A stretch of DNA of 64,000 nt, from positions 1,240,001 to 1,304,000 of the forward strand of contig NZ_CP047189.1 of assembly GCF_030440575.1 (NCBI RefSeq), given 5' to 3'. A model generated the notes under the pieces. The model was not told the DNA's origin, did no database searches, and saw only the letters and a list, made by a program, of their open reading frames with translations. The DNA is from Corynebacterium ciconiae DSM 44920 (lineage in GTDB: Bacteria > Actinomycetota > Actinomycetes > Mycobacteriales > Mycobacteriaceae). Made by a program: the position numbers and the translations under genes. Of this stretch, positions 1-64,000 are shown piece by piece. Numbering within the stretch: the stretch's first letter is position 1; each line of letters opens with the position of its first letter.

Positions 1-262
1 GAGCCAAGACCGGCTCCGCCAGATAACCCGTGGCCAGGGTGGTGATGGTGATGCCCAGTTGGGCGCCTGAGAGCTCGAAGGAGAGATTCTCGTGGGCATG
101 ACGAATGCGCTGAGAAACTGAGTCTTTATTGCGGGCAACGTGGTTGTCGATGGTGGATCGCTCCAGCCCCGTCAGGGCGAACTCGATAGCCACAAACAAC
201 CCCGTGCCGGCGGTCAGTGCCACAAAGCCGAGGAGAGCGAGAATGCTGAGAAGTATGTCCAT
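1..262 (-). CDS. CNNM/HlyC-CorC family membrane protein, N-terminal part (cut by window start)
   Basis: The reading frame starts at the ATG complementary to 260-262 and stays open to base 1, giving 87 residues. It begins with a hydrophobic segment (MDILLSILALLGFVALTAG) and continues with a segment typical of the CNNM (DUF21) membrane domain, including FVAIEFALTGLERSTID and the GAQLGITITTLATGYLAEP stretch. Family members are integral membrane proteins usually followed by CBS and CorC/HlyC domains, and are linked to divalent-cation handling; the name hemolysin is historical. The CBS and CorC parts would lie outside the window. The family call is firm, the substrate is not known. Confidence 0.8.
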   Translation of the reverse strand, partial: MDILLSILALLGFVALTAGTGLFVAIEFALTGLERSTIDNHVARNKDSVSQRIRHAHENLSFELSGAQLGITITTLATGYLAEPVLA

Positions 263-300
263 AATTGTTGATCGGCTAAAACACTACCCAAACCAAGGCC

Positions 301-1665
301 CTACTGGTCAATACGTCGCCGTGTGGTGACAGAACCCTTGCCCCAGGCGCCGCCCTTTTTCTTTTTCTTCGGTCGAAAACCCCTCCGCGCATTGCCAGCG
401 CCCGACGAGTCGGAGCGCCCGCGCGAGCGAGCTGTACCAGAGGGGGAGCCGGAGTGCCGGCCCGCGTCTGCGGAGCCGCCACGGCGAGAGGTAGAAGACT
501 GTGCCTCCGATGAACGCGGCTGGCGCAGCGGCCCGATGAGGGAGGAAAGCTCTGGGGAGTCCCACGCGAGTTCGCGGGGATCCACTCCTGCGGTGCGGAA
601 GTGTTTCTTCGCCCGGCGGCGGTAGGTGGTATCGACGATGCTCAGGCTGTTGCCGCTGGCTCCAGAACGGGCGGTGCGGCCGGAGCGGTGCACAAAGGAC
701 TGGGCATCAAAGGCGATACCCACATGCACCACGAGATCAATGTTGGCGATGTCGATGCCACGTGCCGCAACATCGGTTGCGATGAGTACCGGCTCGGCGC
801 CGGAGGCGAAACGTTCGACGGCCGCGGCGCGCTGGGCCTGGGTGCGATCGGAATGCACGAAGCAGGCGCCCGTCTCACGGGCGTAGCGGCTGACCTGATG
901 TTTGGTGGCGCAGAAAATGAGGGTGCTGGCACGGCGGCGCGCGAGCTGGTGCACCAGCTGATCGCGTTGTTCCTCCGAATCAGTCCACACCACCCACTGG
1001 GTCAAGCCTTCGACTGCGGCTGTGGCCCCGGGGGCGGAGAGCTCGTGGATGCGCGCCGCAGGGGCGAGACGGCGGGTGGAGTGATCGATCGTGGCCGAGA
1101 ACACTAGCCTTTGGGCGCTGGACGGGATGCGCGCCGCGATCGCATCGAGCTGTGGGGCAAAGCCCACCTCGGCGAGGTGATCGGCCTCATCCACCACGAA
1201 AATCTCCACCGCATCCAACTGCAGCAGGCTGCGGCGGCGCAGATCGAGCAGTCGGGCGGGGGTGGCCACCGCGATATCCACGGGGGCGGCCAGTTGAGTG
1301 CGCTGGGTGGCCACCGGCACGCCGCCGGTGAGCGCGAGAGTGCGCAGCCCCATTGCCGCGGCGAGATCCTCGATGCGTTCGGCGATCTGCACCGCCAATT
1401 CTCTCGTCGGTGCGAGAATCAGACCCCGCGGATGGCCGGGGGTGGAGGAGCGAGTGAGATGCTCATCCGTGGCCAGCCGAGTGATCAGCGGCAGCGCAAA
1501 GGCGAAAGTTTTGCCCGAACCGGTGTGGCTGCGGCCAATCACCGAGGCCCCCGATAACGCATCAGGGATCGTCGCCTGCTGGATCGCTGTCGGGTGGGTG
1601 AGTTCACGGCGAGTGAGCTCGTGTACAAGCTGATCGGGCAGAGCGAGATCCCTAAATGAGTGCAC
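301..1665 (-). CDS. DEAD-box ATP-dependent RNA helicase
   Basis: A 454-residue superfamily 2 RNA helicase. Visible motifs in order: Q-motif region HPTAIQQATIP (25-35), Walker A SHTGSGKT (46-53), PTRELA (86-91), DEAD (159-162), SAT (190-192), ARGID (300-304) and HRSGRTARSG (326-335). The tail after residue 380 is rich in Ser, Arg and Lys and ends in a KKKKK patch, likely an RNA-binding extension as in RhlE-type proteins. The start is a GTG, with AGGA lying in the last codons of gnd 8 bases upstream, so it is probably translated from the gnd transcript. Role inferred: RNA unwinding in ribosome assembly or mRNA turnover. Which RhlE/CsdA paralogue it is cannot be decided. Confidence 0.93.
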   Translation of the reverse strand: MHSFRDLALPDQLVHELTRRELTHPTAIQQATIPDALSGASVIGRSHTGSGKTFAFALPLITRLATDEHLTRSSTPGHPRGLILAPTRELAVQIAERIEDLAAAMGLRTLALTGGVPVATQRTQLAAPVDIAVATPARLLDLRRRSLLQLDAVEIFVVDEADHLAEVGFAPQLDAIAARIPSSAQRLVFSATIDHSTRRLAPAARIHELSAPGATAAVEGLTQWVVWTDSEEQRDQLVHQLARRRASTLIFCATKHQVSRYARETGACFVHSDRTQAQRAAAVERFASGAEPVLIATDVAARGIDIANIDLVVHVGIAFDAQSFVHRSGRTARSGASGNSLSIVDTTYRRRAKKHFRTAGVDPRELAWDSPELSSLIGPLRQPRSSEAQSSTSRRGGSADAGRHSGSPSGTARSRGRSDSSGAGNARRGFRPKKKKKGGAWGKGSVTTRRRIDQ

Positions 1666-1673
1666 GTATCGTC

Positions 1674-3128
1674 CTAGGCTTCGACCTCGGAGCGGTCACC
1701 GCTCCAGAGGGTGTGGAAGCTGCCCGGACGGTCGATGCGCTCGTAGGTGTGCGCACCGAAGTAGTCGCGCTGTGCCTGAATAAGCGCAGCGGGCAGGCGG
1801 GAAGAGCGCAGCGAATCGTAGTAGGACAGCGAGGAACCGAAGACCGGAATGGGCAGGCCCAACTGGGTGGCGGTCACCACTACGCGGCGCCATGCATCCA
1901 TGCTGTGCTCCATCTCTGCGCGGAAATAGGGATCCAGCAGCAAAGAGGTCAGCTCAGGGGAGGAGTCATAGGCCTCGCGGATGCGGTCGAGGAACTTCGC
2001 GCGGATGATGCAGCCATCGCGCCAGATGGTGGCGAGATCGCGGGGGTCGACATTCCAGCCGTGCTCGGCGGAGCCGGCCTTGATCTCGTCGAAGCCCTGG
2101 GAGTAGGCCACTAGCTTGGAGGCGTAGAGGGCCGCACGGACGTCGTCGATAAAGTCCTCACGCTTGATGCCGAGGTCCTCGAGGCTACGCAGTGAGCCGG
2201 AGGCGAGTTCTCCAGAGGTGGCGGCACGCATCTCGCGATCGCCGGACAGGGCGCGGGCGAAGACGGCCTCGCCGATTCCGGTGACAGGAATACCCAAATC
2301 GAGGGCAGCCTTCACGGTCCAGCGACCGGTGCCCTTTTGGCCGGCGGCATCAACCACGATGTCCACCAAAGGCTTGCCGGTGTCAGCGTCAACCTGCTTG
2401 AGTACCTCGGCGGTGATTTCCACCAAGTAGGAATCCAGATCGCCGGCGTTCCATTCGGAAAACACCTCGGAGATCTCCTGCGGGGTCATGCCTGCGGCAT
2501 AGCGCAGCAGGTGATAGGCCTCGCCGATGACCTGCATGTCCGCATACTCGATGCCGTTGTGCACCATCTTCACAAAGTGCCCGGCACCGTCGGGGCCAAT
2601 GTGGGTGCAGCAGGGCACTCCGTCGACGTGCGCGGAGATGGACTCCAGCAGCGGGCCAAGCGAGGCGTAGGACTCGGCGGAGCCACCGGGCATAATGGCT
2701 GGGCCGTTGAGTGCGCCCTCCTCGCCGCCGGAGATACCGGCGCCGACGAAGTGCAGGTTGCGGGAGCTCAGCTCGGCTTCACGACGGATGGTGTCGGTGT
2801 AGAGCGCATTGCCACCATCGATGATGATGTCGCCTTCTTCCATGGCGTCGGCGAGCTGCTCGATGACGGCATCGGTGGCCTTGCCGGCCTGCACCATGAT
2901 GATGGCGCGGCGGGGGCGCTCCAAGGAAGCGACGAACTCCTCAATGGTTTCGGCGGGCAGAAAGTCTCCCTCATCGCCGTGGTTGGAGATGAGGGCCTCG
3001 GTCTTACCGTAGCTGCGGTTATACACCGCTACGGTGTGACCCTTATGAGCGAAGTTGCGGGCGAGATTGGACCCCATCACTGCAAGTCCAACAACACCAA
3101 TGGGAGCGAGTTTTTCTGCATTCGACAT
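1674..3128 (-). CDS. gnd: 6-phosphogluconate dehydrogenase (decarboxylating)
   Basis: A 484-residue enzyme of the oxidative pentose phosphate pathway that converts 6-phosphogluconate to ribulose 5-phosphate and CO2 with reduction of NADP+. Evidence: N-terminal Rossmann motif GVVGLAVMGSNLA, the NRS turn near residue 37 typical of NADP-binding 6PGDHs, and the substrate-binding signature DGAGHFVKMVHNGIEY. It ends in the usual C-terminal tail region. I chose the ATG of MSNAEK (3126-3128); an in-frame start 30 bases upstream would add an unlikely peptide. The DEAD-box helicase gene follows after 8 bases. The length matches the family. Confidence 0.97.
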   Translation of the reverse strand: MSNAEKLAPIGVVGLAVMGSNLARNFAHKGHTVAVYNRSYGKTEALISNHGDEGDFLPAETIEEFVASLERPRRAIIMVQAGKATDAVIEQLADAMEEGDIIIDGGNALYTDTIRREAELSSRNLHFVGAGISGGEEGALNGPAIMPGGSAESYASLGPLLESISAHVDGVPCCTHIGPDGAGHFVKMVHNGIEYADMQVIGEAYHLLRYAAGMTPQEISEVFSEWNAGDLDSYLVEITAEVLKQVDADTGKPLVDIVVDAAGQKGTGRWTVKAALDLGIPVTGIGEAVFARALSGDREMRAATSGELASGSLRSLEDLGIKREDFIDDVRAALYASKLVAYSQGFDEIKAGSAEHGWNVDPRDLATIWRDGCIIRAKFLDRIREAYDSSPELTSLLLDPYFRAEMEHSMDAWRRVVVTATQLGLPIPVFGSSLSYYDSLRSSRLPAALIQAQRDYFGAHTYERIDRPGSFHTLWSGDRSEVEA

Positions 3129-3463
3129 GTGCTCAATCGTAGACGTCACGCCGCACAAGAGTCATATCAGCCTACGAACCCCCATGCTTTCCTACTCCCC
3201 AAGCCTTGAGATCCGTAGACAAGGCTGGGAGCAGGCTCGCGGACTGCAGGCGGGAAAAGCTTAGGCCGGCACCTGCTTAAGTGCACGCTAGCGGCTTCGT
3301 TATCGTCGCGGTCCATGCGCCCAACGTGCGCCTCCCACGCGTCCACCGCGCGCTGCCCAGCCGCGCTAGCCATGATGCCCAGGCGCGTTAGCCATGCTGT
3401 TCATCCAAGCCGCCAACACGCCAGACTTCGTGGGGTAGGACGTGTGGCGTATAGACTGGATGC
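3129..3463. other. divergent intergenic region gnd / thioesterase
   Basis: 335 bases separating two divergent genes. It contains an inverted repeat AGCCTTG (3202-3208) / CAAGGCT (3220-3226) about 75 bases upstream of gnd. A -10-like TAGACT (3452-3457) ends six bases before the ATG of the thioesterase gene, with no ribosome-binding site between, which suggests a leaderless transcript. I see no gene here. Confidence 0.55.
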
Positions 3464-3904
3464 ATGTCTGTAGCTGCGCTGTTAAACACCGCCACCACTC
3501 GTCCGCTCACTGATGCTGAGCTCACTGAATTTAATGAGACCAGCACTGGCCTCGATGCCACGCTTGGAGTCAAATACACCGTGATTTCGCGCAAGCAGGT
3601 GCGCGCCCAGATCTCGGTGGCCGAGGGGCACCTGCAGCCCTTCGGCTTCGTCAACGGCGGTGTGTTCTGCTCGTTGGCGGAATCTACCGGTTCGCTGCTG
3701 GGCATGATCCTCGCCAACGGCCAGCATGTGGCTGGGGTGAATAACTCCACCGACTTCATCTCTTCCGTCAAGGCTGGCGTGGTGACGGTGATTGCGGCCC
3801 CACTGCATAATGGAAAGACCACCCAGCTTATTAGCGTGGAATGCTTCCAGCGCGACCAGCTGGTGGCGCGCACTACCTTGCGCACCATTCGTTTGCAGGG
3901 CTAG
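3464..3904 (+). CDS. PaaI-type hotdog-fold acyl-CoA thioesterase
   Basis: A 146-residue single hotdog domain. The family signature is visible: GFVNGGVFCSLAESTGS (approximately residues 63-79) corresponds to the HGG-type catalytic segment, with Asn-Gly-Gly in place of His-Gly-Gly and a downstream Glu that could be the nucleophile or general base. The central helix and the strands that follow (VTVIAAPLHNGKTTQLISVE) fit the fold. Members hydrolyse acyl-CoA thioesters in the cytoplasm; the substrate here is unknown. A close homologue next to gnd is common in corynebacteria as far as I recall. No Shine-Dalgarno sequence precedes the ATG, but TAGACT lies six bases upstream. Confidence 0.88.
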   Translation: MSVAALLNTATTRPLTDAELTEFNETSTGLDATLGVKYTVISRKQVRAQISVAEGHLQPFGFVNGGVFCSLAESTGSLLGMILANGQHVAGVNNSTDFISSVKAGVVTVIAAPLHNGKTTQLISVECFQRDQLVARTTLRTIRLQG

Positions 3905-3955
3905 AGCCCGAATCCTTCAACCATCTTCTTGACCACGCTCTGCGGAAGGACACCC

Positions 3956-4564
3956 ATGCCTACCTGGCACGAGATTCTCGCCTCTCATCCAGACCATTCC
4001 GAGAACTACGCCGCCAGGTGGCGCACCCTCGCCGCCGAGGGGCGTGACATCGTGGGCGAGGCCCGAACGATTGATGCGATGGCCGAGCGAGGCTCCCGCA
4101 TCCTCGACGCCGGCTGCGGGACCGGCCGAGTTGGCGGCTACCTCGCCAAGCAGGGCCACACCGTGGTGGGCGTGGATCTCGATCCTGTTCTCATTGACTA
4201 CGCTCGGCGGGACTACCCGGACGCCGAGTGGCAGGTGGGTGATCTCACCGCAGGTGAGGTACCTGATGGGCCTTTCGATCTGATCGTGTGTGCCGGCAAT
4301 GTGATGGGCTTTTTGCCGCCCGAGGGGCGGCGCCCGGCGCTGGAGGCTCTTCGCCAGGCTCTGGCGCCTGAGGGTCGCGCCGTCATAGGATTTGGCGCAG
4401 GGCGCGGCTACGAGTTTTCCGATTTCTTCGATGATGCCCATGCAGCGGGCTTCGTAGACTCGCTCACCCTCGAAAGCTGGGATCTTAAGCCCTGGCGGCC
4501 GATTTCCTCGTTCCTCGTTGCTGTGCTGAGCCCGCGGATGTTGCTGCCGGGTTTCGGCGGCTAG
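3956..4564 (+). CDS. class I SAM-dependent methyltransferase
   Basis: A 202-residue small methyltransferase. Motif I is clear (ILDAGCGTGRVGGYLA, about residues 49-64), followed by the acidic residue at the end of strand 2 (VVGVDLDP) and a motif IV region FDLIVCAGNVMGF. No extra domain indicates a substrate. I chose the ATG of MPTWHEI because GGAAGGAC lies just upstream; an in-frame ATG 27 bases earlier lacks a ribosome-binding site. It starts about 50 bases after the thioesterase and may share its transcript. It converges on, and overlaps by four bases, the cyclase-family gene. The fold is certain, the function open. Confidence 0.88.
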   Translation: MPTWHEILASHPDHSENYAARWRTLAAEGRDIVGEARTIDAMAERGSRILDAGCGTGRVGGYLAKQGHTVVGVDLDPVLIDYARRDYPDAEWQVGDLTAGEVPDGPFDLIVCAGNVMGFLPPEGRRPALEALRQALAPEGRAVIGFGAGRGYEFSDFFDDAHAAGFVDSLTLESWDLKPWRPISSFLVAVLSPRMLLPGFGG

Positions 4565-5328
4565 TCCGCGGCAGCGGCATTACGGGGGATGATCGCGAAG
4601 GCGCGGGCGGGAAAGCCTGTGCCGCCGTGGGGCTTGGGCCAAGTGGCCACGATGAGCGCGCCGACCTCGGGAACCTGATCGAGGTTGCGCAGCATTTCAA
4701 TTTGCCAGCGATCATGCTGCAGAAGCAGTAGTTCGCTGGGGAGTTCGCCGCGGCTGACTCGCGCCCCAAGATCGGTATCGGTGGTTTCGTGTCCGAGGGC
4801 GGTGATGTTGCGCTCGGTAATGAGCCATTCCACCACCTCGGGGTTCCATGCCGGATAGTGGTTGATGCCTTCGCTATCGGCGTTGTTCATCGCTGCTGCA
4901 TCGGGCCACCGAGTGGACCAGTCGGTGCGTAATGCCACGAAGCTGTGCTCGGGGATGGTGCAGTGTGTGCGCTCCCAAGCGAGGATGTCATCAATGCTCG
5001 GGGTGTAGTCGGCATCGGCTGCGGCGCGTTCGTGGACGTCGATGACCACCAAACTCAGGATCATCTGCTCTACGGGTATCTCATCGAGCGGCCGGGCGCC
5101 GGTGACAAAGTGCACCGGCGGATCCACGTGGGTGCCCCATTGGCCGACGATGCTGTAGCGATCGATCTCGAAGCCGTGTTCTTCTACGGTGTAGAGACGG
5201 TCGCGGCGTTCATCGGGCAGCGCTCCGAAGTGAGGCTGGCCGGGATGGAAACTGTGGGTGAGATCCACCCAGTCGTAGTCCTGGCGGAGAGTACTGGCAA
5301 GGCTCCAGAGTTCGGGAAAATCAGACAT
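4561..5328 (-). CDS. cyclase-family metal-dependent hydrolase (kynurenine formamidase-like)
   Basis: A 255-residue protein of the cyclase (kynurenine formamidase, Pfam PF04199) superfamily. The metal-binding signature HxGTHxDxPxH appears as QWGTHVDPPVHF near residue 64, preceded by a conserved THSFHPGQPHF segment. The later FVALRTDWSTRWPD segment and an ALGHETTDTD segment also fit the family. Members hydrolyse amides or lactones with Zn or Mn. Kynurenine formamidase is one possibility, but no kynureninase or tryptophan dioxygenase gene lies nearby, so the substrate stays open. The gene stands alone between a convergent methyltransferase and the permease gene upstream. Confidence 0.85.
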   Translation of the reverse strand: MSDFPELWSLASTLRQDYDWVDLTHSFHPGQPHFGALPDERRDRLYTVEEHGFEIDRYSIVGQWGTHVDPPVHFVTGARPLDEIPVEQMILSLVVIDVHERAAADADYTPSIDDILAWERTHCTIPEHSFVALRTDWSTRWPDAAAMNNADSEGINHYPAWNPEVVEWLITERNITALGHETTDTDLGARVSRGELPSELLLLQHDRWQIEMLRNLDQVPEVGALIVATWPKPHGGTGFPARAFAIIPRNAAAAD

Positions 5329-5373
5329 GTAGACAGCATAGTCTATTTTGGGTGGTCTGGGCAGATGTGCGCT

Positions 5374-5410
5374 ACGCCCACCCGCGCGCGTGGTGGCGGC
5401 GAGTGGGCGT
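5374..5410 (-). terminator. possible terminator after the permease gene
   Basis: Inverted repeat ACGCCCAC (5374-5381) / GTGGGCGT (5403-5410) in the gap between the permease stop and the cyclase start. There is no U-tract, so termination is only suggested. The right arm runs into one copy of the GTCGATAAG word (5409-5417). Confidence 0.35.
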
Positions 5411-5420
5411 CGATAAGCGC
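5406..5420 (+). repeat. GTCGATAAG word, copy 1 (representative)
   Basis: GGCGTCGATAAGCGC in intergenic DNA. Further copies: 10590-10602, 19184-19197, 26424-26439, 28087-28101, 33407-33418, 35161-35172, 39541-39554, 44554-44567 and 47554-47569. Orientation is mixed. Confidence 0.8.
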
Positions 5421-5433
5421 TGATGCGTAGTAG

Positions 5434-6711
5434 CTAGAACACGCCGATGATCTTGTACAGCACAGCGGAGATCGCGATGATGCCGGTGACAATCACGAAC
5501 CAATTGGACACGTACTTCCTAAATGGTGCTAGTGCCTCCACTTTGTAGATCGCCACCATCGGCATCAGATAGAGAATGGAGGCGATGACCGGCCCCGAGA
5601 GTGTTTCGATCACTTCCAAGATGGAGGGGTTGAGCACTCCGGCAATCCACGCGGTCACGGCGATAAAGATATTGACCGCGATCATCAGGGTGCGCTCGCC
5701 GATACGCTCGACCATCTCGGGGCGGGCGTGGCGCACGATGCCAGCCGCGCCCTCCGCAGCGCCGAGCGTGTGGCCGAAGAAAGAGGAGACGATCGCGACG
5801 ATCGCGATTGCCGGGGCCAAGTAGGCGATCACGGGGGCGTCGTGCACATTGCCCAGGTAGGACAGCACGGGCAGGTTTTCCTCGCGGGCCGCAGCCAGCC
5901 CTTCCTTGCCGAGCGAGAGCACACAGGACCAGACGAACAACATGGTAAAGACCGTGAGCAGCATCGCGGTGCGACGCAGAACGATGGAGGCATTCTCGGC
6001 ACTATTCGGGCCGTGCGTGCGCTGCATGGCTAGCGAGAACTGGGAAATCGCGGGGGAGTGGTTGAAGGCGAATACCAGCACCGGAATGATCAGCCACACC
6101 GAGACGAGGAACTCGCCGGTGCTGGGCATGGAGGTCAGTCCATCGAGCTTCCACGTGGGGATCAGATAGAGCGAAATGCCCAGTAGGGCGATGATCAACG
6201 GGTAGACCAAGAACTGGGTGACGGCAAGCATTACCTTCTGGCCCACAACCATCGGCACCATCATCGCTGCCACGAGGATGCCCGCGAGAATCCAGCGGTC
6301 AATAGCGGGGCCGCCGAGCTGGTTCTGGATCAGGCTATCGACGGAGTTGGTGATGGAGACCCCGTAGATGAGCACGATCGGATAGATGGCGAAGAAGTAG
6401 AGAATGGTAATCGCCCAACCCCAGGCATTACCGAAGTAGTCGGTGGCGACCACGGTGATGTCCTCGCCCTGGCGCGGCGATTTGCACACGAAGCGGGCAA
6501 GCGCGCGGTGGGAGAGATAGGTCATCGGGCCGATCAGTAGGGTGACGATGAGCAGTGGCCATACACCAGCGGCGCCGGCATTGATCGGGAGAAACAATAT
6601 GCCGGCGCCGACAGCGGTGCCAAAAAGACTTACAGCCCAACTGTTGTTGATGCGGCGCGCCTCTGCCGGGCTCGTCACCGGCTCGGAGGTGGTGGGAGCG
6701 GTCATACTCAC
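5434..6711 (-). CDS. HAAAP-family amino-acid permease (serine/threonine or aromatic)
   Basis: A 425-residue membrane protein of the hydroxy/aromatic amino acid permease family (SdaC/TdcC/Mtr type). It opens with NNSWAVSLFGTAVGAGILFLPI, the family's first helix with the GAGILFLP motif, followed by about ten further hydrophobic segments and an FFGHTLGAAEG segment before helix 8. It imports amino acids with H+ or Na+. Serine is most likely by similarity to SdaC, and would feed pyruvate to the nearby PFL, but that link is inference. Start: ATG at 6711, or the second ATG at 6705. The gene is monocistronic in appearance, with about 300 bases of upstream DNA. Confidence 0.88.
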   Translation of the reverse strand: MSMTAPTTSEPVTSPAEARRINNSWAVSLFGTAVGAGILFLPINAGAAGVWPLLIVTLLIGPMTYLSHRALARFVCKSPRQGEDITVVATDYFGNAWGWAITILYFFAIYPIVLIYGVSITNSVDSLIQNQLGGPAIDRWILAGILVAAMMVPMVVGQKVMLAVTQFLVYPLIIALLGISLYLIPTWKLDGLTSMPSTGEFLVSVWLIIPVLVFAFNHSPAISQFSLAMQRTHGPNSAENASIVLRRTAMLLTVFTMLFVWSCVLSLGKEGLAAAREENLPVLSYLGNVHDAPVIAYLAPAIAIVAIVSSFFGHTLGAAEGAAGIVRHARPEMVERIGERTLMIAVNIFIAVTAWIAGVLNPSILEVIETLSGPVIASILYLMPMVAIYKVEALAPFRKYVSNWFVIVTGIIAISAVLYKIIGVF

Positions 6712-6854
6712 ATATCCCTTCTGGAAAAGGCCTGCTGAGGCCTTGGCGACAGGATTGAGGGCCGAACACTCACACGGCTGGGTTCAGCCCGGTTGTTATA
6801 ACCTTCACGCTAGCAACCCTACTGTTGCGTAGGCCATGTTTACGCCTGCCTATT

Positions 6855-6870
6855 GTCTTAGAACTAAGAC
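6855..6870. promoter_or_regulatory. operator-like inverted repeat upstream of the permease gene
   Basis: A perfect repeat GTCTTAG-aa-CTAAGAC lies about 145 bases upstream of the permease start, between it and the end of the PFL operon. Short perfect arms with a 2-base spacer look like a dimeric repressor or activator site. The regulator is unknown. Confidence 0.4.
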
Positions 6871-6947
6871 TTGATTATCAGTGGGCGAGACCATAGTGCG
6901 CACGCTTGTCGACGCCACCCGCACACCACCCATCCCCAGCAGCACAA

Positions 6948-6988
6948 CAGCCACCGACCCGGTAAAACAACCGGACAATCGGTGGCTG
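6948..6988 (-). terminator. stem-loop after pflA
   Basis: CAGCCACCGA (6948-6957) pairs perfectly with TCGGTGGCTG (6979-6988), about 20 bases beyond the pflA stop. On the minus strand it is followed by TTGTG, a weak U-tract. It likely ends the pfl-grcA-pflA transcript. Confidence 0.55.
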
Positions 6989-7009
6989 ATGAAAATGTCA
7001 ACGCAGCGC

Positions 7010-7879
7010 CTAGTAGACCGTCAAACCGCGCGAGCGAAACACCTCGCGAACGTCCTCCACAGACTCGGCCGAGGGTGGTTTCACCCCAGACAGCTCATAG
7101 GGCAGCCCAAGTTTCTCCCACTTGTCTTGGCCCATGTTGTGAAAGGGCAGCACCTCCACGCGCTCCACGCTGTCAGACCAACGGGCGACGATATCGGCTA
7201 CCTTCTCCACATTGGCGGGATCGTCACTCCAGCCGGGCACGAGAACGAAACGCACCCAGATGGCAACCCCGTGGGCGCTGAGACGATCGCCGAAATCGAT
7301 GGTTGGTTGCAGCTCGCGACCACCGGTGACGGCGCGGTAGGTCTCGGGGTCGCCGGACTTCACATCGAGCAACACGAGATCGATATTCTCGAGGTCCTCA
7401 TCGCTGAGCCGCGCACCCAAATAGCCCGAGGTGTCGATGGCGGTGTGAATCCCGAGCGCGTGCACGGCCCGTAGGACCTTGCGGGTGAACTCGATCTGGA
7501 ACAGCGGTTCTCCGCCGGAGATCGTCAGCCCACCGCCGGAGGCGCGGAACACAGCCTTGTAGCGGCGAGCCTTGGCCACGATCTGCTCAACCGTCTGCAT
7601 CGTGCCCTCTTTCATCCCCATGGTGTCGGGGTTGTGGCAATAGACGCAGCGCAGTGGGCAGCCGGACAAGAACATCGTCATTCGGGTGCCTGGACCGTCC
7701 ACGGCTGTGACAAGCTCCCACGAGTGCACCAGACCGGCGTTACCGGTGCGGCGCGCCTCCAGCAGCTCGGTGCGTTCCGCGATATCGAACTCGGGCATGC
7801 CCAAGCCCTGGGCGCTCCCGCGCTGGCGGGGGCCCTGCTGCGGGGCGATGGTCACTGCCGCGTTGAGTCCGTCGGCCAT
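7010..7879 (-). CDS. pflA: pyruvate formate-lyase activating enzyme (radical SAM)
   Basis: A 289-residue radical-SAM enzyme that installs the glycyl radical on pyruvate formate-lyase. The CxxxCxxC cluster motif is C74-PLR-C78-VY-C81 in FLSGCPLRCVYCHNPDT, and the GGEPLFQ segment follows (TISGGEPLFQ). An N-terminal extension of about 45 residues precedes the core, so the start could instead be Met28 (MPEFDIAER). I kept Met1 because GGAG lies 12 bases upstream. It is the last gene of the pfl-grcA-pflA operon and is separated from grcA by a repeat-rich leader. Its substrate Gly would be in the separate GrcA protein, not in PFL itself. Confidence 0.95.
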   Translation of the reverse strand: MADGLNAAVTIAPQQGPRQRGSAQGLGMPEFDIAERTELLEARRTGNAGLVHSWELVTAVDGPGTRMTMFLSGCPLRCVYCHNPDTMGMKEGTMQTVEQIVAKARRYKAVFRASGGGLTISGGEPLFQIEFTRKVLRAVHALGIHTAIDTSGYLGARLSDEDLENIDLVLLDVKSGDPETYRAVTGGRELQPTIDFGDRLSAHGVAIWVRFVLVPGWSDDPANVEKVADIVARWSDSVERVEVLPFHNMGQDKWEKLGLPYELSGVKPPSAESVEDVREVFRSRGLTVY

Positions 7880-7911
7880 GGGGTGTTGACGCTCCTTGGA
7901 TGCGCGATGGT

Positions 7912-7988
7912 GGCTAGCGAGTAGAGGGCTAGCGAGAGTGGCAAGCGGTGGGGCTAGCGTCGAAGGGCTAGCCCCAAAGGGCTAGGCG
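7912..7988 (-). repeat. array of five GGCTAGCG-type repeats with competing hairpins (grcA-pflA gap)
   Basis: Copies at 7912-7920, 7926-7935, 7950-7959, 7965-7973 and 7979-7988 share the core GGCTAG. Two mutually exclusive hairpins form: CTAGCCC (7968-7974) with GGGCTAG (7979-7985), loop 4; and GGGGCTAGC (7950-7958) with GCTAGCCCC (7967-7975). The last copies overlap the grcA stop codon. A role in mRNA processing or in lowering pflA expression is inferred. Confidence 0.7.
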
Positions 7989-8233
7989 TTGTGGTGGAAG
8001 GTACGAGCCATCACGTCGAGCTGCTGCTCGCGGGTGAGCTTGACAAAGTTCACTGCGTAGCCAGAGACGCGCACCGTGAGGTTGGGGTAGTTCTCCGGGT
8101 TATCCATGGCATCCTGCAGGGTCTTGTGATCGAGCACGTTGATGTTGGCGTGGTAGAGGCCAGAGCCTGCGTTGTGCTGGGATCGGGCGGCCTTCATTGC
8201 AGCCATGCGCTCGTCAAAAGTCTTGGTGGACAT
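7982..8233 (-). CDS. grcA: separate glycyl-radical domain of pyruvate formate-lyase (GrcA-like)
   Basis: An 83-residue protein that is essentially only the C-terminal radical domain of [12 protein letters not shown] (residues 55-63) carries the radical Gly58, and the flanks [14 protein letters not shown] and [14 protein letters not shown] match the end of E. coli PflB. A short 27-residue N-terminal arm precedes it. E. coli GrcA (YfiD) is about 127 residues and acts as a spare part for oxygen-cleaved PFL. Here the adjacent PFL lacks this domain altogether, so the protein should be an obligate subunit. Start: the ATG of MSTKTFDE, with GGAG seven bases upstream. PflA is encoded next. Confidence 0.93.
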
Positions 8234-8281
8234 GAGAATTTCTCCTTGGGTGGTGAATTGATACTGAAGGGGTATGTGCGT

Positions 8282-8331
8282 GGCGGGCCCGTAGGCCCGC
8301 CGTGAGTAGGCGGGATTCGGCCCGCTCACGG
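8282..8331 (-). promoter_or_regulatory. two tandem stem-loops between pfl and grcA
   Basis: First: GGCGGGCC (8282-8289) / GGCCCGCC (8294-8301), loop CGTA. Second: CCGTGAG (8300-8306) / CTCACGG (8325-8331), extended inside by CGGG/CCCG. They share bases 8300-8301. Neither has a U-tract, so they look like processing or stability elements that let grcA be made in a ratio different from pfl. Confidence 0.6.
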
Positions 8332-8346
8332 GGGATGCCCGTGGTG

Positions 8347-10455
8347 TTAGGCGGGGCAGGTGGTGTCGTCGATAATGAACCCGGCATCCAGAATGCCCAC
8401 CAAGTTGCCCACCTGCTCATCCTTGTCGCGGCCCAAGCCGGACGGGGTGATGGTGTTGGTCAGCGAGATGCCGTCGAGCGCATCCTGGTAGTCCAGCTTG
8501 CCCACCGAGAGCATGGAGGCCACCATGCCGTGGGTGTCGGCGCCGTTTTCGGGGTTGGCGCCGGGGCTGAAGGGAGTGCCGGCTTGGTGCCCGGAAGGGA
8601 AGGAGCCGGTGGCCTTGCCGTAGACCACGTTCGAGGTGATGGTGAGCACGGACTGGGTGGGGATGGCGTCGCGATACATCGGGATGGACTTGATCTTGTC
8701 CATGACGGTGTGCACGATCGTCGCGGCGATGTCATCGGCGCGGTCGTCATCGTTGCCGTAGCGCGGGAAGTCGCCTTCGGTGACATAGTCCACGATCAGG
8801 CCGGTCTCATCGCGCACTGGGGTGACGCTGGCGTACTTGATGGCCGAGAGAGAGTCCGCCACGATCGACAACCCAGCGATACCGCAGCCCATGGTGCGAA
8901 TGATGTCGGAATCGTGCAGCGCCATCTCGATGGCCTCGTAGGCGTAGCGGTCGTGGCAGTAGTGGATGATATTCAGGGCCTCCACATAGGTTCCCACCAC
9001 CCAGTCGAGCATCTCCTCGTATTTTTGCCAGACCTCATCAAAATCAAGCGGGCCATCGCCTTCGATGGGGCTAAACAGTCCTTCCTCGGTGACCTGCTTG
9101 CCGCTGACCTCGTCGCGTCCGCCGTTCATGGCGTACAGCAGGGACTTGGCGGCATTGACGCGGGCGCCAAAGAACTGCATTTGCTTGCCCACAGCCATGG
9201 GGGAGACGCAGCAGGCGATCGCGGCATCATCGCCCCATTGCTCGCGGATCTGCTCATCGGACTCGTATTGAATCGAGGAGGTCTCGATGGAGATAGCGGC
9301 ACAGAAATCCTTATAGCCCTTAGGCAGAGCCGGATCCCAGAAGATGGTGATGTTCGGCTCCGGGGCTGGGCCCAAATTGCGCAGGGTCTGCAGCAAGCGG
9401 AAGGATGTCTTCGTCACCAGCGAGCGGCCATCGGTAGCAAACCCAGCATCAGACCAGGTGGCCCAGTAGGGATCGCCGGAGAAGATCTGGTCATAGTCGA
9501 TGGTGCGTAGGAAGCGCACGATGCGCAGCTTGATCACCAAGGCATCCATAATTTCTTGGGCGTCGTCCTCGGTGATTCGGCCAGCCTTGAGATCGCGCTC
9601 GAAGTAGATGTCGAGGAACGCGGAGAGACGGCCGATCGACATCGCAGCACCATCCTGGGACTTCACCGAGCCCAAGTAGGCGAAGTAGGTCCACTGCACT
9701 GCTTCTTGGGCGGTGGTGGCGGGCCGAGAAATGTCGAAACCATAGGCGGCTGCCATGTTCTTCAGCTTCTTCAGCGCCTTGATCTGCTCGGAGTGCTCCT
9801 CGCGGTAGCGGGCCCAGTGCTCCGAGAAGGCCTCGGTGGCGTGGGCATCTTTAGCGGCCTGCTTCTCCGCGATGAGGGCATCGACACCATAGAGGGCCAC
9901 GCGGCGGTAGTCGCCGATGATGCGGCCACGGCCATAGGCATCGGGCAGGCCAGTGATGATGTGGGAGCTGCGAGCGGCGCGAATGCGCGGGGTGTAGATA
10001 TCGAAAACCGCGTCGTTGTGTGTCTTGCGGTAGGAGGTGAAGATCTTCTTCACATCCTCATTGACGTCCTTGCCGGCCTCCTTGATGGCGGTTTCCACCA
10101 TGCGCCAACCGCCATTAGGCATCATGGCGCGCTTGAGCGGAGTGTCAGTTTGCAGACCGACGATCACATCATCGTCTTCGCTGATGTATCCGGCGGGGAA
10201 GGCATCCACATCCGCCGGGGTGGTGGTATCTACATCGTAGACGCGGCGCTTACGCTCCTCGGAGAGGTAGTTCTTCTCCAAGTGGTTCCACACGCGCATG
10301 GTTTTTTCGGTGGGACCTGCTAGGAAGCTGGCATCACCGTCGTAGGGGGTGTAGTTGCGCTGGATAAAATCGCGCAGGTTGATCTCGCTCTGCCAATCGC
10401 CGGCCGCGAAACCGTCCCATCCAATGTTGTCGGGGTTCAGGGTGTCCTGAGACAC
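8347..10455 (-). CDS. pfl: pyruvate formate-lyase, large part lacking the glycyl-radical domain
   Basis: A 702-residue formate C-acetyltransferase that would convert pyruvate and CoA to acetyl-CoA and formate. The catalytic pair is Cys415-Cys416 in IACCVSPM, matching Cys418-Cys419 of E. coli PflB (760 residues). The protein ends at [21 protein letters not shown], just where the E. coli enzyme continues into its radical domain; no RVSGYAV motif is present. That domain is encoded by grcA 113 bases downstream. The end is a clean stop with hairpins after it, not an obvious frameshift. Start is GTG with AGGTGA four bases upstream. The product is cytoplasmic, active anaerobically. Confidence 0.95.
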
Positions 10456-10832
10456 GCGTTCACCTAGCCCTTCACTCTGTTGCGTTCAACGAGCCGGGAG
10501 GCCACTGCACACCTTAGTGGGATCCCGACCTTGATGTACGGGTGTATGTCCACATCGCATACTACGCCGCTGACTGAAGGGCTTCGCAGGCTTATCGACG
10601 CCCACCTCTACCGCCCCCGCCCAGTGGTGGGATGTCAAGTAGGCGCGAGTGAGGTTAGCGAAACAAACGCGCTGGCTGAGAGTTTTTTCTTGTATGTCAG
10701 ACGATTTACTTGTGTGGGAAATGGGGGTGGAAGGTGTCCGAGAGCTATAGATTGTGATAAATGCAACGCGGCCACAACCCCCAGTTAGGGGTGTGGCCGC
10801 GGGTGGCGGAGGATGCTGCGCCGGCGCTGGGC
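10456..10832. promoter_or_regulatory. pfl upstream region
   Basis: 377 bases between ndh (ends 10833) and pfl (starts 10455), both minus strand. It contains a TTGACA (complement of 10633-10638) that could be a -35 element, a copy of the GTCGATAAG word (10590-10602 as GCTTATCGACGCC), and the ndh terminator at its right end. I cannot assign an anaerobic regulator site with confidence, and I see no gene. Confidence 0.4.
10768..10800 (-). terminator. ndh terminator hairpin
   Basis: GCGGCCACAACCCC pairs with GGGGTGTGGCCGC, one bulged base, short loop, about 35 bases past the ndh stop. On the minus strand it is followed by GTTGCATTTA, a poor U-tract. Confidence 0.6.
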
Positions 10833-12260
10833 TTAGTTGCCCTTCTCCAGCTGTTCCAGCTTCTTTTCGTCGAGGGAGTAGCGGCGGGTTTCCGCAGCCT
10901 CCACAGACAGGCCGTCTTCGGCGCTAAGCTCAGCCAGCTTGTTCAAACCATTGCGGCCGTGCAGCTGCTGGCGGGTGGTGGTGATCTGCCAGCGAGCGCG
11001 GGAGAGCACGTTCAGGCCCCAGGACATCGCAGCCACGAATCGGTTGCGGAAGCCCACCAAGAACATCACGTGCACGGCAAGCCACAGCACCCAACCGATG
11101 AAGCCGGTGACCTCAATGCGGCCCATCTTCACCACAGCGGAGAAGCGAGAGACAGTGGCCATCGAGCCCTTGTCGTAGTATTCGAAGGGCTCGCGGGCGG
11201 CGATGGTGCCCTGTTCTGCGGCGATCACATCGGCGGCATATTCACCGGCCTGGATGGCCACCTGGGCCACGCCGGGCAGGTTGTTGCAGTTCATCATGTC
11301 GCCGACGACGAAGATGTTCTTGCTCTCACCCGGGGTGAGGTCCTCATTGACCAGCACACGGCCGGCACGGTCGACCTCGGCTCCGGTTTGGGCGGCAATC
11401 AGCTTGCCCAGCGGGGAGGCCTGGACGCCGGCGGACCAGATCTTGCAGTAAGACGGGATGGTGGTCTCGGTGTCATCCTGCATGTTCTTGTAGGTGACGG
11501 ATTCGGCATCCACATTGGTGACCATGGAGTTCAGGCGCACGGACACACCAAGCTTCTCCAGCTGTCGCTGCGCCTTGCGGCCCAACCGCTTGCCGAAGGG
11601 CGGCAGCACCTGCGGGGCGCCGTCGAGAAGCAAAATGCGGGCGTTGGCCGGGTTGATGTTGGTGTAGCGGCCCGCGAGGGTGCGGTGAGCCATCTCGGCG
11701 AGCTGGCCTGCGAGCTCCACGCCGGTGGGGCCGGCGCCGACGACGACGAAGGTGAGATAACGCTCGCGCTCGGCCGGGTCGGTGGCCAGCTCGGCGCGCT
11801 CGAAGGCGCCGATGATGCGGGCGCGGATTTCGAGGGCGTCGTCGATGGACTTCATGCCCGGTGCGAACTCTGCGAAGTGCTCGTTACCGAAGTAGGACTG
11901 GCCGGCACCGGCGGCGACAATGAGGGAGTCGTAGCTATAGACCCGCTTGATGTCGCCGAGCTCGGCGGTCACCGTCTGCTCCTCGGCGTTGACATCAGTG
12001 ACCTCGCCCTTGACGATGTTGATATTGTCCTGATTCTTCAGCACCTGGCGGTTGGCAGGGGCGATCTCGCCAGAAGAAAGCAGGCCGGTGGCCACCTGAT
12101 ACAGCAGCGGCTGGAAGAGGTGGTGGTTGGTGCGGTCGATGATAGTGACATCAACATCGGCGTCTTTGAGGCGCTGAGCAGCGAAAATGCCGCCGAAGCC
12201 GGAGCCGATAATCACCACGTGGTGGCGGCCGCTCTCTGGGCGGAAGGGCTGGTCAGACAT
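10833..12260 (-). CDS. ndh: type II NADH dehydrogenase (NADH:menaquinone oxidoreductase)
   Basis: A 475-residue flavoprotein that passes electrons from NADH to menaquinone without pumping protons. The N-terminal FAD motif is HVVIIGSGFGGIFAAQRL, the second dinucleotide motif is FVVVGAGPTGVELAGQLAE (NADH), and the FAD-binding IFVVGDMMNC lies near residue 310. Hydrophobic segments after residue 375 (GFIGWVLWLAVHVMFLVGF) anchor it to the membrane face, as in other corynebacterial Ndh. Start: ATG of MSDQPFRP, with AAGGAG nine bases upstream. It is divergent from ufaA, an arrangement I recall from C. glutamicum. Confidence 0.96.
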   Translation of the reverse strand: MSDQPFRPESGRHHVVIIGSGFGGIFAAQRLKDADVDVTIIDRTNHHLFQPLLYQVATGLLSSGEIAPANRQVLKNQDNINIVKGEVTDVNAEEQTVTAELGDIKRVYSYDSLIVAAGAGQSYFGNEHFAEFAPGMKSIDDALEIRARIIGAFERAELATDPAERERYLTFVVVGAGPTGVELAGQLAEMAHRTLAGRYTNINPANARILLLDGAPQVLPPFGKRLGRKAQRQLEKLGVSVRLNSMVTNVDAESVTYKNMQDDTETTIPSYCKIWSAGVQASPLGKLIAAQTGAEVDRAGRVLVNEDLTPGESKNIFVVGDMMNCNNLPGVAQVAIQAGEYAADVIAAEQGTIAAREPFEYYDKGSMATVSRFSAVVKMGRIEVTGFIGWVLWLAVHVMFLVGFRNRFVAAMSWGLNVLSRARWQITTTRQQLHGRNGLNKLAELSAEDGLSVEAAETRRYSLDEKKLEQLEKGN

Positions 12261-12660
12261 AACGATAAACTCCTTGAAACACAAAACAGATTCCCGCGCG
12301 CCCCGCTGACATATATATAAGGGCCCCGTGCTGGCGGGCGTTAAGGCCACACCAGGCGCAAGGCAGGGGCGCGCACAGATGCACAGTCTATACCCCAGCC
12401 GTGGTGATAGAAAACACAGCCATGCTGAGGCGGAGCGCCCATGCATGTGGTAATTGTGTTGCTCTGCGTAGGCTGCGGCCCTGCCTCCCCGAGCTTCACT
12501 GCGCGGAGTTCTACCATGGTGTTTCGAATGATGATGGAGCAACGAGGCGAGCCTGCGCGTCCTCTCAGCGTCCGCCGCGGTCGTGTTGGCGTTGTCGATG
12601 CGGGTGGTCGCGATCGCGCGTGTGCTTCAGCTCGAAGTCGGAAAGGTAGCCGCAGAATCT
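12261..12660. promoter_or_regulatory. ndh / ufaA divergent promoter region
   Basis: 400 bases. Minus-strand -10 candidates for ndh are the TATATAT tract around 12311-12319 and TATAGACT (complement of 12385-12392). Several ATGs in the ufaA frame fall in the right part, so the ufaA start is uncertain. No separate gene is supported. Confidence 0.4.
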
Positions 12661-13983
12661 ATGCCCCGTTATAAGGCCAGCCACTTAGCGCATGTTGATG
12701 CGCAACGGTGGCCGGGAGTGGCCACCGTGCCGGTCGCGTGGAGCGACCGCTTCGCCTCGTGGCGGCTGCGGCGCGTAGAGGCCCACTTTGCGCGGGCCCT
12801 CGCTGACGTCGGTCTGACAGTGGGCACCTCTCTCGAGGATGCCGACGTGGTGGTGGACCACGAGGAGCTGTTCTACCGGCTATCCGATGGTGGCTGGCTG
12901 GGTCTGGCGGAAAGCTTTATGGCAGGGGAGTGGCGCGCCCGTGATCTAGGTGCGGTGCTCAGTGCCCTGCTGGCCACCACCTTCGGTCCGCCGCGCCGGC
13001 TACCACCTCGGGGAGCTTACGAGGGTGGGGAACTGCCCGCAGCACTTAGTGAGTTCACCTCCACCGATAGCATTCACGATGGCGGCGGCATGTTCGCCTC
13101 GGGCGTGGCCACCACCGAGCGGGTGACGCGTAAAAGCTACACCCACACCTCGCGGCCGAAGGCCGAGGCCCCGCATCACTTTGTGGACGATACGCGTATC
13201 TCCGCCCCTGCGGCAGTAGATCGCGCCGATCTGGTGGACGCACAAAACCGGGCCATTGATTGTTTGCTGGACGCCGCTCACGTGGGCGGGGGCCGCGATG
13301 TGCTGGAATATCCCCTCTCGCGCGGCGCCATGGCCATTCGGGCCGCCCAGCGCGGGGCAAGTGTAGACGCACTGAGTCCCGACCCTGATTTTGTGGCCGC
13401 GGTAGATGGAAGCGTGCAGCTTGCCGGGGTATCTGATTCCGTCTACATCCACACCATCGATCACCCCATTGCCACCCGCGAGGATTGGCGGTCTCGCTAT
13501 GAATCGATCGTGAGCTTGGACAAGCTCGTGCCTATGGGCGGGGACGGACAGCGGGACTTCTTCCGCGCTATTGACCGCATGCTCTCAGTGGGAGGTTTCG
13601 CCGCAATCCAGACCCTCGCCGAGGGGCCTAATTTCTCCGCTGTCACCAAGCAGGCACTCGCCGTGGAACGCGCCTATATTTGGCCCGCCATGGATTATCC
13701 GAGCGTCGAGGAGCTGCACAAGACAGTGGATCGCGATACCTCCTTGCGCATTATTGGCGAGATGCACTTCGCCTCCCACTATGCGCAGGTTGCGGCTTTA
13801 CAGGGGGAGCTTTTCGACGCCAACTCGCGCGATGCTGCCGCCGCCGGCTTCGATGTGACCTTTAGGAGGCTGTGGCGCTTCCATCTTGCGCTGCAGCAGG
13901 CCCTGCTAGAGCAGATGCATCTTGATGCCCTGCAGCTGCGTCTGACCTCCCGCAGTCGAGCTGGCCGCGCCGGTGAGAGATAA
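12661..13983 (+). CDS. ufaA: cyclopropane-fatty-acid-synthase-like protein with degraded SAM motif
   Basis: A 440-residue protein of the CFA synthase/UfaA type. The N-terminal half carries the family's VDHEELFYRLSDGGWLGLAESFMAGEW segment, and the end (ITFRRLW-type: VTFRRLWRFHLALQQALLEQMHLD) matches the C-terminal helices. The gene position divergent from ndh also fits ufaA. The SAM-binding motif I, normally E-x-G-x-G-W-G, is here DVLEYPLSRGAMAIRAAQRG: two of three glycines are replaced. Whether it still binds SAM is doubtful. The start is uncertain: ATG at 12661 fits family alignments from memory, but in-frame ATGs exist at 12598 and 12583. Confidence 0.75.
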   Translation: MPRYKASHLAHVDAQRWPGVATVPVAWSDRFASWRLRRVEAHFARALADVGLTVGTSLEDADVVVDHEELFYRLSDGGWLGLAESFMAGEWRARDLGAVLSALLATTFGPPRRLPPRGAYEGGELPAALSEFTSTDSIHDGGGMFASGVATTERVTRKSYTHTSRPKAEAPHHFVDDTRISAPAAVDRADLVDAQNRAIDCLLDAAHVGGGRDVLEYPLSRGAMAIRAAQRGASVDALSPDPDFVAAVDGSVQLAGVSDSVYIHTIDHPIATREDWRSRYESIVSLDKLVPMGGDGQRDFFRAIDRMLSVGGFAAIQTLAEGPNFSAVTKQALAVERAYIWPAMDYPSVEELHKTVDRDTSLRIIGEMHFASHYAQVAALQGELFDANSRDAAAAGFDVTFRRLWRFHLALQQALLEQMHLDALQLRLTSRSRAGRAGER

Positions 13984-14048
13984 AGAAACCACTAGTGTGC
14001 ACGGCAGCTGAAAGCGTGCGCGGCAGCGGAGGCTTATAGCGCAAATAG

Positions 14049-14088
14049 ACCTCACGCCCCAGACCATGACAGGCCTAGGGCGTGAGGT
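14049..14088 (-). terminator. terminator of the 38-residue gene
   Basis: ACCTCACGCCC (14049-14059) pairs perfectly with GGGCGTGAGGT (14078-14088), 18-base loop, just past the stop at 14108. The minus strand continues CTATTTGCG. Confidence 0.65.
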
Positions 14089-14107
14089 GACTCTTGGGCG
14101 AGCTAGT

Positions 14108-14224
14108 TTAGATAGCGCCGAAGATCTGGCCGGCGCCGCCGAGAATCTTCTCGACGATCTCGACGGCGAAGTCGAGTGCGTCCTGGTCGAAGTAGCCGGG
14201 GTGCGGTGCTTGTCCGGTAGGCAT
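14108..14224 (-). CDS. 38-residue mycomembrane-type small protein
   Basis: Encodes MPTGQAPHPG followed by an amphipathic and then hydrophobic helix (YFDQDALDFAVEIVEKILGG, AGQIFGAI). There is no signal peptide. AAAGGAC lies six bases before the ATG, and a terminator hairpin follows, so expression is well supported. Very short, signal-less, helix-forming proteins of this kind resemble corynebacterial PorA/PorH mycomembrane channel proteins, which are O-mycoloylated, but I see no alignable identity. It is last of four minus-strand genes of similar character. Call: probable cell-envelope peptide, possibly pore-forming; function is inferred. Confidence 0.65.
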   Translation of the reverse strand: MPTGQAPHPGYFDQDALDFAVEIVEKILGGAGQIFGAI

Positions 14225-14262
14225 AGAGATGTCCTTTCCTATTAAAGGGAAAACGGGCTGTA

Positions 14263-14832
14263 TTAGCGGATAGTGATGGTGGCGCCGGGATCGGTCAGCT
14301 TGGTGTAGGCGGCCAGCGGGGCGACGCGCTCACACTGGAGCACGCAGCTCGGGTCCGCCTTCTCCGGGCGACCGTCGCGGCGGACGTCCTCAGCGTTGTA
14401 CACGGTAGGAACGGCAACAACCTTCTCGCCGGGCACCGCGCGGCTCGGAATGAACACACGCAGGTTGGAGTGCAGCTTGCCCTCCTCGGTGGCGCGGTAG
14501 GTCAGCCAAGTGTAGACACCCCAGTCGCGGCCGGTGCCCGGCTCGCGGAGGGTGACTCGCACCGTGTAGTACAGGCCCGGGGTAAAGCCGGTGCCGGTGA
14601 ACTGAACGCGAGCCCAAGTACCCGGGCTCACTTCCTTGGCGTCGGAATCGGCGGCAGTGAAGGATACGCCCTCTACGGCGCCTTCAGCACGGTTCGGATT
14701 CACGGGGGACTCGATCACCTGGGTGGGATCCCACCACGGGCGGTCCTGCACGGCGCTGGCAGTACCAACGCCGGCACAGAGAGTGCTCACGGCGATGACA
14801 CAAGCGGTGATTCCTTTTGTCAATGAACGCAT
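14263..14832 (-). CDS. secreted protein of unknown function
   Basis: A 189-residue protein with a clear Sec signal peptide: MRSLTKGITACVIAVSTLC then AGVGTASA, with likely cleavage before VQDRPWW. The mature part looks like an all-beta domain (VSPGTWARVQFTGTGFTPG, YYTVRVTLREPG) and has two cysteines in PSCVLQCERV near the end that could form a disulfide. I do not recognise a family. It lies between two genes for signal-less mycomembrane-type peptides, which suggests an envelope role. A terminator hairpin (14875-14907) just upstream means it has its own promoter. The start is the ATG of MRSLTK; upstream codons in frame cross the terminator. Confidence 0.8.
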   Translation of the reverse strand: MRSLTKGITACVIAVSTLCAGVGTASAVQDRPWWDPTQVIESPVNPNRAEGAVEGVSFTAADSDAKEVSPGTWARVQFTGTGFTPGLYYTVRVTLREPGTGRDWGVYTWLTYRATEEGKLHSNLRVFIPSRAVPGEKVVAVPTVYNAEDVRRDGRPEKADPSCVLQCERVAPLAAYTKLTDPGATITIR

Positions 14833-14874
14833 AATATTCTCTCGAGTTAGGTCTAGGTTTGGTGAGAAAAGAAA

Positions 14875-14907
14875 AGCGGCGGGCCGCTCAAAGGTCGGCC
14901 CGCCGCT
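14875..14907 (-). terminator. strong Rho-independent terminator after the 48-residue gene
   Basis: AGCGGCGGGCC (14875-14885) pairs perfectly with GGCCCGCCGCT (14897-14907). On the minus strand it is followed directly by TTTTCTTTTC. This is the best canonical terminator in the window. Confidence 0.85.
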
Positions 14908-14932
14908 AAGCACTGAGCACGGTGTGCGTGCG

Positions 14933-15079
14933 TTAGACGACACCAGCGGCGAAGCCGAGCATCGCCTTAGCGGCATCAACTAGTGCAGGTCCAACCTCTT
15001 GGAACCAGTGAACCGCCGGAATGGGGTCGCTGGGCGGGTCGAGCGGAATACCTGCGTTAGGGTCGTGATCTGCACCCAT
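14933..15079 (-). CDS. 48-residue mycomembrane-type small protein
   Basis: Encodes MGADHDPNAGIPLDPPSDPI followed by a predicted helix (PAVHWFQEVGPALVDAAKAM, LGFAAGVV). There is no signal peptide. The Pro/Asp-rich start and C-terminal hydrophobic helix resemble the neighbouring 38- and 87-residue products. AAAGGA lies seven bases before the ATG, and a strong terminator follows 26 bases after the stop, so this is very likely a real highly expressed gene. It sits 64 bases after the 87-residue gene and probably shares its promoter. Resemblance to PorA/PorH is in size and character only; function is inferred. Confidence 0.65.
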   Translation of the reverse strand: MGADHDPNAGIPLDPPSDPIPAVHWFQEVGPALVDAAKAMLGFAAGVV

Positions 15080-15143
15080 GATGTAATCCTTTCGCCTGGA
15101 AGTGCTTCGGACGTGCTAGCTACTAGCCAGCACTACTGGAGTC

Positions 15144-15407
15144 TTAGGCCAGCTTGCCGACGAGGCCCAGGATGGCGACGGTGAGGTCGACAGCGTTGGA
15201 GAAGAAGCTGTCAACGTTGTCGGCGCTGATCTCGGAGGAGAAAGCGTCGAGGCTGGAGGTGTCAGCGGAGCCGGTGGTCCCCTCGGCGCCCGGCAGCTCG
15301 GTGCCCGGCAGGTCGGTGCCCGGCAGCTCGGTGTCGGGGGTGTCCACGACGGGGGTCTCGGCGATGGGGGTCTCGTTGATGGTGTCGTTCTCAACTGCGT
15401 TGTCCAT
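15144..15407 (-). CDS. 87-residue acidic mycomembrane-type protein with LPG repeats
   Basis: Starts MDNAVENDTINETP, then an acidic Thr/Pro region with near-tandem TELPG-TDLPG-TELPG units made of 15-base DNA repeats, and ends in a helix (SFFSNAVDLTVAILGLVGKLA). No signal peptide, no cysteine. AAGGAG stands five bases before the ATG. Many Ser/Thr residues could carry O-mycolate as in PorA/PorH; that is a guess. It is the first gene of the small-protein cluster and has the GTAAC array 75-150 bases upstream. Repeat number may vary between strains. It is likely a cell-envelope protein; the exact role is unknown. Confidence 0.75.
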   Translation of the reverse strand: MDNAVENDTINETPIAETPVVDTPDTELPGTDLPGTELPGAEGTTGSADTSSLDAFSSEISADNVDSFFSNAVDLTVAILGLVGKLA

Positions 15408-15428
15408 GAAAACTCCTTATGAGTTGGG

Positions 15429-15446
15429 ATCTCGACTTAACGAGAT
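15429..15446 (-). promoter_or_regulatory. palindrome upstream of the 87-residue gene
   Basis: ATCTCG-acttaa-CGAGAT, perfect arms, 22 bases before the start codon. It may be a leader hairpin that affects mRNA stability, or an operator. Confidence 0.4.
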
Positions 15447-15481
15447 ACTTCGGAATTCAGCGCATAATGCGCCTCTTACTA

Positions 15482-15557
15482 GTAACTCGCGTGGTGTGAA
15501 GTAACTCTCAGTAACGCCTCACCAGCTCGTTACGATGAAGACTATCCGACCCGTTAC
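15482..15557 (-). promoter_or_regulatory. array of five GTAAC motifs
   Basis: GTAAC on the plus strand at 15482-15486, 15501-15505 and 15511-15515 (the last two as a direct repeat with 5-base spacer), and the reverse orientation GTTAC at 15529-15533 and 15553-15557. Response regulators of the OmpR class, such as actinobacterial MtrA, recognise direct repeats of this kind. The regulator here is inferred. Confidence 0.5.
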
Positions 15558-16835
15558 AAAACCGCCAGATGCTCGCAGAATGGCTCAACTTACGGAAGCG
15601 TCGGAAGGCTGAGAAAAACCTTAATATCTCGAATGTGAAACTGTTTAGAGCGGTCTAACGAAGTAAAATTCTGAGACTGGAAAGACTTGTTGAATAGCGC
15701 AACAAAAACAGTGTTCGGGCGTAGAGCTTTGACGCGCAAACCTATTGCCTGTATGTGGTGGGTGGTCTGATGACTGACATGAGCCATGGCGGGGCTGCAT
15801 GGCTGGCTTTGGTGGCTGAGCAGGGGATAATTGTTACGTAAGCGTAGGTTAGGGGAGAAAGGGTTACCTTCCCTATAGGGCTATTGATTGCTAGGGCCTA
15901 TTGGGATAAGGGGGAGGAAGAAAATGAGATGTGGGTGTGTCCGCAGTGGGATAGCTCAGACTTGTGGCCATCTCAGCAAAGTGGCCGTAAGTTAGCGAGG
16001 CTCGGTGCGTCGGAACCACGAGGCGGCAACGCTCGGAAAGGGGTTAACAGGGTGGGATCTGGAGCGTTTCAGGCTAGGCTAATCTGGGGGTAATGTCCGA
16101 TGTCGGGTGGGCGCCAGGAGGGGCAACTATGAGTATCTTCTGCAACGGGGGCGTGTGAATGGTGAGGCTCAGGTGGTCTGTGAGGTGACGCGATGGGTAC
16201 ATGGATTGTGTGGAGGCGCTAGGCGTAGATGGTCGCGTGTCACGGTTGGGCATCCGCGGGCAGCACGCTAGGCGGATATGGCGGCTCGAGTCTGGGCTGG
16301 GACGTGGCTTGAAGTGGGTGGGGTGAGCTGAATGTGTGGGAGGGTGCCTGGGTTGGGGCCTTTTTGTTCGGCATGTAGCAGTAGTGGCCGCAGTAGGGTC
16401 CAGGCTAGGCGCTCAAGTGACATAATATATATTATCGGACAATTTAGGAATCGGGCTGCTGAGCTCGCAGTATGCCTATCCTTGGGCTTGGCCTCGGCCG
16501 CTGTGTCGAATCGGTGGCATATTAGGCGTGCTCCGTTCGGGCATGCTGCGGACATGGTGTCTCGGTGATGCGCGCCGTGCGCACTGACCGTGCCGTGGGC
16601 ACGCACCCTCTCCGCGGCACGGGAGCTTCCGGTGTAGATCTGCCGCGCGGCTGTCGCCGTATGCCTTGGCGCTCTCCGAGTTGTCTCTACTGTGTGCATC
16701 GGCATTGTTGCTGTGTGGTGTTAGCCCTTTAGGGTTCACATGTGGCGTGTGCGTGTCGTATATCTACACGGTGTGGGCTGATGCGTAGTGCCCCTAAGGG
16801 GGCTCCCTGGACCGTGGGCTGCACATACAAATATA

Positions 16836-16870
16836 GCCACCTATTTCATCACTGTGATGAAATAGGTGGC
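16836..16870 (-). terminator. Rho-independent terminator, 16-bp perfect stem
   Basis: GCCACCTATTTCATCA (16836-16851) pairs perfectly with TGATGAAATAGGTGGC (16855-16870), loop CTG. On the minus strand it is followed by TATATTTGTATG. It ends the YceI/small membrane protein transcript, 17 bases after its stop codon. Confidence 0.85.
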
Positions 16871-16887
16871 ATATTCGGCTACAGTAG

Positions 16888-17049
16888 CTAGCGCTGTTTA
16901 TAGGCGGTAATCAACTGCCAGATCGTCAGTGCGATGAGGACAACTGTAAAACCGGCGAGCCACGGCAGTCCCTCCTTGTACATGAAGATGCCGAAGATGA
17001 TGAGGATGACTAAGCGCACCCACATGGCGGGAATCAGTTTGTTCACCAT
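16888..17049 (-). CDS. 53-residue two-helix membrane protein
   Basis: Encodes MVNKLIPAMWV followed by two hydrophobic segments (RLVILIIFGIFMY and LAGFTVVLIALTIWQLIT) joined by a short KEGLPW loop, ending in YKQR. AGGAG overlaps the stop codon of the YceI-like gene, whose end lies nine bases upstream, so the two are translationally linked. A perfect terminator hairpin follows. I recognise no family. The pairing suggests it assists the membrane-anchored YceI-like protein, but this is inference. Gene existence is well supported by the ribosome-binding site, tight spacing and terminator. Confidence 0.75.
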   Translation of the reverse strand: MVNKLIPAMWVRLVILIIFGIFMYKEGLPWLAGFTVVLIALTIWQLITAYKQR

Positions 17050-17058
17050 GGTGTGCTC

Positions 17059-17772
17059 CTAGTCGTCCTTCTGCATACTGATGCGAATATTCAGCTCGCC
17101 ATCCTCGGCGATCTTGGCTGCGACAAAGTCTGGGGTCTTCACCCCAAAATCTTCGCGATTGAATGGGATGGTTCCAGCCAGGATGATGGCATCTCCGCTA
17201 CGCAGAACATCAAAGGTGGCGCTGATGGGATTGCTCACGCCCTTGATGGTGAATTCTCCCGTGAGCTCCACCGTGGCCGCGGTTCCATCATCAGGCACTT
17301 CCGAGAGATCCGCAGGCTCGGTAAGCCTAAACCGTGCCTCGGGGTAAAGCTCGGTTTCCAGCAGCTTGCGGCGTACATTGACATCGCGGCGTTGCTGATC
17401 CGTCTCCACCTGAGTGAGGTCCGCCACCATTTCGGCACCTGGCTGCACAGTGTCCTCGCTCACGGTGGCGCTTCCGGTGACAGCTCGGGTAGATCCAGAG
17501 GTGCTGCGACGCTCACCAGGAAGGATCTCGTCGAAAGTATAGCCCACCGAGGTGGTGTTGCCCTCGGCGCTGGGAACTACCGACCATTCGCCGTTGACAT
17601 CGGTGGTGGCCGCACTGGCCTGCTCGGTGGCGATGCCCCCTGTCTGCACGCCGGAGTTCATCACGGCCTTGTACACCACGGGAGCGACCGCAAGCAGCGT
17701 GAGGACAACGATGACTACGACGGCGCCGACGACGATGGCCTTATTAGCCCCTTTGGGAGCCGGAGTATTCAT
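17059..17772 (-). CDS. membrane-anchored YceI-family protein
   Basis: A 237-residue protein with one N-terminal transmembrane segment (AIVVGAVVVIVVLTLLAVAP) and an exported YceI domain. Family features are visible: GEWSVVPSAEGNTTSVGYTF at the domain start, the VTGSATVSEDTV region, the VRRKLLETELYPEARFRL segment, VELTGEFTIKGVSNPI, and a FNREDFGV segment near the end. YceI proteins are lipocalin-like and bind isoprenoid or other amphipathic ligands; the ligand is unknown here. I chose the ATG of MNTPAPK, with AGGA eight bases upstream. It is followed nine bases later by the small membrane protein. Confidence 0.9.
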   Translation of the reverse strand: MNTPAPKGANKAIVVGAVVVIVVLTLLAVAPVVYKAVMNSGVQTGGIATEQASAATTDVNGEWSVVPSAEGNTTSVGYTFDEILPGERRSTSGSTRAVTGSATVSEDTVQPGAEMVADLTQVETDQQRRDVNVRRKLLETELYPEARFRLTEPADLSEVPDDGTAATVELTGEFTIKGVSNPISATFDVLRSGDAIILAGTIPFNREDFGVKTPDFVAAKIAEDGELNIRISMQKDD

Positions 17773-17794
17773 GTTTTGCATCCTAACGAAAATT

Positions 17795-18130
17795 CTAGAA
17801 ACGGAAATGTTCAATGGCCCGAGCCATGCGCCTGAGTTCGGTGCAGAGCTCGTCGATTTCCTCGGGCTCGGCGTTGTCCGCCACCGCGGTGGCTACATCC
17901 TCAGCGGCGCAGCGCAGCTCATAAAGCGAATCTTTAAACTGCGCCCGCTGCTCGGGGCTGATGACCACAGCGTCGCTGGGAAGCTGACGGCTCTCCGCCA
18001 GTTGACGGTGCTCATAGGCGCGCTGCCGGCACGAGGCGCTGCAGTATTTCTTGGGCCGTCCCCTGCCGCTAGCGGCGAATTCCTTGCCGCACCACTGGCA
18101 GGTGTGGGTCTCAGAATCGCGTCTAGTCAC
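17795..18130 (-). CDS. zinc-ribbon protein with C-terminal helical region
   Basis: A 111-residue protein. Near the N-terminus it has C-x2-C (CQWCGKEF) and, after RGRPKKY, C-x3-C (CSASCRQRAYEHR), a four-cysteine zinc finger like those in small actinobacterial DNA- or RNA-binding proteins. The rest is helical and acidic (DAVVISPEQRAQFKDSLYEL). I chose GTG at 18130: TAATAT lies eight bases upstream with no Shine-Dalgarno sequence, the geometry of a leaderless mRNA. An in-frame GTG at 18154 would include the -10. It ends 22 bases before the YceI-like gene and may be co-transcribed with it. Function unknown, probably regulatory. Confidence 0.75.
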   Translation of the reverse strand: MTRRDSETHTCQWCGKEFAASGRGRPKKYCSASCRQRAYEHRQLAESRQLPSDAVVISPEQRAQFKDSLYELRCAAEDVATAVADNAEPEEIDELCTELRRMARAIEHFRF

Positions 18131-18138
18131 GGCTGTAT

Positions 18139-18170
18139 ATATTAGCGCACCCACCCTGTGTGAGGGTGGG
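18139..18170 (-). promoter_or_regulatory. -10 element and adjacent palindrome upstream of the zinc-ribbon gene
   Basis: TAATAT (complement of 18139-18144) is followed upstream by the perfect palindrome CCCACCCT (18150-18157) / AGGGTGGG (18163-18170) with a 5-base spacer. Its position between -10 and -35 is that of a repressor operator. Confidence 0.5.
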
Positions 18171-18295
18171 CAAGCCCACGTGACTAAAATATGACGGGTT
18201 AGCTACAGCCACACTCGGCCGCGGTGGAACTAAAACCGCGATGTGTGCGTTGTACCTAGTGCAATACAGCCGCAAAGTAAAGGACGGATTGAAAC

Positions 18296-18694
18296 ATGGC
18301 AGATCGCGTACTGCGCGGCAGCCGTATGGGTGCTGTGAGTTACGAAACCGATCGAGATCATGATCTCGCACCTCGGCGCATGGTCAAGTATAAGACGGAC
18401 TCCGGAGAGGTCTTCGAGGTTCCCTTCGCCGATGATGCCGAACTCCCCGAGGAGTGGCTGTGCAAGAACGGCCAGATGGGCACCCTCATGGAAGGTGAGG
18501 GTGTCGAGGGCAAGCCGGTGAAGCCGCCGCGCACCCACTGGGACATGCTCTGCGAACGCCGCAGCATGGAGGAACTCGATGAGCTGCTGGACGAGCGCAT
18601 CGAGTATCTGCGTAAGCGTCGCCGTAATGCCGCGAAGCTGTTGAAGCAGCAAAAGGAAGAGGAAGAGCGCGCCAAGCAGGAGGCAGGCAACTAG
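18296..18694 (+). CDS. rbpA: RNA polymerase-binding protein RbpA
   Basis: A 132-residue actinobacterial transcription factor that binds the sigma factor and RNA polymerase and helps open promoters. It shows the family start MADRVLRGSRMGAVSYETDR, the central RbpA core domain (YKTDSGEVFEVPFADDAELP) and the sigma-interacting region THWDMLCERRSMEELDELLDE. The tail after residue 105 is a long Lys/Arg/Glu-rich helix, longer than in Mycobacterium as far as I recall. The usual core Cys residues are partly retained (WLCKNG, MLCERR). AAAGGA lies 12 bases before the ATG. It is convergent with ppm1, a neighbour also in M. tuberculosis. Confidence 0.95.
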   Translation: MADRVLRGSRMGAVSYETDRDHDLAPRRMVKYKTDSGEVFEVPFADDAELPEEWLCKNGQMGTLMEGEGVEGKPVKPPRTHWDMLCERRSMEELDELLDERIEYLRKRRRNAAKLLKQQKEEEERAKQEAGN

Positions 18695-18720
18695 CCAAGC
18701 CACCGCGCTTAGCTCCAGCA

Positions 18721-18766
18721 CGAGGCCCTAGGATCCCCCCCCCATCGCCGGGATCCTAGGGCCTCG
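18721..18766. terminator. bidirectional terminator rbpA / ppm1, 17-bp perfect stem
   Basis: CGAGGCCCTAGGATCCC (18721-18737) pairs perfectly with GGGATCCTAGGGCCTCG (18750-18766), with a 12-base loop. A run of nine C spans the arm and loop. It sits between the two convergent genes. Confidence 0.75.
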
Positions 18767-18835
18767 ATGTTCTTGCCGAACTTTTCCTTCTGCAGTTGGG
18801 TGCCTAAAAAACAACGCTGCACCCTCTTCCCCACC

Positions 18836-18872
18836 CCGCACCGTGCGCCATCTGGCACGGAGCGTGGCGGGG
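18836..18872 (-). terminator. second hairpin beyond ppm1
   Basis: CCGTGC (18841-18846) / GCACGG (18855-18860), extended with mismatches by CCCCGC and GCGGGG. It lies just past the ppm1 stop; a U-rich tract follows only about 40 bases later on the minus strand. Confidence 0.4.
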
Positions 18873-18880
18873 GATGGCAG

Positions 18881-19690
18881 CTAGTTGTGGAACTTCGGTC
18901 GAGTCTTGTGGCGCTTGATCTCGTACTTCAGCTGCCGGGAGGTTTGGTTATACAGCTCCCGTGCCTGATCGGCGCGGTGCTTGAGCCCCCACAGGGTGAC
19001 CTGCGAAAGCGAGCTGGTGACGAAGCTGCCGTCGAGCTTGGACTCGCCGATCTCCCGCTCGGTGAAGGTGATTGGAACTTCCTGGACATCGAAACCGGCC
19101 TGGACGGCCCGGAAGGCGAGATCGACCTGGAAGATGTAGCCGGCGTTTGATAGTTCCTTGAAGTCGATAGCTTCGAGGACTTCGCGTCGATAAGCGCGAT
19201 AGCCTGCTGTCATATCGCTCAAGCCTGCACCGAGAGCGAGCGAAATGTAGATATTTCCACCCTTAGACAGCACATAACGCTTCTTGGGCCAATTGACCAC
19301 TCGTGCGCCCGGGATGTAGCGGGAGCCGATGACCAGATCGGCGCCCTCATCGACAGCGTCGAGCAGCTGGTGGAGCTGCTCGGGGGCGTGGGAGCCATCG
19401 GCATCCATCTCGCACAGCACGGTGTAGTCGCGCTCCAAGCCCCAATTGAAGCCCTCAATATAGGCTCCCAGCAGGCCTTCTTTGGCCTTGCGGTGGCAGA
19501 CGTGGATGTGATTGTCCTTCGCGGCGAGCTCATCGGCAACCTCGCCGGTGCCATCGGGGCTGTTGTCATCCACAATGAGGATGTCTACATCCGGGGTGGC
19601 CTGGCGGATGCGAGCGGTGATCAGCGGGGTGTTCTCGCGCTCGTTGTAGGTCGGGATAATGACCAGGGTCTTCTCACTCGGCTTAGTCAC
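18881..19690 (-). CDS. ppm1: polyprenol monophosphomannose synthase (GT2)
   Basis: A 269-residue family-2 glycosyltransferase that moves mannose from GDP-mannose to polyprenyl phosphate at the inner face of the membrane, supplying mannose for lipomannan/LAM and protein mannosylation. Seen: [16 protein letters not shown] near the start, VDDNSPDGT, the DXD-like CEMDADGSH, and [15 protein letters not shown]. It ends with a basic tail. In M. tuberculosis this domain is fused to Lnt; here it is separate and starts eight bases after the lnt stop, the corynebacterial arrangement. A copy of the GTCGATAAG word lies inside it (19184-19197). Confidence 0.95.
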
Positions 19691-19698
19691 AGATGTCG

Positions 19699-21231
19699 CT
19701 ACTTTCCATTGTTAGTGGACGCATCCGCACCATGGGGGTGGGAAGGCGCCTCTTCACGGGGCTGACGTCGCGCACGGCGGCCCCGCACTATACAGGCCGC
19801 AGCGGCTAACACTCCCATGATAGTGAGTCCCGCTTCGATCTGACCACCATGGTCCGCCGCAATGGTGCGGCTGTTGCGTAGTGGCAGCGTATCCACCAGA
19901 TGATCGTGGGTGAAGATCTCGGTCTGTTCTAGCACCTCGCCACGTGGATTGACCAGCGCAGACACTCCTGAGGTGGCGGCAACCACCACTGCCCTATCTA
20001 GTTCCTTGGCGCGCAGCCGGCTCATGGCTAATTGCTGATAGGTCATGTCGGTAAAGCCGAAGGTGGCGTTGTTCGTTGGGGTGGTGAGTATCTCCGCGCC
20101 GGCGGCTATCGCATCGCGGCCCGCCTGATCGAAGGCCACCTCGTAGCAGGTGGACACGCCAACGGCGATGCCGTCCATGTGCACCACTCCCGAGCCGGCG
20201 CCGGGCACGAAGTTGCCGGCCATATCGACATAGTCGGAGAAGTGTCGGAAGAAATCCCGGTAGGGCATGTATTCGCCGAAGGGCTGCAGGTATTTCTTGT
20301 GGTGGTGCTCGCCCACGGTGCCGTCCTCGTTGAACACCACCATGGTGTTGCGAGGACCTGCCGCGTCGCGGGTGATGGTGCCCACCAAGATAGGCGCGTT
20401 CACCTGCTCTGCGGCGCGGTCGATGCGGTCTCTCGCGTGGGCGTTGGCGAAGGGATTGACATCGGAGGCGTTTTCGGGCCACACCACAATGTCCACGTCT
20501 TGATCGATGCGTTCGGTCTCAGCGACGTGATTATTCAGCACCGCTTCACGCTGAGCGTTGAAATCTAAACCCATGCGCGGCACATTGCCCTGCACGGCGG
20601 CCACCGTCACCTCCCCTATGGGCTTGGTGTTGTGTAGCGAGGAGCTATACAGCGTGCCCGCTAGCACCACAGCGGCGATCGTGGCGAGCGTGAGCACACC
20701 TGATCGCCGCGCGTGCATCACAACAGCGGCGAGGCTCGCCCCAATGCCGACGGTGGCGGCGGAGATCAGTGCGGGCCCGCCCACGGGGGCGAGCGCGCTC
20801 AGTGGGCCGTTGATTTGTCCCCAAGCCACGCGCACCCAAGCGAAGCCGCCGAAAGGCCAGGTGGAGTGCAGCCACTCCACGGCTACGTACCACAGGCTAA
20901 ACGCCACCGGTCCTAGACGCGGGGCGATGCTGGCGAAGAGCAGTATGTAGAGCGTATTGACCACGGCGAGCGCGATATAGGGCTCGGCGCCAACAAATTC
21001 GCCCACCCACGGCAGCAGCAAAGCATAGGCACACAGGGCATGGGTGGCGCCCACCAGCAGTCCCCCGCCCACGCCGAGGCGGTGGTTGACGGGCCGGGTC
21101 CACGGGCGAAGCGCAGCATAGAGCAGCGTGAAGCTGGCGATACCAGCAAGCCATATGCCGTGGGGTTCAAAGGAGAGATATAGCAGCAGCCCAGAGATGG
21201 CTGCGCAGGCTAGGCGAGCAAGTATCGGCAT
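19699..21231 (-). CDS. lnt: apolipoprotein N-acyltransferase
   Basis: A 510-residue membrane enzyme that N-acylates lipoproteins. The N-terminal 200 residues contain about six transmembrane segments, followed by an extracytoplasmic nitrilase-like domain. The catalytic triad can be placed: Glu253 in VVWPENASD, Lys313 in [11 protein letters not shown], and Cys362 in [12 protein letters not shown] last transmembrane segment ([15 protein letters not shown]) and basic tail follow. In corynebacteria Lnt is separate from Ppm1 and works with it. Its ATG overlaps the fxsA stop by one base (TAATG), so fxsA-lnt-ppm1 is an operon. Confidence 0.95.
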
Positions 21232-21758
21232 TACTTGGAATCGGGTGTGTCGCTGCCCTCGTCGGAGTCAGTGCGTGGGGTGTCAAAGTCCTCAGGATTG
21301 ACGTTGTCTGACCATTTTTTGATCTCTTCCTCATCAATGACTGGCGCGAAGGAGCCATAGGTTCCGCGCTGCTGAGTCATGGTGAAGGTTTTCACGCTGA
21401 GCTTATCCAGCCGCGCCATAGTGGTGCGTGAGATGACACGCCGAATGATGGCGCGGGTGGGCGGCAGAATGCAGAGGATGCCCGTGACGGAGGTGATGTA
21501 GCCGGGCAGGGCCACTCCCACTAGGCCGGCGAAGAGGAGACCATAATCCCCCACCACCTGTCCTGGGCGGGCCGACTGTGGATGTGTGGCGGCGCGGCGC
21601 GCAATCGCGCGCATCTCATAGTTGGCAAAGACGATGCCGAGCACAAAAAGGATGCCGAGGACCAGGATCGCCCAGCCGAAGCCGATCCATCGGCCAACGA
21701 GGTAGAAAGCGAGGATCTCACCGATGATGTACAGAGGGAAAAGTAGTCCTAAACGCAC
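21231..21758 (-). CDS. fxsA: FxsA-family membrane protein
   Basis: A 175-residue protein. The start MRLGLLFPLYIIGEILAFYL (first codon GTG) and the following GFGWAILVLGILFVLGIVFA fit FxsA, with a third hydrophobic segment GLLFAGLVGVALPGYITSVTG. The tail is acidic. I chose GTG at 21758 instead of a longer frame from 21812, since it matches the family start and has TAGAAT eight bases upstream, a leaderless promoter arrangement. FxsA proteins are small membrane proteins; the E. coli member affects F-plasmid exclusion of phage T7, and the general role is unknown. It is the first gene of the lnt-ppm1 operon. Confidence 0.85.
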   Translation of the reverse strand: MRLGLLFPLYIIGEILAFYLVGRWIGFGWAILVLGILFVLGIVFANYEMRAIARRAATHPQSARPGQVVGDYGLLFAGLVGVALPGYITSVTGILCILPPTRAIIRRVISRTTMARLDKLSVKTFTMTQQRGTYGSFAPVIDEEEIKKWSDNVNPEDFDTPRTDSDEGSDTPDSK

Positions 21759-21766
21759 GGTGAGCC

Positions 21767-21772
21767 ATTCTA
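21767..21772 (-). promoter_or_regulatory. -10 element TAGAAT upstream of fxsA
   Basis: Complement of ATTCTA. It ends eight bases before the proposed GTG start of fxsA, and there is no Shine-Dalgarno sequence. This supports a leaderless fxsA-lnt-ppm1 transcript. Confidence 0.5.
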
Positions 21773-21817
21773 TCGCAGCTTTTCGACGCTTAGCTACAGC
21801 CCAGTGGTACACAACAA

Positions 21818-21863
21818 CCGCCCCGCCGAGGGCACCATCAGTACGTGTGTCTCGGCGGGGCGG
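21818..21863 (-). terminator. cobN terminator, 13-bp perfect stem
   Basis: CCGCCCCGCCGAG (21818-21830) pairs with CTCGGCGGGGCGG (21851-21863), 20-base loop. It is about 32 bases past the cobN stop and is followed on the minus strand by TTGTTGTG. Confidence 0.75.
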
Positions 21864-21895
21864 ATGACTCCAGTATCTAGTGGGCCTTAAAAGGC

Positions 21896-24800
21896 CTAGT
21901 TCTCGGAGTCGCTGCGGGCCTCAATATCGCCTTCCATCTCAAGGAAGGTATCGCGCAACAGGTCGAGGCGTTCCTGGTCTGGCTTCTCCCAGAGGTTGCG
22001 GTCGGCGGCCTCGAGTAGCCGCTCGGCGATGTCCTTGAGTGCCCAGGGGTTGGATTGCTGGAAGAACTCCCGATTGGTCTCATCCTTAACGTAGGTATCG
22101 GTGAGGGTTTCATACATCCAGTCGTCCATCAGCCCTGTGGTGGCGTCATAGCCGAAGAGATAATCCACCGTGGCGGTCATCTCGAAGGCGCCCTTGTAGC
22201 CGTGGCGGCGCATGGCCTCGATCCAGCGCGGGTTGACCACGCGGGCGCGGAAGACGCGCCGGGATTCCTCGTGCAGGCTGCGGGTTTTCACTGTTTCTTG
22301 GCGGGTGGAATCGCCGATCACTGCATCCGGGTTTTCTCCGGTAAGAGCACGGATGGTGGCCACCATGCCGCCGTGATACTGGAAGTAGTCATCCGAGTCG
22401 GCGATATCGTGTTCGGCGGAGTCGATATTTTTCGCCGCCACCTTGATACGACGGTAGGCGGCTTTCATCTCCTCGTCGGCCTTCACCCCAGGCAGGTCGC
22501 GGCCGTAGGCGTAGCCGCCCCAAGAGGTGTAGACGGCGGCGAGGTCTTGGTCATCGCGCCAGTTACCGGATTCGATGAGCTCGAGCATTCCGGCGCCGTA
22601 GGTACCGGGCTTGGAACCGAAGATGCGACGCGGGGTCAGGCCGGAATCCACGTCGGCCTGGGCGTGGGCGGCCACGTAGTTGTGCTCGTGTGGCTCATCA
22701 AGGCCGGCGACCAGCTGCACGGCATCGTCGATCAGCGTAATCACGTGGGGGAAAGCGTCGCGGAAGAAACCGGAGATACGCACGGTGACATCGATACGCG
22801 GGCGGCCGAGTTCTTCGAGCGGGATCACGTGCAGATCCACTACTCGCCTGGAAGCCTCGTCCCACACGGGGCGCACGCCAAGCAGGGCGAAGACCTCTGC
22901 GATGTCGTCACCTGAGGTGCGCATGGCGGAGGTGCCCCACACCGACAGGCCTACGGACTCTGGGTAAGCGCCATCGTGGTCGGATTGGTAGCGCTCGATG
23001 AGGGAATCGGCCAGCAGCTGGCCGGTCTCCCACGCCAGGCGGGACGGGATGGCCTTGGGATCCACGGCATAGAAGTTACGGCCGGTGGGCAGCACGTTGA
23101 TCAGCCCGCGCATGGGCGAGCCGGAGGGGCCAGCCTCGATGAAGCGGCCCTCGAGGGCGCGCAGAATCTGGGTGATCTCGCGCGGGGTGGCTGCTAGGCG
23201 CGGCACCACTTCTTCAGCGGCGAAGCGCAGCAGATGGGCCAGCTGATCGAGCTTGGCGGTATCGGGAAGTTCGACGCTGCTGAGTACAGCATCCACTGCC
23301 GCCGGGTCCCAGTTGTGCTCGGCCAGGTTGCGGATGAGGGCCACGGCGATTTCTTCGATGCGATCAACGCGGCCGCGGGTTTCATCGCCCGCCTCGGAGA
23401 GACCGAGGCTTTCACGCAGGCCCTCGACGGCACTGGCGCCACCCCACAGCTGACGGGAGCGCAGCATGGCGGCTACGAGCTCCACCAGCTCCTCGTCTTC
23501 GCTGCGCCGGCCAAGCACGTGCAGGCCGCCGCGGATGGCTACGTCTTTGATCTCGCAGAGCCAGCCATCGACGTGCATGAGCATGTCATCGAAGACATCC
23601 TCATCGGGGCGGGATTCCCACCCGAGGTCTTGATCCATCTTGGCGGCCTGCAGCAGCGTCCAGATCTCTTGGCGAATAGCCGGAAGTTTCGCCGGGTCCA
23701 TGGCGGAGATGTTCTGGTGCTCGTCGAGAAGCTGTTCCAGACGGGTGATATCGCCGTAGGATTCCGCCCGCGCCATGGGGGGAATCATGTGGTCCACCAA
23801 CAGCGCGTGGGCACGGCGCTTGGCTTGGGCGCCCTCGCCGGGGTCATTGACGAGGAAAGGATAGATCAGGGGCACATCGGCGATGGCTTGATCGGGGTAA
23901 CACTCATTGGACAGGCCCACGGTCTTGCCGGGAAGCCACTCCATGTTGCCGTGCTTGCCCATGTGCACGATCGCGTGGGCGCCGAAGATCTCGCGCAGCC
24001 AGTAGTACACGCCGAGGTAATGATGGTTCGCGGGCAGGTCGGGGTCATGGTAGATACCCACTGGGTTTTCACCGAAGCCCCGCGGCGGCTGCACCATGAG
24101 CATCACGTTGCCAAATTGCAAACCGGCGATATACAGCTCCCCAGTCTCGGGATTGACGTAGTGCTCGCCTGGGGCCTGGCCCCAGTGCTCAATCATTTCC
24201 TCTTGCATGGAGCTAGGAAGCGTGGAGAAGAAGGCACAGTAATCGTCCTTCGACAGCTTCAGCGGGTTGGTGCGCAGCACCTCCTCGGTGAGCCACTCGG
24301 GGTCGTGTCCGCCGGCGTCGATCACGGCGTGCATGAGCGCATCCGAGTTGCCGTCGTCAAAACCGGGGATCTGGGAGGTGTCGCCGAGGTTATAGCCGGC
24401 CTCGTCGAGCGCGTGCAGCACCCGTAGCGTGGAGGCTGGGGTGTCAAGTCCCACGGCATTACCGATACGGGCGTGCTTGGTGGGATATGCCGAGAGCATG
24501 AGCACAATCTTCTTCTGCTCATTGGGGATAAAGCGCAGCTTGGCGTGGTTAACGCTGATCGACGCCAGTCGGGCGCAGCGCTCCTTATCGGCCACATAAG
24601 AGATCAGGCCGTCGTCATCGTATTCCTTGAAAGAAAAGGGCACGGTGATAATACGGCCGTCAAACTCGGGCACTGCCACCGAGTTGGTCACATCGAGTGG
24701 GGTGAGGCCGTCCTCATTGTCCACCCACTGACTCCGCGGCGAGGTGGTGGCAATGCCCTGGATAATGGGCACATCCAAGGCGGCGAGTGCTTTAACATCC

Positions 24801-25513
24801 CAGGCGTCGTCATCGCCGCCGGCCTGTGCCCCAGCCGGGGACTTACCGCCAGCGGCGAGCACGGTGGTGATGATCGCGTCCATGGTGGAGAGCTCATCAA
24901 GCAGTTCTTCGGAGGCCTGGCGCAAGGAGGCAGCAAACAGCGGCACGGGCACTGCCCCAGCCGCCTGAATCGCGCGGGCAAGCTCAGCGATGTAATCGGT
25001 ATTACCGGCCAAATGCTGGGCGCGGTAGTAGATGATGCCAATGCGCGGGGCATTGCCGGTGCGCTGCTCGGTGAGCGAATGATCAAGGTGGCCCCACATG
25101 GGCATGCGCTCCGGTGGCTGAAAACCAAAGCCAGTGAGCAGCACCGTATCCGAGAGGAAGTGGTGCAGCTGCACGAGGTTTGTCGCCCCGCCCTCCGCCA
25201 GGTAGGTGTGGGCCTCGGTGGTCACACCAGCAGGGGTGGTGGAGGTGCGAGTGAGCTCAGCGTCCACGGCCAGCTCGCCGGAGACGAACACGGTGGGCTT
25301 ATTGTGGGCGAGCACGGTAGTGATGAGGTCTTCCCACCAGCGATAGCCACCGAGGAGGCGGGCGACGATAATCTCGGCGTCGCCGATCAGCTCGTCGATC
25401 CGTTCGGAGCTCAACCCGGTGGGATTGGCGTAGCGGTAGTGAACGTTGTCCTCGGCATTGGCGGCCTTGGCGGAGAGCAAGTCCGTATCAGAGGTGGAGA
25501 GCAACAGAATCAT
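21896..25513 (-). CDS. cobN: cobaltochelatase subunit CobN
   Basis: A 1205-residue large subunit of the aerobic-type ATP-dependent cobaltochelatase, which inserts cobalt into hydrogenobyrinic acid a,c-diamide. CobN/magnesium-chelatase-H hallmarks include [39 protein letters not shown], and the C-terminal SWGGYAYG and [17 protein letters not shown] stretches. The length agrees with actinobacterial CobN. The partner ATPase subunits (CobS/CobT or ChlD/ChlI type) are not in the window. A cobalamin riboswitch lies directly upstream, so expression should fall when B12 is plentiful. Start ATG at 25513. Confidence 0.97.
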   Translation of the reverse strand: [1205 protein letters not shown]

Positions 25514-25574
25514 GGAGCAGATGACTCGCTTTCATCGTGTGTGGGGTGTGCGCGCCCACGCGAACAATGGTGAT

Positions 25575-25685
25575 ACAACATCGACAGCTGCCTTGAGGTC
25601 TGGCTATCACAGTGGCGCGACCGCAACCGGAATTGCACCGGTTTCCCAAGACACTGACTGTGACCTAACCCTACACATATGTGAT
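25575..25685 (-). ncRNA. cobalamin (B12) riboswitch upstream of cobN
   Basis: On the minus strand the conserved core reads GGGAAACCGGTGCAATTCCG, then after a short spacer GCGCCACTGTGATAGCCAGA followed by CC. These are the characteristic riboswitch segments GGTGCAA-TCC, GCCACTG and the B12-box-like AGCCAGACC. The element starts about 60-170 bases before the cobN ATG. Exact boundaries are approximate. Confidence 0.9.
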
Positions 25686-25693
25686 GTGGCTCA

Positions 25694-25709
25694 AGGCCAC
25701 TAGTGGCCT
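25694..25709. promoter_or_regulatory. 16-bp perfect palindrome between lipase gene and riboswitch
   Basis: AGGCCACTAGTGGCCT. It lies 19 bases past the lipase stop and just upstream of the riboswitch. It could be the lipase terminator (CTAG loop) or an operator at the cobN promoter. Confidence 0.45.
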
Positions 25710-25727
25710 CCGCGCACCGGCTTTTCT

Positions 25728-27041
25728 TCAGCTCCCCGCATCGTTCAGCAGATGGCTGCTCAGCCAGCGAGCGTGACGACGCATCGTGAGCGCATAAGTG
25801 CCGAAGTGCCCGACAGTGAAGTGAAACATGGTGGGCAGAAAGGCGTACACCTTGTAGTGCAGAAACTCCGCACTGAGCCTTGCCCAGCCCTGCGCTACTG
25901 CGTCCACCTGAGGAAAAGGAATCACATCGTCGAAGCGATTGCCCCACAACAGGGTGGGAACGCGCAGTGGTTCGGTGCCGAGGCGATGCCGATCCAGCTC
26001 GGCTCGGAGCGCCTCGGATTCCTCCAAGGTGGCGCTTAGCCGCTGCCCATTGGTGGTCCAATGTTTGCTCCCTCGCCAACCGCCGCGCAACGCCGCCCCG
26101 AACGCAGATAACAGCGCCGTGGCCCGGATCTGCTCGAGACCGTGATCGCTCACCTTGCCCAGCGCCGCCCGTACAGTCTCGGGATGGGAGGTATAAAACC
26201 CCAGCACCGCAAAGGAAACAATGCCGGTGAGGGTGTGGTGATCCACATAGCGCAGCACCTCAACTAAATCCGAGGGAGGCGCGCCCACCACTGCCGCGCG
26301 GGGCTTCGGCTCGGCTTCATCGGCGAGCTCGCAGGCCTTGCCCACGGCTCCCCCGCCCTGGGAAAAGCCCCACCAGCCCACCGGGGCGGTCGCCGGAAAG
26401 AACTGGCTGCTGCACGCGCGGATGGCGTCGATAAGCGCCCGTGCACAGGCGATGTTGTTGGCGTAGAGCTGAATGCCGGTGCGGGGATCGCGGGGATAGT
26501 CGATCACGACTACGCCGAAGCCGCGGGAAACGAAGTGATTAATCACCGGCAGCTCATAGGCAAAAACCACGTCCTCGATACGTCGGCCGCTACGCTGAAT
26601 CGCCCACCCCACCGGCGCAGACCGCGAAGGATCAGAGGAGGCTCCCATTCCTTGGGTGGAGGGGGCAAAGGCCACCACGGGGCGCGGACTCGGCCCCGTC
26701 CACGGGCGCAGCGGCCGAATATAGAGCCCGGTGGCAGGGATGACGCGGCCCGTTGAATCATCAGTGGTGTAGCTAAAACGCCAACTGCGCGCCGGGATCA
26801 TACGTCCACCCACCCCCACCGTGGAGGTGCGGCGGGACTCAATCAGCACCCCGCGGCGTGAAGGATGCGGCTGCGTGCGCACCTGCACCTCCGGCGGCGA
26901 GGACCGGCGCCTCAGACCATGAGCAAGAACCCCGGCCACCACCCGCAGCTGCGCAGCCACTCCCCGACCAGCACTGGGATGACGGCCCGCACGGGCGGCC
27001 GAGGCAGTTCCGGCCGAGGATTGAGGAGGAGGAGGCTTCAT
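25728..27041 (-). CDS. secretory-lipase-family (LIP) alpha/beta hydrolase
   Basis: A 437-residue protein like actinobacterial secretory lipases. The nucleophile elbow is GFSQGGGA in PVGWWGFSQGGGAVG, preceded by VVVIDYPRDPRTG and ARALIDAIRA, and a late PTLLWGNRFDDVIPF segment carries the likely acid Asp and is followed by a His (MFHFTVGHFG). Only a short N-terminal stretch rich in Arg, Ala and Ser precedes the catalytic domain; the signal peptide is not obvious, so location is unsure. I chose the ATG of MKPPPPQSS: TATCCT is seven bases upstream, no Shine-Dalgarno sequence. It is divergent from the gene at 27060 and holds a GTCGATAAG copy. Confidence 0.8.
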   Translation of the reverse strand: MKPPPPQSSAGTASAARAGRHPSAGRGVAAQLRVVAGVLAHGLRRRSSPPEVQVRTQPHPSRRGVLIESRRTSTVGVGGRMIPARSWRFSYTTDDSTGRVIPATGLYIRPLRPWTGPSPRPVVAFAPSTQGMGASSDPSRSAPVGWAIQRSGRRIEDVVFAYELPVINHFVSRGFGVVVIDYPRDPRTGIQLYANNIACARALIDAIRACSSQFFPATAPVGWWGFSQGGGAVGKACELADEAEPKPRAAVVGAPPSDLVEVLRYVDHHTLTGIVSFAVLGFYTSHPETVRAALGKVSDHGLEQIRATALLSAFGAALRGGWRGSKHWTTNGQRLSATLEESEALRAELDRHRLGTEPLRVPTLLWGNRFDDVIPFPQVDAVAQGWARLSAEFLHYKVYAFLPTMFHFTVGHFGTYALTMRRHARWLSSHLLNDAGS

Positions 27042-27059
27042 GCCAGTTAGGATAAACCC

Positions 27060-27536
27060 ATGGCTGAATTTGACCAGAACATCGCCCTCGGACGAGAGCT
27101 TTTCGGTGACACCCTCGATTCCTATGCTCGCACCGCCGCGGAGATGTTTCAGGCTTGGGGCCAAGACTTTGACGATCACAACCTGCACGCACTCGACGCC
27201 ATCCTGCTCCGCGCCTACGGGCTAGACACTGACTACCCCCACCGGGTACTCGGCGCTGTGGGCATGCCCGTGCCTGAGGAAGCCGAATATGTGGCGATGC
27301 TGCTCGGCCATGCGCTCGTCGCCACAGGCGAGTGGGAGTGGGCGATCGTGTGGGCCCCACCGAAAATTCCGGGCGAAATCACCTTCACCTACTGCCTCGC
27401 CCGAGAAGACCACGAACAGCTGCTCTTTCCCGGCTCGTGGGTGAAACTCGCCGTGTTTGGCACCGCCCCAGAAGAACCGATGGAGGCCGCGCCGGGCCTG
27501 GCATGGGCTCTAGGATCGGCACGGGACTATCTTTAA
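27060..27536 (+). CDS. uncharacterised protein immediately upstream of cobG
   Basis: A 158-residue cytoplasmic protein that I do not recognise. It is acidic, Trp/Phe-rich and probably mixed alpha/beta (MAEFDQNIALGRELFGD; later GEWEWAIVWAPPKIPGEITF; LLFPGSWVKLAVFG). No signal peptide, membrane segment or cofactor motif is visible. AGGA lies seven bases before the ATG, and the stop is only four bases before cobG, so it is the first gene of the cobG-cobH-cobIJ operon. The position makes a role in corrin synthesis or cobalt supply possible, but no sequence feature shows it. A single cysteine occurs in TYCLARED. Confidence 0.75.
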   Translation: MAEFDQNIALGRELFGDTLDSYARTAAEMFQAWGQDFDDHNLHALDAILLRAYGLDTDYPHRVLGAVGMPVPEEAEYVAMLLGHALVATGEWEWAIVWAPPKIPGEITFTYCLAREDHEQLLFPGSWVKLAVFGTAPEEPMEAAPGLAWALGSARDYL

Positions 27537-27540
27537 ACCT

Positions 27541-28761
27541 ATGGAGAAGTTCGATTACGTCCCATCCGTGTCCGACACGCTCGGGCTGGGCAATCGGCAG
27601 CGCGGTGACGGCTGCCCAGGCGCGCTCACGATGCACCAAGCCGCCGATGGTTTCATCGGCCGCATTCGCATCGCCGGCGGGCGGGCCAGCTCCGCGCATC
27701 TTGCAGCTCTTGCACAGCTCGCTGAGGAGCACGGCGATGGCGATATTCACGTCACCACCCGAGGCAATGTGCAGATCCGCGGCATTAGCGAGCGTGAGGC
27801 CTTTTCCTCCGCCGTGTGCGAGCTCGGGCTGGTACCGAGCAGCGCCCACGACAAGATCCGCAACATCATCGCCTCTCCCCTCGCCCCCGCACTCGATCAG
27901 CTCGTTGCCCGCCTCGACGAGGGTCTGCTCGCCAGCACAGAAGTCACCGGCCTATCCGGCCGCACGCTCTTTGGCCTCGACGCCGGCGACGGCGCCATCA
28001 CTGCCAACCATCCCGACTTCGGCATTCAGATCCACAGCGAAACCGAGGCAATTGTCGTTCTCGGCGGGGTGCCCACCGTTTTGTCTGCGCTTATCGACGC
28101 CACCCCCCAGATCCTCGTCGCCGCTGCCGAGCAGTGGCAGCGTATCCGCGGTGACCACTGGCGAGTCCAAGAAAACCCCGAGCTTCGCGACGAGCTCCTG
28201 CGCCACCTAGAAACCCTGCCCGAGGTGAGTCGCACCAGCACCACGCTTGAGGTGGCTCAGCGGGCCAAAGCAGATGAGGCCCCCATAGGTTGGCTCGAGC
28301 GCAGCGACGGGCTGGTGGATCTCGGCGCCTCACTGCCTTTCGGAGTGCTCAGCGCGCGTGTGGCGCGCATGCTCGCCGCCACCGACAAACCCGTGCGCAT
28401 CACCCCGTGGGCTGGAGTGGTGGTGTGTGAACTGCACGAGGACGAGGCCGAGGCAGTGGCCAAGGTGCTTGCCCCGCAGGGGCTCGTCTTTGATCGTCGC
28501 TCTCCTTGGCTGCGGGTGACCGCCTGCACTGGACTGCCGGGCTGCACCAAGTCCCGCAGCGATGTGCGCGGCGATGCCCTCAGCGCGATCCGCACCCACG
28601 CTCTTCCCGATCCCACGACCGCCGATGCGGTGCACTTTTCCGGCTGCGAACGCCGATGCGGACATCCGCTGCACAACTACTGGGACTACCTCGCCGAAGG
28701 CGATGGCGACTACGAGGTCTCCGTAGCCAGCGGCACCCCTGCGACCGCGCGCACGTTCTAA
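27541..28761 (+). CDS. cobG: precorrin-3B synthase
   Basis: A 406-residue enzyme of the nitrite/sulfite-reductase superfamily that hydroxylates precorrin-3A using O2, so it marks the aerobic (oxygen-using) cobalamin route. Two ferredoxin-like halves are visible; the first includes EEHGDGDIHVTTRGNVQIRG. The [4Fe-4S] cysteines lie in TACTGLPGCTKSR and HFSGCERRCGHP near residues 330-375. It starts four bases after the 158-residue gene. cobH follows after 24 bases. It contains a GTCGATAAG word (28087-28101). The length fits the family. Confidence 0.95.
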   Translation: MEKFDYVPSVSDTLGLGNRQRGDGCPGALTMHQAADGFIGRIRIAGGRASSAHLAALAQLAEEHGDGDIHVTTRGNVQIRGISEREAFSSAVCELGLVPSSAHDKIRNIIASPLAPALDQLVARLDEGLLASTEVTGLSGRTLFGLDAGDGAITANHPDFGIQIHSETEAIVVLGGVPTVLSALIDATPQILVAAAEQWQRIRGDHWRVQENPELRDELLRHLETLPEVSRTSTTLEVAQRAKADEAPIGWLERSDGLVDLGASLPFGVLSARVARMLAATDKPVRITPWAGVVVCELHEDEAEAVAKVLAPQGLVFDRRSPWLRVTACTGLPGCTKSRSDVRGDALSAIRTHALPDPTTADAVHFSGCERRCGHPLHNYWDYLAEGDGDYEVSVASGTPATARTF

Positions 28762-28785
28762 ACCCCTGAGAGGACAACCTGACAG

Positions 28786-29433
28786 GTGTACACCTACGAA
28801 ACCGACGGCAACGAGATCTACCGTCAATCCTTCGCCATGATCCGCGAGGAATCCGATCTCTCCCGCTTCTTCGACGATGAGCAATCCCAGGTGGCTGTGC
28901 GCATGATCCATGCCGCCGGGGCTACCGACCTCGCCGAGGACATCGAGTTCTCCGCCGCTCTTGTTCCCGCAGTTCGCTCTGCGCTACGCAGCGGCGCACC
29001 GATCATCACCGACGTCAACATGGTCCGCTCTGGCATCACCCGCAAGCGTCTGCCCGCAGACAACGATGTGGTGTGCATGCTTCGCGACGAAGAGACCGTG
29101 GAGCTCGCACGCAGCCTCGGCACCACCCGCTCAGCCGCAGCAGTGGAACGCTGGGAGCCCATCCTGCACGACGCCGTGGTGGCCATCGGCAACGCACCAA
29201 CCGCCCTGTTTCATCTGCTCAACTGGCTAGAGGAGGACCCGACACGCCCGCGGCCAGCAGCAGTGTTGGGTATCCCCGTTGGGTTCGTTGGCGCCGCCGA
29301 ATCCAAGCAAGCCCTCGCCGAGTCCGCCGAGGATCTGGGCATCCAGTTCCTCACTGTGCACGGCCGCCGCGGCGGCTCCGCTATTACGTGTGCCGCGATC
29401 AATGCCCTCGCCACCGAGAAGGAGATCATCTAA
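28786..29433 (+). CDS. cobH: precorrin-8X methylmutase
   Basis: A 215-residue enzyme that converts precorrin-8X to hydrogenobyrinic acid by moving a methyl group from C11 to C12. The active-site His is His42 in VRMIHAAGATD. Other family stretches are ITDVNMVRSGITRKRL, AIGNAPTALFHLL, and GIPVGFVGAAESK. The start is GTG (VYTYETDGNE), with GAGAGGA upstream. It stands between cobG and cobIJ, and its stop is two bases before the cobIJ GTG. Confidence is high for both identity and operon. Confidence 0.96.
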   Translation: MYTYETDGNEIYRQSFAMIREESDLSRFFDDEQSQVAVRMIHAAGATDLAEDIEFSAALVPAVRSALRSGAPIITDVNMVRSGITRKRLPADNDVVCMLRDEETVELARSLGTTRSAAAVERWEPILHDAVVAIGNAPTALFHLLNWLEEDPTRPRPAAVLGIPVGFVGAAESKQALAESAEDLGIQFLTVHGRRGGSAITCAAINALATEKEII

Positions 29434-29435
29434 CC

Positions 29436-30956
29436 GTGGCTCAAGGACAACTCATTGGCATCGGAGTAGGCCCCGGTGACCCCGAGCTTCTCACCCTAAA
29501 AGCGGTGGCTGCGTTACAGCGGGCTGACGTGGTGGCCTATCACGCTGGGCCGAAGCGCAGCTCCACAGCGCGCACTATCGCCGCCGAGTATCTTCCCGCA
29601 GACTGCGAGGAGGAATTGCTCGCCTACCCAGTGACCACGGGGATTACCGACCACCCCGGTGGCTACGCTGGGGCGATGGCCGAGTTCTACACTGAGGCCG
29701 CCGAGCGGCTCGGCAACCACCTAGCTGCGGGTAAAACTGTCGTAGTGCTCAGCCTCGGCGATCCCATGCTCTACTCTTCCTACCAGCATCTACACCGCTT
29801 ACTAGCGAGCGAGTACGACGCTGAGATTATTCCTGGCATCCCCTCGATCACGGCCTCCGCCGATGCCTTGGGCATGCCCCTAGCCGAAGCCGAGGACATC
29901 CTCACCGTGCTTCCCGCCACCGTCGGTGTGGAAAAACTCAAACGCGCGCTCAGCGCCGCTGATACAGCCGTGATTATGAAACTGGGACGAACCTTCACTG
30001 CGGTGCGCGAGGCGCTCGAAGCGACCGGCCGCGCCGCGGACTCCTATGTGGTCTCTCGGGCGAGTATGGACGGCCAGCGCATCGTCCCAGTTCTTGAGGC
30101 CGACGCGGATAGTATCCCCTACTTCTCCTGCGTGGTTGTTCCCAGCCGGCGTCAAGGCTTTGTGCTTGATAATCAGCAGCCTTCCCACGGCGAAGTGGTT
30201 GTGCTGGGCCTAGGTCCTGGGGATTCAGCATGGACCACCCCGGAAACCGCGTGGGAACTCGCCCGCGCCACAGACGTTGTGGGCTATTCCACGTACGTAC
30301 GACGCGTACCGCAGAGGGCTGGGCAACGCCAGCACCTCTCCGACAACAAAGTAGAGGCCGAGCGTGCCGCCATGGCCCTCGACCTGGCGAAGGAAGGCAA
30401 GCGCGTAGCCGTAGTGAGCTCGGGCGATCCGGGGGTTTTCGCCATGGCATCCGCCGTCCTCGATGTGGCCCAAGATCCACAGTGGGCTGAGGTGCCCGTG
30501 CGGGTGGTGCCTGGCATGACCGCCGCCCAAGCGGTGGCCTCGCGTGTCGGCGCACCTTTGGGCCACGATTTCGGCATGATCTCGCTGTCCGACCGTCTTA
30601 AACCATGGGAGGTTATCGAGACACGCATCAGGGCACTCGCTTCCGCCGACATGGCGTTCGCTGTGTATAACCCGGCATCGAAAACACGCCGCGAACAGGT
30701 GGCAAAACTTGCCGAGATCGTCGGCGAATACCAGTCCCCCGAGGTGGCGGTGATCGTTGCCCGTGCCGTGGGCTCTGAACAGGAGCGAGTGCACATAACC
30801 ACCTTGGGCGACTTCGACCCTGAGATGGTTGATATGCGCACCATGGTGATCATCGGCGCCTCCACTACCACCGTCTACCGCGGGGGCCCCGATAACAGCA
30901 CCAGGGTGTTTACCTCTCGTCGCTACAACACCACTGACCCGTTGAACCTATTTTAG
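29436..30956 (+). CDS. cobIJ: fused precorrin-2 C20- and precorrin-3B C17-methyltransferase
   Basis: A 506-residue fusion of two SAM-dependent corrin methyltransferases. The first half starts with IGIGVGPGDPELLTLKAVAA and includes VVVLSLGDPMLYSSYQHL (CobI, C20). The second starts near residue 245 with VVVLGLGPGDSAWTTPE and includes VAVVSSGDPGVFAMAS and FAVYNPASKTRREQ (CobJ, C17). The CobIJ fusion is common in actinobacteria. Start GTG at 29436, two bases after cobH stop, with GGAG in the cobH end. It is the last plus-strand cob gene; a strong bidirectional hairpin follows. Confidence 0.96.
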   Translation: MAQGQLIGIGVGPGDPELLTLKAVAALQRADVVAYHAGPKRSSTARTIAAEYLPADCEEELLAYPVTTGITDHPGGYAGAMAEFYTEAAERLGNHLAAGKTVVVLSLGDPMLYSSYQHLHRLLASEYDAEIIPGIPSITASADALGMPLAEAEDILTVLPATVGVEKLKRALSAADTAVIMKLGRTFTAVREALEATGRAADSYVVSRASMDGQRIVPVLEADADSIPYFSCVVVPSRRQGFVLDNQQPSHGEVVVLGLGPGDSAWTTPETAWELARATDVVGYSTYVRRVPQRAGQRQHLSDNKVEAERAAMALDLAKEGKRVAVVSSGDPGVFAMASAVLDVAQDPQWAEVPVRVVPGMTAAQAVASRVGAPLGHDFGMISLSDRLKPWEVIETRIRALASADMAFAVYNPASKTRREQVAKLAEIVGEYQSPEVAVIVARAVGSEQERVHITTLGDFDPEMVDMRTMVIIGASTTTVYRGGPDNSTRVFTSRRYNTTDPLNLF

Positions 30957-30976
30957 CGAAGCCAACAACAACGACT

Positions 30977-31029
30977 GCAGCCGGCTGCGCCTCTCCTGAA
31001 AAAGTCTTTGGGAAAGCGCAGCCGGCTGC
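30977..31029. terminator. bidirectional terminator cobIJ / PPE-like gene
   Basis: GCAGCCGGCTGCGC (30977-30990) pairs perfectly with GCGCAGCCGGCTGC (31016-31029); the loop is 25 bases. It sits between the two convergent genes. The U-tract is weak on both sides. Confidence 0.7.
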
Positions 31030-31045
31030 GGTGTGCTGCGAGGCT

Positions 31046-32779
31046 TTAGTGTTGGTTATGTTTGGTGCTCGTGCTGGTGCTTTTCCCAGAGGCGTGACGT
31101 GCCCAAGTACCGATGGGACCGGCAATGCGGGGAGTCTGTTTGCCGATGAGGGCGCGTTTGTTCGCGTCTTTTTCTTCGGGTGCGAGCACGGAGACAATGG
31201 GGCCTTTGCCCTTCGGTTTCGCGCTGCGGTTATGGGTGGGTGCAAAACCACCGGCTCCGGGCGTGCGCGCTGCGGTGGGTTTTGAGTTGGTGGCAGTGTT
31301 TCCGAGCACCGTGGTTGAAGGTGAGGACACACCCCGTGGCGTGGAGCTAGCAACCGGTGATTGATGAGGAGCTGCCGGCGCGCCCGGGGCGAGTAGACCC
31401 CGGCTTCGCTGGGCCATCGGCGCGGGAGTGGACCCACTCCCCGACTTCACCGATGTGTGCGGTGCAGACAGTGCGCTATGACGAGGACCGCCCGCCGCTG
31501 CATGCCGGTGCGAGATACCCGAGTGCGGTAGTGCCCCCAGCGGCTGAACACTGCCAGCAGCCGAGCGGGAAGCACCCGAGCCCGAGGAGGCAGACAACAC
31601 AGCAGGTGAGGACAGTGGGCTGACGACAGAGCGTGGCGGCTGCGCCGTGCCCACAGCACCAGGTAGTTGGCTTGTGTGCAGCGATGCGGCCTGTAGTGGT
31701 TGGTGGAGCTGTGATGCTCCGGCGGTGGTCGGTGTCGCGGTGCTCGCGGTCTCAGTGGTGGGTGGGGCGATGGAGGAGAGCTCGTTGAGCGCGGCGTGTG
31801 CGCGGTTGGTAGCGCCTGGTTGGGTGCTGTTGGTGTTGTGCGTGATGGTGTCGAGGATGCGGAGAGTCTTAGGCAGGTTGGGGCCGGCGGCGGTGATGGC
31901 GTGGTTCATTCCGGTGGGAATGAGGTGGGTGTAGCCGCCTTGTGGTGGGGTGGCCATGAGATTTCGGAGGATGGGGACCCCCATGGTGAGTGAGGGTGGG
32001 AAGAGTGTGGTGGTGAAGGTTTTGACAAAGGCGTCTTCTGCTTGGGCCTTGATCGCTGGGTCGGGGATGGTGGAGGTGCGGCCTATGGCTTGGTTGACGA
32101 GGTTGTTGCCGTAGCTGTGGATCGTATGGAGGTTGCCGACAGTGAGGGCCATGGCTTGCGCGTTGGTGGAGAAATGCTGGGCCTGTTGGGCGGCGTCGCG
32201 GATGGTTCTTGTGGAGGCGTCGATTGCTTCGCCTTCGTTGGTGGCGGCGATGTCACTGGCGATTTGGTGGAGATCATCAGCCAAAGCAGCAGATTCTGTC
32301 GAGATCCAGCGCCACCGCTCGGCCGCAGCGTGTACCTCGTTGAGACGGGTCGAGCCGAATGCGGCTTGGAGTGCTTGGAGGGTGGTAGCTGGGTTGACTA
32401 CTGGTGGTGCAAAGGGGAAATCAGTGTAGATGGTGGTGGGCTTCGGTGGGAAGGTTCCCAGTACTTCCTTCGAAGCTGTGCCGTAGAGACTCTCACGCAT
32501 TGCCGCATCTTGGAATTGGAACTCGCCATTCGTCGCGTGCGTGGCGTCACCTAGCCACTTAATGTGTTCCGCAAACAGAGAACCGACTTGGACTGCCGAA
32601 CCAGGCGCGGAGTGTAGAACCATTGAATGTCCAAGGCCAAGTTGGTCGAGCCCAGAGACAGCGGAGAATGTTCCACTTAATACCTGCAAAGCACTTACTG
32701 ATTTAAGCTCGATCAGTCTCATGAAACAACGCCGGAGTCGATCGCCATTGATTCCTAAGTTGTCACTACAGATTTGCAT
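31046..32779 (-). CDS. PPE/ESX-substrate-like protein with Pro/Ser/Thr-rich tail
   Basis: A 577-residue protein. Residues about 1-120 are mostly helical (SALQVLSGTFSAVSGLDQLG), then AAERWRWISTESAALADDLH and following heptad-like helices to about residue 230 resemble the helical bundle of PPE or EspB-type type VII substrates. From about residue 330 the chain is low complexity (Ser, Pro, Ala, Thr, His) and ends basic without any enzyme domain that I recognise. No signal peptide. Its ATG follows the DUF3558 stop by one base, with AAAGGAG inside that gene's end. The N-terminal third has lower GC than the cob genes around it. Secretion by a type VII system is inferred. Confidence 0.6.
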   Translation of the reverse strand: MQICSDNLGINGDRLRRCFMRLIELKSVSALQVLSGTFSAVSGLDQLGLGHSMVLHSAPGSAVQVGSLFAEHIKWLGDATHATNGEFQFQDAAMRESLYGTASKEVLGTFPPKPTTIYTDFPFAPPVVNPATTLQALQAAFGSTRLNEVHAAAERWRWISTESAALADDLHQIASDIAATNEGEAIDASTRTIRDAAQQAQHFSTNAQAMALTVGNLHTIHSYGNNLVNQAIGRTSTIPDPAIKAQAEDAFVKTFTTTLFPPSLTMGVPILRNLMATPPQGGYTHLIPTGMNHAITAAGPNLPKTLRILDTITHNTNSTQPGATNRAHAALNELSSIAPPTTETASTATPTTAGASQLHQPLQAASLHTSQLPGAVGTAQPPRSVVSPLSSPAVLSASSGSGASRSAAGSVQPLGALPHSGISHRHAAAGGPRHSALSAPHTSVKSGSGSTPAPMAQRSRGLLAPGAPAAPHQSPVASSTPRGVSSPSTTVLGNTATNSKPTAARTPGAGGFAPTHNRSAKPKGKGPIVSVLAPEEKDANKRALIGKQTPRIAGPIGTWARHASGKSTSTSTKHNQH

Positions 32780-32780
32780 A

Positions 32781-33425
32781 TCATTCTCCTTTAAGTTTGT
32801 GGGATATTTGTAACAATTTGTTAAAGGCTTTTTCGCAAGCTTCATAGTTGCGCGCCACGGGCAACGAGCTGGAATACACGACTGATAGTCTTCCTTTATC
32901 GGTATAAGATCCAGCTCCACATTCCGCGAAAACTTCGTCCCCCAAGCTAAATGTATGAACCTTAGGATCAAAAGATGAGTTCTCTTTTGAGATAAGGGTG
33001 ACACGAGCGGCTAACTCCTCCAGCGAATGTCTGTCTTGGGAGACCAAGTAGATACCTGAAGTATCCGAGGAGTCGTAGTAGGAGCAAGGTTCCATGTCTT
33101 CGAATAGCCCCTGTGGAATATGCCGACCAGGTACGAGATCAAGTTCCTCCAGCTGCTCGGAAGAAAGTTGATCGCAAGGCGACCCAAGTGAAAAATCAGC
33201 CGCCTCGTGATCAAACTTCTCGGGTGTTGCTTCGAACCACTCCGGTAATTGCGAGGCCTCTCCCCCGCCCTCGGTCGATGTCTCGGCGTTCGCTTGGTGT
33301 GATTGGTCTGTGTCGTCCAGGTCTCCTGCCTTGTTGGTGCAGCCGGTGACGATGAGACAGGCGCAGGCCACTGCCGCGACCCCGGCGTGATGGGGGCGTG
33401 AAGGGTGGCGTCGATAAGTCTTCAT
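32781..33425 (-). CDS. DUF3558-like lipoprotein
   Basis: A 214-residue lipoprotein. The signal peptide with lipobox is AAVACACLIVTGC-TNKAG, modified Cys near residue 29. After an acidic Ser/Thr-rich linker, the domain shows features of actinobacterial DUF3558: SLGSPCDQLSSEQLEELDL, then MEPCSYYDS, and the later ECGAG and YEACEKAF segments with paired cysteines. GGAGGAGACCC precedes the ATG. It is translationally coupled to the PPE-like gene, and the pair is probably one functional unit at the cell surface. GC is lower than in flanking cob genes. A GTCGATAAG copy spans codons 3-6. Confidence 0.75.
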   Translation of the reverse strand: MKTYRRHPSRPHHAGVAAVACACLIVTGCTNKAGDLDDTDQSHQANAETSTEGGGEASQLPEWFEATPEKFDHEAADFSLGSPCDQLSSEQLEELDLVPGRHIPQGLFEDMEPCSYYDSSDTSGIYLVSQDRHSLEELAARVTLISKENSSFDPKVHTFSLGDEVFAECGAGSYTDKGRLSVVYSSSLPVARNYEACEKAFNKLLQISHKLKGE

Positions 33426-34282
33426 GGGTCTCCTCCCAGTGGGTGTGTCCTTGGCACTAAGAGTTAATCAGTCCATATAGTTTTGCAGTGCAACTCACTA
33501 GGTTTACCGCCGTGAGGGGTGGCGAAGCGGCGGACGAGACAACATCCCCCGAGGTCGTCTCTTCGCCCCTTCGCCACGTTGTCGCAGCCCCCATGCTGTG
33601 GGTGTGAGGCGACATGGCGCGTCGGCCCAAGCGACCCCTGTGCGTGGGCGCGCAGCCAGTGCTGCCCTGAGGTTGCGACGCCACGATGCGCTTTCCGTCC
33701 ACATGGTGGGCGGTTGCGGGTATGCAATGGCGTTCGCGTGCTTGGAACGTGACCTGTCTAGTGCCAAAGATGGCGAACAGGAAGGACAATCCCAAGCGGG
33801 CACCGTGGTTGGTGGCAGCAACCATCGAGGTCACAGCCGTCTTCAGACTTGCAGTGTCGCCATGATGACGGCGCGTGGCCGCCGCATAACTCTGCTGCGT
33901 AGTAGCACCATGAATCATGGATGCTTCATTCCCCCTTAGTCTGGGTAGCCGGCTGTGATTACTCGTCCACAGTGCTGGAATACAGTGTGGTTACGAACTC
34001 ACGCCTAATATCCAGCCGCCATGGCTTGGCGGAGGTCTAAGCATGGGCTCACAAGGGTTAGACGTAGCCGGGGTAGACACAGGTTCCCCTAGCCCGATTC
34101 GGGGGTGGCTTGGCGAAGTATATGCAGAGAAAAGCCCCTCTCTCCCGCCCTGGCATGCGGTGTGGGATGAGAGGAGCTGTGGCTGGGGTGCTGCATCGAT
34201 ATCAGGCGGTGGCGGAGGCAGAGTTACCCGACTCCTGCAGCCGGTGCATCGACAGTGCTACCGAACTGGCAAGGGTGATGTA
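33426..34282. other. 857-base gap between DUF3558 gene and cobK
   Basis: I see no convincing gene. An open frame at 33457-33918 (minus, 153 codons, MIHGATTQQS...) lies just upstream of the lipoprotein gene, but its product has no recognisable features and an overlapping frame is equally open. A 6-bp hairpin CCGCCA / TGGCGG lies at 34016-34032. The region could be decayed flanking DNA of the inserted pair. Confidence 0.45.
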
Positions 34283-35020
34283 CTAGACCAACCTGGCTTC
34301 GCGCATGGCATCGGAGGCGTTATCCACCACGATCACGGTAGATCCGCCGGGTAGGGGTGGTCGTTCGATCATCACCACGTCGATGCCGAGTTCGCGGGCG
34401 GCATCAAGCTTGGCGCGAGTGTAGGAGCCTCCGGAGTTCTTGGTCACTACCGCGTCGATCTGGTTGCCGATCATGAGCTTTTTCTCGCCGGCGATGTCGA
34501 AGGGGCCGCGGTCAAGAAGCACCCGGTGCCGTGGTGGTAGTTGCACCTCAGGCGGGTCTACGCAGCGGATTACGTAGAGGTTATGGGCGTCGCTGGCAAA
34601 GGGGGCCAGTTTTTGGCGCCCAATGGTGAGCAGGATGTGCGAGTAGTCGCGGGCGACGAGGCTGGCGGCTTCGTCGACGCTGGCGACGGAGTGCCAGCGA
34701 TCCCGTGGCTGGGGAGTCCAGCCGGGCCGGTGCAGAGCAATGAGAGGGCAGCCAGTGGCACGGCTCGCCTCTGCCGCGGATTCGCTGATGCGCTCGGCAA
34801 AGGGGTGGGTGGCATCGATGAGGACATCGATGTCGTTGCTCACGATCCACTGGGCTAGCCCCGCCGGGCCGCCGAAACCACCGATGCGCACCATGCCCAC
34901 CGGCAGCGTAGGGTTAGCCACGCGGCCTGCAAGGGAGGTTGTGACCTCCCAGTTTTCTGCGAACATGCGCTTGGCTAGGTCGCGGGCCTCAGAGGTGCCG
35001 CCGAGAATCAGTGCACGCAT
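34283..35020 (-). CDS. cobK: precorrin-6A reductase
   Basis: A 245-residue NADPH-dependent enzyme that reduces precorrin-6A to precorrin-6B (dihydro form). Evidence: MRALILGGTSEARDLAKRM at the start, DVLIDATHPFAERISESAAE, and the late VVTKNSGGSYTRAKLDAARE signature. It overlaps the end of cobM by 13 bases, and so is the last gene of the pepQ-SDR-cobL-cobM-cobK run. The length is normal for CobK. Nothing is odd about it apart from the non-cob insertion separating it from cobIJ. Confidence 0.96.
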   Translation of the reverse strand: MRALILGGTSEARDLAKRMFAENWEVTTSLAGRVANPTLPVGMVRIGGFGGPAGLAQWIVSNDIDVLIDATHPFAERISESAAEASRATGCPLIALHRPGWTPQPRDRWHSVASVDEAASLVARDYSHILLTIGRQKLAPFASDAHNLYVIRCVDPPEVQLPPRHRVLLDRGPFDIAGEKKLMIGNQIDAVVTKNSGGSYTRAKLDAARELGIDVVMIERPPLPGGSTVIVVDNASDAMREARLV

Positions 35021-35778
35021 GGAATGGTCCTTCCGTGCTCATCGCGGGGACGGTCATCGGAGTACAAGAAGGAGTCAGGAAATTGCTCCGCAGCAAGGAC
35101 CTCACCGACGATAATCATGGCAGTGCGGGTAATTCCTGCGTCATGGATGGCGGAGGCGATCGTCGATAAGCGACCGCGCACAATCTGCTCCTCGGGGCGG
35201 GAGGCATAGGCCACCACGGCCACGGGGCAGTCACCGTAGTAGGGCGTGAGAGTGTCCACGACCTCATCGATTGCGTGCGCGGCCAAGTGAATACACAGCG
35301 TCGTGCCGGTGCGAGCGAAATTCTCCAACTGCTCGCCCTCGGGCATCTGGCTAGCGCGGCCATTGATGCGGGTGAGCACCACGGACTGGCCCACGGTGGG
35401 CACCGTGAGCTCATGGCCTAGGCTTGCAGCTGCGGCGGCAAAGGAGGGAACGCCGGGCACGATCTCGTAGTCGATGCCACGATCACTCAAGCGGCGGGCT
35501 TGCTCCGCGAGCGCCGAGTACACGCTGGGGTCCCCGGATTGCAGCCGAGCCACATCCTTACCTTCGTTGTGGGCGCGCTCGATTACCTCCATGATGCTAT
35601 CGAGTGGCATGCGCGCAGTGTTGATCACTTCCGCGCCCTCTGGGGTGTGCTCGAGCACCTCCTCAGGCACGATGCTGCCGGCGTAGAGGCACACGGGGCA
35701 GCGTCGGATCAGGGCGTCGGCCCTGAGCGTGAGAAGATCGGCGGCACCGGGGCCGGCACCAATGAAGTAGACAGTCAT
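35008..35778 (-). CDS. cobM: precorrin-4 C11-methyltransferase
   Basis: A 256-residue SAM-dependent corrin methyltransferase that methylates precorrin-4 at C11. Seen: VYFIGAGPGAADLLTLRADA at the N-terminus, PVCLYAGSIVPEEVLEHTP, VARLQSGDPSVYSALAEQ and IVPGVPSFAAAAASLG. The start is the ATG of MTVYFIG; in-frame codons upstream belong to the cobL end. It lies 13 bases after the cobL stop and overlaps cobK. A copy of the GTCGATAAG word (35161-35172) falls here in a third reading frame (RLSTI). Confidence 0.96.
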   Translation of the reverse strand: MTVYFIGAGPGAADLLTLRADALIRRCPVCLYAGSIVPEEVLEHTPEGAEVINTARMPLDSIMEVIERAHNEGKDVARLQSGDPSVYSALAEQARRLSDRGIDYEIVPGVPSFAAAAASLGHELTVPTVGQSVVLTRINGRASQMPEGEQLENFARTGTTLCIHLAAHAIDEVVDTLTPYYGDCPVAVVAYASRPEEQIVRGRLSTIASAIHDAGITRTAMIIVGEVLAAEQFPDSFLYSDDRPRDEHGRTIPCVH

Positions 35779-35791
35779 GGGCTCGTTCTTT

Positions 35792-36970
35792 CTATTTGTG
35801 GATGCGCCACTGCCATACAGGATAGGCCGGCTTGTAGGCGGTAAAGGAACCGATGGTGGTTTCGTTTTCAATTGCGATACGCCGCAAACATCCGCCGTAG
35901 CGTTGTTTCAACTGCCACAGCTTCTCGACGCTCTCCGCAGTCACAGCGTTAGCCACCAGCCGACCTCCCGGGCGCAGCGCCTCCCAAGCCGCCTCCCACA
36001 CTCCCTCGTGGGTGAGTCCACCGCCGATGAAGATGCAGTCGGGAGAGTCACTACGCAGCAGAGCCTCAGGGGCCGCGCCGCTGATCTTAAGCTGGGGCAC
36101 GCCGAGCGCCCGGGCATTAGCGGCAATGCGCTGTACACGCTCGGGATGGCTTTCGAAAACGCGGGCGCGATTGCGGGGATCCAGCCGGAGCCACTCGATG
36201 CTAATTGAACCGGAACCGCCACCGATATCCCACAGCAGCTCGCCGGGAACGGGTGCGAGAGCACACACCGTGAGGGCTCGAATGTCCTGCTTGGTGAGCT
36301 GCCCATCGTTCTCATAGTGGTGGTCGCTCAGCCCTGGGGCCAGAGAGCGGCCAGCGCGCGCCGGCGGCTCCACCGCGATCACGGCAAGATCGCTATTCAG
36401 CGCTGGAGGCTGGGCGGCGGTGCCGGTGGTGATGCACTCAGCGTCCGAGCCGAGATCAGCAAGAACCGTCACGGTAGCCTCCCCCAGCCCGCGGGCATCA
36501 AGATAGTCGCAGACCTGCGCTGCGGATGAGCGATTGCGGCCAAGCACAAGGAAAGGCCGGGCCTGATCTACCAGCACCCCGATGGCATCGACCTCCCCGG
36601 TGACCAGCGAGGTATGGTCAGTCTCTTGGTGCGCCCAGCCGAGTCGCGCACAGGCCAAGGCGAATGAAGACACAGCTGGGTAGATCCTCAGCTGCGCCTC
36701 GGGCACCTCGCGGCGCAAGGTGCTGGCAATACCGTGAAAGAGCGGATCGCCGCTAGCTAGCACGGCCACCCGCTTCCCAGAAAGCTCGGCGATTATGCCT
36801 GGCAGCGCGGGCACTAGAGGTGAAGGCCATGGCCGGGTTGTGGGGGCGTCGACGAGGGCAAGCTGCCTGGGCGAGCCCAGCACCACCTCGGCGGTGCTGA
36901 GAGCAGAACGCGCCGCTGGACTCAGGGAGCTGAGCCCTTCCGCGCCAATACCGATGACATCAATGATCAC
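35792..36970 (-). CDS. cobL: precorrin-6Y C5,15-methyltransferase (decarboxylating)
   Basis: A 392-residue bifunctional enzyme. The N-terminal CobE/CbiE-type tetrapyrrole methylase half has IDVIGIGAEGLSSLSPAAR and VAVLASGDPLFHGIASTL. The C-terminal CbiT-type half has LTKQDIRALTVCALAPVPGE and the SAM motif LLWDIGGGSGSISIEW. Both methylations at C5 and C15 and the C12 side-chain decarboxylation are expected. The start is uncertain: GTG at 36970 (VIIDVIGIG) gives the normal N-terminus, with weak ribosome-binding signals; no ATG is suitable. It begins 19 bases after the SDR gene stop. Confidence 0.95.
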   Translation of the reverse strand: MIIDVIGIGAEGLSSLSPAARSALSTAEVVLGSPRQLALVDAPTTRPWPSPLVPALPGIIAELSGKRVAVLASGDPLFHGIASTLRREVPEAQLRIYPAVSSFALACARLGWAHQETDHTSLVTGEVDAIGVLVDQARPFLVLGRNRSSAAQVCDYLDARGLGEATVTVLADLGSDAECITTGTAAQPPALNSDLAVIAVEPPARAGRSLAPGLSDHHYENDGQLTKQDIRALTVCALAPVPGELLWDIGGGSGSISIEWLRLDPRNRARVFESHPERVQRIAANARALGVPQLKISGAAPEALLRSDSPDCIFIGGGLTHEGVWEAAWEALRPGGRLVANAVTAESVEKLWQLKQRYGGCLRRIAIENETTIGSFTAYKPAYPVWQWRIHK

Positions 36971-36989
36971 TATGAGCTCAACGCCTTTC

Positions 36990-37709
36990 TTAACGCGGCA
37001 TCCGCCGCCACACCGGGCGGGGAACGCACGACATGATCCACGCCAACACCCGCAGCCGAGCAGGAATCCACACCGTGGCACTGCGCCCGCGGGCGGCAAG
37101 CACCGCTTCGGCCACCTGCGCCGGGGCAGATGACAGCGGCGCTGGAGTCATGCCCGTGGTCATTGACCCGATCACGAAACCTGGGCGGGCTGTGAGCAGG
37201 TGCACGTCCGTGCCATGAAGACGGTCGGTGAGTCCCTGACAAAATGCATCTAACCCCGCTTTGGTGGAGCCATATACATAGTTGGCTCGCCGCGCCCGCC
37301 AGCCGGCAATGGAGGAAAACGCATAGATTGTGCCAGAGCGCATCACATCGGCCAGCACGGTGAGCATGGATACCTGTGCCACATAGTCGATGTGGGCGAT
37401 CTCGGCGGCGTGCTGTTCATCCCGCTCGGCGCGGTGTTGATCGCCGAGGATACCGAAAGCCACGATCGCGTCGGTGATCGCCGCTCCCCCAGCCTGCTCG
37501 ACGACCCGGCGGTGAGAGTCACCATCTGTCGCGTCGAAGGCAATAATGCTGACGCTCTCAGCACCGTGGGCGCGCAGCTTCTCGGCCACCGGCTCCATCG
37601 TCTCCGGCGAACGACCCGCCAGAATCACCGGCCGGCCGGGGCAGAGCCGAAGCGCGATCTCCCCGCCAATATCGGAGGTGCCGCCAAGCAGCAAAATCGG
37701 AGAAGACAT
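36990..37709 (-). CDS. short-chain dehydrogenase/reductase (DprE2-like)
   Basis: A 239-residue SDR. The nucleotide motif is LLLGGTSDIGGEIALRL (residues 6-22), the catalytic residues are Ser132/133 in FSSIAGWRA and Tyr146-x3-Lys150 in YVYGSTKAG. GGTSDIG and the overall layout recall DprE2, the decaprenyl-phospho-2-keto-ribose reductase of arabinan synthesis, but a paralogue is equally possible because no DprE1 gene is nearby. Its start codon overlaps the stop of the M24 peptidase gene by one base, and cobL follows after 19 bases, so it is embedded in the cob operon without a clear link to corrin chemistry. Confidence 0.85.
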   Translation of the reverse strand: MSSPILLLGGTSDIGGEIALRLCPGRPVILAGRSPETMEPVAEKLRAHGAESVSIIAFDATDGDSHRRVVEQAGGAAITDAIVAFGILGDQHRAERDEQHAAEIAHIDYVAQVSMLTVLADVMRSGTIYAFSSIAGWRARRANYVYGSTKAGLDAFCQGLTDRLHGTDVHLLTARPGFVIGSMTTGMTPAPLSSAPAQVAEAVLAARGRSATVWIPARLRVLAWIMSCVPRPVWRRMPR

Positions 37710-38824
37710 TAGTGATCCTCTGGGTGCGCGCCGGAGCTATCTGGGTAGAGACTCCTCGGGCGGGTGTTGAGCACCCGCACGCCATCGTCATCGACTGCCA
37801 CGATGTCCTCGATACGCGCGCCAAAGCGACCGCGCAGATAAATACCCGGCTCCACGGAAAAGCACATGCCAGGGCGCACGGGAAGATCGTTGCCGGCGAT
37901 GATGAAGGGCTGCTCGTGCACCTCGAGCCCAATGCCGTGGCCGGTGCGGTGGAAGAACGCATCCCCGTATCCGGCGGCCTCAATGATCTCCCTAGCGGCG
38001 GCATCGATCTCGGCGGCGGTGACCCCCGGGGTGATGGCGGCAACGGCGGCGCGTTGGGCTTGTTCGAGCACCGCATACATCTCGGCCACCTCGGGCTCGA
38101 TCTGGCCCACTGCATAGGTGCGGGTGCAGTCGGAGTGATAGCCGCTGGGCATCGTGCCGCCGATGTCTACTACCACGATGTCGCCAGCGCGAAGAGTGCG
38201 CTCGGAGAAGCTATGGTGCGGATTCGCCCCGTTGGGCCCCGAGCCCACGATAACGAAGTCCACGCTGCTGTGGCCGGCGTCAAGGATGAGCTTATGCAGC
38301 TGATCGGCGATAGCACGTTCGCTCACCCCTTCCTGTAGCAGCGCCGGCACCTGGGCGTGCACCGCGTCAATCGCGCCGGCGGCCTCGGCGAGCCATGCGA
38401 TCTCGGCGGCGTCTTTAACCACGCTGAGCTCGGGCAAGACGCTATCGACGCCGTGGATCTCACGGTCCATAAAGTGCGCTGCATGAGACAGCGGCATCTG
38501 CTCGCTGAGCGCGAGCGGTGCCCGAGGATCGGCAGCAGAAAGGGCCTGTTTGACCATCTCGTAGGGATCCTGCCCATCCAGCCAGCCACGAACGGGCAGA
38601 AAACTGGGAGCCTCGTGCGCATCCACCTCAGGGATCACGAGCACCGGATCTCCGTGCGCGGGAATGACCAACGCGCTCAGCCGTTCATGGGTGTCGAGGG
38701 CCTTAGCGGTGAAGAAACGAAACTCCCGTCCCGGGCTGGCCACCAGCCCGGCGAACCCACTATCGGCCAAGAGTCGCTGGGCGCGTTGAATACGTGCCGA
38801 ATAATCAATACTCACTATGAGCAT
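37709..38824 (-). CDS. pepQ: M24-family Xaa-Pro peptidase
   Basis: A 371-residue metallopeptidase of the aminopeptidase P/prolidase family. N-terminal creatinase-like domain (residues 1-130), then the pita-bread fold with metal ligands in VVDIGGTMPSGYHSDCTRTY, FFHRTGHGIGLEVHEQPF, CFSVEPGIYLRGRFGARIED. It should cleave Xaa-Pro dipeptides or N-terminal Xaa-Pro bonds in the cytoplasm. The start may be ATG 38824 or GTG 38815, since GGAAGG lies very close to the ATG. It heads the run that continues into the SDR gene and cobL. It does not itself belong to corrin synthesis. Confidence 0.92.
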   Translation of the reverse strand: MLIVSIDYSARIQRAQRLLADSGFAGLVASPGREFRFFTAKALDTHERLSALVIPAHGDPVLVIPEVDAHEAPSFLPVRGWLDGQDPYEMVKQALSAADPRAPLALSEQMPLSHAAHFMDREIHGVDSVLPELSVVKDAAEIAWLAEAAGAIDAVHAQVPALLQEGVSERAIADQLHKLILDAGHSSVDFVIVGSGPNGANPHHSFSERTLRAGDIVVVDIGGTMPSGYHSDCTRTYAVGQIEPEVAEMYAVLEQAQRAAVAAITPGVTAAEIDAAAREIIEAAGYGDAFFHRTGHGIGLEVHEQPFIIAGNDLPVRPGMCFSVEPGIYLRGRFGARIEDIVAVDDDGVRVLNTRPRSLYPDSSGAHPEDH

Positions 38825-38912
38825 TCACCTTCCTTAGTGTTTTCGTGCCTATCCACTTCTGCCGCGGTGTGGGGACCTTCCCAACTTTAGGCTGCTCTAG
38901 GCTGTGGGTGGT

Positions 38913-41714
38913 TTAGGCACCCACTGCTACCACGCCGCGGCGCATCGCATCGATGGCCTGCCGTGCTGCCCGCTTGGTGTCATCGTTGTAGCCGGTTGTG
39001 CGCACCTGCTCGAGCAGATCCGCTACCTGGCGCACTTGGCGTACGAAGTCTCCGGGGGTGAGTTCGGCTCCACATTCCTGGGCGGCAGCGAGGCAATAAT
39101 CCAGCGGGGCGCCCGCAGTCCACTGGTGGATCGCCAGCGCGAAGGAAGCATCCGGCATCGCGGTCTGATCCAGCTGGTGGCGTCGTTCATCCACAATCAG
39201 CTCATCCCACACCCGCACAGTGCCGTCGATAGCTGCGGCCAGCTCATCGGTGGGTGCTTGAGGCGTGCCCTGACTGGGCTTGCGGTTGTCGAAACTGGCG
39301 CAGCTCGCCGCGCCCGCCAATTCCGCAGGATCGAGCCCATCCCAAATCCCGCGCCGCAGACACTGCGCTACCAGCAGATCGGATTCGCTATGAATCTGGG
39401 CGAGCTTCTCACCCTCTTCAGCCACCACGGGCTCCTGACTGCCCTCAGCGAGCTCCATATAGTCCAGCTCCGTGAGTAGACCGAGTATCCGGTCGAACTT
39501 CTTGCCCAAGCTATCCGTGGCGGTATCGATGCGCGTGCGTAGCTTATCGACGCTACGCTGCGCCTTGGCTGCCTCCATGGCGATGGACACCAGGTGCTCA
39601 CGCTCTGGATAACGGTGGGCTGGGTGCTCCGTAAGCTCCGCTCTGAGAGCATTGACCTTTTTGTTCGGCCGGCTGCGCACCCGCATGCGCTTGGGGCGGG
39701 CGAAGCCACCGTGGCGGAGCTGCCCCGCTAGCTGGCTGCGCTGTTTCTTAGAGGCCTTGCCGTGCACAACCGACCGTGGCAGGCGCATGGATCCAAGACG
39801 TTCAGGTGCCATGCCTACCGCCTCGGCGTCGATACGCCCGAGCCACCCGCTTTCAAGCAGCACCAGCGGAGCTGGGTTATTGGCAAAGCGAGCTTTTTCA
39901 ATCACGACCGCCAACAGAGGCTTTTTCTGGCCCGGTACGGCGATGACCTCGCCCACCTCAAGCCGGCGCAGAGTGGTTTCCGCTTCGTTAAAGCGATCGA
40001 GCAGCGCGCTACGCTTGGCCTGCTTTTCTTCCTCGCTCAGCCGCCGCCGCAGTGCAGCATAATCGCTGAGCTGGCGGGCCGCCTCCTCTAATGGGGTATC
40101 AAGTTCAACCCCTTCGAGGGCTTGCTCGAGCACGGCGTACGCCTCCTCGAGGCGTTTTTCGGCCCGTTGGAGATTGCGCACCTCCTCCACCACCGTGCCA
40201 TCGGCTTGAAACTGGGCGAAGGATTGCTCGATGAGCGTCAGTGCCGCCTCGTAGCCTTGAGTGGCCACCAGATTGACGCTCATGTTGTAGCCGGGCTCGA
40301 AGGTGGAGTTCAGCGGATACGTCCGAGTGGATGCAAGTCCTGCAACTTGGTGAGGATCCATCGCCGGCTGCCACAGAACAACCGCGTTGCCCACAGTATC
40401 GATTCCACGGCGACCGGCGCGGCCGGTGAGCTGGGTGTATTGGCCTGGAGTGAGGTCCACATGGCCTTCTCCGTCGAACTTGACCAGCTTTTCCAACACC
40501 ACGGTGCGTGCCGGCATATTGATGCCTAGGGCGAGGGTTTCGGTAGCAAAGATCGCCTTGAGAAGCCCCCGAGAGAAGAGATCCTCCACAATGTGGCGAA
40601 AGGCCGGCAGCATGCCTGCGTGGTGGGCGGCGAAGCCTCGCACTAAGGCCTGCTTCCAGCGTCGGAACTGCAGCACTTCGAGATCGTCGGCGGGGATATC
40701 GGCCACCCCAGCATCCACCGCTGCTGCGATTTCTTCTGCCTCGCTGTCCTCGGTGAGAATCAGCTTCGAACGCAGGCACTGGTGCAGGGCGCCATCGCAG
40801 CCTGCACGGGAGAAAATGAAGGTGATCGCAGGCAGCATGTCATGATCTTGCAGCACCCGCAGAACCTCAGGGCGAGCGAGCGGCCGATAAGCATCCTGGG
40901 AGCGGGTCTGGCCCGAACGCCTCGCTGAGCGTGCGGGGGCGCCACGGGAGCTGGCGCGATCACGAAAGGAGCCGGAACGCGGAGCCGCAGGAGTATCAGC
41001 GCGGGTTTCCAGCTTGGTGATCTTCTCCACCAATCCTCGGTTAACCTCGGGATCTTCTGCGCCATCTCCTTTTTCGAAGAGAGGAAAGAGTCGACGGCCC
41101 ACCAGCATCCATTGATCGAGCGGAACGGGACGCCTATCGGTCACGATCACATCGGTATCGCCGCGCACGGTGCGCATCCATTCGCCGAACTCCTCGGAGT
41201 TCGACACGGTGGCAGACAACCCGATCACACTCACCCACTCGGCCAAGTTGAGGATCACCTCCTCCCACACCGCGCCTCGGGAACGATCGGCGAGGAAGTG
41301 GATTTCATCCATCACCACATAGCCCAGCCGGTCGAGCGCCGGAGACTCGGCGTAGAGCATGTTGCGCAGCACCTCGGTCGTCATTACCAGAATGTCTGCC
41401 GAGCCATTGATTGAGACATCCCCGGTGAGCAGCCCCACTTCTTCTTCGCCATGAATAGCCACGAGGTCGTGGTATTTCTGATTGCTCAAGGCTTTGATTG
41501 GGGTGGTGTAAAAGCATTTGGTGCCGCGTGCCAGCGCGAGTGACACCGCAAACTCCCCCACGATGGTTTTACCGGCGCCAGTGGGTGCGCAAACGAGCAC
41601 TCCTCGCCCAGCCTCCACCGCCGTGCAGCCTTCTACTTGGAAATCATCGAGTTCAAATCCGAGTTCCGAGGTGAATACTGCTAAATGAGACAAGGGATCA
41701 ATCTGTAGCGCCAT
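38913..41714 (-). CDS. helY: Ski2/Mtr4-type superfamily 2 helicase (HelY)
   Basis: A 933-residue DExH helicase. Motifs: Walker A VLVCAPTGAGKT (about residues 40-51), YTTPIKALSNQKYHDL, DEIH in YVMDEIHFLADRSRG, and QLTGRAGRRGID. Between the helicase core and C-terminus lies a coiled region (EEVRNLQRAEKRLEEAYAVL) and an SKI2-type C-terminal domain. Such proteins are widespread in actinobacteria and are thought to act on RNA. The gene ends the arc-pafC-tat run; it starts 59 bases after the tatC stop. Start: ATG of MALQIDP. The linker around residues 255-290 is Arg/Ser-rich (RDRASSRGAPARSARRSGQ). Confidence 0.94.
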   Translation of the reverse strand: MALQIDPLSHLAVFTSELGFELDDFQVEGCTAVEAGRGVLVCAPTGAGKTIVGEFAVSLALARGTKCFYTTPIKALSNQKYHDLVAIHGEEEVGLLTGDVSINGSADILVMTTEVLRNMLYAESPALDRLGYVVMDEIHFLADRSRGAVWEEVILNLAEWVSVIGLSATVSNSEEFGEWMRTVRGDTDVIVTDRRPVPLDQWMLVGRRLFPLFEKGDGAEDPEVNRGLVEKITKLETRADTPAAPRSGSFRDRASSRGAPARSARRSGQTRSQDAYRPLARPEVLRVLQDHDMLPAITFIFSRAGCDGALHQCLRSKLILTEDSEAEEIAAAVDAGVADIPADDLEVLQFRRWKQALVRGFAAHHAGMLPAFRHIVEDLFSRGLLKAIFATETLALGINMPARTVVLEKLVKFDGEGHVDLTPGQYTQLTGRAGRRGIDTVGNAVVLWQPAMDPHQVAGLASTRTYPLNSTFEPGYNMSVNLVATQGYEAALTLIEQSFAQFQADGTVVEEVRNLQRAEKRLEEAYAVLEQALEGVELDTPLEEAARQLSDYAALRRRLSEEEKQAKRSALLDRFNEAETTLRRLEVGEVIAVPGQKKPLLAVVIEKARFANNPAPLVLLESGWLGRIDAEAVGMAPERLGSMRLPRSVVHGKASKKQRSQLAGQLRHGGFARPKRMRVRSRPNKKVNALRAELTEHPAHRYPEREHLVSIAMEAAKAQRSVDKLRTRIDTATDSLGKKFDRILGLLTELDYMELAEGSQEPVVAEEGEKLAQIHSESDLLVAQCLRRGIWDGLDPAELAGAASCASFDNRKPSQGTPQAPTDELAAAIDGTVRVWDELIVDERRHQLDQTAMPDASFALAIHQWTAGAPLDYCLAAAQECGAELTPGDFVRQVRQVADLLEQVRTTGYNDDTKRAARQAIDAMRRGVVAVGA

Positions 41715-41773
41715 GCACCCCACTTTAAGGCATGGCCTAGACACTAGCCGCGCGCCCCTACTACTGGCTGCAG

Positions 41774-42904
41774 CTAGAGAACATCATCGAAGTAGGAGGA
41801 GTTCTGGGCGCCATAACTCGAGGAGGGGGTGTGCGGATTGTGCTCAGCCGGGGGCACAGGCCCAGGCTGGGCGACGCCACCTAGCTTGGGCAGTGCACCG
41901 CTGGATGCTACCTCTCCACTCGGGTGAGTGGGTCGTGTGTGCGCGGTGGGAGTGGGATCACTGATCGGCTGCGGGGCGCCTACTGCGCCGGGGGCGGTGG
42001 AGAGCGCCGAGGCGTGATCATCATCGACATCCATCCATTCGGGGCGCTGTTTTGAGCGCCGCTTATCGTTCAAGCGGGTGACTTGCAACGCGCCCTCAAC
42101 TAGCAGGCACAAGCTGAGCGCTAGCACCACCATGGAGAAAGGATCCTGGCCGGGGGTCATTACCGCCGCGAAGATGAACAGCAGGACGATGATAATGCGG
42201 CGTTTGTCCTTGAGCTGGTCGTAGGAGACCACGCCCATCACGTTGAGCAGGATGAGGATGAGGGGCACCTCGAAGCTGATTCCGAAGATCAACAACAGCG
42301 CCAAGAGGAAGCGGAAATAAGAATGGGCATTGAGACCAGCGACCGCAACATCAGAGGCCATGGTGATGAGAAACTCAAGCCCGATGTCCACGATGAAATA
42401 GGCCAAGCAGGCGCCAATGATGAACAAGCTCACGGCCGTTGCCACGAAGGTGATCGTCCACTTGCGCTCGTTCTTCTTCAACCCAGGTGTGACGAACGCC
42501 CACAGCTGATAAAGCCACACCGGAGAGGCCATCACGGCGCCTGCCAGGGCGCCGACTTTCATCCGCAGCAGGAACATCTCGAAAGGAGAGGTCACCAGCA
42601 GGCGACATTCATCATTATTGGTAAAGTCCGCGCGCAGCTCCGGATCAACACTGCAATAGGGCCCACGCAGAATCTCGCCCAAGGAAAGAATCGGGCCAAC
42701 GCTCACCTGGAACCAGATGAAGCCCACCACGGTGCCGATGCTGAACGCAATGAGTGAAATGATCACGCGGCGACGAAGCTCGCGGATATGATCCGCCAGC
42801 GACATCGTGCCATCGGGAGATTTTGGTGGTTTGCGGCGCCGACGCTTGGTGCTGGCGGCAGCGCTGTGGGGGCGCTGCGGTGAGCCAGGGGTGGAGCTGC
42901 TCAT
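41774..42904 (-). CDS. tatC: Sec-independent translocase TatC with long C-terminal tail
   Basis: A 376-residue membrane protein, the receptor core of the Tat system. Family features: MSLADHIRELRRRVIISLIA (cytoplasmic start and first helix), the SPFEMFLLRMKVGALAGAVM segment, LYQLWAFVTPGLKKNERK, and FGISFEVPLILILLNVMG. The usual length is about 250-310 residues; here a tail of about 95 residues rich in Pro, Ser and Thr follows the last helix and ends SSYFDDVL. Start ATG of MSSSTPG with GAGGA ten bases upstream. tatA lies 85 bases upstream. The tail is predicted cytoplasmic. Confidence 0.96.
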   Translation of the reverse strand: MSSSTPGSPQRPHSAAASTKRRRRKPPKSPDGTMSLADHIRELRRRVIISLIAFSIGTVVGFIWFQVSVGPILSLGEILRGPYCSVDPELRADFTNNDECRLLVTSPFEMFLLRMKVGALAGAVMASPVWLYQLWAFVTPGLKKNERKWTITFVATAVSLFIIGACLAYFIVDIGLEFLITMASDVAVAGLNAHSYFRFLLALLLIFGISFEVPLILILLNVMGVVSYDQLKDKRRIIIVLLFIFAAVMTPGQDPFSMVVLALSLCLLVEGALQVTRLNDKRRSKQRPEWMDVDDDHASALSTAPGAVGAPQPISDPTPTAHTRPTHPSGEVASSGALPKLGGVAQPGPVPPAEHNPHTPSSSYGAQNSSYFDDVL

Positions 42905-42989
42905 ACGGATGGAATTCCTCTTCAACCCAGACAATGAACAACCGCGCGCCCCATCGTGAACAATGGGACCGGCGCGCGGTGGCGGTTAA

Positions 42990-43295
42990 CTAGCCCTGCT
43001 GGTTCGGGTACTGCTGCTGCGTGGGGTACTGCTGGGCAGCGGGATTCGGCTGCTGCACAGGTTGCTGCACCGGCTGCTGCGGCTGCTGCATTTGTTGCGG
43101 CTGCTGTGGCAGCTGCTGCTGAACCTGCGGTGCGGGCTGCGGATTGTCATCGTTGCTCATCTCTTTGACCTCGGACTTAAAGATGCGCATCGATCGGCCC
43201 AAGGAACGGGCCGCATCGGGCAAACGCTTTGCGCCGAAGAGCAGGATAATGACGAGAACAACTAAGGCAATTTCCCAGAAGCCTAGAGTTGGCAT
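42990..43295 (-). CDS. tatA: Sec-independent translocase TatA with Q/P-rich tail
   Basis: A 101-residue protein. It starts [20 protein letters not shown] (transmembrane segment) and continues with the [20 protein letters not shown] amphipathic helix, both diagnostic of TatA. After residue 50 the chain is almost only Gln and Pro ([18 protein letters not shown] and on), unusual in degree though Q-rich tails are known in actinobacteria. GAGAGG lies in the end of pafC, five bases before the ATG, so it is co-translated with pafC. tatC follows. A tatB gene is not present here; it usually lies elsewhere. Confidence 0.96.
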
Positions 43296-43297
43296 GC

Positions 43298-44299
43298 TTA
43301 CCTCTCAGTAGCTGTAGGTGATGAGTGATCGTGTAGAACATGATCATACGCGTCGAGGGCGGCGCGGGCGCGCACGAGGCTGGCATGTTGCAGCGAGTCT
43401 GGGGAGTCGATTCGCACGCTGGCGCCCAAGGAAGCCACAAACCCGTATAGCCAGTGGGGATGCAGCACCCGAACTGTGGCCGGGTACCAGCCATCGACGG
43501 GCTGCAGCTCGAGGTGTACGGGATAGTACTCCGCTACCCAGAGCGCATCCTCACGCAGTCGAATGTGCACATCCTCACCGGAGCTGGACAGATCAAAGGG
43601 ATCCTCGGCGTCGAGGGTGACCGTGCCGGGCACCCGCCGTGGCGAGTCTAAGACGGAGGCGCTGTGGGCGCGGTCGGCACGGAAGGTGCGTTCATCGTTG
43701 CGGTCGTGGTCCCAGCCGCGCACATAGGACTGGCCATCGTGATCGAAGATCGCCACGGGGCTGATGGTGCGGGTTTGGGGTTCAGCATCGAGCGCGCCGG
43801 CGTAGCTGAAGCGGAGCTGTTTATCTACCGCCACGGCCTCGCGCACCGCGGCCAAAAACTCCCGTTCCACTGTGGAGAGCTGCTGTTCTACATCCACCAC
43901 TGGTTCTCCGGCGGCGCCAAGCGCGGCGCGCAGCTTCGCGGCGGCGGAGGTAATGGAGTCCACATCGGCCACCGAGCCCCGCGATTCCAGCGCCTCGAGG
44001 GCCAGCAGCAGCGCCCCAGCTTCGCTGGCGGTGAGGTTGAGGGCTTTGTCCATGCCTTGACTGTTGGTGACGGTGACAGACTTAAAGTCGGTGTCGAAGT
44101 CCACCAGATTATCCGGCAAAAGCCCCGGGGTGCCGCAACACCACAGACGGCGAAGATCAGCGGTGATCTCGCTGGGTGAACGCCCCAAATCGGCGGCTGC
44201 CTCAGAGATAGTGGCATCAGGGTGTGCTTGGAAATACGGGATGAGGTTAAGAAGGCGCACGAGGTCATTGACCCTCTCACCAGTTTGGGCACGGGCCAT
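43298..44299 (-). CDS. pafC: WYL-domain transcriptional regulator PafC
   Basis: A 333-residue protein with an N-terminal helix-turn-helix ([40 protein letters not shown]) and a WYL domain ([39 protein letters not shown]). With PafB it forms a heterodimeric activator of the DNA-damage response in mycobacteria, independent of LexA/RecA. It follows pafB after five bases, with GGAGAC spanning the pafB stop. Its WYL domain is expected to sense single-stranded nucleic acid. Normal length for the family. Confidence 0.93.
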
Positions 44300-44304
44300 G
44301 GGCG

Positions 44305-45324
44305 CTAGTCTCCTTCTTCCGTATCGGTGGGCTGGGATAGCTCGTGGGCGGCAATAAATCCCCGCAATTTCTCGGCGATGGCCTCCACTGCCTCTGGCGG
44401 GGAGGTGACCACCACGTCAGGAGCCTCGCCCACCGCGGTATTGACCAGCCAGGTGAGGTCCACCCCGCTGAGGGTGTAGTGCCCAGCGGAGGTTTCTTCC
44501 GCGGCGCGGAGCAGTTCGGAATTGAAACTGGGAGATTGCCGTACCTCGAGGTGGGCGTCGATAAGCGTTTTGCTAAACGCCAGCAGCTCGGTGATGATCT
44601 CCTCGGCGGTGCTGTCGGTGGGAGGTTCGTGGGTGCGTGGACCGGCGGTGGCGATGCCATCGATGCGGCTGATACGGAAGGCCCGGGCGGCGTTGCGATC
44701 GAGGTCGAAGCCGAGGAGATATATGCGGCCGCCGACTGGGGCGAGCGCCCAGGGGTCCATGCGGCGCGGCTGCGGCTCGGCGCCCACGTGCCGGTAATAG
44801 TCGAAGGTGATCGACAGCTTACGGTGGCAGACCTTCACCAGCCGCTCGAAGGTGCTGGTACTCAACGAGGAGAGGTCACTAACGCTGGTGTACTCCCCTG
44901 CTGGGCTGAGTTCACCGCGCTGGGCGCCGCCGGCGGCGATTTTGGTCCAACCGGATCGGGCAAAGGTGGCCAGCTCGCCGCTCATTCCCTGCTCGCCGGC
45001 GAGGGCCAGCACGCTCGCCTCCTCGGGGGTGAAGCTCATCTCGGGCAATGAATAACGGGACTCCACTAGGCGGAAGCGTTTGGTATTGAAGATGTCATTC
45101 TCGGAGGCAATGGGCACGCCTACCGCCAGCAGCACCTTGCGGTCGCGTTGAAACATCTTGTCAAAGGCCGCATCGCTTTTGTTCTGGTATCCGGCCACGT
45201 GGGTGCGGATCCACTCCTTGCTCAATCCCCGGCCATGGGCCGGGGCGTTTAACAGCGCGAAGGTGAGATTGATGGCCCGCTCGAGGGCCTCGTCGCTAGC
45301 TGTGCGCGTGCTGGAGGTTGTCAT
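44305..45324 (-). CDS. pafB: WYL-domain transcriptional regulator PafB
   Basis: A 339-residue partner of PafC. It has an N-terminal winged-helix region (ERAINLTFALLNAPAHGRGL, SKEWIRTHVAGYQNKSDAAF) and a WYL domain (SITFDYYRHVGAEPQPRRMD, YLLGFDLDRNAARAFRISRI). Its ATG overlaps the pafA stop (ATGA), showing translational coupling. The coupling to pafA is conserved in actinobacteria, although PafBC is not needed for pupylation. A GTCGATAAG copy (44554-44567) encodes LIDA in this gene. Confidence 0.93.
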   Translation of the reverse strand: MTTSSTRTASDEALERAINLTFALLNAPAHGRGLSKEWIRTHVAGYQNKSDAAFDKMFQRDRKVLLAVGVPIASENDIFNTKRFRLVESRYSLPEMSFTPEEASVLALAGEQGMSGELATFARSGWTKIAAGGAQRGELSPAGEYTSVSDLSSLSTSTFERLVKVCHRKLSITFDYYRHVGAEPQPRRMDPWALAPVGGRIYLLGFDLDRNAARAFRISRIDGIATAGPRTHEPPTDSTAEEIITELLAFSKTLIDAHLEVRQSPSFNSELLRAAEETSAGHYTLSGVDLTWLVNTAVGEAPDVVVTSPPEAVEAIAEKLRGFIAAHELSQPTDTEEGD

Positions 45325-46859
45325 AGCCTCAGGTTATCGTGTTGGCGACAACAGTGGGCGCCTTCACACAGGGGAAAATGCTCCTCCATGTAGGCGATGA
45401 GCTCCTCCACACCCTGATCGGTGGTGGCGAAAGGATCACCGAGCTCCACCAGCTTCGGCTCGGGCCGGGAAACTTTCATCCGCATCCAGTCCACCGCCAC
45501 CGGCGCCGCTCGGTTGTAGGCGGCGTCGAGGAACTGGCCACGCAGGTGGGCGCGGGTGGTCGACGGCGCGCGGTGCACAGCGGCATCAATCTCGTCGTCG
45601 GTGCTCCAGCGGTTGATTAAACCCTTACGCTGTAGGACAGCGGCCAGGCCCCGATCGGGGTGGATATCGTGATAGGTCAGATCAATCTGGGCGAGGCGGG
45701 GATGATCCCACCCGCAGTCCAGCCGTGAGCGATAGCGCTGCAACAAGGAGTGTTTGATCACCCAGTCGATATCGCGGGAGACGGCAGTGAAGTCGCAGCT
45801 ATCGAAACAGTCGATCACCTTTCTCCACAGCGCGAGCACGCGCTCCAATTCGGGGCTGGGCTGAGGGCGCTGCTGCAGCCAGCGTTGAGCGGCGTGGAAG
45901 TAGATGCGCTGAATCTCCAGCGCAGGCATACTGGAGCCGTTGCGCAGTGGCACCTCTGTGGCGCCTGTGAGATCTCGGGAGATTTCGCGAATCGATCCCA
46001 CCGAGGACTCCAGTTCCACGACAGGCAGCGGCATGCCAGCTTCGATCAGCTCAAGCACGAGCAGCGTGGAACCCACTTTCAGCGCAATGGTGGGTTCGGC
46101 CATGTTGGCGTCCCCGACGATCACATGCAAGCGCCGGTAGCGCTTGGAATCAGCATGCGGCTCGTCGCGGGTGTTGATGATCGGCCGGGTGCGGGTGGTG
46201 GCCGAGGACACCCCTTCCCACACGTGGTCGGCACGCTGAGAAAGGCAGTAGCCTAGCGGGAAAGGATCAGCCTGCGGCAGCCGTGGATTGTGGATCATGC
46301 CGGCCCCGCAGATGAGCTGGCGGGTGATCAAAAACGGCAACAAGGTGCGCGAGAGAACCTTCAGTGAGGTCTCACGCGAGACCAGATAGTTCTCGTGCGC
46401 GCCATAGGAGTTACCCCTGGAGTCCACATTGTTTTTAAACAAGTAGATCGAGCCGGGATAGCCCATCTCCTCCAGCGTGGTGGTGGCCTGCTCCGCCAGC
46501 TGGTGCATGAGCCGATCGCCGGCGATGTGATAGTTGATCAGCTGCTTCACGGAATCGCACTCGGCGGTGGCGTACTCCGGATGATCCCCCACGTCCAGAT
46601 AAAGCCGGCCGGCGTTGCGGGTGAAGATATTGGTGGAAGAAAACCGTTCGCGGATCGGCCGGTAGAGGTGGCGGGCCACCTCATCGGGCGTGATCTCGCG
46701 GCAGCGCTGGCCTGGGGCGCAGCGAAAACTCACGCCATATTCGGTTTCGATTCCCATGATGCGCCGCACAACCGCGGCCTCAGGCGAGGCGGCAGAACCG
46801 GCGCCGCCTGCGCTCTCAGCGGTGGGTTGAGTCTCTGGCATGCTATCCCCGAGTGTCAT
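45321..46859 (-). CDS. pafA: Pup-protein ligase
   Basis: A 512-residue carboxylate-amine ligase of the glutamine-synthetase/gamma-GCS fold. It attaches the C-terminal Glu of Pup to target lysines with ATP. Motifs: RRIMGIETEYGVSFRCAPG, the glycine-rich RNAGRLYLDVGDHPEYATAE, LFKNNVDSRGNSYGAHENYL, and INTRDEPHADSKRYRRLHVI. The N-terminus before RRIMGIE is about 20 residues longer than usual; the second ATG (46841) is also possible. It starts nine bases after the pup stop and overlaps pafB. No proteasome subunit genes lie between pup and pafA. Confidence 0.96.
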   Translation of the reverse strand: MTLGDSMPETQPTAESAGGAGSAASPEAAVVRRIMGIETEYGVSFRCAPGQRCREITPDEVARHLYRPIRERFSSTNIFTRNAGRLYLDVGDHPEYATAECDSVKQLINYHIAGDRLMHQLAEQATTTLEEMGYPGSIYLFKNNVDSRGNSYGAHENYLVSRETSLKVLSRTLLPFLITRQLICGAGMIHNPRLPQADPFPLGYCLSQRADHVWEGVSSATTRTRPIINTRDEPHADSKRYRRLHVIVGDANMAEPTIALKVGSTLLVLELIEAGMPLPVVELESSVGSIREISRDLTGATEVPLRNGSSMPALEIQRIYFHAAQRWLQQRPQPSPELERVLALWRKVIDCFDSCDFTAVSRDIDWVIKHSLLQRYRSRLDCGWDHPRLAQIDLTYHDIHPDRGLAAVLQRKGLINRWSTDDEIDAAVHRAPSTTRAHLRGQFLDAAYNRAAPVAVDWMRMKVSRPEPKLVELGDPFATTDQGVEELIAYMEEHFPLCEGAHCCRQHDNLRL

Positions 46860-46868
46860 GGTGCTGGC

Positions 46869-47051
46869 TTACTGCCCGCCCTTTTGCACGTAGGCGCGCA
46901 CGAATTCTTCGGCGTTGTCTTCGAGTAGATCATCGATCTCGTCGAGCAGTTCGTCGGTGCCCTCGGTGTTGATCTGCAGCTGGCCGAAGTTGCTGTCATC
47001 GTTGTTCTCGTCCGGCCCACCGCCGGGGGTGGTGATCGTCTCTTGCGCCAT
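46869..47051 (-). CDS. pup: prokaryotic ubiquitin-like protein Pup
   Basis: A 60-residue, disordered acidic modifier. It has the conserved QINTEGTDELLDEIDDLLED helix and ends EEFVRAYVQKGGQ. The terminal Gln means it must be deamidated by Dop before PafA can use it. Start ATG of MAQETI, with AAGGAG nine bases upstream inside the dop end; an upstream in-frame GTG is less likely. dop ends two bases before, pafA begins nine bases after. The mycobacterial order has prcB-prcA between pup and pafA; here they are missing. Confidence 0.96.
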   Translation of the reverse strand: MAQETITTPGGGPDENNDDSNFGQLQINTEGTDELLDEIDDLLEDNAEEFVRAYVQKGGQ

Positions 47052-47053
47052 TG

Positions 47054-48571
47054 TCACGGTCTCCTTAGCTTCTCGTTGGTGTTGATCATTCGTGCTGCGT
47101 CGGCCGCCGTGGGTGCATCGAAGGCGGCCGCGGTGTCGGTGCGGGTGTAGCCGTCGACAGCCACTAAGGGCACAGTCAGCATTGTCTCGCCCTCTGCCAC
47201 TACCACTCGGTCCCAGTTGGCGCCGAGTATCTCATCGGGGTAGCGCCGCATAAACATTCCTCGAGTGTAGGCGCGAGAATCGTGCGGCGGCTCGTAGGCT
47301 GCGCGGCGAATCGTTTCCTCGTCAGCCAGGGTTCGCATCCGCTTCTTACGCACGAGAGCGTGATAGAGCGAGGAACGCGGATCGATGTCGCTATATTGCA
47401 GATCAATCAGCGCGATCTTGGGATCATCCCAGCTCACCCCACGTGCAACAAAGCCCTTCATGAGCGCATATTTGGCCACCCAATCCAGCCGGTCTGCGGC
47501 GGCGAGCGGGTCGGTGGCGAGGATCTCTACCACCTCATCCCACTCTGCGAGCAGGCGCTTATCGACGCCCTCTCCCGCTGCCGCAGCCGCCCGGCGGCGG
47601 TATTCGCCGAGAATCTCCAACGCGGTCAGACGCCGCCCATCAGCGAGCTCAAGTCGGTGAGTCAGCGTGAGGTCACGGGAGACGGCCTTGACCTCGGCTA
47701 CGGCATTGGCGAGGCGCAGATCGCTGAAGCGCTCGCCGCGTTCGATGGCCTCCAGCACCAGCGCCGTCATGCCGAGCTTCAGCAGGCACGAGGTGTGGGA
47801 TAGATTGGCATCGCCGATGATCACATGCAGCCGGCCGTAGTGTTCATCGTCAGTGTGGGACTCATCCCGAGTGTTAATGATGCCGCGGTTAAGCGTGGTC
47901 TCTAGTGAGATTTCTTGTTCGATGTAATCGGCGCGTTGGCTGATCTGAAAACCCGGTGTCTCTCCGTGGGTGCCTAAGCCCACCCGCCCAGCGCCAATAA
48001 CCACCTGCCGGGAGACGAAGAAGGGAACGAGCGCAGCGGCCAGCTCCTCGAAGGCAACGGTGCGCGAGTAGAGATAGTTCTCATGGGAACCATAGGAGGC
48101 TCCCTTGCCGTCTACGTTGTTCTTATACAGCTTCAGCGGCGGGCAAGGCTCGTGCTTTTCCAATGCGCTGATCCCCGCTTCGCTGAGCTCGGCCACCGCT
48201 GAGATGGCGTCGAGCGCTATCCGATCCGAGGCCTGATCGAGAATCATGGCCTGCCAGGGATCAGCGGTCTCTGGTGAAGATACCTCGGGGTGAGCGTGAT
48301 CGACATAGAAGCGGCCGCCATTGTCCAGCACGAGATTGGCCACCCCGAGTGCGTGAGGATCGATGGTGGGAGCCGTGTGATAGCGCCGCAGGTCAAAGCC
48401 TCGAGCATCGCGCAGTGGAGTTTCCGGCCCGAAGTCCCATTGGGTGCCGCGCCGGGCGCCGCGGGAGGTGGCATAGCCCACCACCGCGTGGGTGGAGGAG
48501 ACAATCGGACTCAGCAGTGGCGCGCCGGGAGTGGAGATGCCGTACTCGGTTTCGGTGCCGATGTAGATCAT
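47054..48571 (-). CDS. dop: Pup deamidase/depupylase Dop
   Basis: A 505-residue PafA homologue that converts the C-terminal Gln of Pup to Glu and removes Pup from proteins. Seen: [60 protein letters not shown] and [20 protein letters not shown]. The Dop-specific insertion after residue 40 is represented by a short segment ([20 protein letters not shown]). The ATG overlaps the arc stop (ATGA) and its end overlaps the pup ribosome-binding site, so arc-dop-pup are tightly coupled. Contains a GTCGATAAG copy (47554-47569) encoding VDKR. Confidence 0.95.
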
Positions 48572-50100
48572 GACAACACCACCTGTGCCTCCACCACGCG
48601 GGCGCCGTGCCGGCCAGTGATGCGTGCCCACTCATCTGGATTGGAAGTGTTGGGCAGATCCTCGTTTTCTTTCATCTCTACCCGCACGGCCTCACGAAGA
48701 TGCTCCGCTGACACCCCGCACACAGTCTCTTGGGGCCGCGCCAAATGTTCCTTGATCGCCAGCTTCTTCGCGCGGCCGACGATATTGGCGATCATCGCGC
48801 CTGACACGAAATCGTTGGTGTACAGCGTTTCCGAGGAACCGTCGGAAAGCGTAAGAACCACATAGGGGCGCGGGGTAAAAAGCTCCTCGGTTGCCAGCTC
48901 GATGAGTTCCTCGCGATCGGTTGCCAGCGGGATGCTGGTAGTGATGTAGCGACTGAAGATCTCCTTGGCTTGGGCTCGATTGGGGCGAGAGACCTTGATC
49001 TTCACATCCAGCCGACCTGGGCGGAGAATGGCCGGATCGATGAGCTCCTCGCGGTTCGTGGCGCCGATGACGATCACATTCGCCACCGATTCCACACCGT
49101 CGAGTTCTGCGAGCAGCTGCGGCACTACGGTGGTTTCCATATCGGAACTGCGCCCCGAGCCGCGGGTACGGAAGATGGACTCCATCTCGTCGAAGAAGAC
49201 AATCACCGGCCGTCCCTCGCTGGCTAATTCCCGTGCCCGCTCGAAGATCAGGCGAATCATCCGCTCGGTCTCGCCGACGAACTTGTTCAGCAGCTCAGGA
49301 CCTTTCACGTTGATGAAATAAGAGCTGCCGACCTCCCCGATACGCGCCGACAACGAGTTCGCCACCGCCTTAGCGATGAGCGTTTTGCCGCAGCCGGGCG
49401 GGCCGTAGAGCAACACACCCTTCGGCGGGTGCAGATCGAAGTGCTTGTACAGCTCGGGGTGGGTAAAGGGAAGCTCCACGGCGTCGTGGATCATCTCGAT
49501 CTGCTCGTCCAAGCCGCCAATGTCGGTGTATGTGACATCCGGGATCTCCTCCAGCGCAAGCCGGTTGATCTCCGTGTGCGCCACCACCTCCAAAGCCAAG
49601 AGCGCGCGGGAATCGTAGAGCACCGTATCCCCTGGCTTGACCGCCCCAGTCTCACGCAGCGGCTGGGCAAGGGTGGCTACCGCGTTTTCACTGGTGGAGG
49701 TGCTGATGAGGATGCGAGATTCATCCAGAATCTCCGAGACCGTCGCGAGCTGCCCGGTGGATTGGCTGCCACAGACCTCCACCACAGCGGAGCTCTCTCC
49801 CAACCGCACGAGGGCGCCTGGCACCAGCTCACTCTCGGGCACCTCGGGGCTGACCATCAGCCGCATCCGGCGCCCGCCGGTGAACACCTCGGCGCAGGAG
49901 TCCTGATAGGCGGTCTCAAGCACCAGCCCATAGGTGCTGGGCGGCTGGGCCATGGACTCCATCTGCTCATTCAGCAACGCCAGCTTGTCGCGGGAGGATT
50001 TCAGCAACTCCACGAGCTTGGTGTTTCTGCCGGCCAGCTCGCGATTGATGCGCTGGAGCTGGCGGAGCTCTAGGGTGGTCTCCTGAGCATCGGTGGTCAC
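48568..50100 (-). CDS. arc: AAA ATPase ARC (Mpa homologue) without the proteasome-docking tail
   Basis: A 510-residue hexameric unfoldase. N-terminal coiled coil ([20 protein letters not shown]) that binds Pup, OB domains to about residue 190, then an AAA module with Walker A GPPGCGKT, Walker [13 protein letters not shown] and [20 protein letters not shown]. Mycobacterial Mpa ends in GQYL, which docks on the 20S proteasome; this protein ends [11 protein letters not shown] with no such tail. It fits a bacterium without proteasome, where ARC unfolds pupylated proteins without degrading them in a 20S core. Start GTG, GAGGAG eleven bases upstream. Confidence 0.96.
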
Positions 50101-50146
50101 AGTGGACGCATCTCCTCTAACAGTGTTCAGTGCTTTAAGGCATAGC

Positions 50147-51034
<888 letters not shown>

Positions 51035-52279
51035 CTAGGACAAAAGGTAGGCGCGCATAGCGGTGGCGAAGTCCTCAACGTCCTTCGGTGCCGCCAGCTC
51101 GCGGGCGGAGTGCATAGACAGCATAGGCACACCCACATCGACGGTATCGATGCCCAAGCGGGTGGCGCTGATCGGGCCGATGGTGGAGCCGCAGGGAACA
51201 TCATTGCGGCCAACGAACTGCTGGCAGTTCACGCCTGCGCTACGGCAAGCCTGCTCCCACAGCGCCCAGGTGCGGGCCGTGGTGGCATAACGCTGATTGG
51301 CGTTGATCTTGGTCACAGGGCCCTCGCCGAGCTGGGGCAGATGACCGGGGGCGTGCTTGTCCGCATAGTTCGGGTGCACGGCGTGGGCGGCGTCTGCGGA
51401 CAGGCAGCTGGCCTTGGACAGCATCTGGTGGTAGTCCTCTTTGTCACCACCGAGCGCACTATTCAGCCTGCCCAGTAGTTCCTCGAGCAGCGGCCCGCCG
51501 GCGCCAGTGGGTGACTGAGAACCCACCTCCTCGTGATCGAAGGAGGCGAGCACCATGATGTGCTCGGGTTCTTCGGCGGCAGCGTCGCGTAATGCCAGCA
51601 AGGAGGGATACAGGCTAGAGAGATTGTCCAGCCGGCCAGCGGCCAGCATGGAATGATCGGCACCAATCAGTGCGGGCGGTTGGGCGTCCACCGTGATCAC
51701 ATCGAAGCTGGCGATATCTTCCGGTGCCACCTCCGCGCAGCGGGCAAGCTCCTCCACAATGACAGCCTGATCGGGGCGGCCAAAGCCGGCGATGGGATGC
51801 AGGTGGGTTTGCTTGTTCAGCGAGATGTCGTTGTCGCGGCTGAGGTGGATCGCTAGGTGTGGGATACGCGCGATCGCCGAGGTGTGAACGAGCCGGGTGG
51901 TGGCGTCGTGAAGCACGAGCTCACCGGCAAGGGCGAGGTCACGATCGAGCCACGAGGCGAAGATGGGGCCGCCGTAGACCTCAACCTCTACCTGGTTCCA
52001 GCCATGCTGGTAGCTATCGGCGTGCGGCTTGAGCTTGAAACCCGGCGAGTCGGTGTGACTGCCGATGATGCGTAGCGGCGAGGTGGAGGTGGCACCGGCG
52101 GGTACCCACCATGCGAGCAGCGCCCCGCCGCGCACGAGATAATGCCCGCCCGGGCTGGCGTCGAAGGCCTCTGTGCGGTCGTAGGGGCGAAAACCGGCCT
52201 CGGCGAGCAGCTCAGCACCGCTGCGAGCGGCGTGGAAGGAACTTGGGGAGGAGAGCAGAAAGTCGCTGAATGAGGTCAT
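51035..52279 (-). CDS. M18-family aminopeptidase
   Basis: A 414-residue dodecameric-type metallo-aminopeptidase (PepC/ApeB/DNPEP family). Metal ligand segments: IIGSHTDSPGFKLKPHADSY, ITVDAQPPALIGADHSMLAA, LASFDHEEVGSQSPTGAGGP, and the C-terminal PMLSMHSARELAAPKDVEDF. It should cleave N-terminal, preferably acidic, residues in the cytoplasm. It starts the long minus-strand run towards arc, 48 bases upstream of trmI. It stands divergent from the RecB-type nuclease gene. Nothing odd is visible. Confidence 0.94.
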   Translation of the reverse strand: MTSFSDFLLSSPSSFHAARSGAELLAEAGFRPYDRTEAFDASPGGHYLVRGGALLAWWVPAGATSTSPLRIIGSHTDSPGFKLKPHADSYQHGWNQVEVEVYGGPIFASWLDRDLALAGELVLHDATTRLVHTSAIARIPHLAIHLSRDNDISLNKQTHLHPIAGFGRPDQAVIVEELARCAEVAPEDIASFDVITVDAQPPALIGADHSMLAAGRLDNLSSLYPSLLALRDAAAEEPEHIMVLASFDHEEVGSQSPTGAGGPLLEELLGRLNSALGGDKEDYHQMLSKASCLSADAAHAVHPNYADKHAPGHLPQLGEGPVTKINANQRYATTARTWALWEQACRSAGVNCQQFVGRNDVPCGSTIGPISATRLGIDTVDVGVPMLSMHSARELAAPKDVEDFATAMRAYLLS

Positions 52280-52345
52280 GCCTTGTAAGGATAGTGGCGC
52301 CTGCCGCCCACGGTGTCGCCGGGAGGCCTAGACTAAACAGTCACT

Positions 52346-53203
52346 ATGGCACAGCTAGCACTTTCCCCATCCCGCGCTTCGGATTATCAGCGTTGCCCAT
52401 TGCTCTACCGCCTCCGGGCAATCGACAAAATTCCCGAGCCCACCACCCTGCCTCAGGTTAAAGGAACCTTGGTGCATGCGGTGCTCGAGGAGATGCACAA
52501 GAAAAACCGCTCCGAGCGCGATTTTCCCCGAGCGGTGAAAAAGCTCAAACCCCTGTGGGCGGAGATGGTGAACAAGGATCCCGAGCTCAATGAGCTCGTC
52601 CCCGAGGAAGACCTTTACGATTTCTTGGTGGAATGCCGCAGTCTGCTGCGCGGTTATTTCGAGATGGAAAATCCGCAAGGCTTCGACGCCGAGCGTTGTG
52701 AAATGTATGTATCCACGACCCTGCCCAATGGGGTGCCGGTGCGCGGATTCATCGACCGAGTAGATATTGCCCCCACCGGCGAGGTGCGGGTGGTGGATTA
52801 TAAAACAGGCAAAAAGCCTCTTCCCCGCTATTCTCATGACGCCACCTTTCAGATGCGGTTTTATGCCCTGGTCTATTGGCGCCTCCATGGGGTGATTCCC
52901 CACCAGCTGCGGCTGATGTACCTCAAGGTGATCGACTCGATGTTCCTCACCCCTTCGAAGGAAGAACTCGAGTTCTTTGAACGCGATCTGGGCGACTTGT
53001 GGGAGAAGATCGTGGCCGATGGTCTCAGCGGCACATTCCGCCCCCGCACCTCGAAGCTGTGTGGCTGGTGCTCTCATCAGTCGCTCTGCCCCGCCTTCGG
53101 TGGTACGCCGCCGGAGTATCCCGGATGGCCTGGCCCCCAGCAAGCCCTGCCCCTAGCCACCGGCGATGGCGCCGCGGCTTACACTACTAACGAGGACGCC
53201 TAG
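52346..53203 (+). CDS. RecB-family PD-(D/E)XK nuclease with iron-sulfur-type cysteines
   Basis: A 285-residue single-domain nuclease. The catalytic set is visible as GFIDRVDIAPTGEVRVVDYK with TGKK (motif II Asp and III DYK) and QMRFYALVYW (QxxxY). Four cysteines, Cys17 in DYQRCPLLYR and three in LCGWCSHQSLCP (about residues 236-245), match the AddB-type arrangement that binds a [4Fe-4S] cluster. It is widespread next to trmI/arc in actinobacteria. DNA repair or RNA processing is possible. TAGACT lies 11 bases before the ATG and no clear ribosome-binding site is visible. Confidence 0.93.
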   Translation: MAQLALSPSRASDYQRCPLLYRLRAIDKIPEPTTLPQVKGTLVHAVLEEMHKKNRSERDFPRAVKKLKPLWAEMVNKDPELNELVPEEDLYDFLVECRSLLRGYFEMENPQGFDAERCEMYVSTTLPNGVPVRGFIDRVDIAPTGEVRVVDYKTGKKPLPRYSHDATFQMRFYALVYWRLHGVIPHQLRLMYLKVIDSMFLTPSKEELEFFERDLGDLWEKIVADGLSGTFRPRTSKLCGWCSHQSLCPAFGGTPPEYPGWPGPQQALPLATGDGAAAYTTNEDA

Positions 53204-53219
53204 CACGGCGCTTGTTTGC

Positions 53220-54158
53220 CTAGCGAGGCTGGTTGCTCGTGGCATTGGCCTCACGCGCGGCTCGAACCATCAACGCCGCCGCCCCGCGGGGACGTGCGCC
53301 GGTGCGCCATAGGGCACGAATGGGCCGGTCGAGGGTCGCATCGGCGAGATCTACCTCCACCAATTCCTGGCGCTCGAGACGCGTAGCGACGCTCACCCGC
53401 GGCACCACCGCGGGGCAACCAGTGTGAAGCGCCAGATTGGTCACCGCGGTGGGACTGCTTGCCTCGGCCACCGGAGTCACCTGGAGCGAGCCTATCGCGG
53501 CCTCGAGGACCTCTCGGGTGCCCGAGCCGCGTTCGCGCACAATCACGGGCGTGCGTGCCAGCTCGTCACAGGTGATGGATCCCACCTGTGCCCAGGGATG
53601 ATCGGGACGGGCCACCACGCTGAGCTGGTCGTGCCCGACCACTGAGGCACTCAACACCCGCGGCCCGCCGACCGTGGTGGGCACGGGAACCTGCACGGAT
53701 TCAATGAAGCCGAGGCTGGTGTGTCCTTGAGCTACCGCGGTGGCCACCTCTGCCGAGTTGGCGGCCAGCATCTCCAGTCGGGCCTGTGGGTAGCTGCGGC
53801 GTAGGGCGGCATACCAGCGCGGTAGGTAGTACTCGCTGACTGTGCGGGAGGCATACACGCTGATCCGCGGGGCGTGAGGATGACGCTCAAGCTCGAGGGC
53901 ATCGTCTAGGTTGGAGGAGCTCATCAAGATATCGAGCGCGGTAGCGTAGACCCTTTCGCCGGCAGCTGTGAGCTGTGCGCCGCTCGGGCCGCGTTGAAAG
54001 AGGGTGGCTCCGAGTTCGCCTTCGAGCCTGCGCATCCGCTCCGATACCGCTTGTTGGCTCATCCCATGGGCTCGGGCGGCGGCGCCGAAAGAACCGAGGC
54101 GGGCGATATCGACCAGCACCCGCAAAGCCCGCAGATCAGGAAGATCCCTCAAAGACAT
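53220..54158 (-). CDS. LysR-family transcriptional regulator
   Basis: A 312-residue regulator. N-terminal winged helix (LPDLRALRVLVDIARLGSFG, AAARAHGMSQQAVSERMRRL), then a LysR-type effector domain (ISVYASRTVSEYYLPRWYAA). It is divergent from the TDT-family transporter, the usual arrangement for a LysR protein and its target. The signal may be a C4-dicarboxylate or another organic acid, because a Dcu carrier and aspartase follow on the other side of the transporter. The divergent gap (54159-54249) should hold its binding site; I cannot pick it out. Confidence 0.9.
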   Translation of the reverse strand: MSLRDLPDLRALRVLVDIARLGSFGAAARAHGMSQQAVSERMRRLEGELGATLFQRGPSGAQLTAAGERVYATALDILMSSSNLDDALELERHPHAPRISVYASRTVSEYYLPRWYAALRRSYPQARLEMLAANSAEVATAVAQGHTSLGFIESVQVPVPTTVGGPRVLSASVVGHDQLSVVARPDHPWAQVGSITCDELARTPVIVRERGSGTREVLEAAIGSLQVTPVAEASSPTAVTNLALHTGCPAVVPRVSVATRLERQELVEVDLADATLDRPIRALWRTGARPRGAAALMVRAAREANATSNQPR

Positions 54159-54249
54159 GCCCCGATAGTAACCCTCACAAGGATTACTTGTGGCCGCATA
54201 GGCAGGGGCGTTCTACTCACCATGTGTAGCGACTGGCACAGTAGTAGGG

Positions 54250-55416
54250 GTGAATCACGATACATCCACCTCCCAGACCCCGCCCGCAGCGGCATCCCAG
54301 CCTACTTCAACGGCACGAGGCACCGGCATGCCCAGTGCCCGTATTCTGCGGAGCCAGCGCAACCTCATGGTTCCCGGACCAGGTCCGGCGTGGTTTGGCG
54401 CCGTCATGGGCACCGGCATCCTCTCCAACCTTTTGATTACCGTCGGCGATCAGCGGGTGCTCGGCGCCGGCATGCTGGTACTGGGCTGGCTGATGCTGGT
54501 GGGCCTGACTATCGGCTTCTTTGGCCGCAGCAGCCGCGATCGGGCCGTACTGCTCTCTTCGATCACCGATATCGGCCAGTGCACCGGCTGGGGCATGGTG
54601 GCCATGGGTTATCTCTCGGTGGGGGCTGCCACCCCTGTGGTGCTCGGGGCGTGGAACGCCCCAGCCGGGGTGATGGACACCGCGTGGACAGTGGATCTGG
54701 TGATGTGGCTGATCGGCGCCTCGATCGGCATTGTCGGCGCTTTCGGCATGGGGTATGTGATCATCGGCAAACGCTTGCCCGAGCCGCGCCCGGTGTGGGG
54801 TCTGCCGATCGTGGCACCGATGGTCGCTGCAACGACGGGCGCGTCACAGGTGCCGCAGATGGCGTCGACAAGCGCCGCAGTATGGCTGCTCATGGCCTCC
54901 ACCGCCTGCTTCTTCATCGCCCTGGTGCTGGCCTCGATCATCTTCTTGCTGTCCTATATGCACGCCTGGCGGCGCTCTCCCCTGCCGCCGGCGGCGCTGA
55001 CCTCGGCGTGGATCCCCCTAGGCATTATCGGCCAATCGAGTGCCGCCGCCCAAGTGATTGCGCGCCAAGCGGCCGCGATGGCCCAACCCGAGGTGCAGTC
55101 GTCGATCCTGCGCATCGCGGATGTCTATGGGTTGGTGATGATGGTGCTCGGCATTCCGATGTTGCTCGCAGCCTTCTACCTGAGCTACTCCGGTTTTCTC
55201 ACCGGCATGCCAGTGCACCCAGGTTGGTGGGCGCTCACCTTCCCCGTGGGCACATTGGCTCTCGGTACCCACTTTTTAGGCCTGCACATGCCGCTTTTCG
55301 ACGCCCTGAGCCACGCCTTTTTAATGCTGCTCTGCGCCCACTGGCTCATAGCCGCCTATGGCTCGGTGCGGAGCATCGCTGCGGTGCGCCGCCGCGGCGA
55401 CGGCGCGCAGGCCTAG
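54250..55416 (+). CDS. TDT-family (TehA/Mae1/SLAC1) transporter
   Basis: A 388-residue membrane protein of the tellurite-resistance/dicarboxylate transporter family. About ten transmembrane segments; the first family motif is GPGPAWFGAVMGTGILSNLL (about residues 43-62), and later segments include LASIIFLLSYMHAWR and WALTFPVGTLALGTHFLG. Homologues export or import malate, succinate or small anions. Start GTG at 54250. It is convergent with the dcu gene, overlapping its end by four bases. The LysR gene is divergent. Context suggests C4-dicarboxylate transport; sulfite or other anions remain possible. Confidence 0.86.
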   Translation: MNHDTSTSQTPPAAASQPTSTARGTGMPSARILRSQRNLMVPGPGPAWFGAVMGTGILSNLLITVGDQRVLGAGMLVLGWLMLVGLTIGFFGRSSRDRAVLLSSITDIGQCTGWGMVAMGYLSVGAATPVVLGAWNAPAGVMDTAWTVDLVMWLIGASIGIVGAFGMGYVIIGKRLPEPRPVWGLPIVAPMVAATTGASQVPQMASTSAAVWLLMASTACFFIALVLASIIFLLSYMHAWRRSPLPPAALTSAWIPLGIIGQSSAAAQVIARQAAAMAQPEVQSSILRIADVYGLVMMVLGIPMLLAAFYLSYSGFLTGMPVHPGWWALTFPVGTLALGTHFLGLHMPLFDALSHAFLMLLCAHWLIAAYGSVRSIAAVRRRGDGAQA

Positions 55417-56723
55417 ATGATCACACCGCCGAAGAGGAAGCCCAAGGCAACCGCAAGCGCGATGCAGACGGTGCCAGGGATCAAGAAGGGGTGGTTGAAC
55501 ACGGCCTTGCCGATGCGGGTAGAGCCGGTATCATCCATCTCCACTGCGGCCAGCAGCGTGGGATAGGTGGGCAGGATAAACAGCGAGGATACTGCCGCGA
55601 AGGACGCTACGGCCGTGAGCGGGGAAACCCCCACCGCGAGGGCGGCCGGCATCAAAGCCTTGGTGGTGGCGGCCTGCGAGTACAGTAGCGCGGCGGCGAA
55701 GAAGAGAATCACCGCGAGCGTCCACGGATAATCGGTGAGGAAGTCCTCCGAGAACGCCGTGATCTGCTCCAGGTAGTTATTAATGATGGTGGTACCCAGC
55801 CATGCCACACCCATCACGCACACGCAGGCGCTCATCCCAGCCTTGAATACCTGGGTGCCCACGATCTCCGCGGCGGGAATCTTGCATACCAGCACGATGA
55901 TCGCGGCGGTGCTGAGCATGATCGTCATGATGGCCTCATTGCGCGGCAGAGTGGGATCGCTAATCAGGCCGACCTGATCCGAGATGAGCGTGGCGTACAC
56001 CATCACCAACACGATGGCGACTAAGAAGATCACGACCGAGGCGCGGGCCCCAGCCGGCGCAGTGTATTCGCGTGCGCCCTGCGGCGGCTTCACCAAGCCC
56101 TGCTCGAGCCGCGACTGATACACCGGATCGTCCTCCAGCTCCTTGCCCATGCGGTTAGCGAGGAAAGCCGTGGGGAAGATAGCCAAGAAGGTGGAAGGAA
56201 TCACCACCGCGAGAAGCTGCAGATAGCCCACGCCGAGCGGCTCCATGATGGAGGCCATAAACACCACTGCCGCAGAGATCGGGGAGGCAGTAATCGCCAT
56301 CTGCGAGGCCACCACCGCCACCGAGAGAGGTCGAGAGGGGCGCACCTTGCCTTCCTTAGCAACCTCGGCAATCACCGGCAGTGTGGAAAAGGCAGTGTGA
56401 CCGGTACCAGCCAGAAGAGTCATGAGATAAGTGACCACTGGTGCGTAGTAGGTGATGCGCTTGGGGTTGGATCGGAGCACCCGCTCAGCCCAGTGCACCA
56501 AGTAGTCCATGCCGCCGGCGCGTTGCATCGCGGCGATAGCGGCAATCACGGCCATGATGATGCCGATGACGTCGAAAGGAATGTCCTCGCGGGTCACCGG
56601 CACCCCGGTGAGCCCGAGAAGGAGCACGCCGAGGCCACCGGCGAAGCCAATGGCGATGGATCCAAGGCGGGCGCCGAGGATGATCGCCGCGAGGACGATG
56701 ATGATCTGTAACGCAACAAGCAC
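55413..56723 (-). CDS. anaerobic C4-dicarboxylate transporter DcuA/DcuB type
   Basis: A 436-residue antiporter. It starts VLVALQIIIVLAAIILGARL followed by GSIAIGFAGGLGVLLLG, very like DcuA/B. I placed the start at GTG 56723: AGGAGG precedes it by eight bases and the length then fits. An ATG 15 bases upstream has no ribosome-binding site. Dcu carriers take up aspartate or fumarate in exchange for succinate under anaerobic conditions. aspA lies upstream on the same strand, 431 bases away, with a hairpin between. The paralogue (A or B) cannot be told. It overlaps the TDT gene end. Confidence 0.93.
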   Translation of the reverse strand: MLVALQIIIVLAAIILGARLGSIAIGFAGGLGVLLLGLTGVPVTREDIPFDVIGIIMAVIAAIAAMQRAGGMDYLVHWAERVLRSNPKRITYYAPVVTYLMTLLAGTGHTAFSTLPVIAEVAKEGKVRPSRPLSVAVVASQMAITASPISAAVVFMASIMEPLGVGYLQLLAVVIPSTFLAIFPTAFLANRMGKELEDDPVYQSRLEQGLVKPPQGAREYTAPAGARASVVIFLVAIVLVMVYATLISDQVGLISDPTLPRNEAIMTIMLSTAAIIVLVCKIPAAEIVGTQVFKAGMSACVCVMGVAWLGTTIINNYLEQITAFSEDFLTDYPWTLAVILFFAAALLYSQAATTKALMPAALAVGVSPLTAVASFAAVSSLFILPTYPTLLAAVEMDDTGSTRIGKAVFNHPFLIPGTVCIALAVALGFLFGGVII

Positions 56724-57154
56724 TGCTGGTTCCTCCATTAACGGATGGTGCACGAGGGCGTAAGCACCACGCCGGCCGTGCACGCAGCCGGAAAGACACC
56801 ACTCAGTGCATCCTGTTCCTCGCTGCAGGCATCGCATTGCTGCCAGCAGCCAAGAACTATCGGTGTGTAGTTAGATACTGTCGCGCTCCGCGGAAGAAGC
56901 TGCGCCGGAACACTCCGGCGCCTGCTGTGCAGTGACACCCACGGCAGCATGCGCGCCATGCTCTGTGAGCACGCAAACCTATCACGGGGACCTGCTTGTG
57001 GCGGAGCGTGACATAAGGTAGTTGCCCGCACCTTAAAGCGCAGGCAGGAGGGCGAGCCCTCCCATCCTGCTTTCATCCTAGCCGCCCTAGGACATCCCAC
57101 CTCAATTGCGCTGGTGCGGATGAGTGCAGCGCAGCGAGGGTAGGTGCTGTCGCG
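56724..57154. other. aspA-dcu intergenic region
   Basis: 431 bases with a hairpin GGAGGGC (57047-57053) / GCCCTCC (57056-57062) about 90 bases past the aspA stop, flanked by CAGG/CCTG repeats. This may end aspA transcription or act as an attenuator, leaving dcu with its own promoter. No gene seen. Confidence 0.45.
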
Positions 57155-58585
57155 CTAGTGCTGCTGGTGGGCGGCCTTGAACTTCGGGTGCATGAGGTTG
57201 TCCACGCTGAGGACCTCGTCGAGGGTTGCTTCATCCAACAAGCCACGCTCGAGCACCAACTCCCGGACGCTGCGGCCGGTGCGGGCGGCCTCCTTACCAA
57301 TCAGATCGCCATTGTGGTGGCCGATGAAGGGGTTGAGATAGGTGATCACGCCGATGGAGTTATCTACGTAGCCGCGGCAGACATCCTCGTTGGCGGTGAT
57401 CCCATCCACGCACTTCTCGCGCAGCGTATCGCAGGCGTTGCCCAGCAGGGAGATACTCTCGAACATCGCTTGGCCGATGGCCGGTTCCATCACGTTCAAC
57501 TGCAGCTGGCCAGCCTCAGAAGCCCAGGTGACAACGCTGTCATTGCCGAAGACCTTGAAGCACACCTGGTTAACCACTTCGGGGATGACGGGGTTGACCT
57601 TGGCCGGCATGATCGAGGAGCCCGCCTGCATCTCGGGCAGGTTGATCTCATTGAGGCCAGCGCGGGGGCCGGAGGACAGCAGGCGCAGATCGTTGCAGAT
57701 CTTCGACAGCTTCATTGCGGCCCGCTTCAAGGCGCCGTGTAAGAGCACGTAGGCGCCGCAGTCGCTGGTAGCCTCAATGAGGTTTTCCGACGCCGAGATG
57801 TCGAGACCTGTCACCTCCCGCATGGCCTCGATGATGGTCTCTTGGTAGCGCTCTGGGGTGTTGAGCCCAGTGCCGATGGCAGTGGCGCCCAGATTCAGCG
57901 AGAGCAGGCGATGGGCGGCTTGCTGAATCACCTCGTGCTCCTCCCCCAGATTCACCGAAAAGCCCGTGAACTCATCGCCCAGGGTCATCGGCACGGCATC
58001 CTGCAATTGGGTGCGTCCCATCTTGATCACGCCGGCGAACTCCTCGCCCTTCGCGGCGAAGGAAGCCCCCAGTGCGTCGATCTTGTCCACCAAGTTCTGC
58101 ACCGCGGCGTAAACGCCCAGCCGGAACCCAGAGGGGTAGGCATCGTTGGTGGACTGGCTCATGTTCACATCGTCATTGGGATTGATGAAGGCGTACTCGC
58201 CCTTGTTCTTGCCAATCCGCTCCAGTGCCAGATTGGCCACCACTTCATTGGTATTCATGTTCACCGAGGTGCCCGCGCCGCCCTGGAAGACATCGATCGG
58301 GAACTGATCCATGGCCACGTTGTGCTCAAGGATCTGATCGCACGCCCACACGATGGCCTCAGCCTTTTCCTTAGCCAGCACACCCAAACGGTGATTAGCC
58401 ATAGCCGTAGCCTTTTTCACCGTGACCATTCCCCGAATAAATTCAGGAACATCATTAATGGTGGTGCCGGAGATCTTGAAGTTGTGCATTGCGCGGAGAG
58501 TGTGGACGCCATAATAAGCGTCATTCGAAACCTGCATTTCTCCTAGCAGATCAACTTCAGTGCGGAACGCGGCGGTCGAAGCCAT
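57155..58585 (-). CDS. aspA: aspartate ammonia-lyase
   Basis: A 476-residue member of the fumarase/aspartase superfamily that splits aspartate into fumarate and ammonia. The family signature [20 protein letters not shown] and the substrate-binding segments [20 protein letters not shown] and [20 protein letters not shown] are present. AAAGG stands six bases before the ATG. The neighbour dcu would import aspartate and export succinate, so together with fumarate reduction they make a route to use aspartate as electron acceptor source. In C. glutamicum aspA lies near hisE-hisG as here, from memory. Confidence 0.96.
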
Positions 58586-58982
58586 GCCAACCCTTTCAAC
58601 AAACTCGAATCACTGTATGTCCAGCCCAATGTTAACGCCCCGATCAGCGCAGGGAACCCAGCATTGATAACTATGACGACGCAGTGATCGACGCCGATAT
58701 AAGAAAGGAGAAAGAATTTTTACATAACGGTTGTACTGGATTAATGTCCGCGCTGTGTATCCGGCATTCGCTTTCAGCAACGCCCGCCGGAGGTCTCAAA
58801 AACACGTGCCGCCGCTCCCCTATTTCCTCCTCCGTTCCTACGGCATAGACAACGCCCACCTTCACCTATTTTGGGGGTGAAAGTGGGCGTTGTGGGGCAC
58901 GCGCACACCGCAGGGTTGCGGGTGGGCTCAGGGATAGGCGGCAGCCCGTGCGGGATATACCCGCGCGGGCGTAAGGGCGCCG
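58586..58982. other. hisG-aspA intergenic region with long hairpin
   Basis: 397 bases. A hairpin with 18-base arms and one mismatch, 58849-58866 / 58876-58893 (ACAACGCCCAC... / ...GTGGGCGTTGT), lies about 90 bases past the hisG stop; no U-tract follows on either strand. The right-to-left aspA promoter should be within 58586-58750. No gene is supported. Confidence 0.45.
58849..58893 (-). terminator. possible terminator after hisG
   Basis: The 18-base arms described for this gap form a stable stem with a 9-base loop. It is the only strong hairpin after hisG. Without a U-tract it may instead protect the hisG mRNA end. Confidence 0.45.
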
Positions 58983-59828
58983 TTAGATGCGAGCGATGGC
59001 GATCTCGGAGGCGAGAATAGCCTTCGCACCCACCGCGGCGAGGCGATCCATGACGGTGTTCGCGTCCTCGCGCGGCACCATGGCGCGCACCGCACGCCAT
59101 TCATCGAGCGCCAGCGGCGACACCGTGGGCCCAGAGATACCCGGGGTGATGGCCACGCATTCATCCAATTTGCTGGCTTCAACGTTGTAGTCGAGCATGA
59201 GGTAGTTGTGGGCGTGCAGGATGCCTTCGATGCGGCGCAGCAGCACCCGCTGCTCCTGGGTTACCTCGTGGCCCTTGCGGCCCACGACCACGGCCTCGGA
59301 GCTAATGATGGGCTCGCCGAAGGGCGCTAGGCCCTGAGTGCGCAAAGTGCGGCCGGTAGAGACTACGTCCGCAATAACATTGGCCACGCCCAGCTTGATG
59401 GAAATCTCCACTGCCCCTTCGAGGCGAATCACGCTGGCATCGATATCGTTCGCTCGCAGGTAAGAACGCACGAGGTTCGGATAGGAGGTGGCGATGCGGG
59501 CCCCCTCGAGATCCTCGATGCTCCATTGCTCATCGGCCGGGGCGGCGAAGCGGAAGGTGGAATCGCCGAAACCGAGAGCGAGCACCTCCTCGGTCTCTTC
59601 GCGGCAATCCGCGGCCAGGTCGCGGCCGGTGATGCCCAGATCCAGCTGGCCGCTGGCCACGTAGATGGCAATATCCTTCGGTCGAAGGAAGAAGAACTCA
59701 ACGTCGTTACGCTTGTCCACGACAGTCAGAGCCTTGGAATCACCACGGGAGGGATATCCCGCCTCGGTGAGGATGGCCATGGCCTTTTCAGACAGAGATC
59801 CCTTGTTGGGAACTGCCACTTTCAACAT
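58983..59828 (-). CDS. hisG: ATP phosphoribosyltransferase (long form)
   Basis: A 281-residue first enzyme of histidine biosynthesis, joining ATP and PRPP. Seen: [34 protein letters not shown], and the PRPP-binding [20 protein letters not shown]. The last 75 residues are the ACT-like regulatory domain that binds histidine ([20 protein letters not shown]), which makes this the long, feedback-regulated form. Start ATG of MLKVAVPN; upstream codons are unlikely. hisE lies 125 bases upstream on the same strand, so hisE-hisG is an operon as in other corynebacteria. Confidence 0.97.
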
Positions 59829-59953
59829 GATTATGCTCGCTCGCTTTCTTTGCCTAGGGGTGCACTTCGTCCGCGCTGCGTGTGTCATCGGCAGCGCCCA
59901 GCTGCGCAGCCGGTGAGGACCTCAGCAGCACAGGTGGGTGCGCGCAGGGTGGT

Positions 59954-60217
59954 TTAGAGGTGCTTGTACACGTCTTCGGGGCTAATACCGCGAGCCACCA
60001 TGATCACCTGGGCCCAGTAGATGAGCTGCGAGAGTTCCTCGGCTAATTCCTCATCTGACTGGTACTCCGCTGCCATCCACACCTCGCCGGCTTCTTCGAT
60101 CACCTTCTTGCCCAGGGAATGCACCCCCGCGTCGAGGGCGGCTACAGTGCCTGAATCGGCGGGCCGATTCTTCTTGCGGTCGAGGAGTTCTGCGTACAGC
60201 GATTCAAAATCTTTCAC
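59954..60217 (-). CDS. hisE: phosphoribosyl-ATP pyrophosphatase
   Basis: An 87-residue MazG-like enzyme for the second step of histidine biosynthesis, hydrolysing PR-ATP to PR-AMP and pyrophosphate. The metal-binding helices show [16 protein letters not shown] (E-E-x-x-E) and [20 protein letters not shown] with conserved acidic residues. It is not fused to HisI, as usual in actinobacteria. It heads the hisE-hisG operon, 63 bases after the HAD phosphatase gene. Start ATG of MKDFESL. Nothing odd. Confidence 0.96.
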
Positions 60218-60280
60218 AATCGATTATTCTTTCACAGCCCCTAGACGCGCGTGAGTCGAGGCGGCAGTTTTTCCCCACAG

Positions 60281-60961
60281 CTAGGGCAACTGCTCAAACC
60301 ACTGCTCGACCATATCGGCGGTGATGGTGGAGAAATCAATGGAGCCGTGCAGCTCGCCGAGTGTGCGCACCCGATCAGGAGTGGGTGTGTGGGGATCAGC
60401 CACCACCCCGATGACGCGGCAGCCCGCGGCCGTGGCGGCCTGCATTCCGGTGATGGAATCTTCAAACACAAGGCACTCATGCGGATCCAAGCCGAAGTGC
60501 TGCGCGGCCAGCTGGTACATGTCAGGCGCAGGCTTGGGCTGTGGCACCTGATCACCGAAGAAGGCGGTGTCAAAGAAGTGCTCGCCCACGGCCGTGACAG
60601 CATGATGCGCTAACTGGCGCGGAGTGTTGGTGGTGATCGCCATCGCTACGTTGCGGCGAGCACACTCGCTCAATAGCTCCACCATGCCGGGTACTGGCTC
60701 GAGCTGGTGGGCAAAGAGTTCGCTTACACGCGTGTACATGCGCTCGCGCAGGCCGTCATAATCCAGCTCTGCCAGCTCTACCCCAGCGTGGCTGGCACAG
60801 ATTCTCAGCGTGTTATCAAAGTTGCCGCCCACGGTCTTCTCCCTTAACTCGGGAGTGAGCCGGCGGCCCACCTCCTCAGAGAGCTCGTAGGTGGCCACAC
60901 CCCACAGTGGCTCAGAGTCCACTAGGGTGCCGTCCATATCCCAGAAAATAGCCTTAAGCAC
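60281..60961 (-). CDS. HAD-superfamily phosphatase (beta-phosphoglucomutase-like)
   Basis: A 226-residue HAD hydrolase, subfamily IA with a helical cap. Motif I is DMDGTLVDSEP (residues 8-18) with nucleophile Asp8; motif II Thr in VAMAITTNTPRQLA; the third motif has Lys in VPQPKPAPDMYQ; motif IV is CLVFEDSITGMQAA. The layout resembles beta-phosphoglucomutase or sugar-phosphate phosphatases. The substrate is unknown. Its start overlaps the end of the DUF2867-like gene by eight bases, so the two are co-transcribed, and hisE follows 63 bases later. Confidence 0.92.
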   Translation of the reverse strand: MLKAIFWDMDGTLVDSEPLWGVATYELSEEVGRRLTPELREKTVGGNFDNTLRICASHAGVELAELDYDGLRERMYTRVSELFAHQLEPVPGMVELLSECARRNVAMAITTNTPRQLAHHAVTAVGEHFFDTAFFGDQVPQPKPAPDMYQLAAQHFGLDPHECLVFEDSITGMQAATAAGCRVIGVVADPHTPTPDRVRTLGELHGSIDFSTITADMVEQWFEQLP

Positions 60962-61409
60962 TACGAATAATCCCCTTGAGCATGGAAGAAAGTATGAAGA
61001 GATGAATGGGCAACAGGGCGTACCAATAGAGGTTTCCTGCGTGCGATTCGCTATGAAAACGGGCCCGCTGAGTGAGAGTGTGGCCGTGAATCTCCCACGA
61101 TAGCGTGGCCTTGCCCGGCAGCCGCGCCGCCACCTTCAGTACGAGCCGCGTGGGGCGGTCGATCTCAGAGACAAGGAAAAACCCCACCGCATCGCCTTCC
61201 TGCAAGGTGCGCGGGTGACGGCGCGGCCGGCGCAAGCCAGGCCCACCGAGAAGCTCATCGATTCGGCCACGGATCACCCAAGGCAACCGCAGCGAGAACC
61301 AACCATTCTCGCCGCCGATGCGTTCGAGCACGGCGAACACAGCGTGAGGAGAGTGGTAAAACTCGGCGCTGCGCTCGTCTTCAAAAGTGCGTTTGTGGGC
61401 GTTAAGCAT
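60954..61409 (-). CDS. DUF2867-like protein
   Basis: A 151-residue protein with START/SRPBCC-like character. The segments GGENGWFSLRLPWVIRGRID, then EGDAVGFFLVSEIDRPTRLV and ARFHSESHAGNLYWYALLPI followed by HLFIL match what I know of the DUF2867 family, often fused to or found beside NAD(P)-binding epimerase-like proteins. Its C-terminus has a hydrophobic segment (YWYALLPIHLFILSSMLKGI), so membrane association is possible. No enzymatic motif. It is encoded between metH and the HAD gene, overlapping the latter by eight bases. Function not known. Confidence 0.75.
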   Translation of the reverse strand: MLNAHKRTFEDERSAEFYHSPHAVFAVLERIGGENGWFSLRLPWVIRGRIDELLGGPGLRRPRRHPRTLQEGDAVGFFLVSEIDRPTRLVLKVAARLPGKATLSWEIHGHTLTQRARFHSESHAGNLYWYALLPIHLFILSSMLKGIIRSA

Positions 61410-61461
61410 GGGCTAGAGGATACCGCACCCTGCGGCCACATCTTGCCAGCCGCGCCACGCG

Positions 61462-64000
61462 CTAGACGTTGAAGTACTTGGCTTCGGGGTGGTAGAGCAC
61501 GAAGGCGTCGGTGGACTGCTCAGGGTGCAGCTGCAGCTCCTCGGACAGCCCCACTCCGATGCGCTCGGGCTCGAGTAGCTCCACCAAAGCGGCGCGATCC
61601 TCGAGATTCGGGCAGGAACCGTAGCCGAAGGAGAAGCGCGCTCCCAAGTACTCGAGGTCGAAGAATCCACTGACGTCCGCGGGGTCGGCCTTGGCGGCAT
61701 CGGAGCCGTCAGCGAAGGCCAATTCGGCGCGCACCCGCCCGTGCCAGTACTCGGCAAGAGCCTCGGTGAGCTGAACGCTGATGCCGTGGATCTCGAGATA
61801 GTCGCGGTAGTTGTCCTCGGCGAAAAGCGCATTGGCGTAGTCGGCGATGGGCTGGCCCATTGTCACCAGTTGCATCGGCCATACGTCGACACTGCCGCGG
61901 GCGATGGCCTCCTCGCGCGGCAGAATGAAGTCTGCGATGCACAGGAACTTGCCGCGCTGCTGGCGGGGGAAGCTAAAGCGCATCCTTTCCTCCGCCTCTG
62001 GGTGCGGCTCGGTGAGTATCACGACATCGTCACCCTCGGATACCGCTGGGAAGTAGCCGTACACCACGGCCGCGTGGTCGAGAATCTTCTCGGGCTTGAG
62101 CCGGTCTATCCACGCTCGTAGGCGCGGCCGTCCCTCGGATTCCACCAGGTCTTCATAGCTGGGCCCGCCTTCGCCGCGGCTGCCTCGCAGGCCCCATTGA
62201 CCCAAAAAGAGCGCCCGCTCGTCGAGGCAGGTCATGTACTCCTTCAAGGCAATACCCTTGACCACTCGGGTGCCCCAGAACGGCGGGGTGGCCACCTCCT
62301 CGGGGATACTCACCTCAGAGCGTGAGGGCACCTCCACTGGTTCCTGGGCGGCTTTGCGCTCGGCGGCGATGCGCTTGGAGCGCTCACGTCGTTCACGGCG
62401 CTGGCGTTTTTTCTCCTCGCGTTTGGCTTTCTCTTGGGCCTCGGCCTCACTGAGCTCGCCCTTTTCTCCGCGAACATCCTGCATCACTTCATTCATCAGC
62501 CGCAGCCCCTCGAAGGCATCGCGGGCGTAGAACACGTCCCCGTGATAGAGCGCATCAAGGTCATCTTCTACATAGGTGCGCGTGAGCGCAGCACCCCCAA
62601 GGAGCACTGGGTAGCGTTCCGCTTCCTCGCGCTCTGCGAGTTCATTGAGCTCGAGCAGGTTGTCCTTCATCACCACCGTGGATTTCACCAGTAGCCCAGA
62701 CATGCCGATCACGTCGGCGCCATGTTCCTTTGCGGCGGAGGCGATAGTGGCGATCGGCTGCTTGATGCCGAGGTTGACCACGGTGTAGCCGTTATTGGAC
62801 AGGATGATATCCACCAAGTTTTTGCCAATATCGTGCACATCGCCCTTGACGGTAGCGAGCACGATGGTGCCCTTGGATCCCGAATTATCCGAGGCTTCCA
62901 TGAAGCCCTCGAGATAGCCCACGGCCGATTTCATGGTCTCGGCGGATTGCAGCACGAAGGGCAGCTGCATCTCGCCCGAGCCAAAGAGATCGCCGACGGT
63001 TTTCATCCCGCGCAGCAGGTCCTCGTTGATGATGGCGATGGGGCTTTTTTCTTCCATTGCGGCATCGAGATCCTCCTGCATCCCGTTCTTCTCTCCATCG
63101 ATGATGCGCTGGGCGAGCCGGTCCAGTAGCGGTAGAGCGGCGAGAGCTTCCTGCCGGGCATCGTGGGCGGAGGCCGCGGAGACGCCGTCGAAAAGCTCCA
63201 TGAATACCTGCAGCGGGTCATAGTCCTCGCTGCGGCGGTTGTACACCATGTCGAGAGCGACCTCGCGTTGTCGCTCATCGATGCGGTTGAAGGGGATGAT
63301 CTTGGAGGAGTGCGCGATCGCGGTGTCAAGGCCTGCGTCGATACATTCGGAGAGAAATACCGAGTTGAGTACCTGGCGGGCAGCTGGGTTGAGACCAAAG
63401 GAGATGTTGGACAATCCGAGCGTGGTGTGCACCCGCGGGTACTTCTGCTTCAGTGCCTTGATGGCTTCGATAGTTTCGATGCCATCGCGGCGGGTCTCCT
63501 CCTGCCCCGTGGAAATCGGGAAGGTCAAACAGTCCACAATGATGTCTTCGTGGCGCAGCCCATAGGTGCCGGTGATGTCCTCGATCAGCCGGCTGGCGAT
63601 CTCGACCTTCTTCTCGGCGGTGCGAGCCTGGCCTTCCTCGTCGATCGTCAGCGCCACCACCGCGGCGCCATGGGCGCGCACCAGCTCCATGATGCGGCGA
63701 TAGCGAGAATCTGGGCCATCGCCATCCTCGAAGTTCACCGAGTTCACCGCGCATCGCCCGCCGAGCTTTTCCAACCCGGCCTCAATCACCGCAGGCTCGG
63801 TGGAGTCGATCATGATCGGCAGCGTGGAGGAGGTGGCCAGCAGCTCGGCAAAGCGGGCCATGTCTTCTCGCCCATCGCGTCCGACATAGTCGATGCACAC
63901 ATCCAGCATGTGGGCACCGTCGCGGGTTTGGGTTTTGGCGATGTCGAGGCAGGTCTCCATATCGCCGGCGAGCATCGCCTCTCGAAAGGTCTTGGAACCA
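61462..64000 (-). CDS. metH: cobalamin-dependent methionine synthase, C-terminal 845 residues (cut by window end)
   Basis: The frame is open to base 64000, so the N-terminal homocysteine-binding domain is outside. Present in order: the folate (pterin-binding) domain with MLDVCIDYVGRDGREDMARF, the cap domain, the B12-binding domain with DVHDIG (KGDVHDIGKNLVDIILSNNG, His is the lower cobalt ligand), and the SAM-binding activation domain (about the last 330 residues; ending HPEAKYFNV). A Lys/Arg/Glu-rich linker (EKAKREEKKRQRRERRERSK) between the B12 and activation domains is unusually long and charged. It is the likely consumer of the cobalamin made by the cob genes here. Confidence 0.96.
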   Translation of the reverse strand, partial: GSKTFREAMLAGDMETCLDIAKTQTRDGAHMLDVCIDYVGRDGREDMARFAELLATSSTLPIMIDSTEPAVIEAGLEKLGGRCAVNSVNFEDGDGPDSRYRRIMELVRAHGAAVVALTIDEEGQARTAEKKVEIASRLIEDITGTYGLRHEDIIVDCLTFPISTGQEETRRDGIETIEAIKALKQKYPRVHTTLGLSNISFGLNPAARQVLNSVFLSECIDAGLDTAIAHSSKIIPFNRIDERQREVALDMVYNRRSEDYDPLQVFMELFDGVSAASAHDARQEALAALPLLDRLAQRIIDGEKNGMQEDLDAAMEEKSPIAIINEDLLRGMKTVGDLFGSGEMQLPFVLQSAETMKSAVGYLEGFMEASDNSGSKGTIVLATVKGDVHDIGKNLVDIILSNNGYTVVNLGIKQPIATIASAAKEHGADVIGMSGLLVKSTVVMKDNLLELNELAEREEAERYPVLLGGAALTRTYVEDDLDALYHGDVFYARDAFEGLRLMNEVMQDVRGEKGELSEAEAQEKAKREEKKRQRRERRERSKRIAAERKAAQEPVEVPSRSEVSIPEEVATPPFWGTRVVKGIALKEYMTCLDERALFLGQWGLRGSRGEGGPSYEDLVESEGRPRLRAWIDRLKPEKILDHAAVVYGYFPAVSEGDDVVILTEPHPEAEERMRFSFPRQQRGKFLCIADFILPREEAIARGSVDVWPMQLVTMGQPIADYANALFAEDNYRDYLEIHGISVQLTEALAEYWHGRVRAELAFADGSDAAKADPADVSGFFDLEYLGARFSFGYGSCPNLEDRAALVELLEPERIGVGLSEELQLHPEQSTDAFVLYHPEAKYFNV

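Follow-up and report, generated by a model that had tools for sequence, protein, structure and literature searches.

The pyruvate formate-lyase (PFL) of Corynebacterium ciconiae DSM 44920 is specified by two genes, one for a 702 aa core and one for an 83 aa protein that carries the glycyl-radical motif. Taken as a whole, the data are best explained, very probably, by a two-subunit PFL that originated by gene fission and in which the small radical subunit docks onto the core. PFL is a central enzyme of fermentation and the textbook case of oxygen-labile radical catalysis.

Organisation of the PFL locus

The genes lie on the minus strand of the window (the whole 64,000 nt stretch that was analysed) in the order core, 113 bases, small ORF, 102 bases, pflA. 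The parts of the locus are:

8347..10455, minus strand: PFL core subunit of 702 aa with a GTG start, comprising the catalytic part but lacking the C-terminal glycyl-radical segment
9208..9213, minus strand: codons for Cys415-Cys416, the catalytic cysteine pair (IACCVSPM), from the alignment to E. coli PFL
8282..8329, minus strand: two stem-loops in the gap between the core and small genes, from the minimum free energy (MFE) and z-score of the stretch 8225–8360
8242..8247, minus strand: Shine-Dalgarno (SD)-like AAGGAG, 8 nt upstream of the ATG of the small gene, from the sequence
7982..8233, minus strand: small radical subunit of 83 aa (NCBIfam GrcA2), composed of an N-terminal extension and the glycyl-radical segment
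8162..8233, minus strand: residues 1–24 of the small subunit, its N-terminal extension; predicted helix T-F-D-E-R-x-x-x-M-K-x-x-R
8060..8062, minus strand: codon of Gly58 (RVSGYA), the expected radical carrier, from the sequence and the alignment to E. coli PFL
7010..7879, minus strand: pflA, radical-SAM activating enzyme, 289 aa (TIGR02493, 298 bits; cut-off 231.75)

A sequence-only reading of the window had described a 702-codon core with Cys415-Cys416, a separate downstream gene of 83 residues with Gly58, and then pflA. This layout is confirmed by the ORFs and, for the cysteine pair, by alignment to the Cys-Cys of E. coli PFL. The stretch 8225–8360, which spans the gap between core and small gene, has an MFE of −44 kcal/mol (z −2.9), and its stem-loops could set the ratio of core and small messages; in many relatives the gap is too short for such stem-loops.

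The core alone scores above the cut-off of TIGR01255 (formate C-acetyltransferase; 997.9 against 994.2 bits), matching positions 2–678 of 744, and gives 666 bits with PF02901. The glycyl-radical motif is absent from the core chain, where the profile match ends at 678, and sits in the 83 aa protein, which matches TIGR01255 positions 684–742. This protein exceeds the cut-off of NF008341 (GrcA2; 162 bits, cut-off 145) and falls below those of TIGR04365 (GrcA/YfiD spare part; 79.5 bits, cut-off 170) and NF038360 (GrcA3; 90.9 bits, cut-off 158). Aligned to E. coli PFL, the core covers residues 10–693 and then has nine extra residues, and the small protein covers 695–756. The break had been placed exactly at the start of the glycyl-radical domain of PflB. 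This holds for the part equivalent to GrcA/YfiD, given as residues 693–759 of E. coli PFL in PMC8683613, but not for the Pfam domain Gly_radical (PF01228), which the break cuts (positions 1–65 in the core, 65–106 in the small protein).

PFL genes in the genome and its relatives

The genome consists of one contig of 2,584,365 bases, and the whole of it was searched with PF02901 and PF01228. The former gave one match and the latter two, all from the core and small genes; no full-length PFL that a spare part could repair, no second GrcA and no NrdD was found in the genome by these profiles. A full-length PFL elsewhere in the genome had been named beforehand as the finding that would speak against an obligate small subunit.

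Among 151 Corynebacterium genomes, a glycyl-radical match was found in 71 and a PFL-like match in 67, and in all 67 of the latter a core end occurs together with a separate radical-domain match. This shows that the stop codon at 8347 is neither a sequencing error nor a strain-specific mutation, both of which had been raised as possibilities. The four other genomes with a glycyl-radical match have a single one, at loci carrying the motif of NrdD (L009, L011, L015 and L016; for L011 and L016 the assignment is also by Pfam). In the genus sample as a whole, NrdD (the glycyl-radical class III ribonucleotide reductase) accounts for 13 loci (L004–L016), 12 of them recognised by the motif and one truncated at a contig end. 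The PFL loci were read in 66 of the 67 genomes, G131 being left out as it is broken over contig ends. The comparison of related species proposed with the sequence-only reading shows 65 of these 66 loci to be split and one (L204) to be a natural fusion, which is the only complete PFL among them.

In named genomes, the best 80 of 277 loci comprise 55 split and 24 full-length loci and one cut by a contig end. Split loci occur in Corynebacterium, Brachybacterium, Helcobacillus, Actinotignum, Bowdeniella and other Actinomycetaceae, as well as in Propionibacteriaceae, Tessaracoccus and Rothia, while full-length loci are found in Cellulomonas, Oerskovia, Promicromonospora, Streptomyces and others. 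The genus and named samples overlap and hold 120 split loci, 95 of them distinct (window excluded). Of 145 loci with a radical domain, 140 have a pflA-like gene after it; of the five that do not, three lie near contig ends and two are unsplit loci of Cellulomonas. The split arrangement is thus widespread and not unique to this genome. One locus, L099 (JABBOD010000015.1), lies on a contig labelled Acidobacteria, and its PFL falls among those of Promicromonosporaceae/Cellulomonadaceae, reflecting either mis-binning or transfer.

Origin of the small gene

The radical domain of the window, compared over 58 sites, is 67–81% identical to those of named unsplit PFLs (Cellulomonas, 78–79%; Sanguibacter and an Oscillospiraceae bacterium, 81%) and 84.5% identical to that of the best unnamed metagenome protein (P0155). 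Identity to E. coli GrcA is 59% and to E. coli PflB 57%. Because the identity to the radical domains of unsplit PFLs exceeds that to E. coli GrcA, the comparison points to an origin of the small protein through gene fission. The split core ends in ILDAGF, a point at which the unsplit Cellulomonas PFLs run on in one chain. Recruitment of the small gene from a phage or proteobacterial GrcA, with subsequent loss of the PFL's own end, is an improbable alternative: glycyl-radical domains, stand-alone or linked, do match in 1533 records of a phage collection, but the best place lies at 60–80% in 1480 of them and higher in none, and by eye the N-terminal extension is unlike the N-terminus of E. coli GrcA.

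One phage match (H4, 93% coverage) was considered as a split PFL and rejected, as the record encodes an ordinary full-length PFL. Another record filed under 'Bacteriophage sp.' (L212, MT835515.1) has a full-length PFL beside what by eye is a thioredoxin reductase-like gene, and is probably a bacterial contig.

In a mixture-model tree of 38 rows, 11 actinomycete split cores form one clade (support 96/97), and in a similar tree of 51 rows the split clade is weakly supported (51/92); the rows of both trees were selected by hand. A tree of 137 rows (LG+G4) does not unite the split cores but requires three changes, one of them L204, and places unsplit PFLs of the Cellulomonas type inside the split group. 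Judged from these trees, a single origin of the actinomycete split is likely.

The small subunit and its predicted N-terminal helix

In the small protein, about 24 residues precede the radical segment and are absent from the unsplit PFLs that were read. Within this extension R9, M13 and R17 are identical in all 80 distinct small proteins; in 79 of them the residue after M13 is K or R. The spacing of four residues fits one face of a helix, and a structure prediction places a helix at 696–708 in the extension. For this prediction, core and small protein were linked into one chain through a read-through residue; confidence is modest for both the helix and the radical domain (block pLDDT 59–80, last three residues 39).

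In the comparison with L034, the closest relative of the window, 71 codons of the small gene show no amino-acid change at a dS of 0.46–0.74, and the core has a dN/dS of about 0.03; in this closest pair both genes are under purifying selection. Compared with L036, L187 and L035, pN is 0.08–0.14 in the extension and 0.12–0.13 in the radical domain, with dS saturated or high; the cores of L187 and L035 were not compared with that of the window as their lengths differ. A pN of 0.367 for a 13-residue extension, obtained between the window and L159/L168, was discarded because the sequences suggest a start in the wrong register.

At NCBI the small protein is called 'autonomous glycyl radical cofactor GrcA2', a name that would suit a mere spare part, as in E. 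coli GrcA, accompanying a core that has decayed into an inactive PFL. That reading is very unlikely, since the profile search left no intact PFL for a spare part to repair, the core is full in length and as strongly conserved as the L034 comparison shows, and the pair of core and small gene is spread over five families (Corynebacteriaceae, Dermabacteraceae, Actinomycetaceae, Propionibacteriaceae and Micrococcaceae).

Two genes rather than one recoded chain

A single recoding event could join the two genes in many of the split loci: the frame of the small gene is open back into the core in 56 of the 120, as it is in the window itself (a 144-codon open frame reaching the core end), and the genes share one frame with a single stop between them in 39. 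The remaining 25 can be joined neither by a frameshift before the stop nor by one read-through, and programmed frameshifting or read-through was rejected as a general mechanism. Among the 95 distinct loci, the relative frames of core and small gene are spread 34/22/39, and TAA, TGA and TAG are all used as the core stop codon. The differences between loci in frame, stop codon and joinability argue against a common recoding route. The gap varies from 3 to 287 nt (median 41), and the small gene, with its start taken heuristically as the nearest start codon upstream of the F-D-E-R motif, begins with ATG in 115 of the 120 and has an upstream SD-like motif in 112. At one locus (L054) the core stop overlaps the SD of the small gene, a sign of translational coupling there. 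A joined chain would, moreover, carry the N-terminal extension as an insert. With the split recurring at so many loci, a sequencing error at the stop is very unlikely, and so is production of a full-length chain through frameshifting or stop read-through.

In the natural fusion, L204 (G122:C2:1368-5535), there is no stop between core and small protein, and the linker consists of the former intergenic stretch, the SD and the N-terminus of the small protein. The small gene keeps its ATG and an SD-like motif there, so that both forms could be made. About 28 other apparent one-frame fusions of about 800 aa were dismissed, as their frames cross an in-frame stop; reading of the DNA leaves L204 only, one of 66. 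A protein search with the L204 end returned lengths of 481–791 aa in the best 120 of 7998 matches, none of which reaches the 803 of L204.

A second split in the phylum

A further 23 genomes of the phylum were examined, mostly picked for short radical-domain frames, so that their counts do not give a frequency. In 21 of them the core match ends at TIGR01255 positions 665–670 and a separate protein covers about 664–744; of the other two, G289 (locus L234) is of the window type and G505 is without a PFL match. In the second type, the small protein corresponds to NCBI GrcA3, a family named from Collinsella and Enorma, and the assignment to Coriobacteriia comes by way of these names, which were found with one locus (L223).

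In the coriobacterial type, too, the radical domain has its own gene after that of the core, but the break lies about 13–16 profile positions earlier (TIGR01255 about 665, against 678–681 here), which moves the stretch ..QADNLVSMIDAYA.. to the small protein. The cores (L213–L233) end in variable acidic tails that are often Cys-rich near the end. Twelve of the 21 were used in the 38-row tree, where they form a clade with support 100/99. Forcing both split groups together lowers the log-likelihood by 233 and is rejected (p = 1e-39). Given this rejection and the distance between the breaks, the simplest reading is that the split arose independently in Coriobacteriia and actinomycetes. Coriobacteriia are mostly strict anaerobes, and so frequent oxygen exposure, to which the split had at first been tentatively attributed, is not an obvious common cause; no result of the analysis supports such an adaptation.

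Proposed two-subunit enzyme

The sequence-only reading had taken the small protein to be an obligate and replaceable subunit. Its obligate part, a two-subunit PFL with a separate radical subunit, is well supported at the level of sequence by the lack of a full-length PFL in the profile search, the co-occurrence of both parts in every PFL-bearing Corynebacterium genome and purifying selection on both genes. We infer complex formation, the radical on Gly58, the role of the helix and replaceability as follows. The core would carry the substrate and CoA sites and the cysteine pair, and the 83-residue subunit would dock at the site held by the C-terminal segment in an ordinary PFL. PflA would generate the radical on Gly58 of the small subunit, probably only when docked, and the radical would then move to the cysteine pair for catalysis. 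As to its history, an ordinary PFL gene would have undergone fission at the position that corresponds to residue 694 of E. coli PFL; the smaller part would later have acquired its N-terminal helix, probably replacing the docking once provided by a peptide bond.

By analogy with the E. coli YfiD biochemistry in PMC8683613, a radical subunit cleaved by oxygen could be swapped for a fresh one. According to the same paper, binding of YfiD to the equivalent truncated E. coli PFL was undetectable and activation 32-fold lower, and on this account docking must differ here; that the N-terminal helix explains the difference is a guess. A broader formulation seems to us evenly poised between right and wrong: that at least two fissions occurred in the Actinomycetota at different residues, that GrcA2 and GrcA3 are misnamed obligate, consumable subunits, and that the R9-M13-R17 helix is a docking element replacing the E. 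coli recognition region 696–733.

Comparison with known systems

NCBI families GrcA2 and GrcA3 already cover both small proteins under a spare-part name. Searches of the open-access PMC literature brought up no account of a split PFL, and 'GrcA2' occurs in no paper there. Two PDB entries, 38la and 38lb ('Formate acetyltransferase'), are PFL cores whose deposited sequences, natural or truncated, are without the radical domain, so that a PFL core of this kind has already been handled by others. They are not of the actinomycete type, and 38lb scores highest with the coriobacterial type.

A conserved natural two-piece PFL makes the YfiD question testable with regard to docking, activation only when docked and exchange after damage. 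Two apparently independent origins of such an enzyme lie within one phylum. The function read into GrcA2 and GrcA3, families whose partner PFL genes seem truncated next to ordinary ones, would be corrected as well.

E. coli PflB shares with the present system the core fold (a model of a split pair fits PflB over 735 residues), the Cys-Cys pair, the RVSGYA radical motif and a dedicated PflA. PflB is, however, one chain of 760 residues, whereas here the last segment has its own gene and an extra N-terminal helix. The GrcA proteins of E. coli and phages are, like the small protein, stand-alone radical domains, and E. coli GrcA/YfiD is described in PMC8683613 as able to complete a PFL without its own. 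The PFL that GrcA repairs was synthesised whole and then cleaved by oxygen, whereas no radical carrier other than the small protein was found here. The name of the NF008341 family (GrcA2) suggests a part for repair, but the context of the gene speaks for a constitutive subunit.
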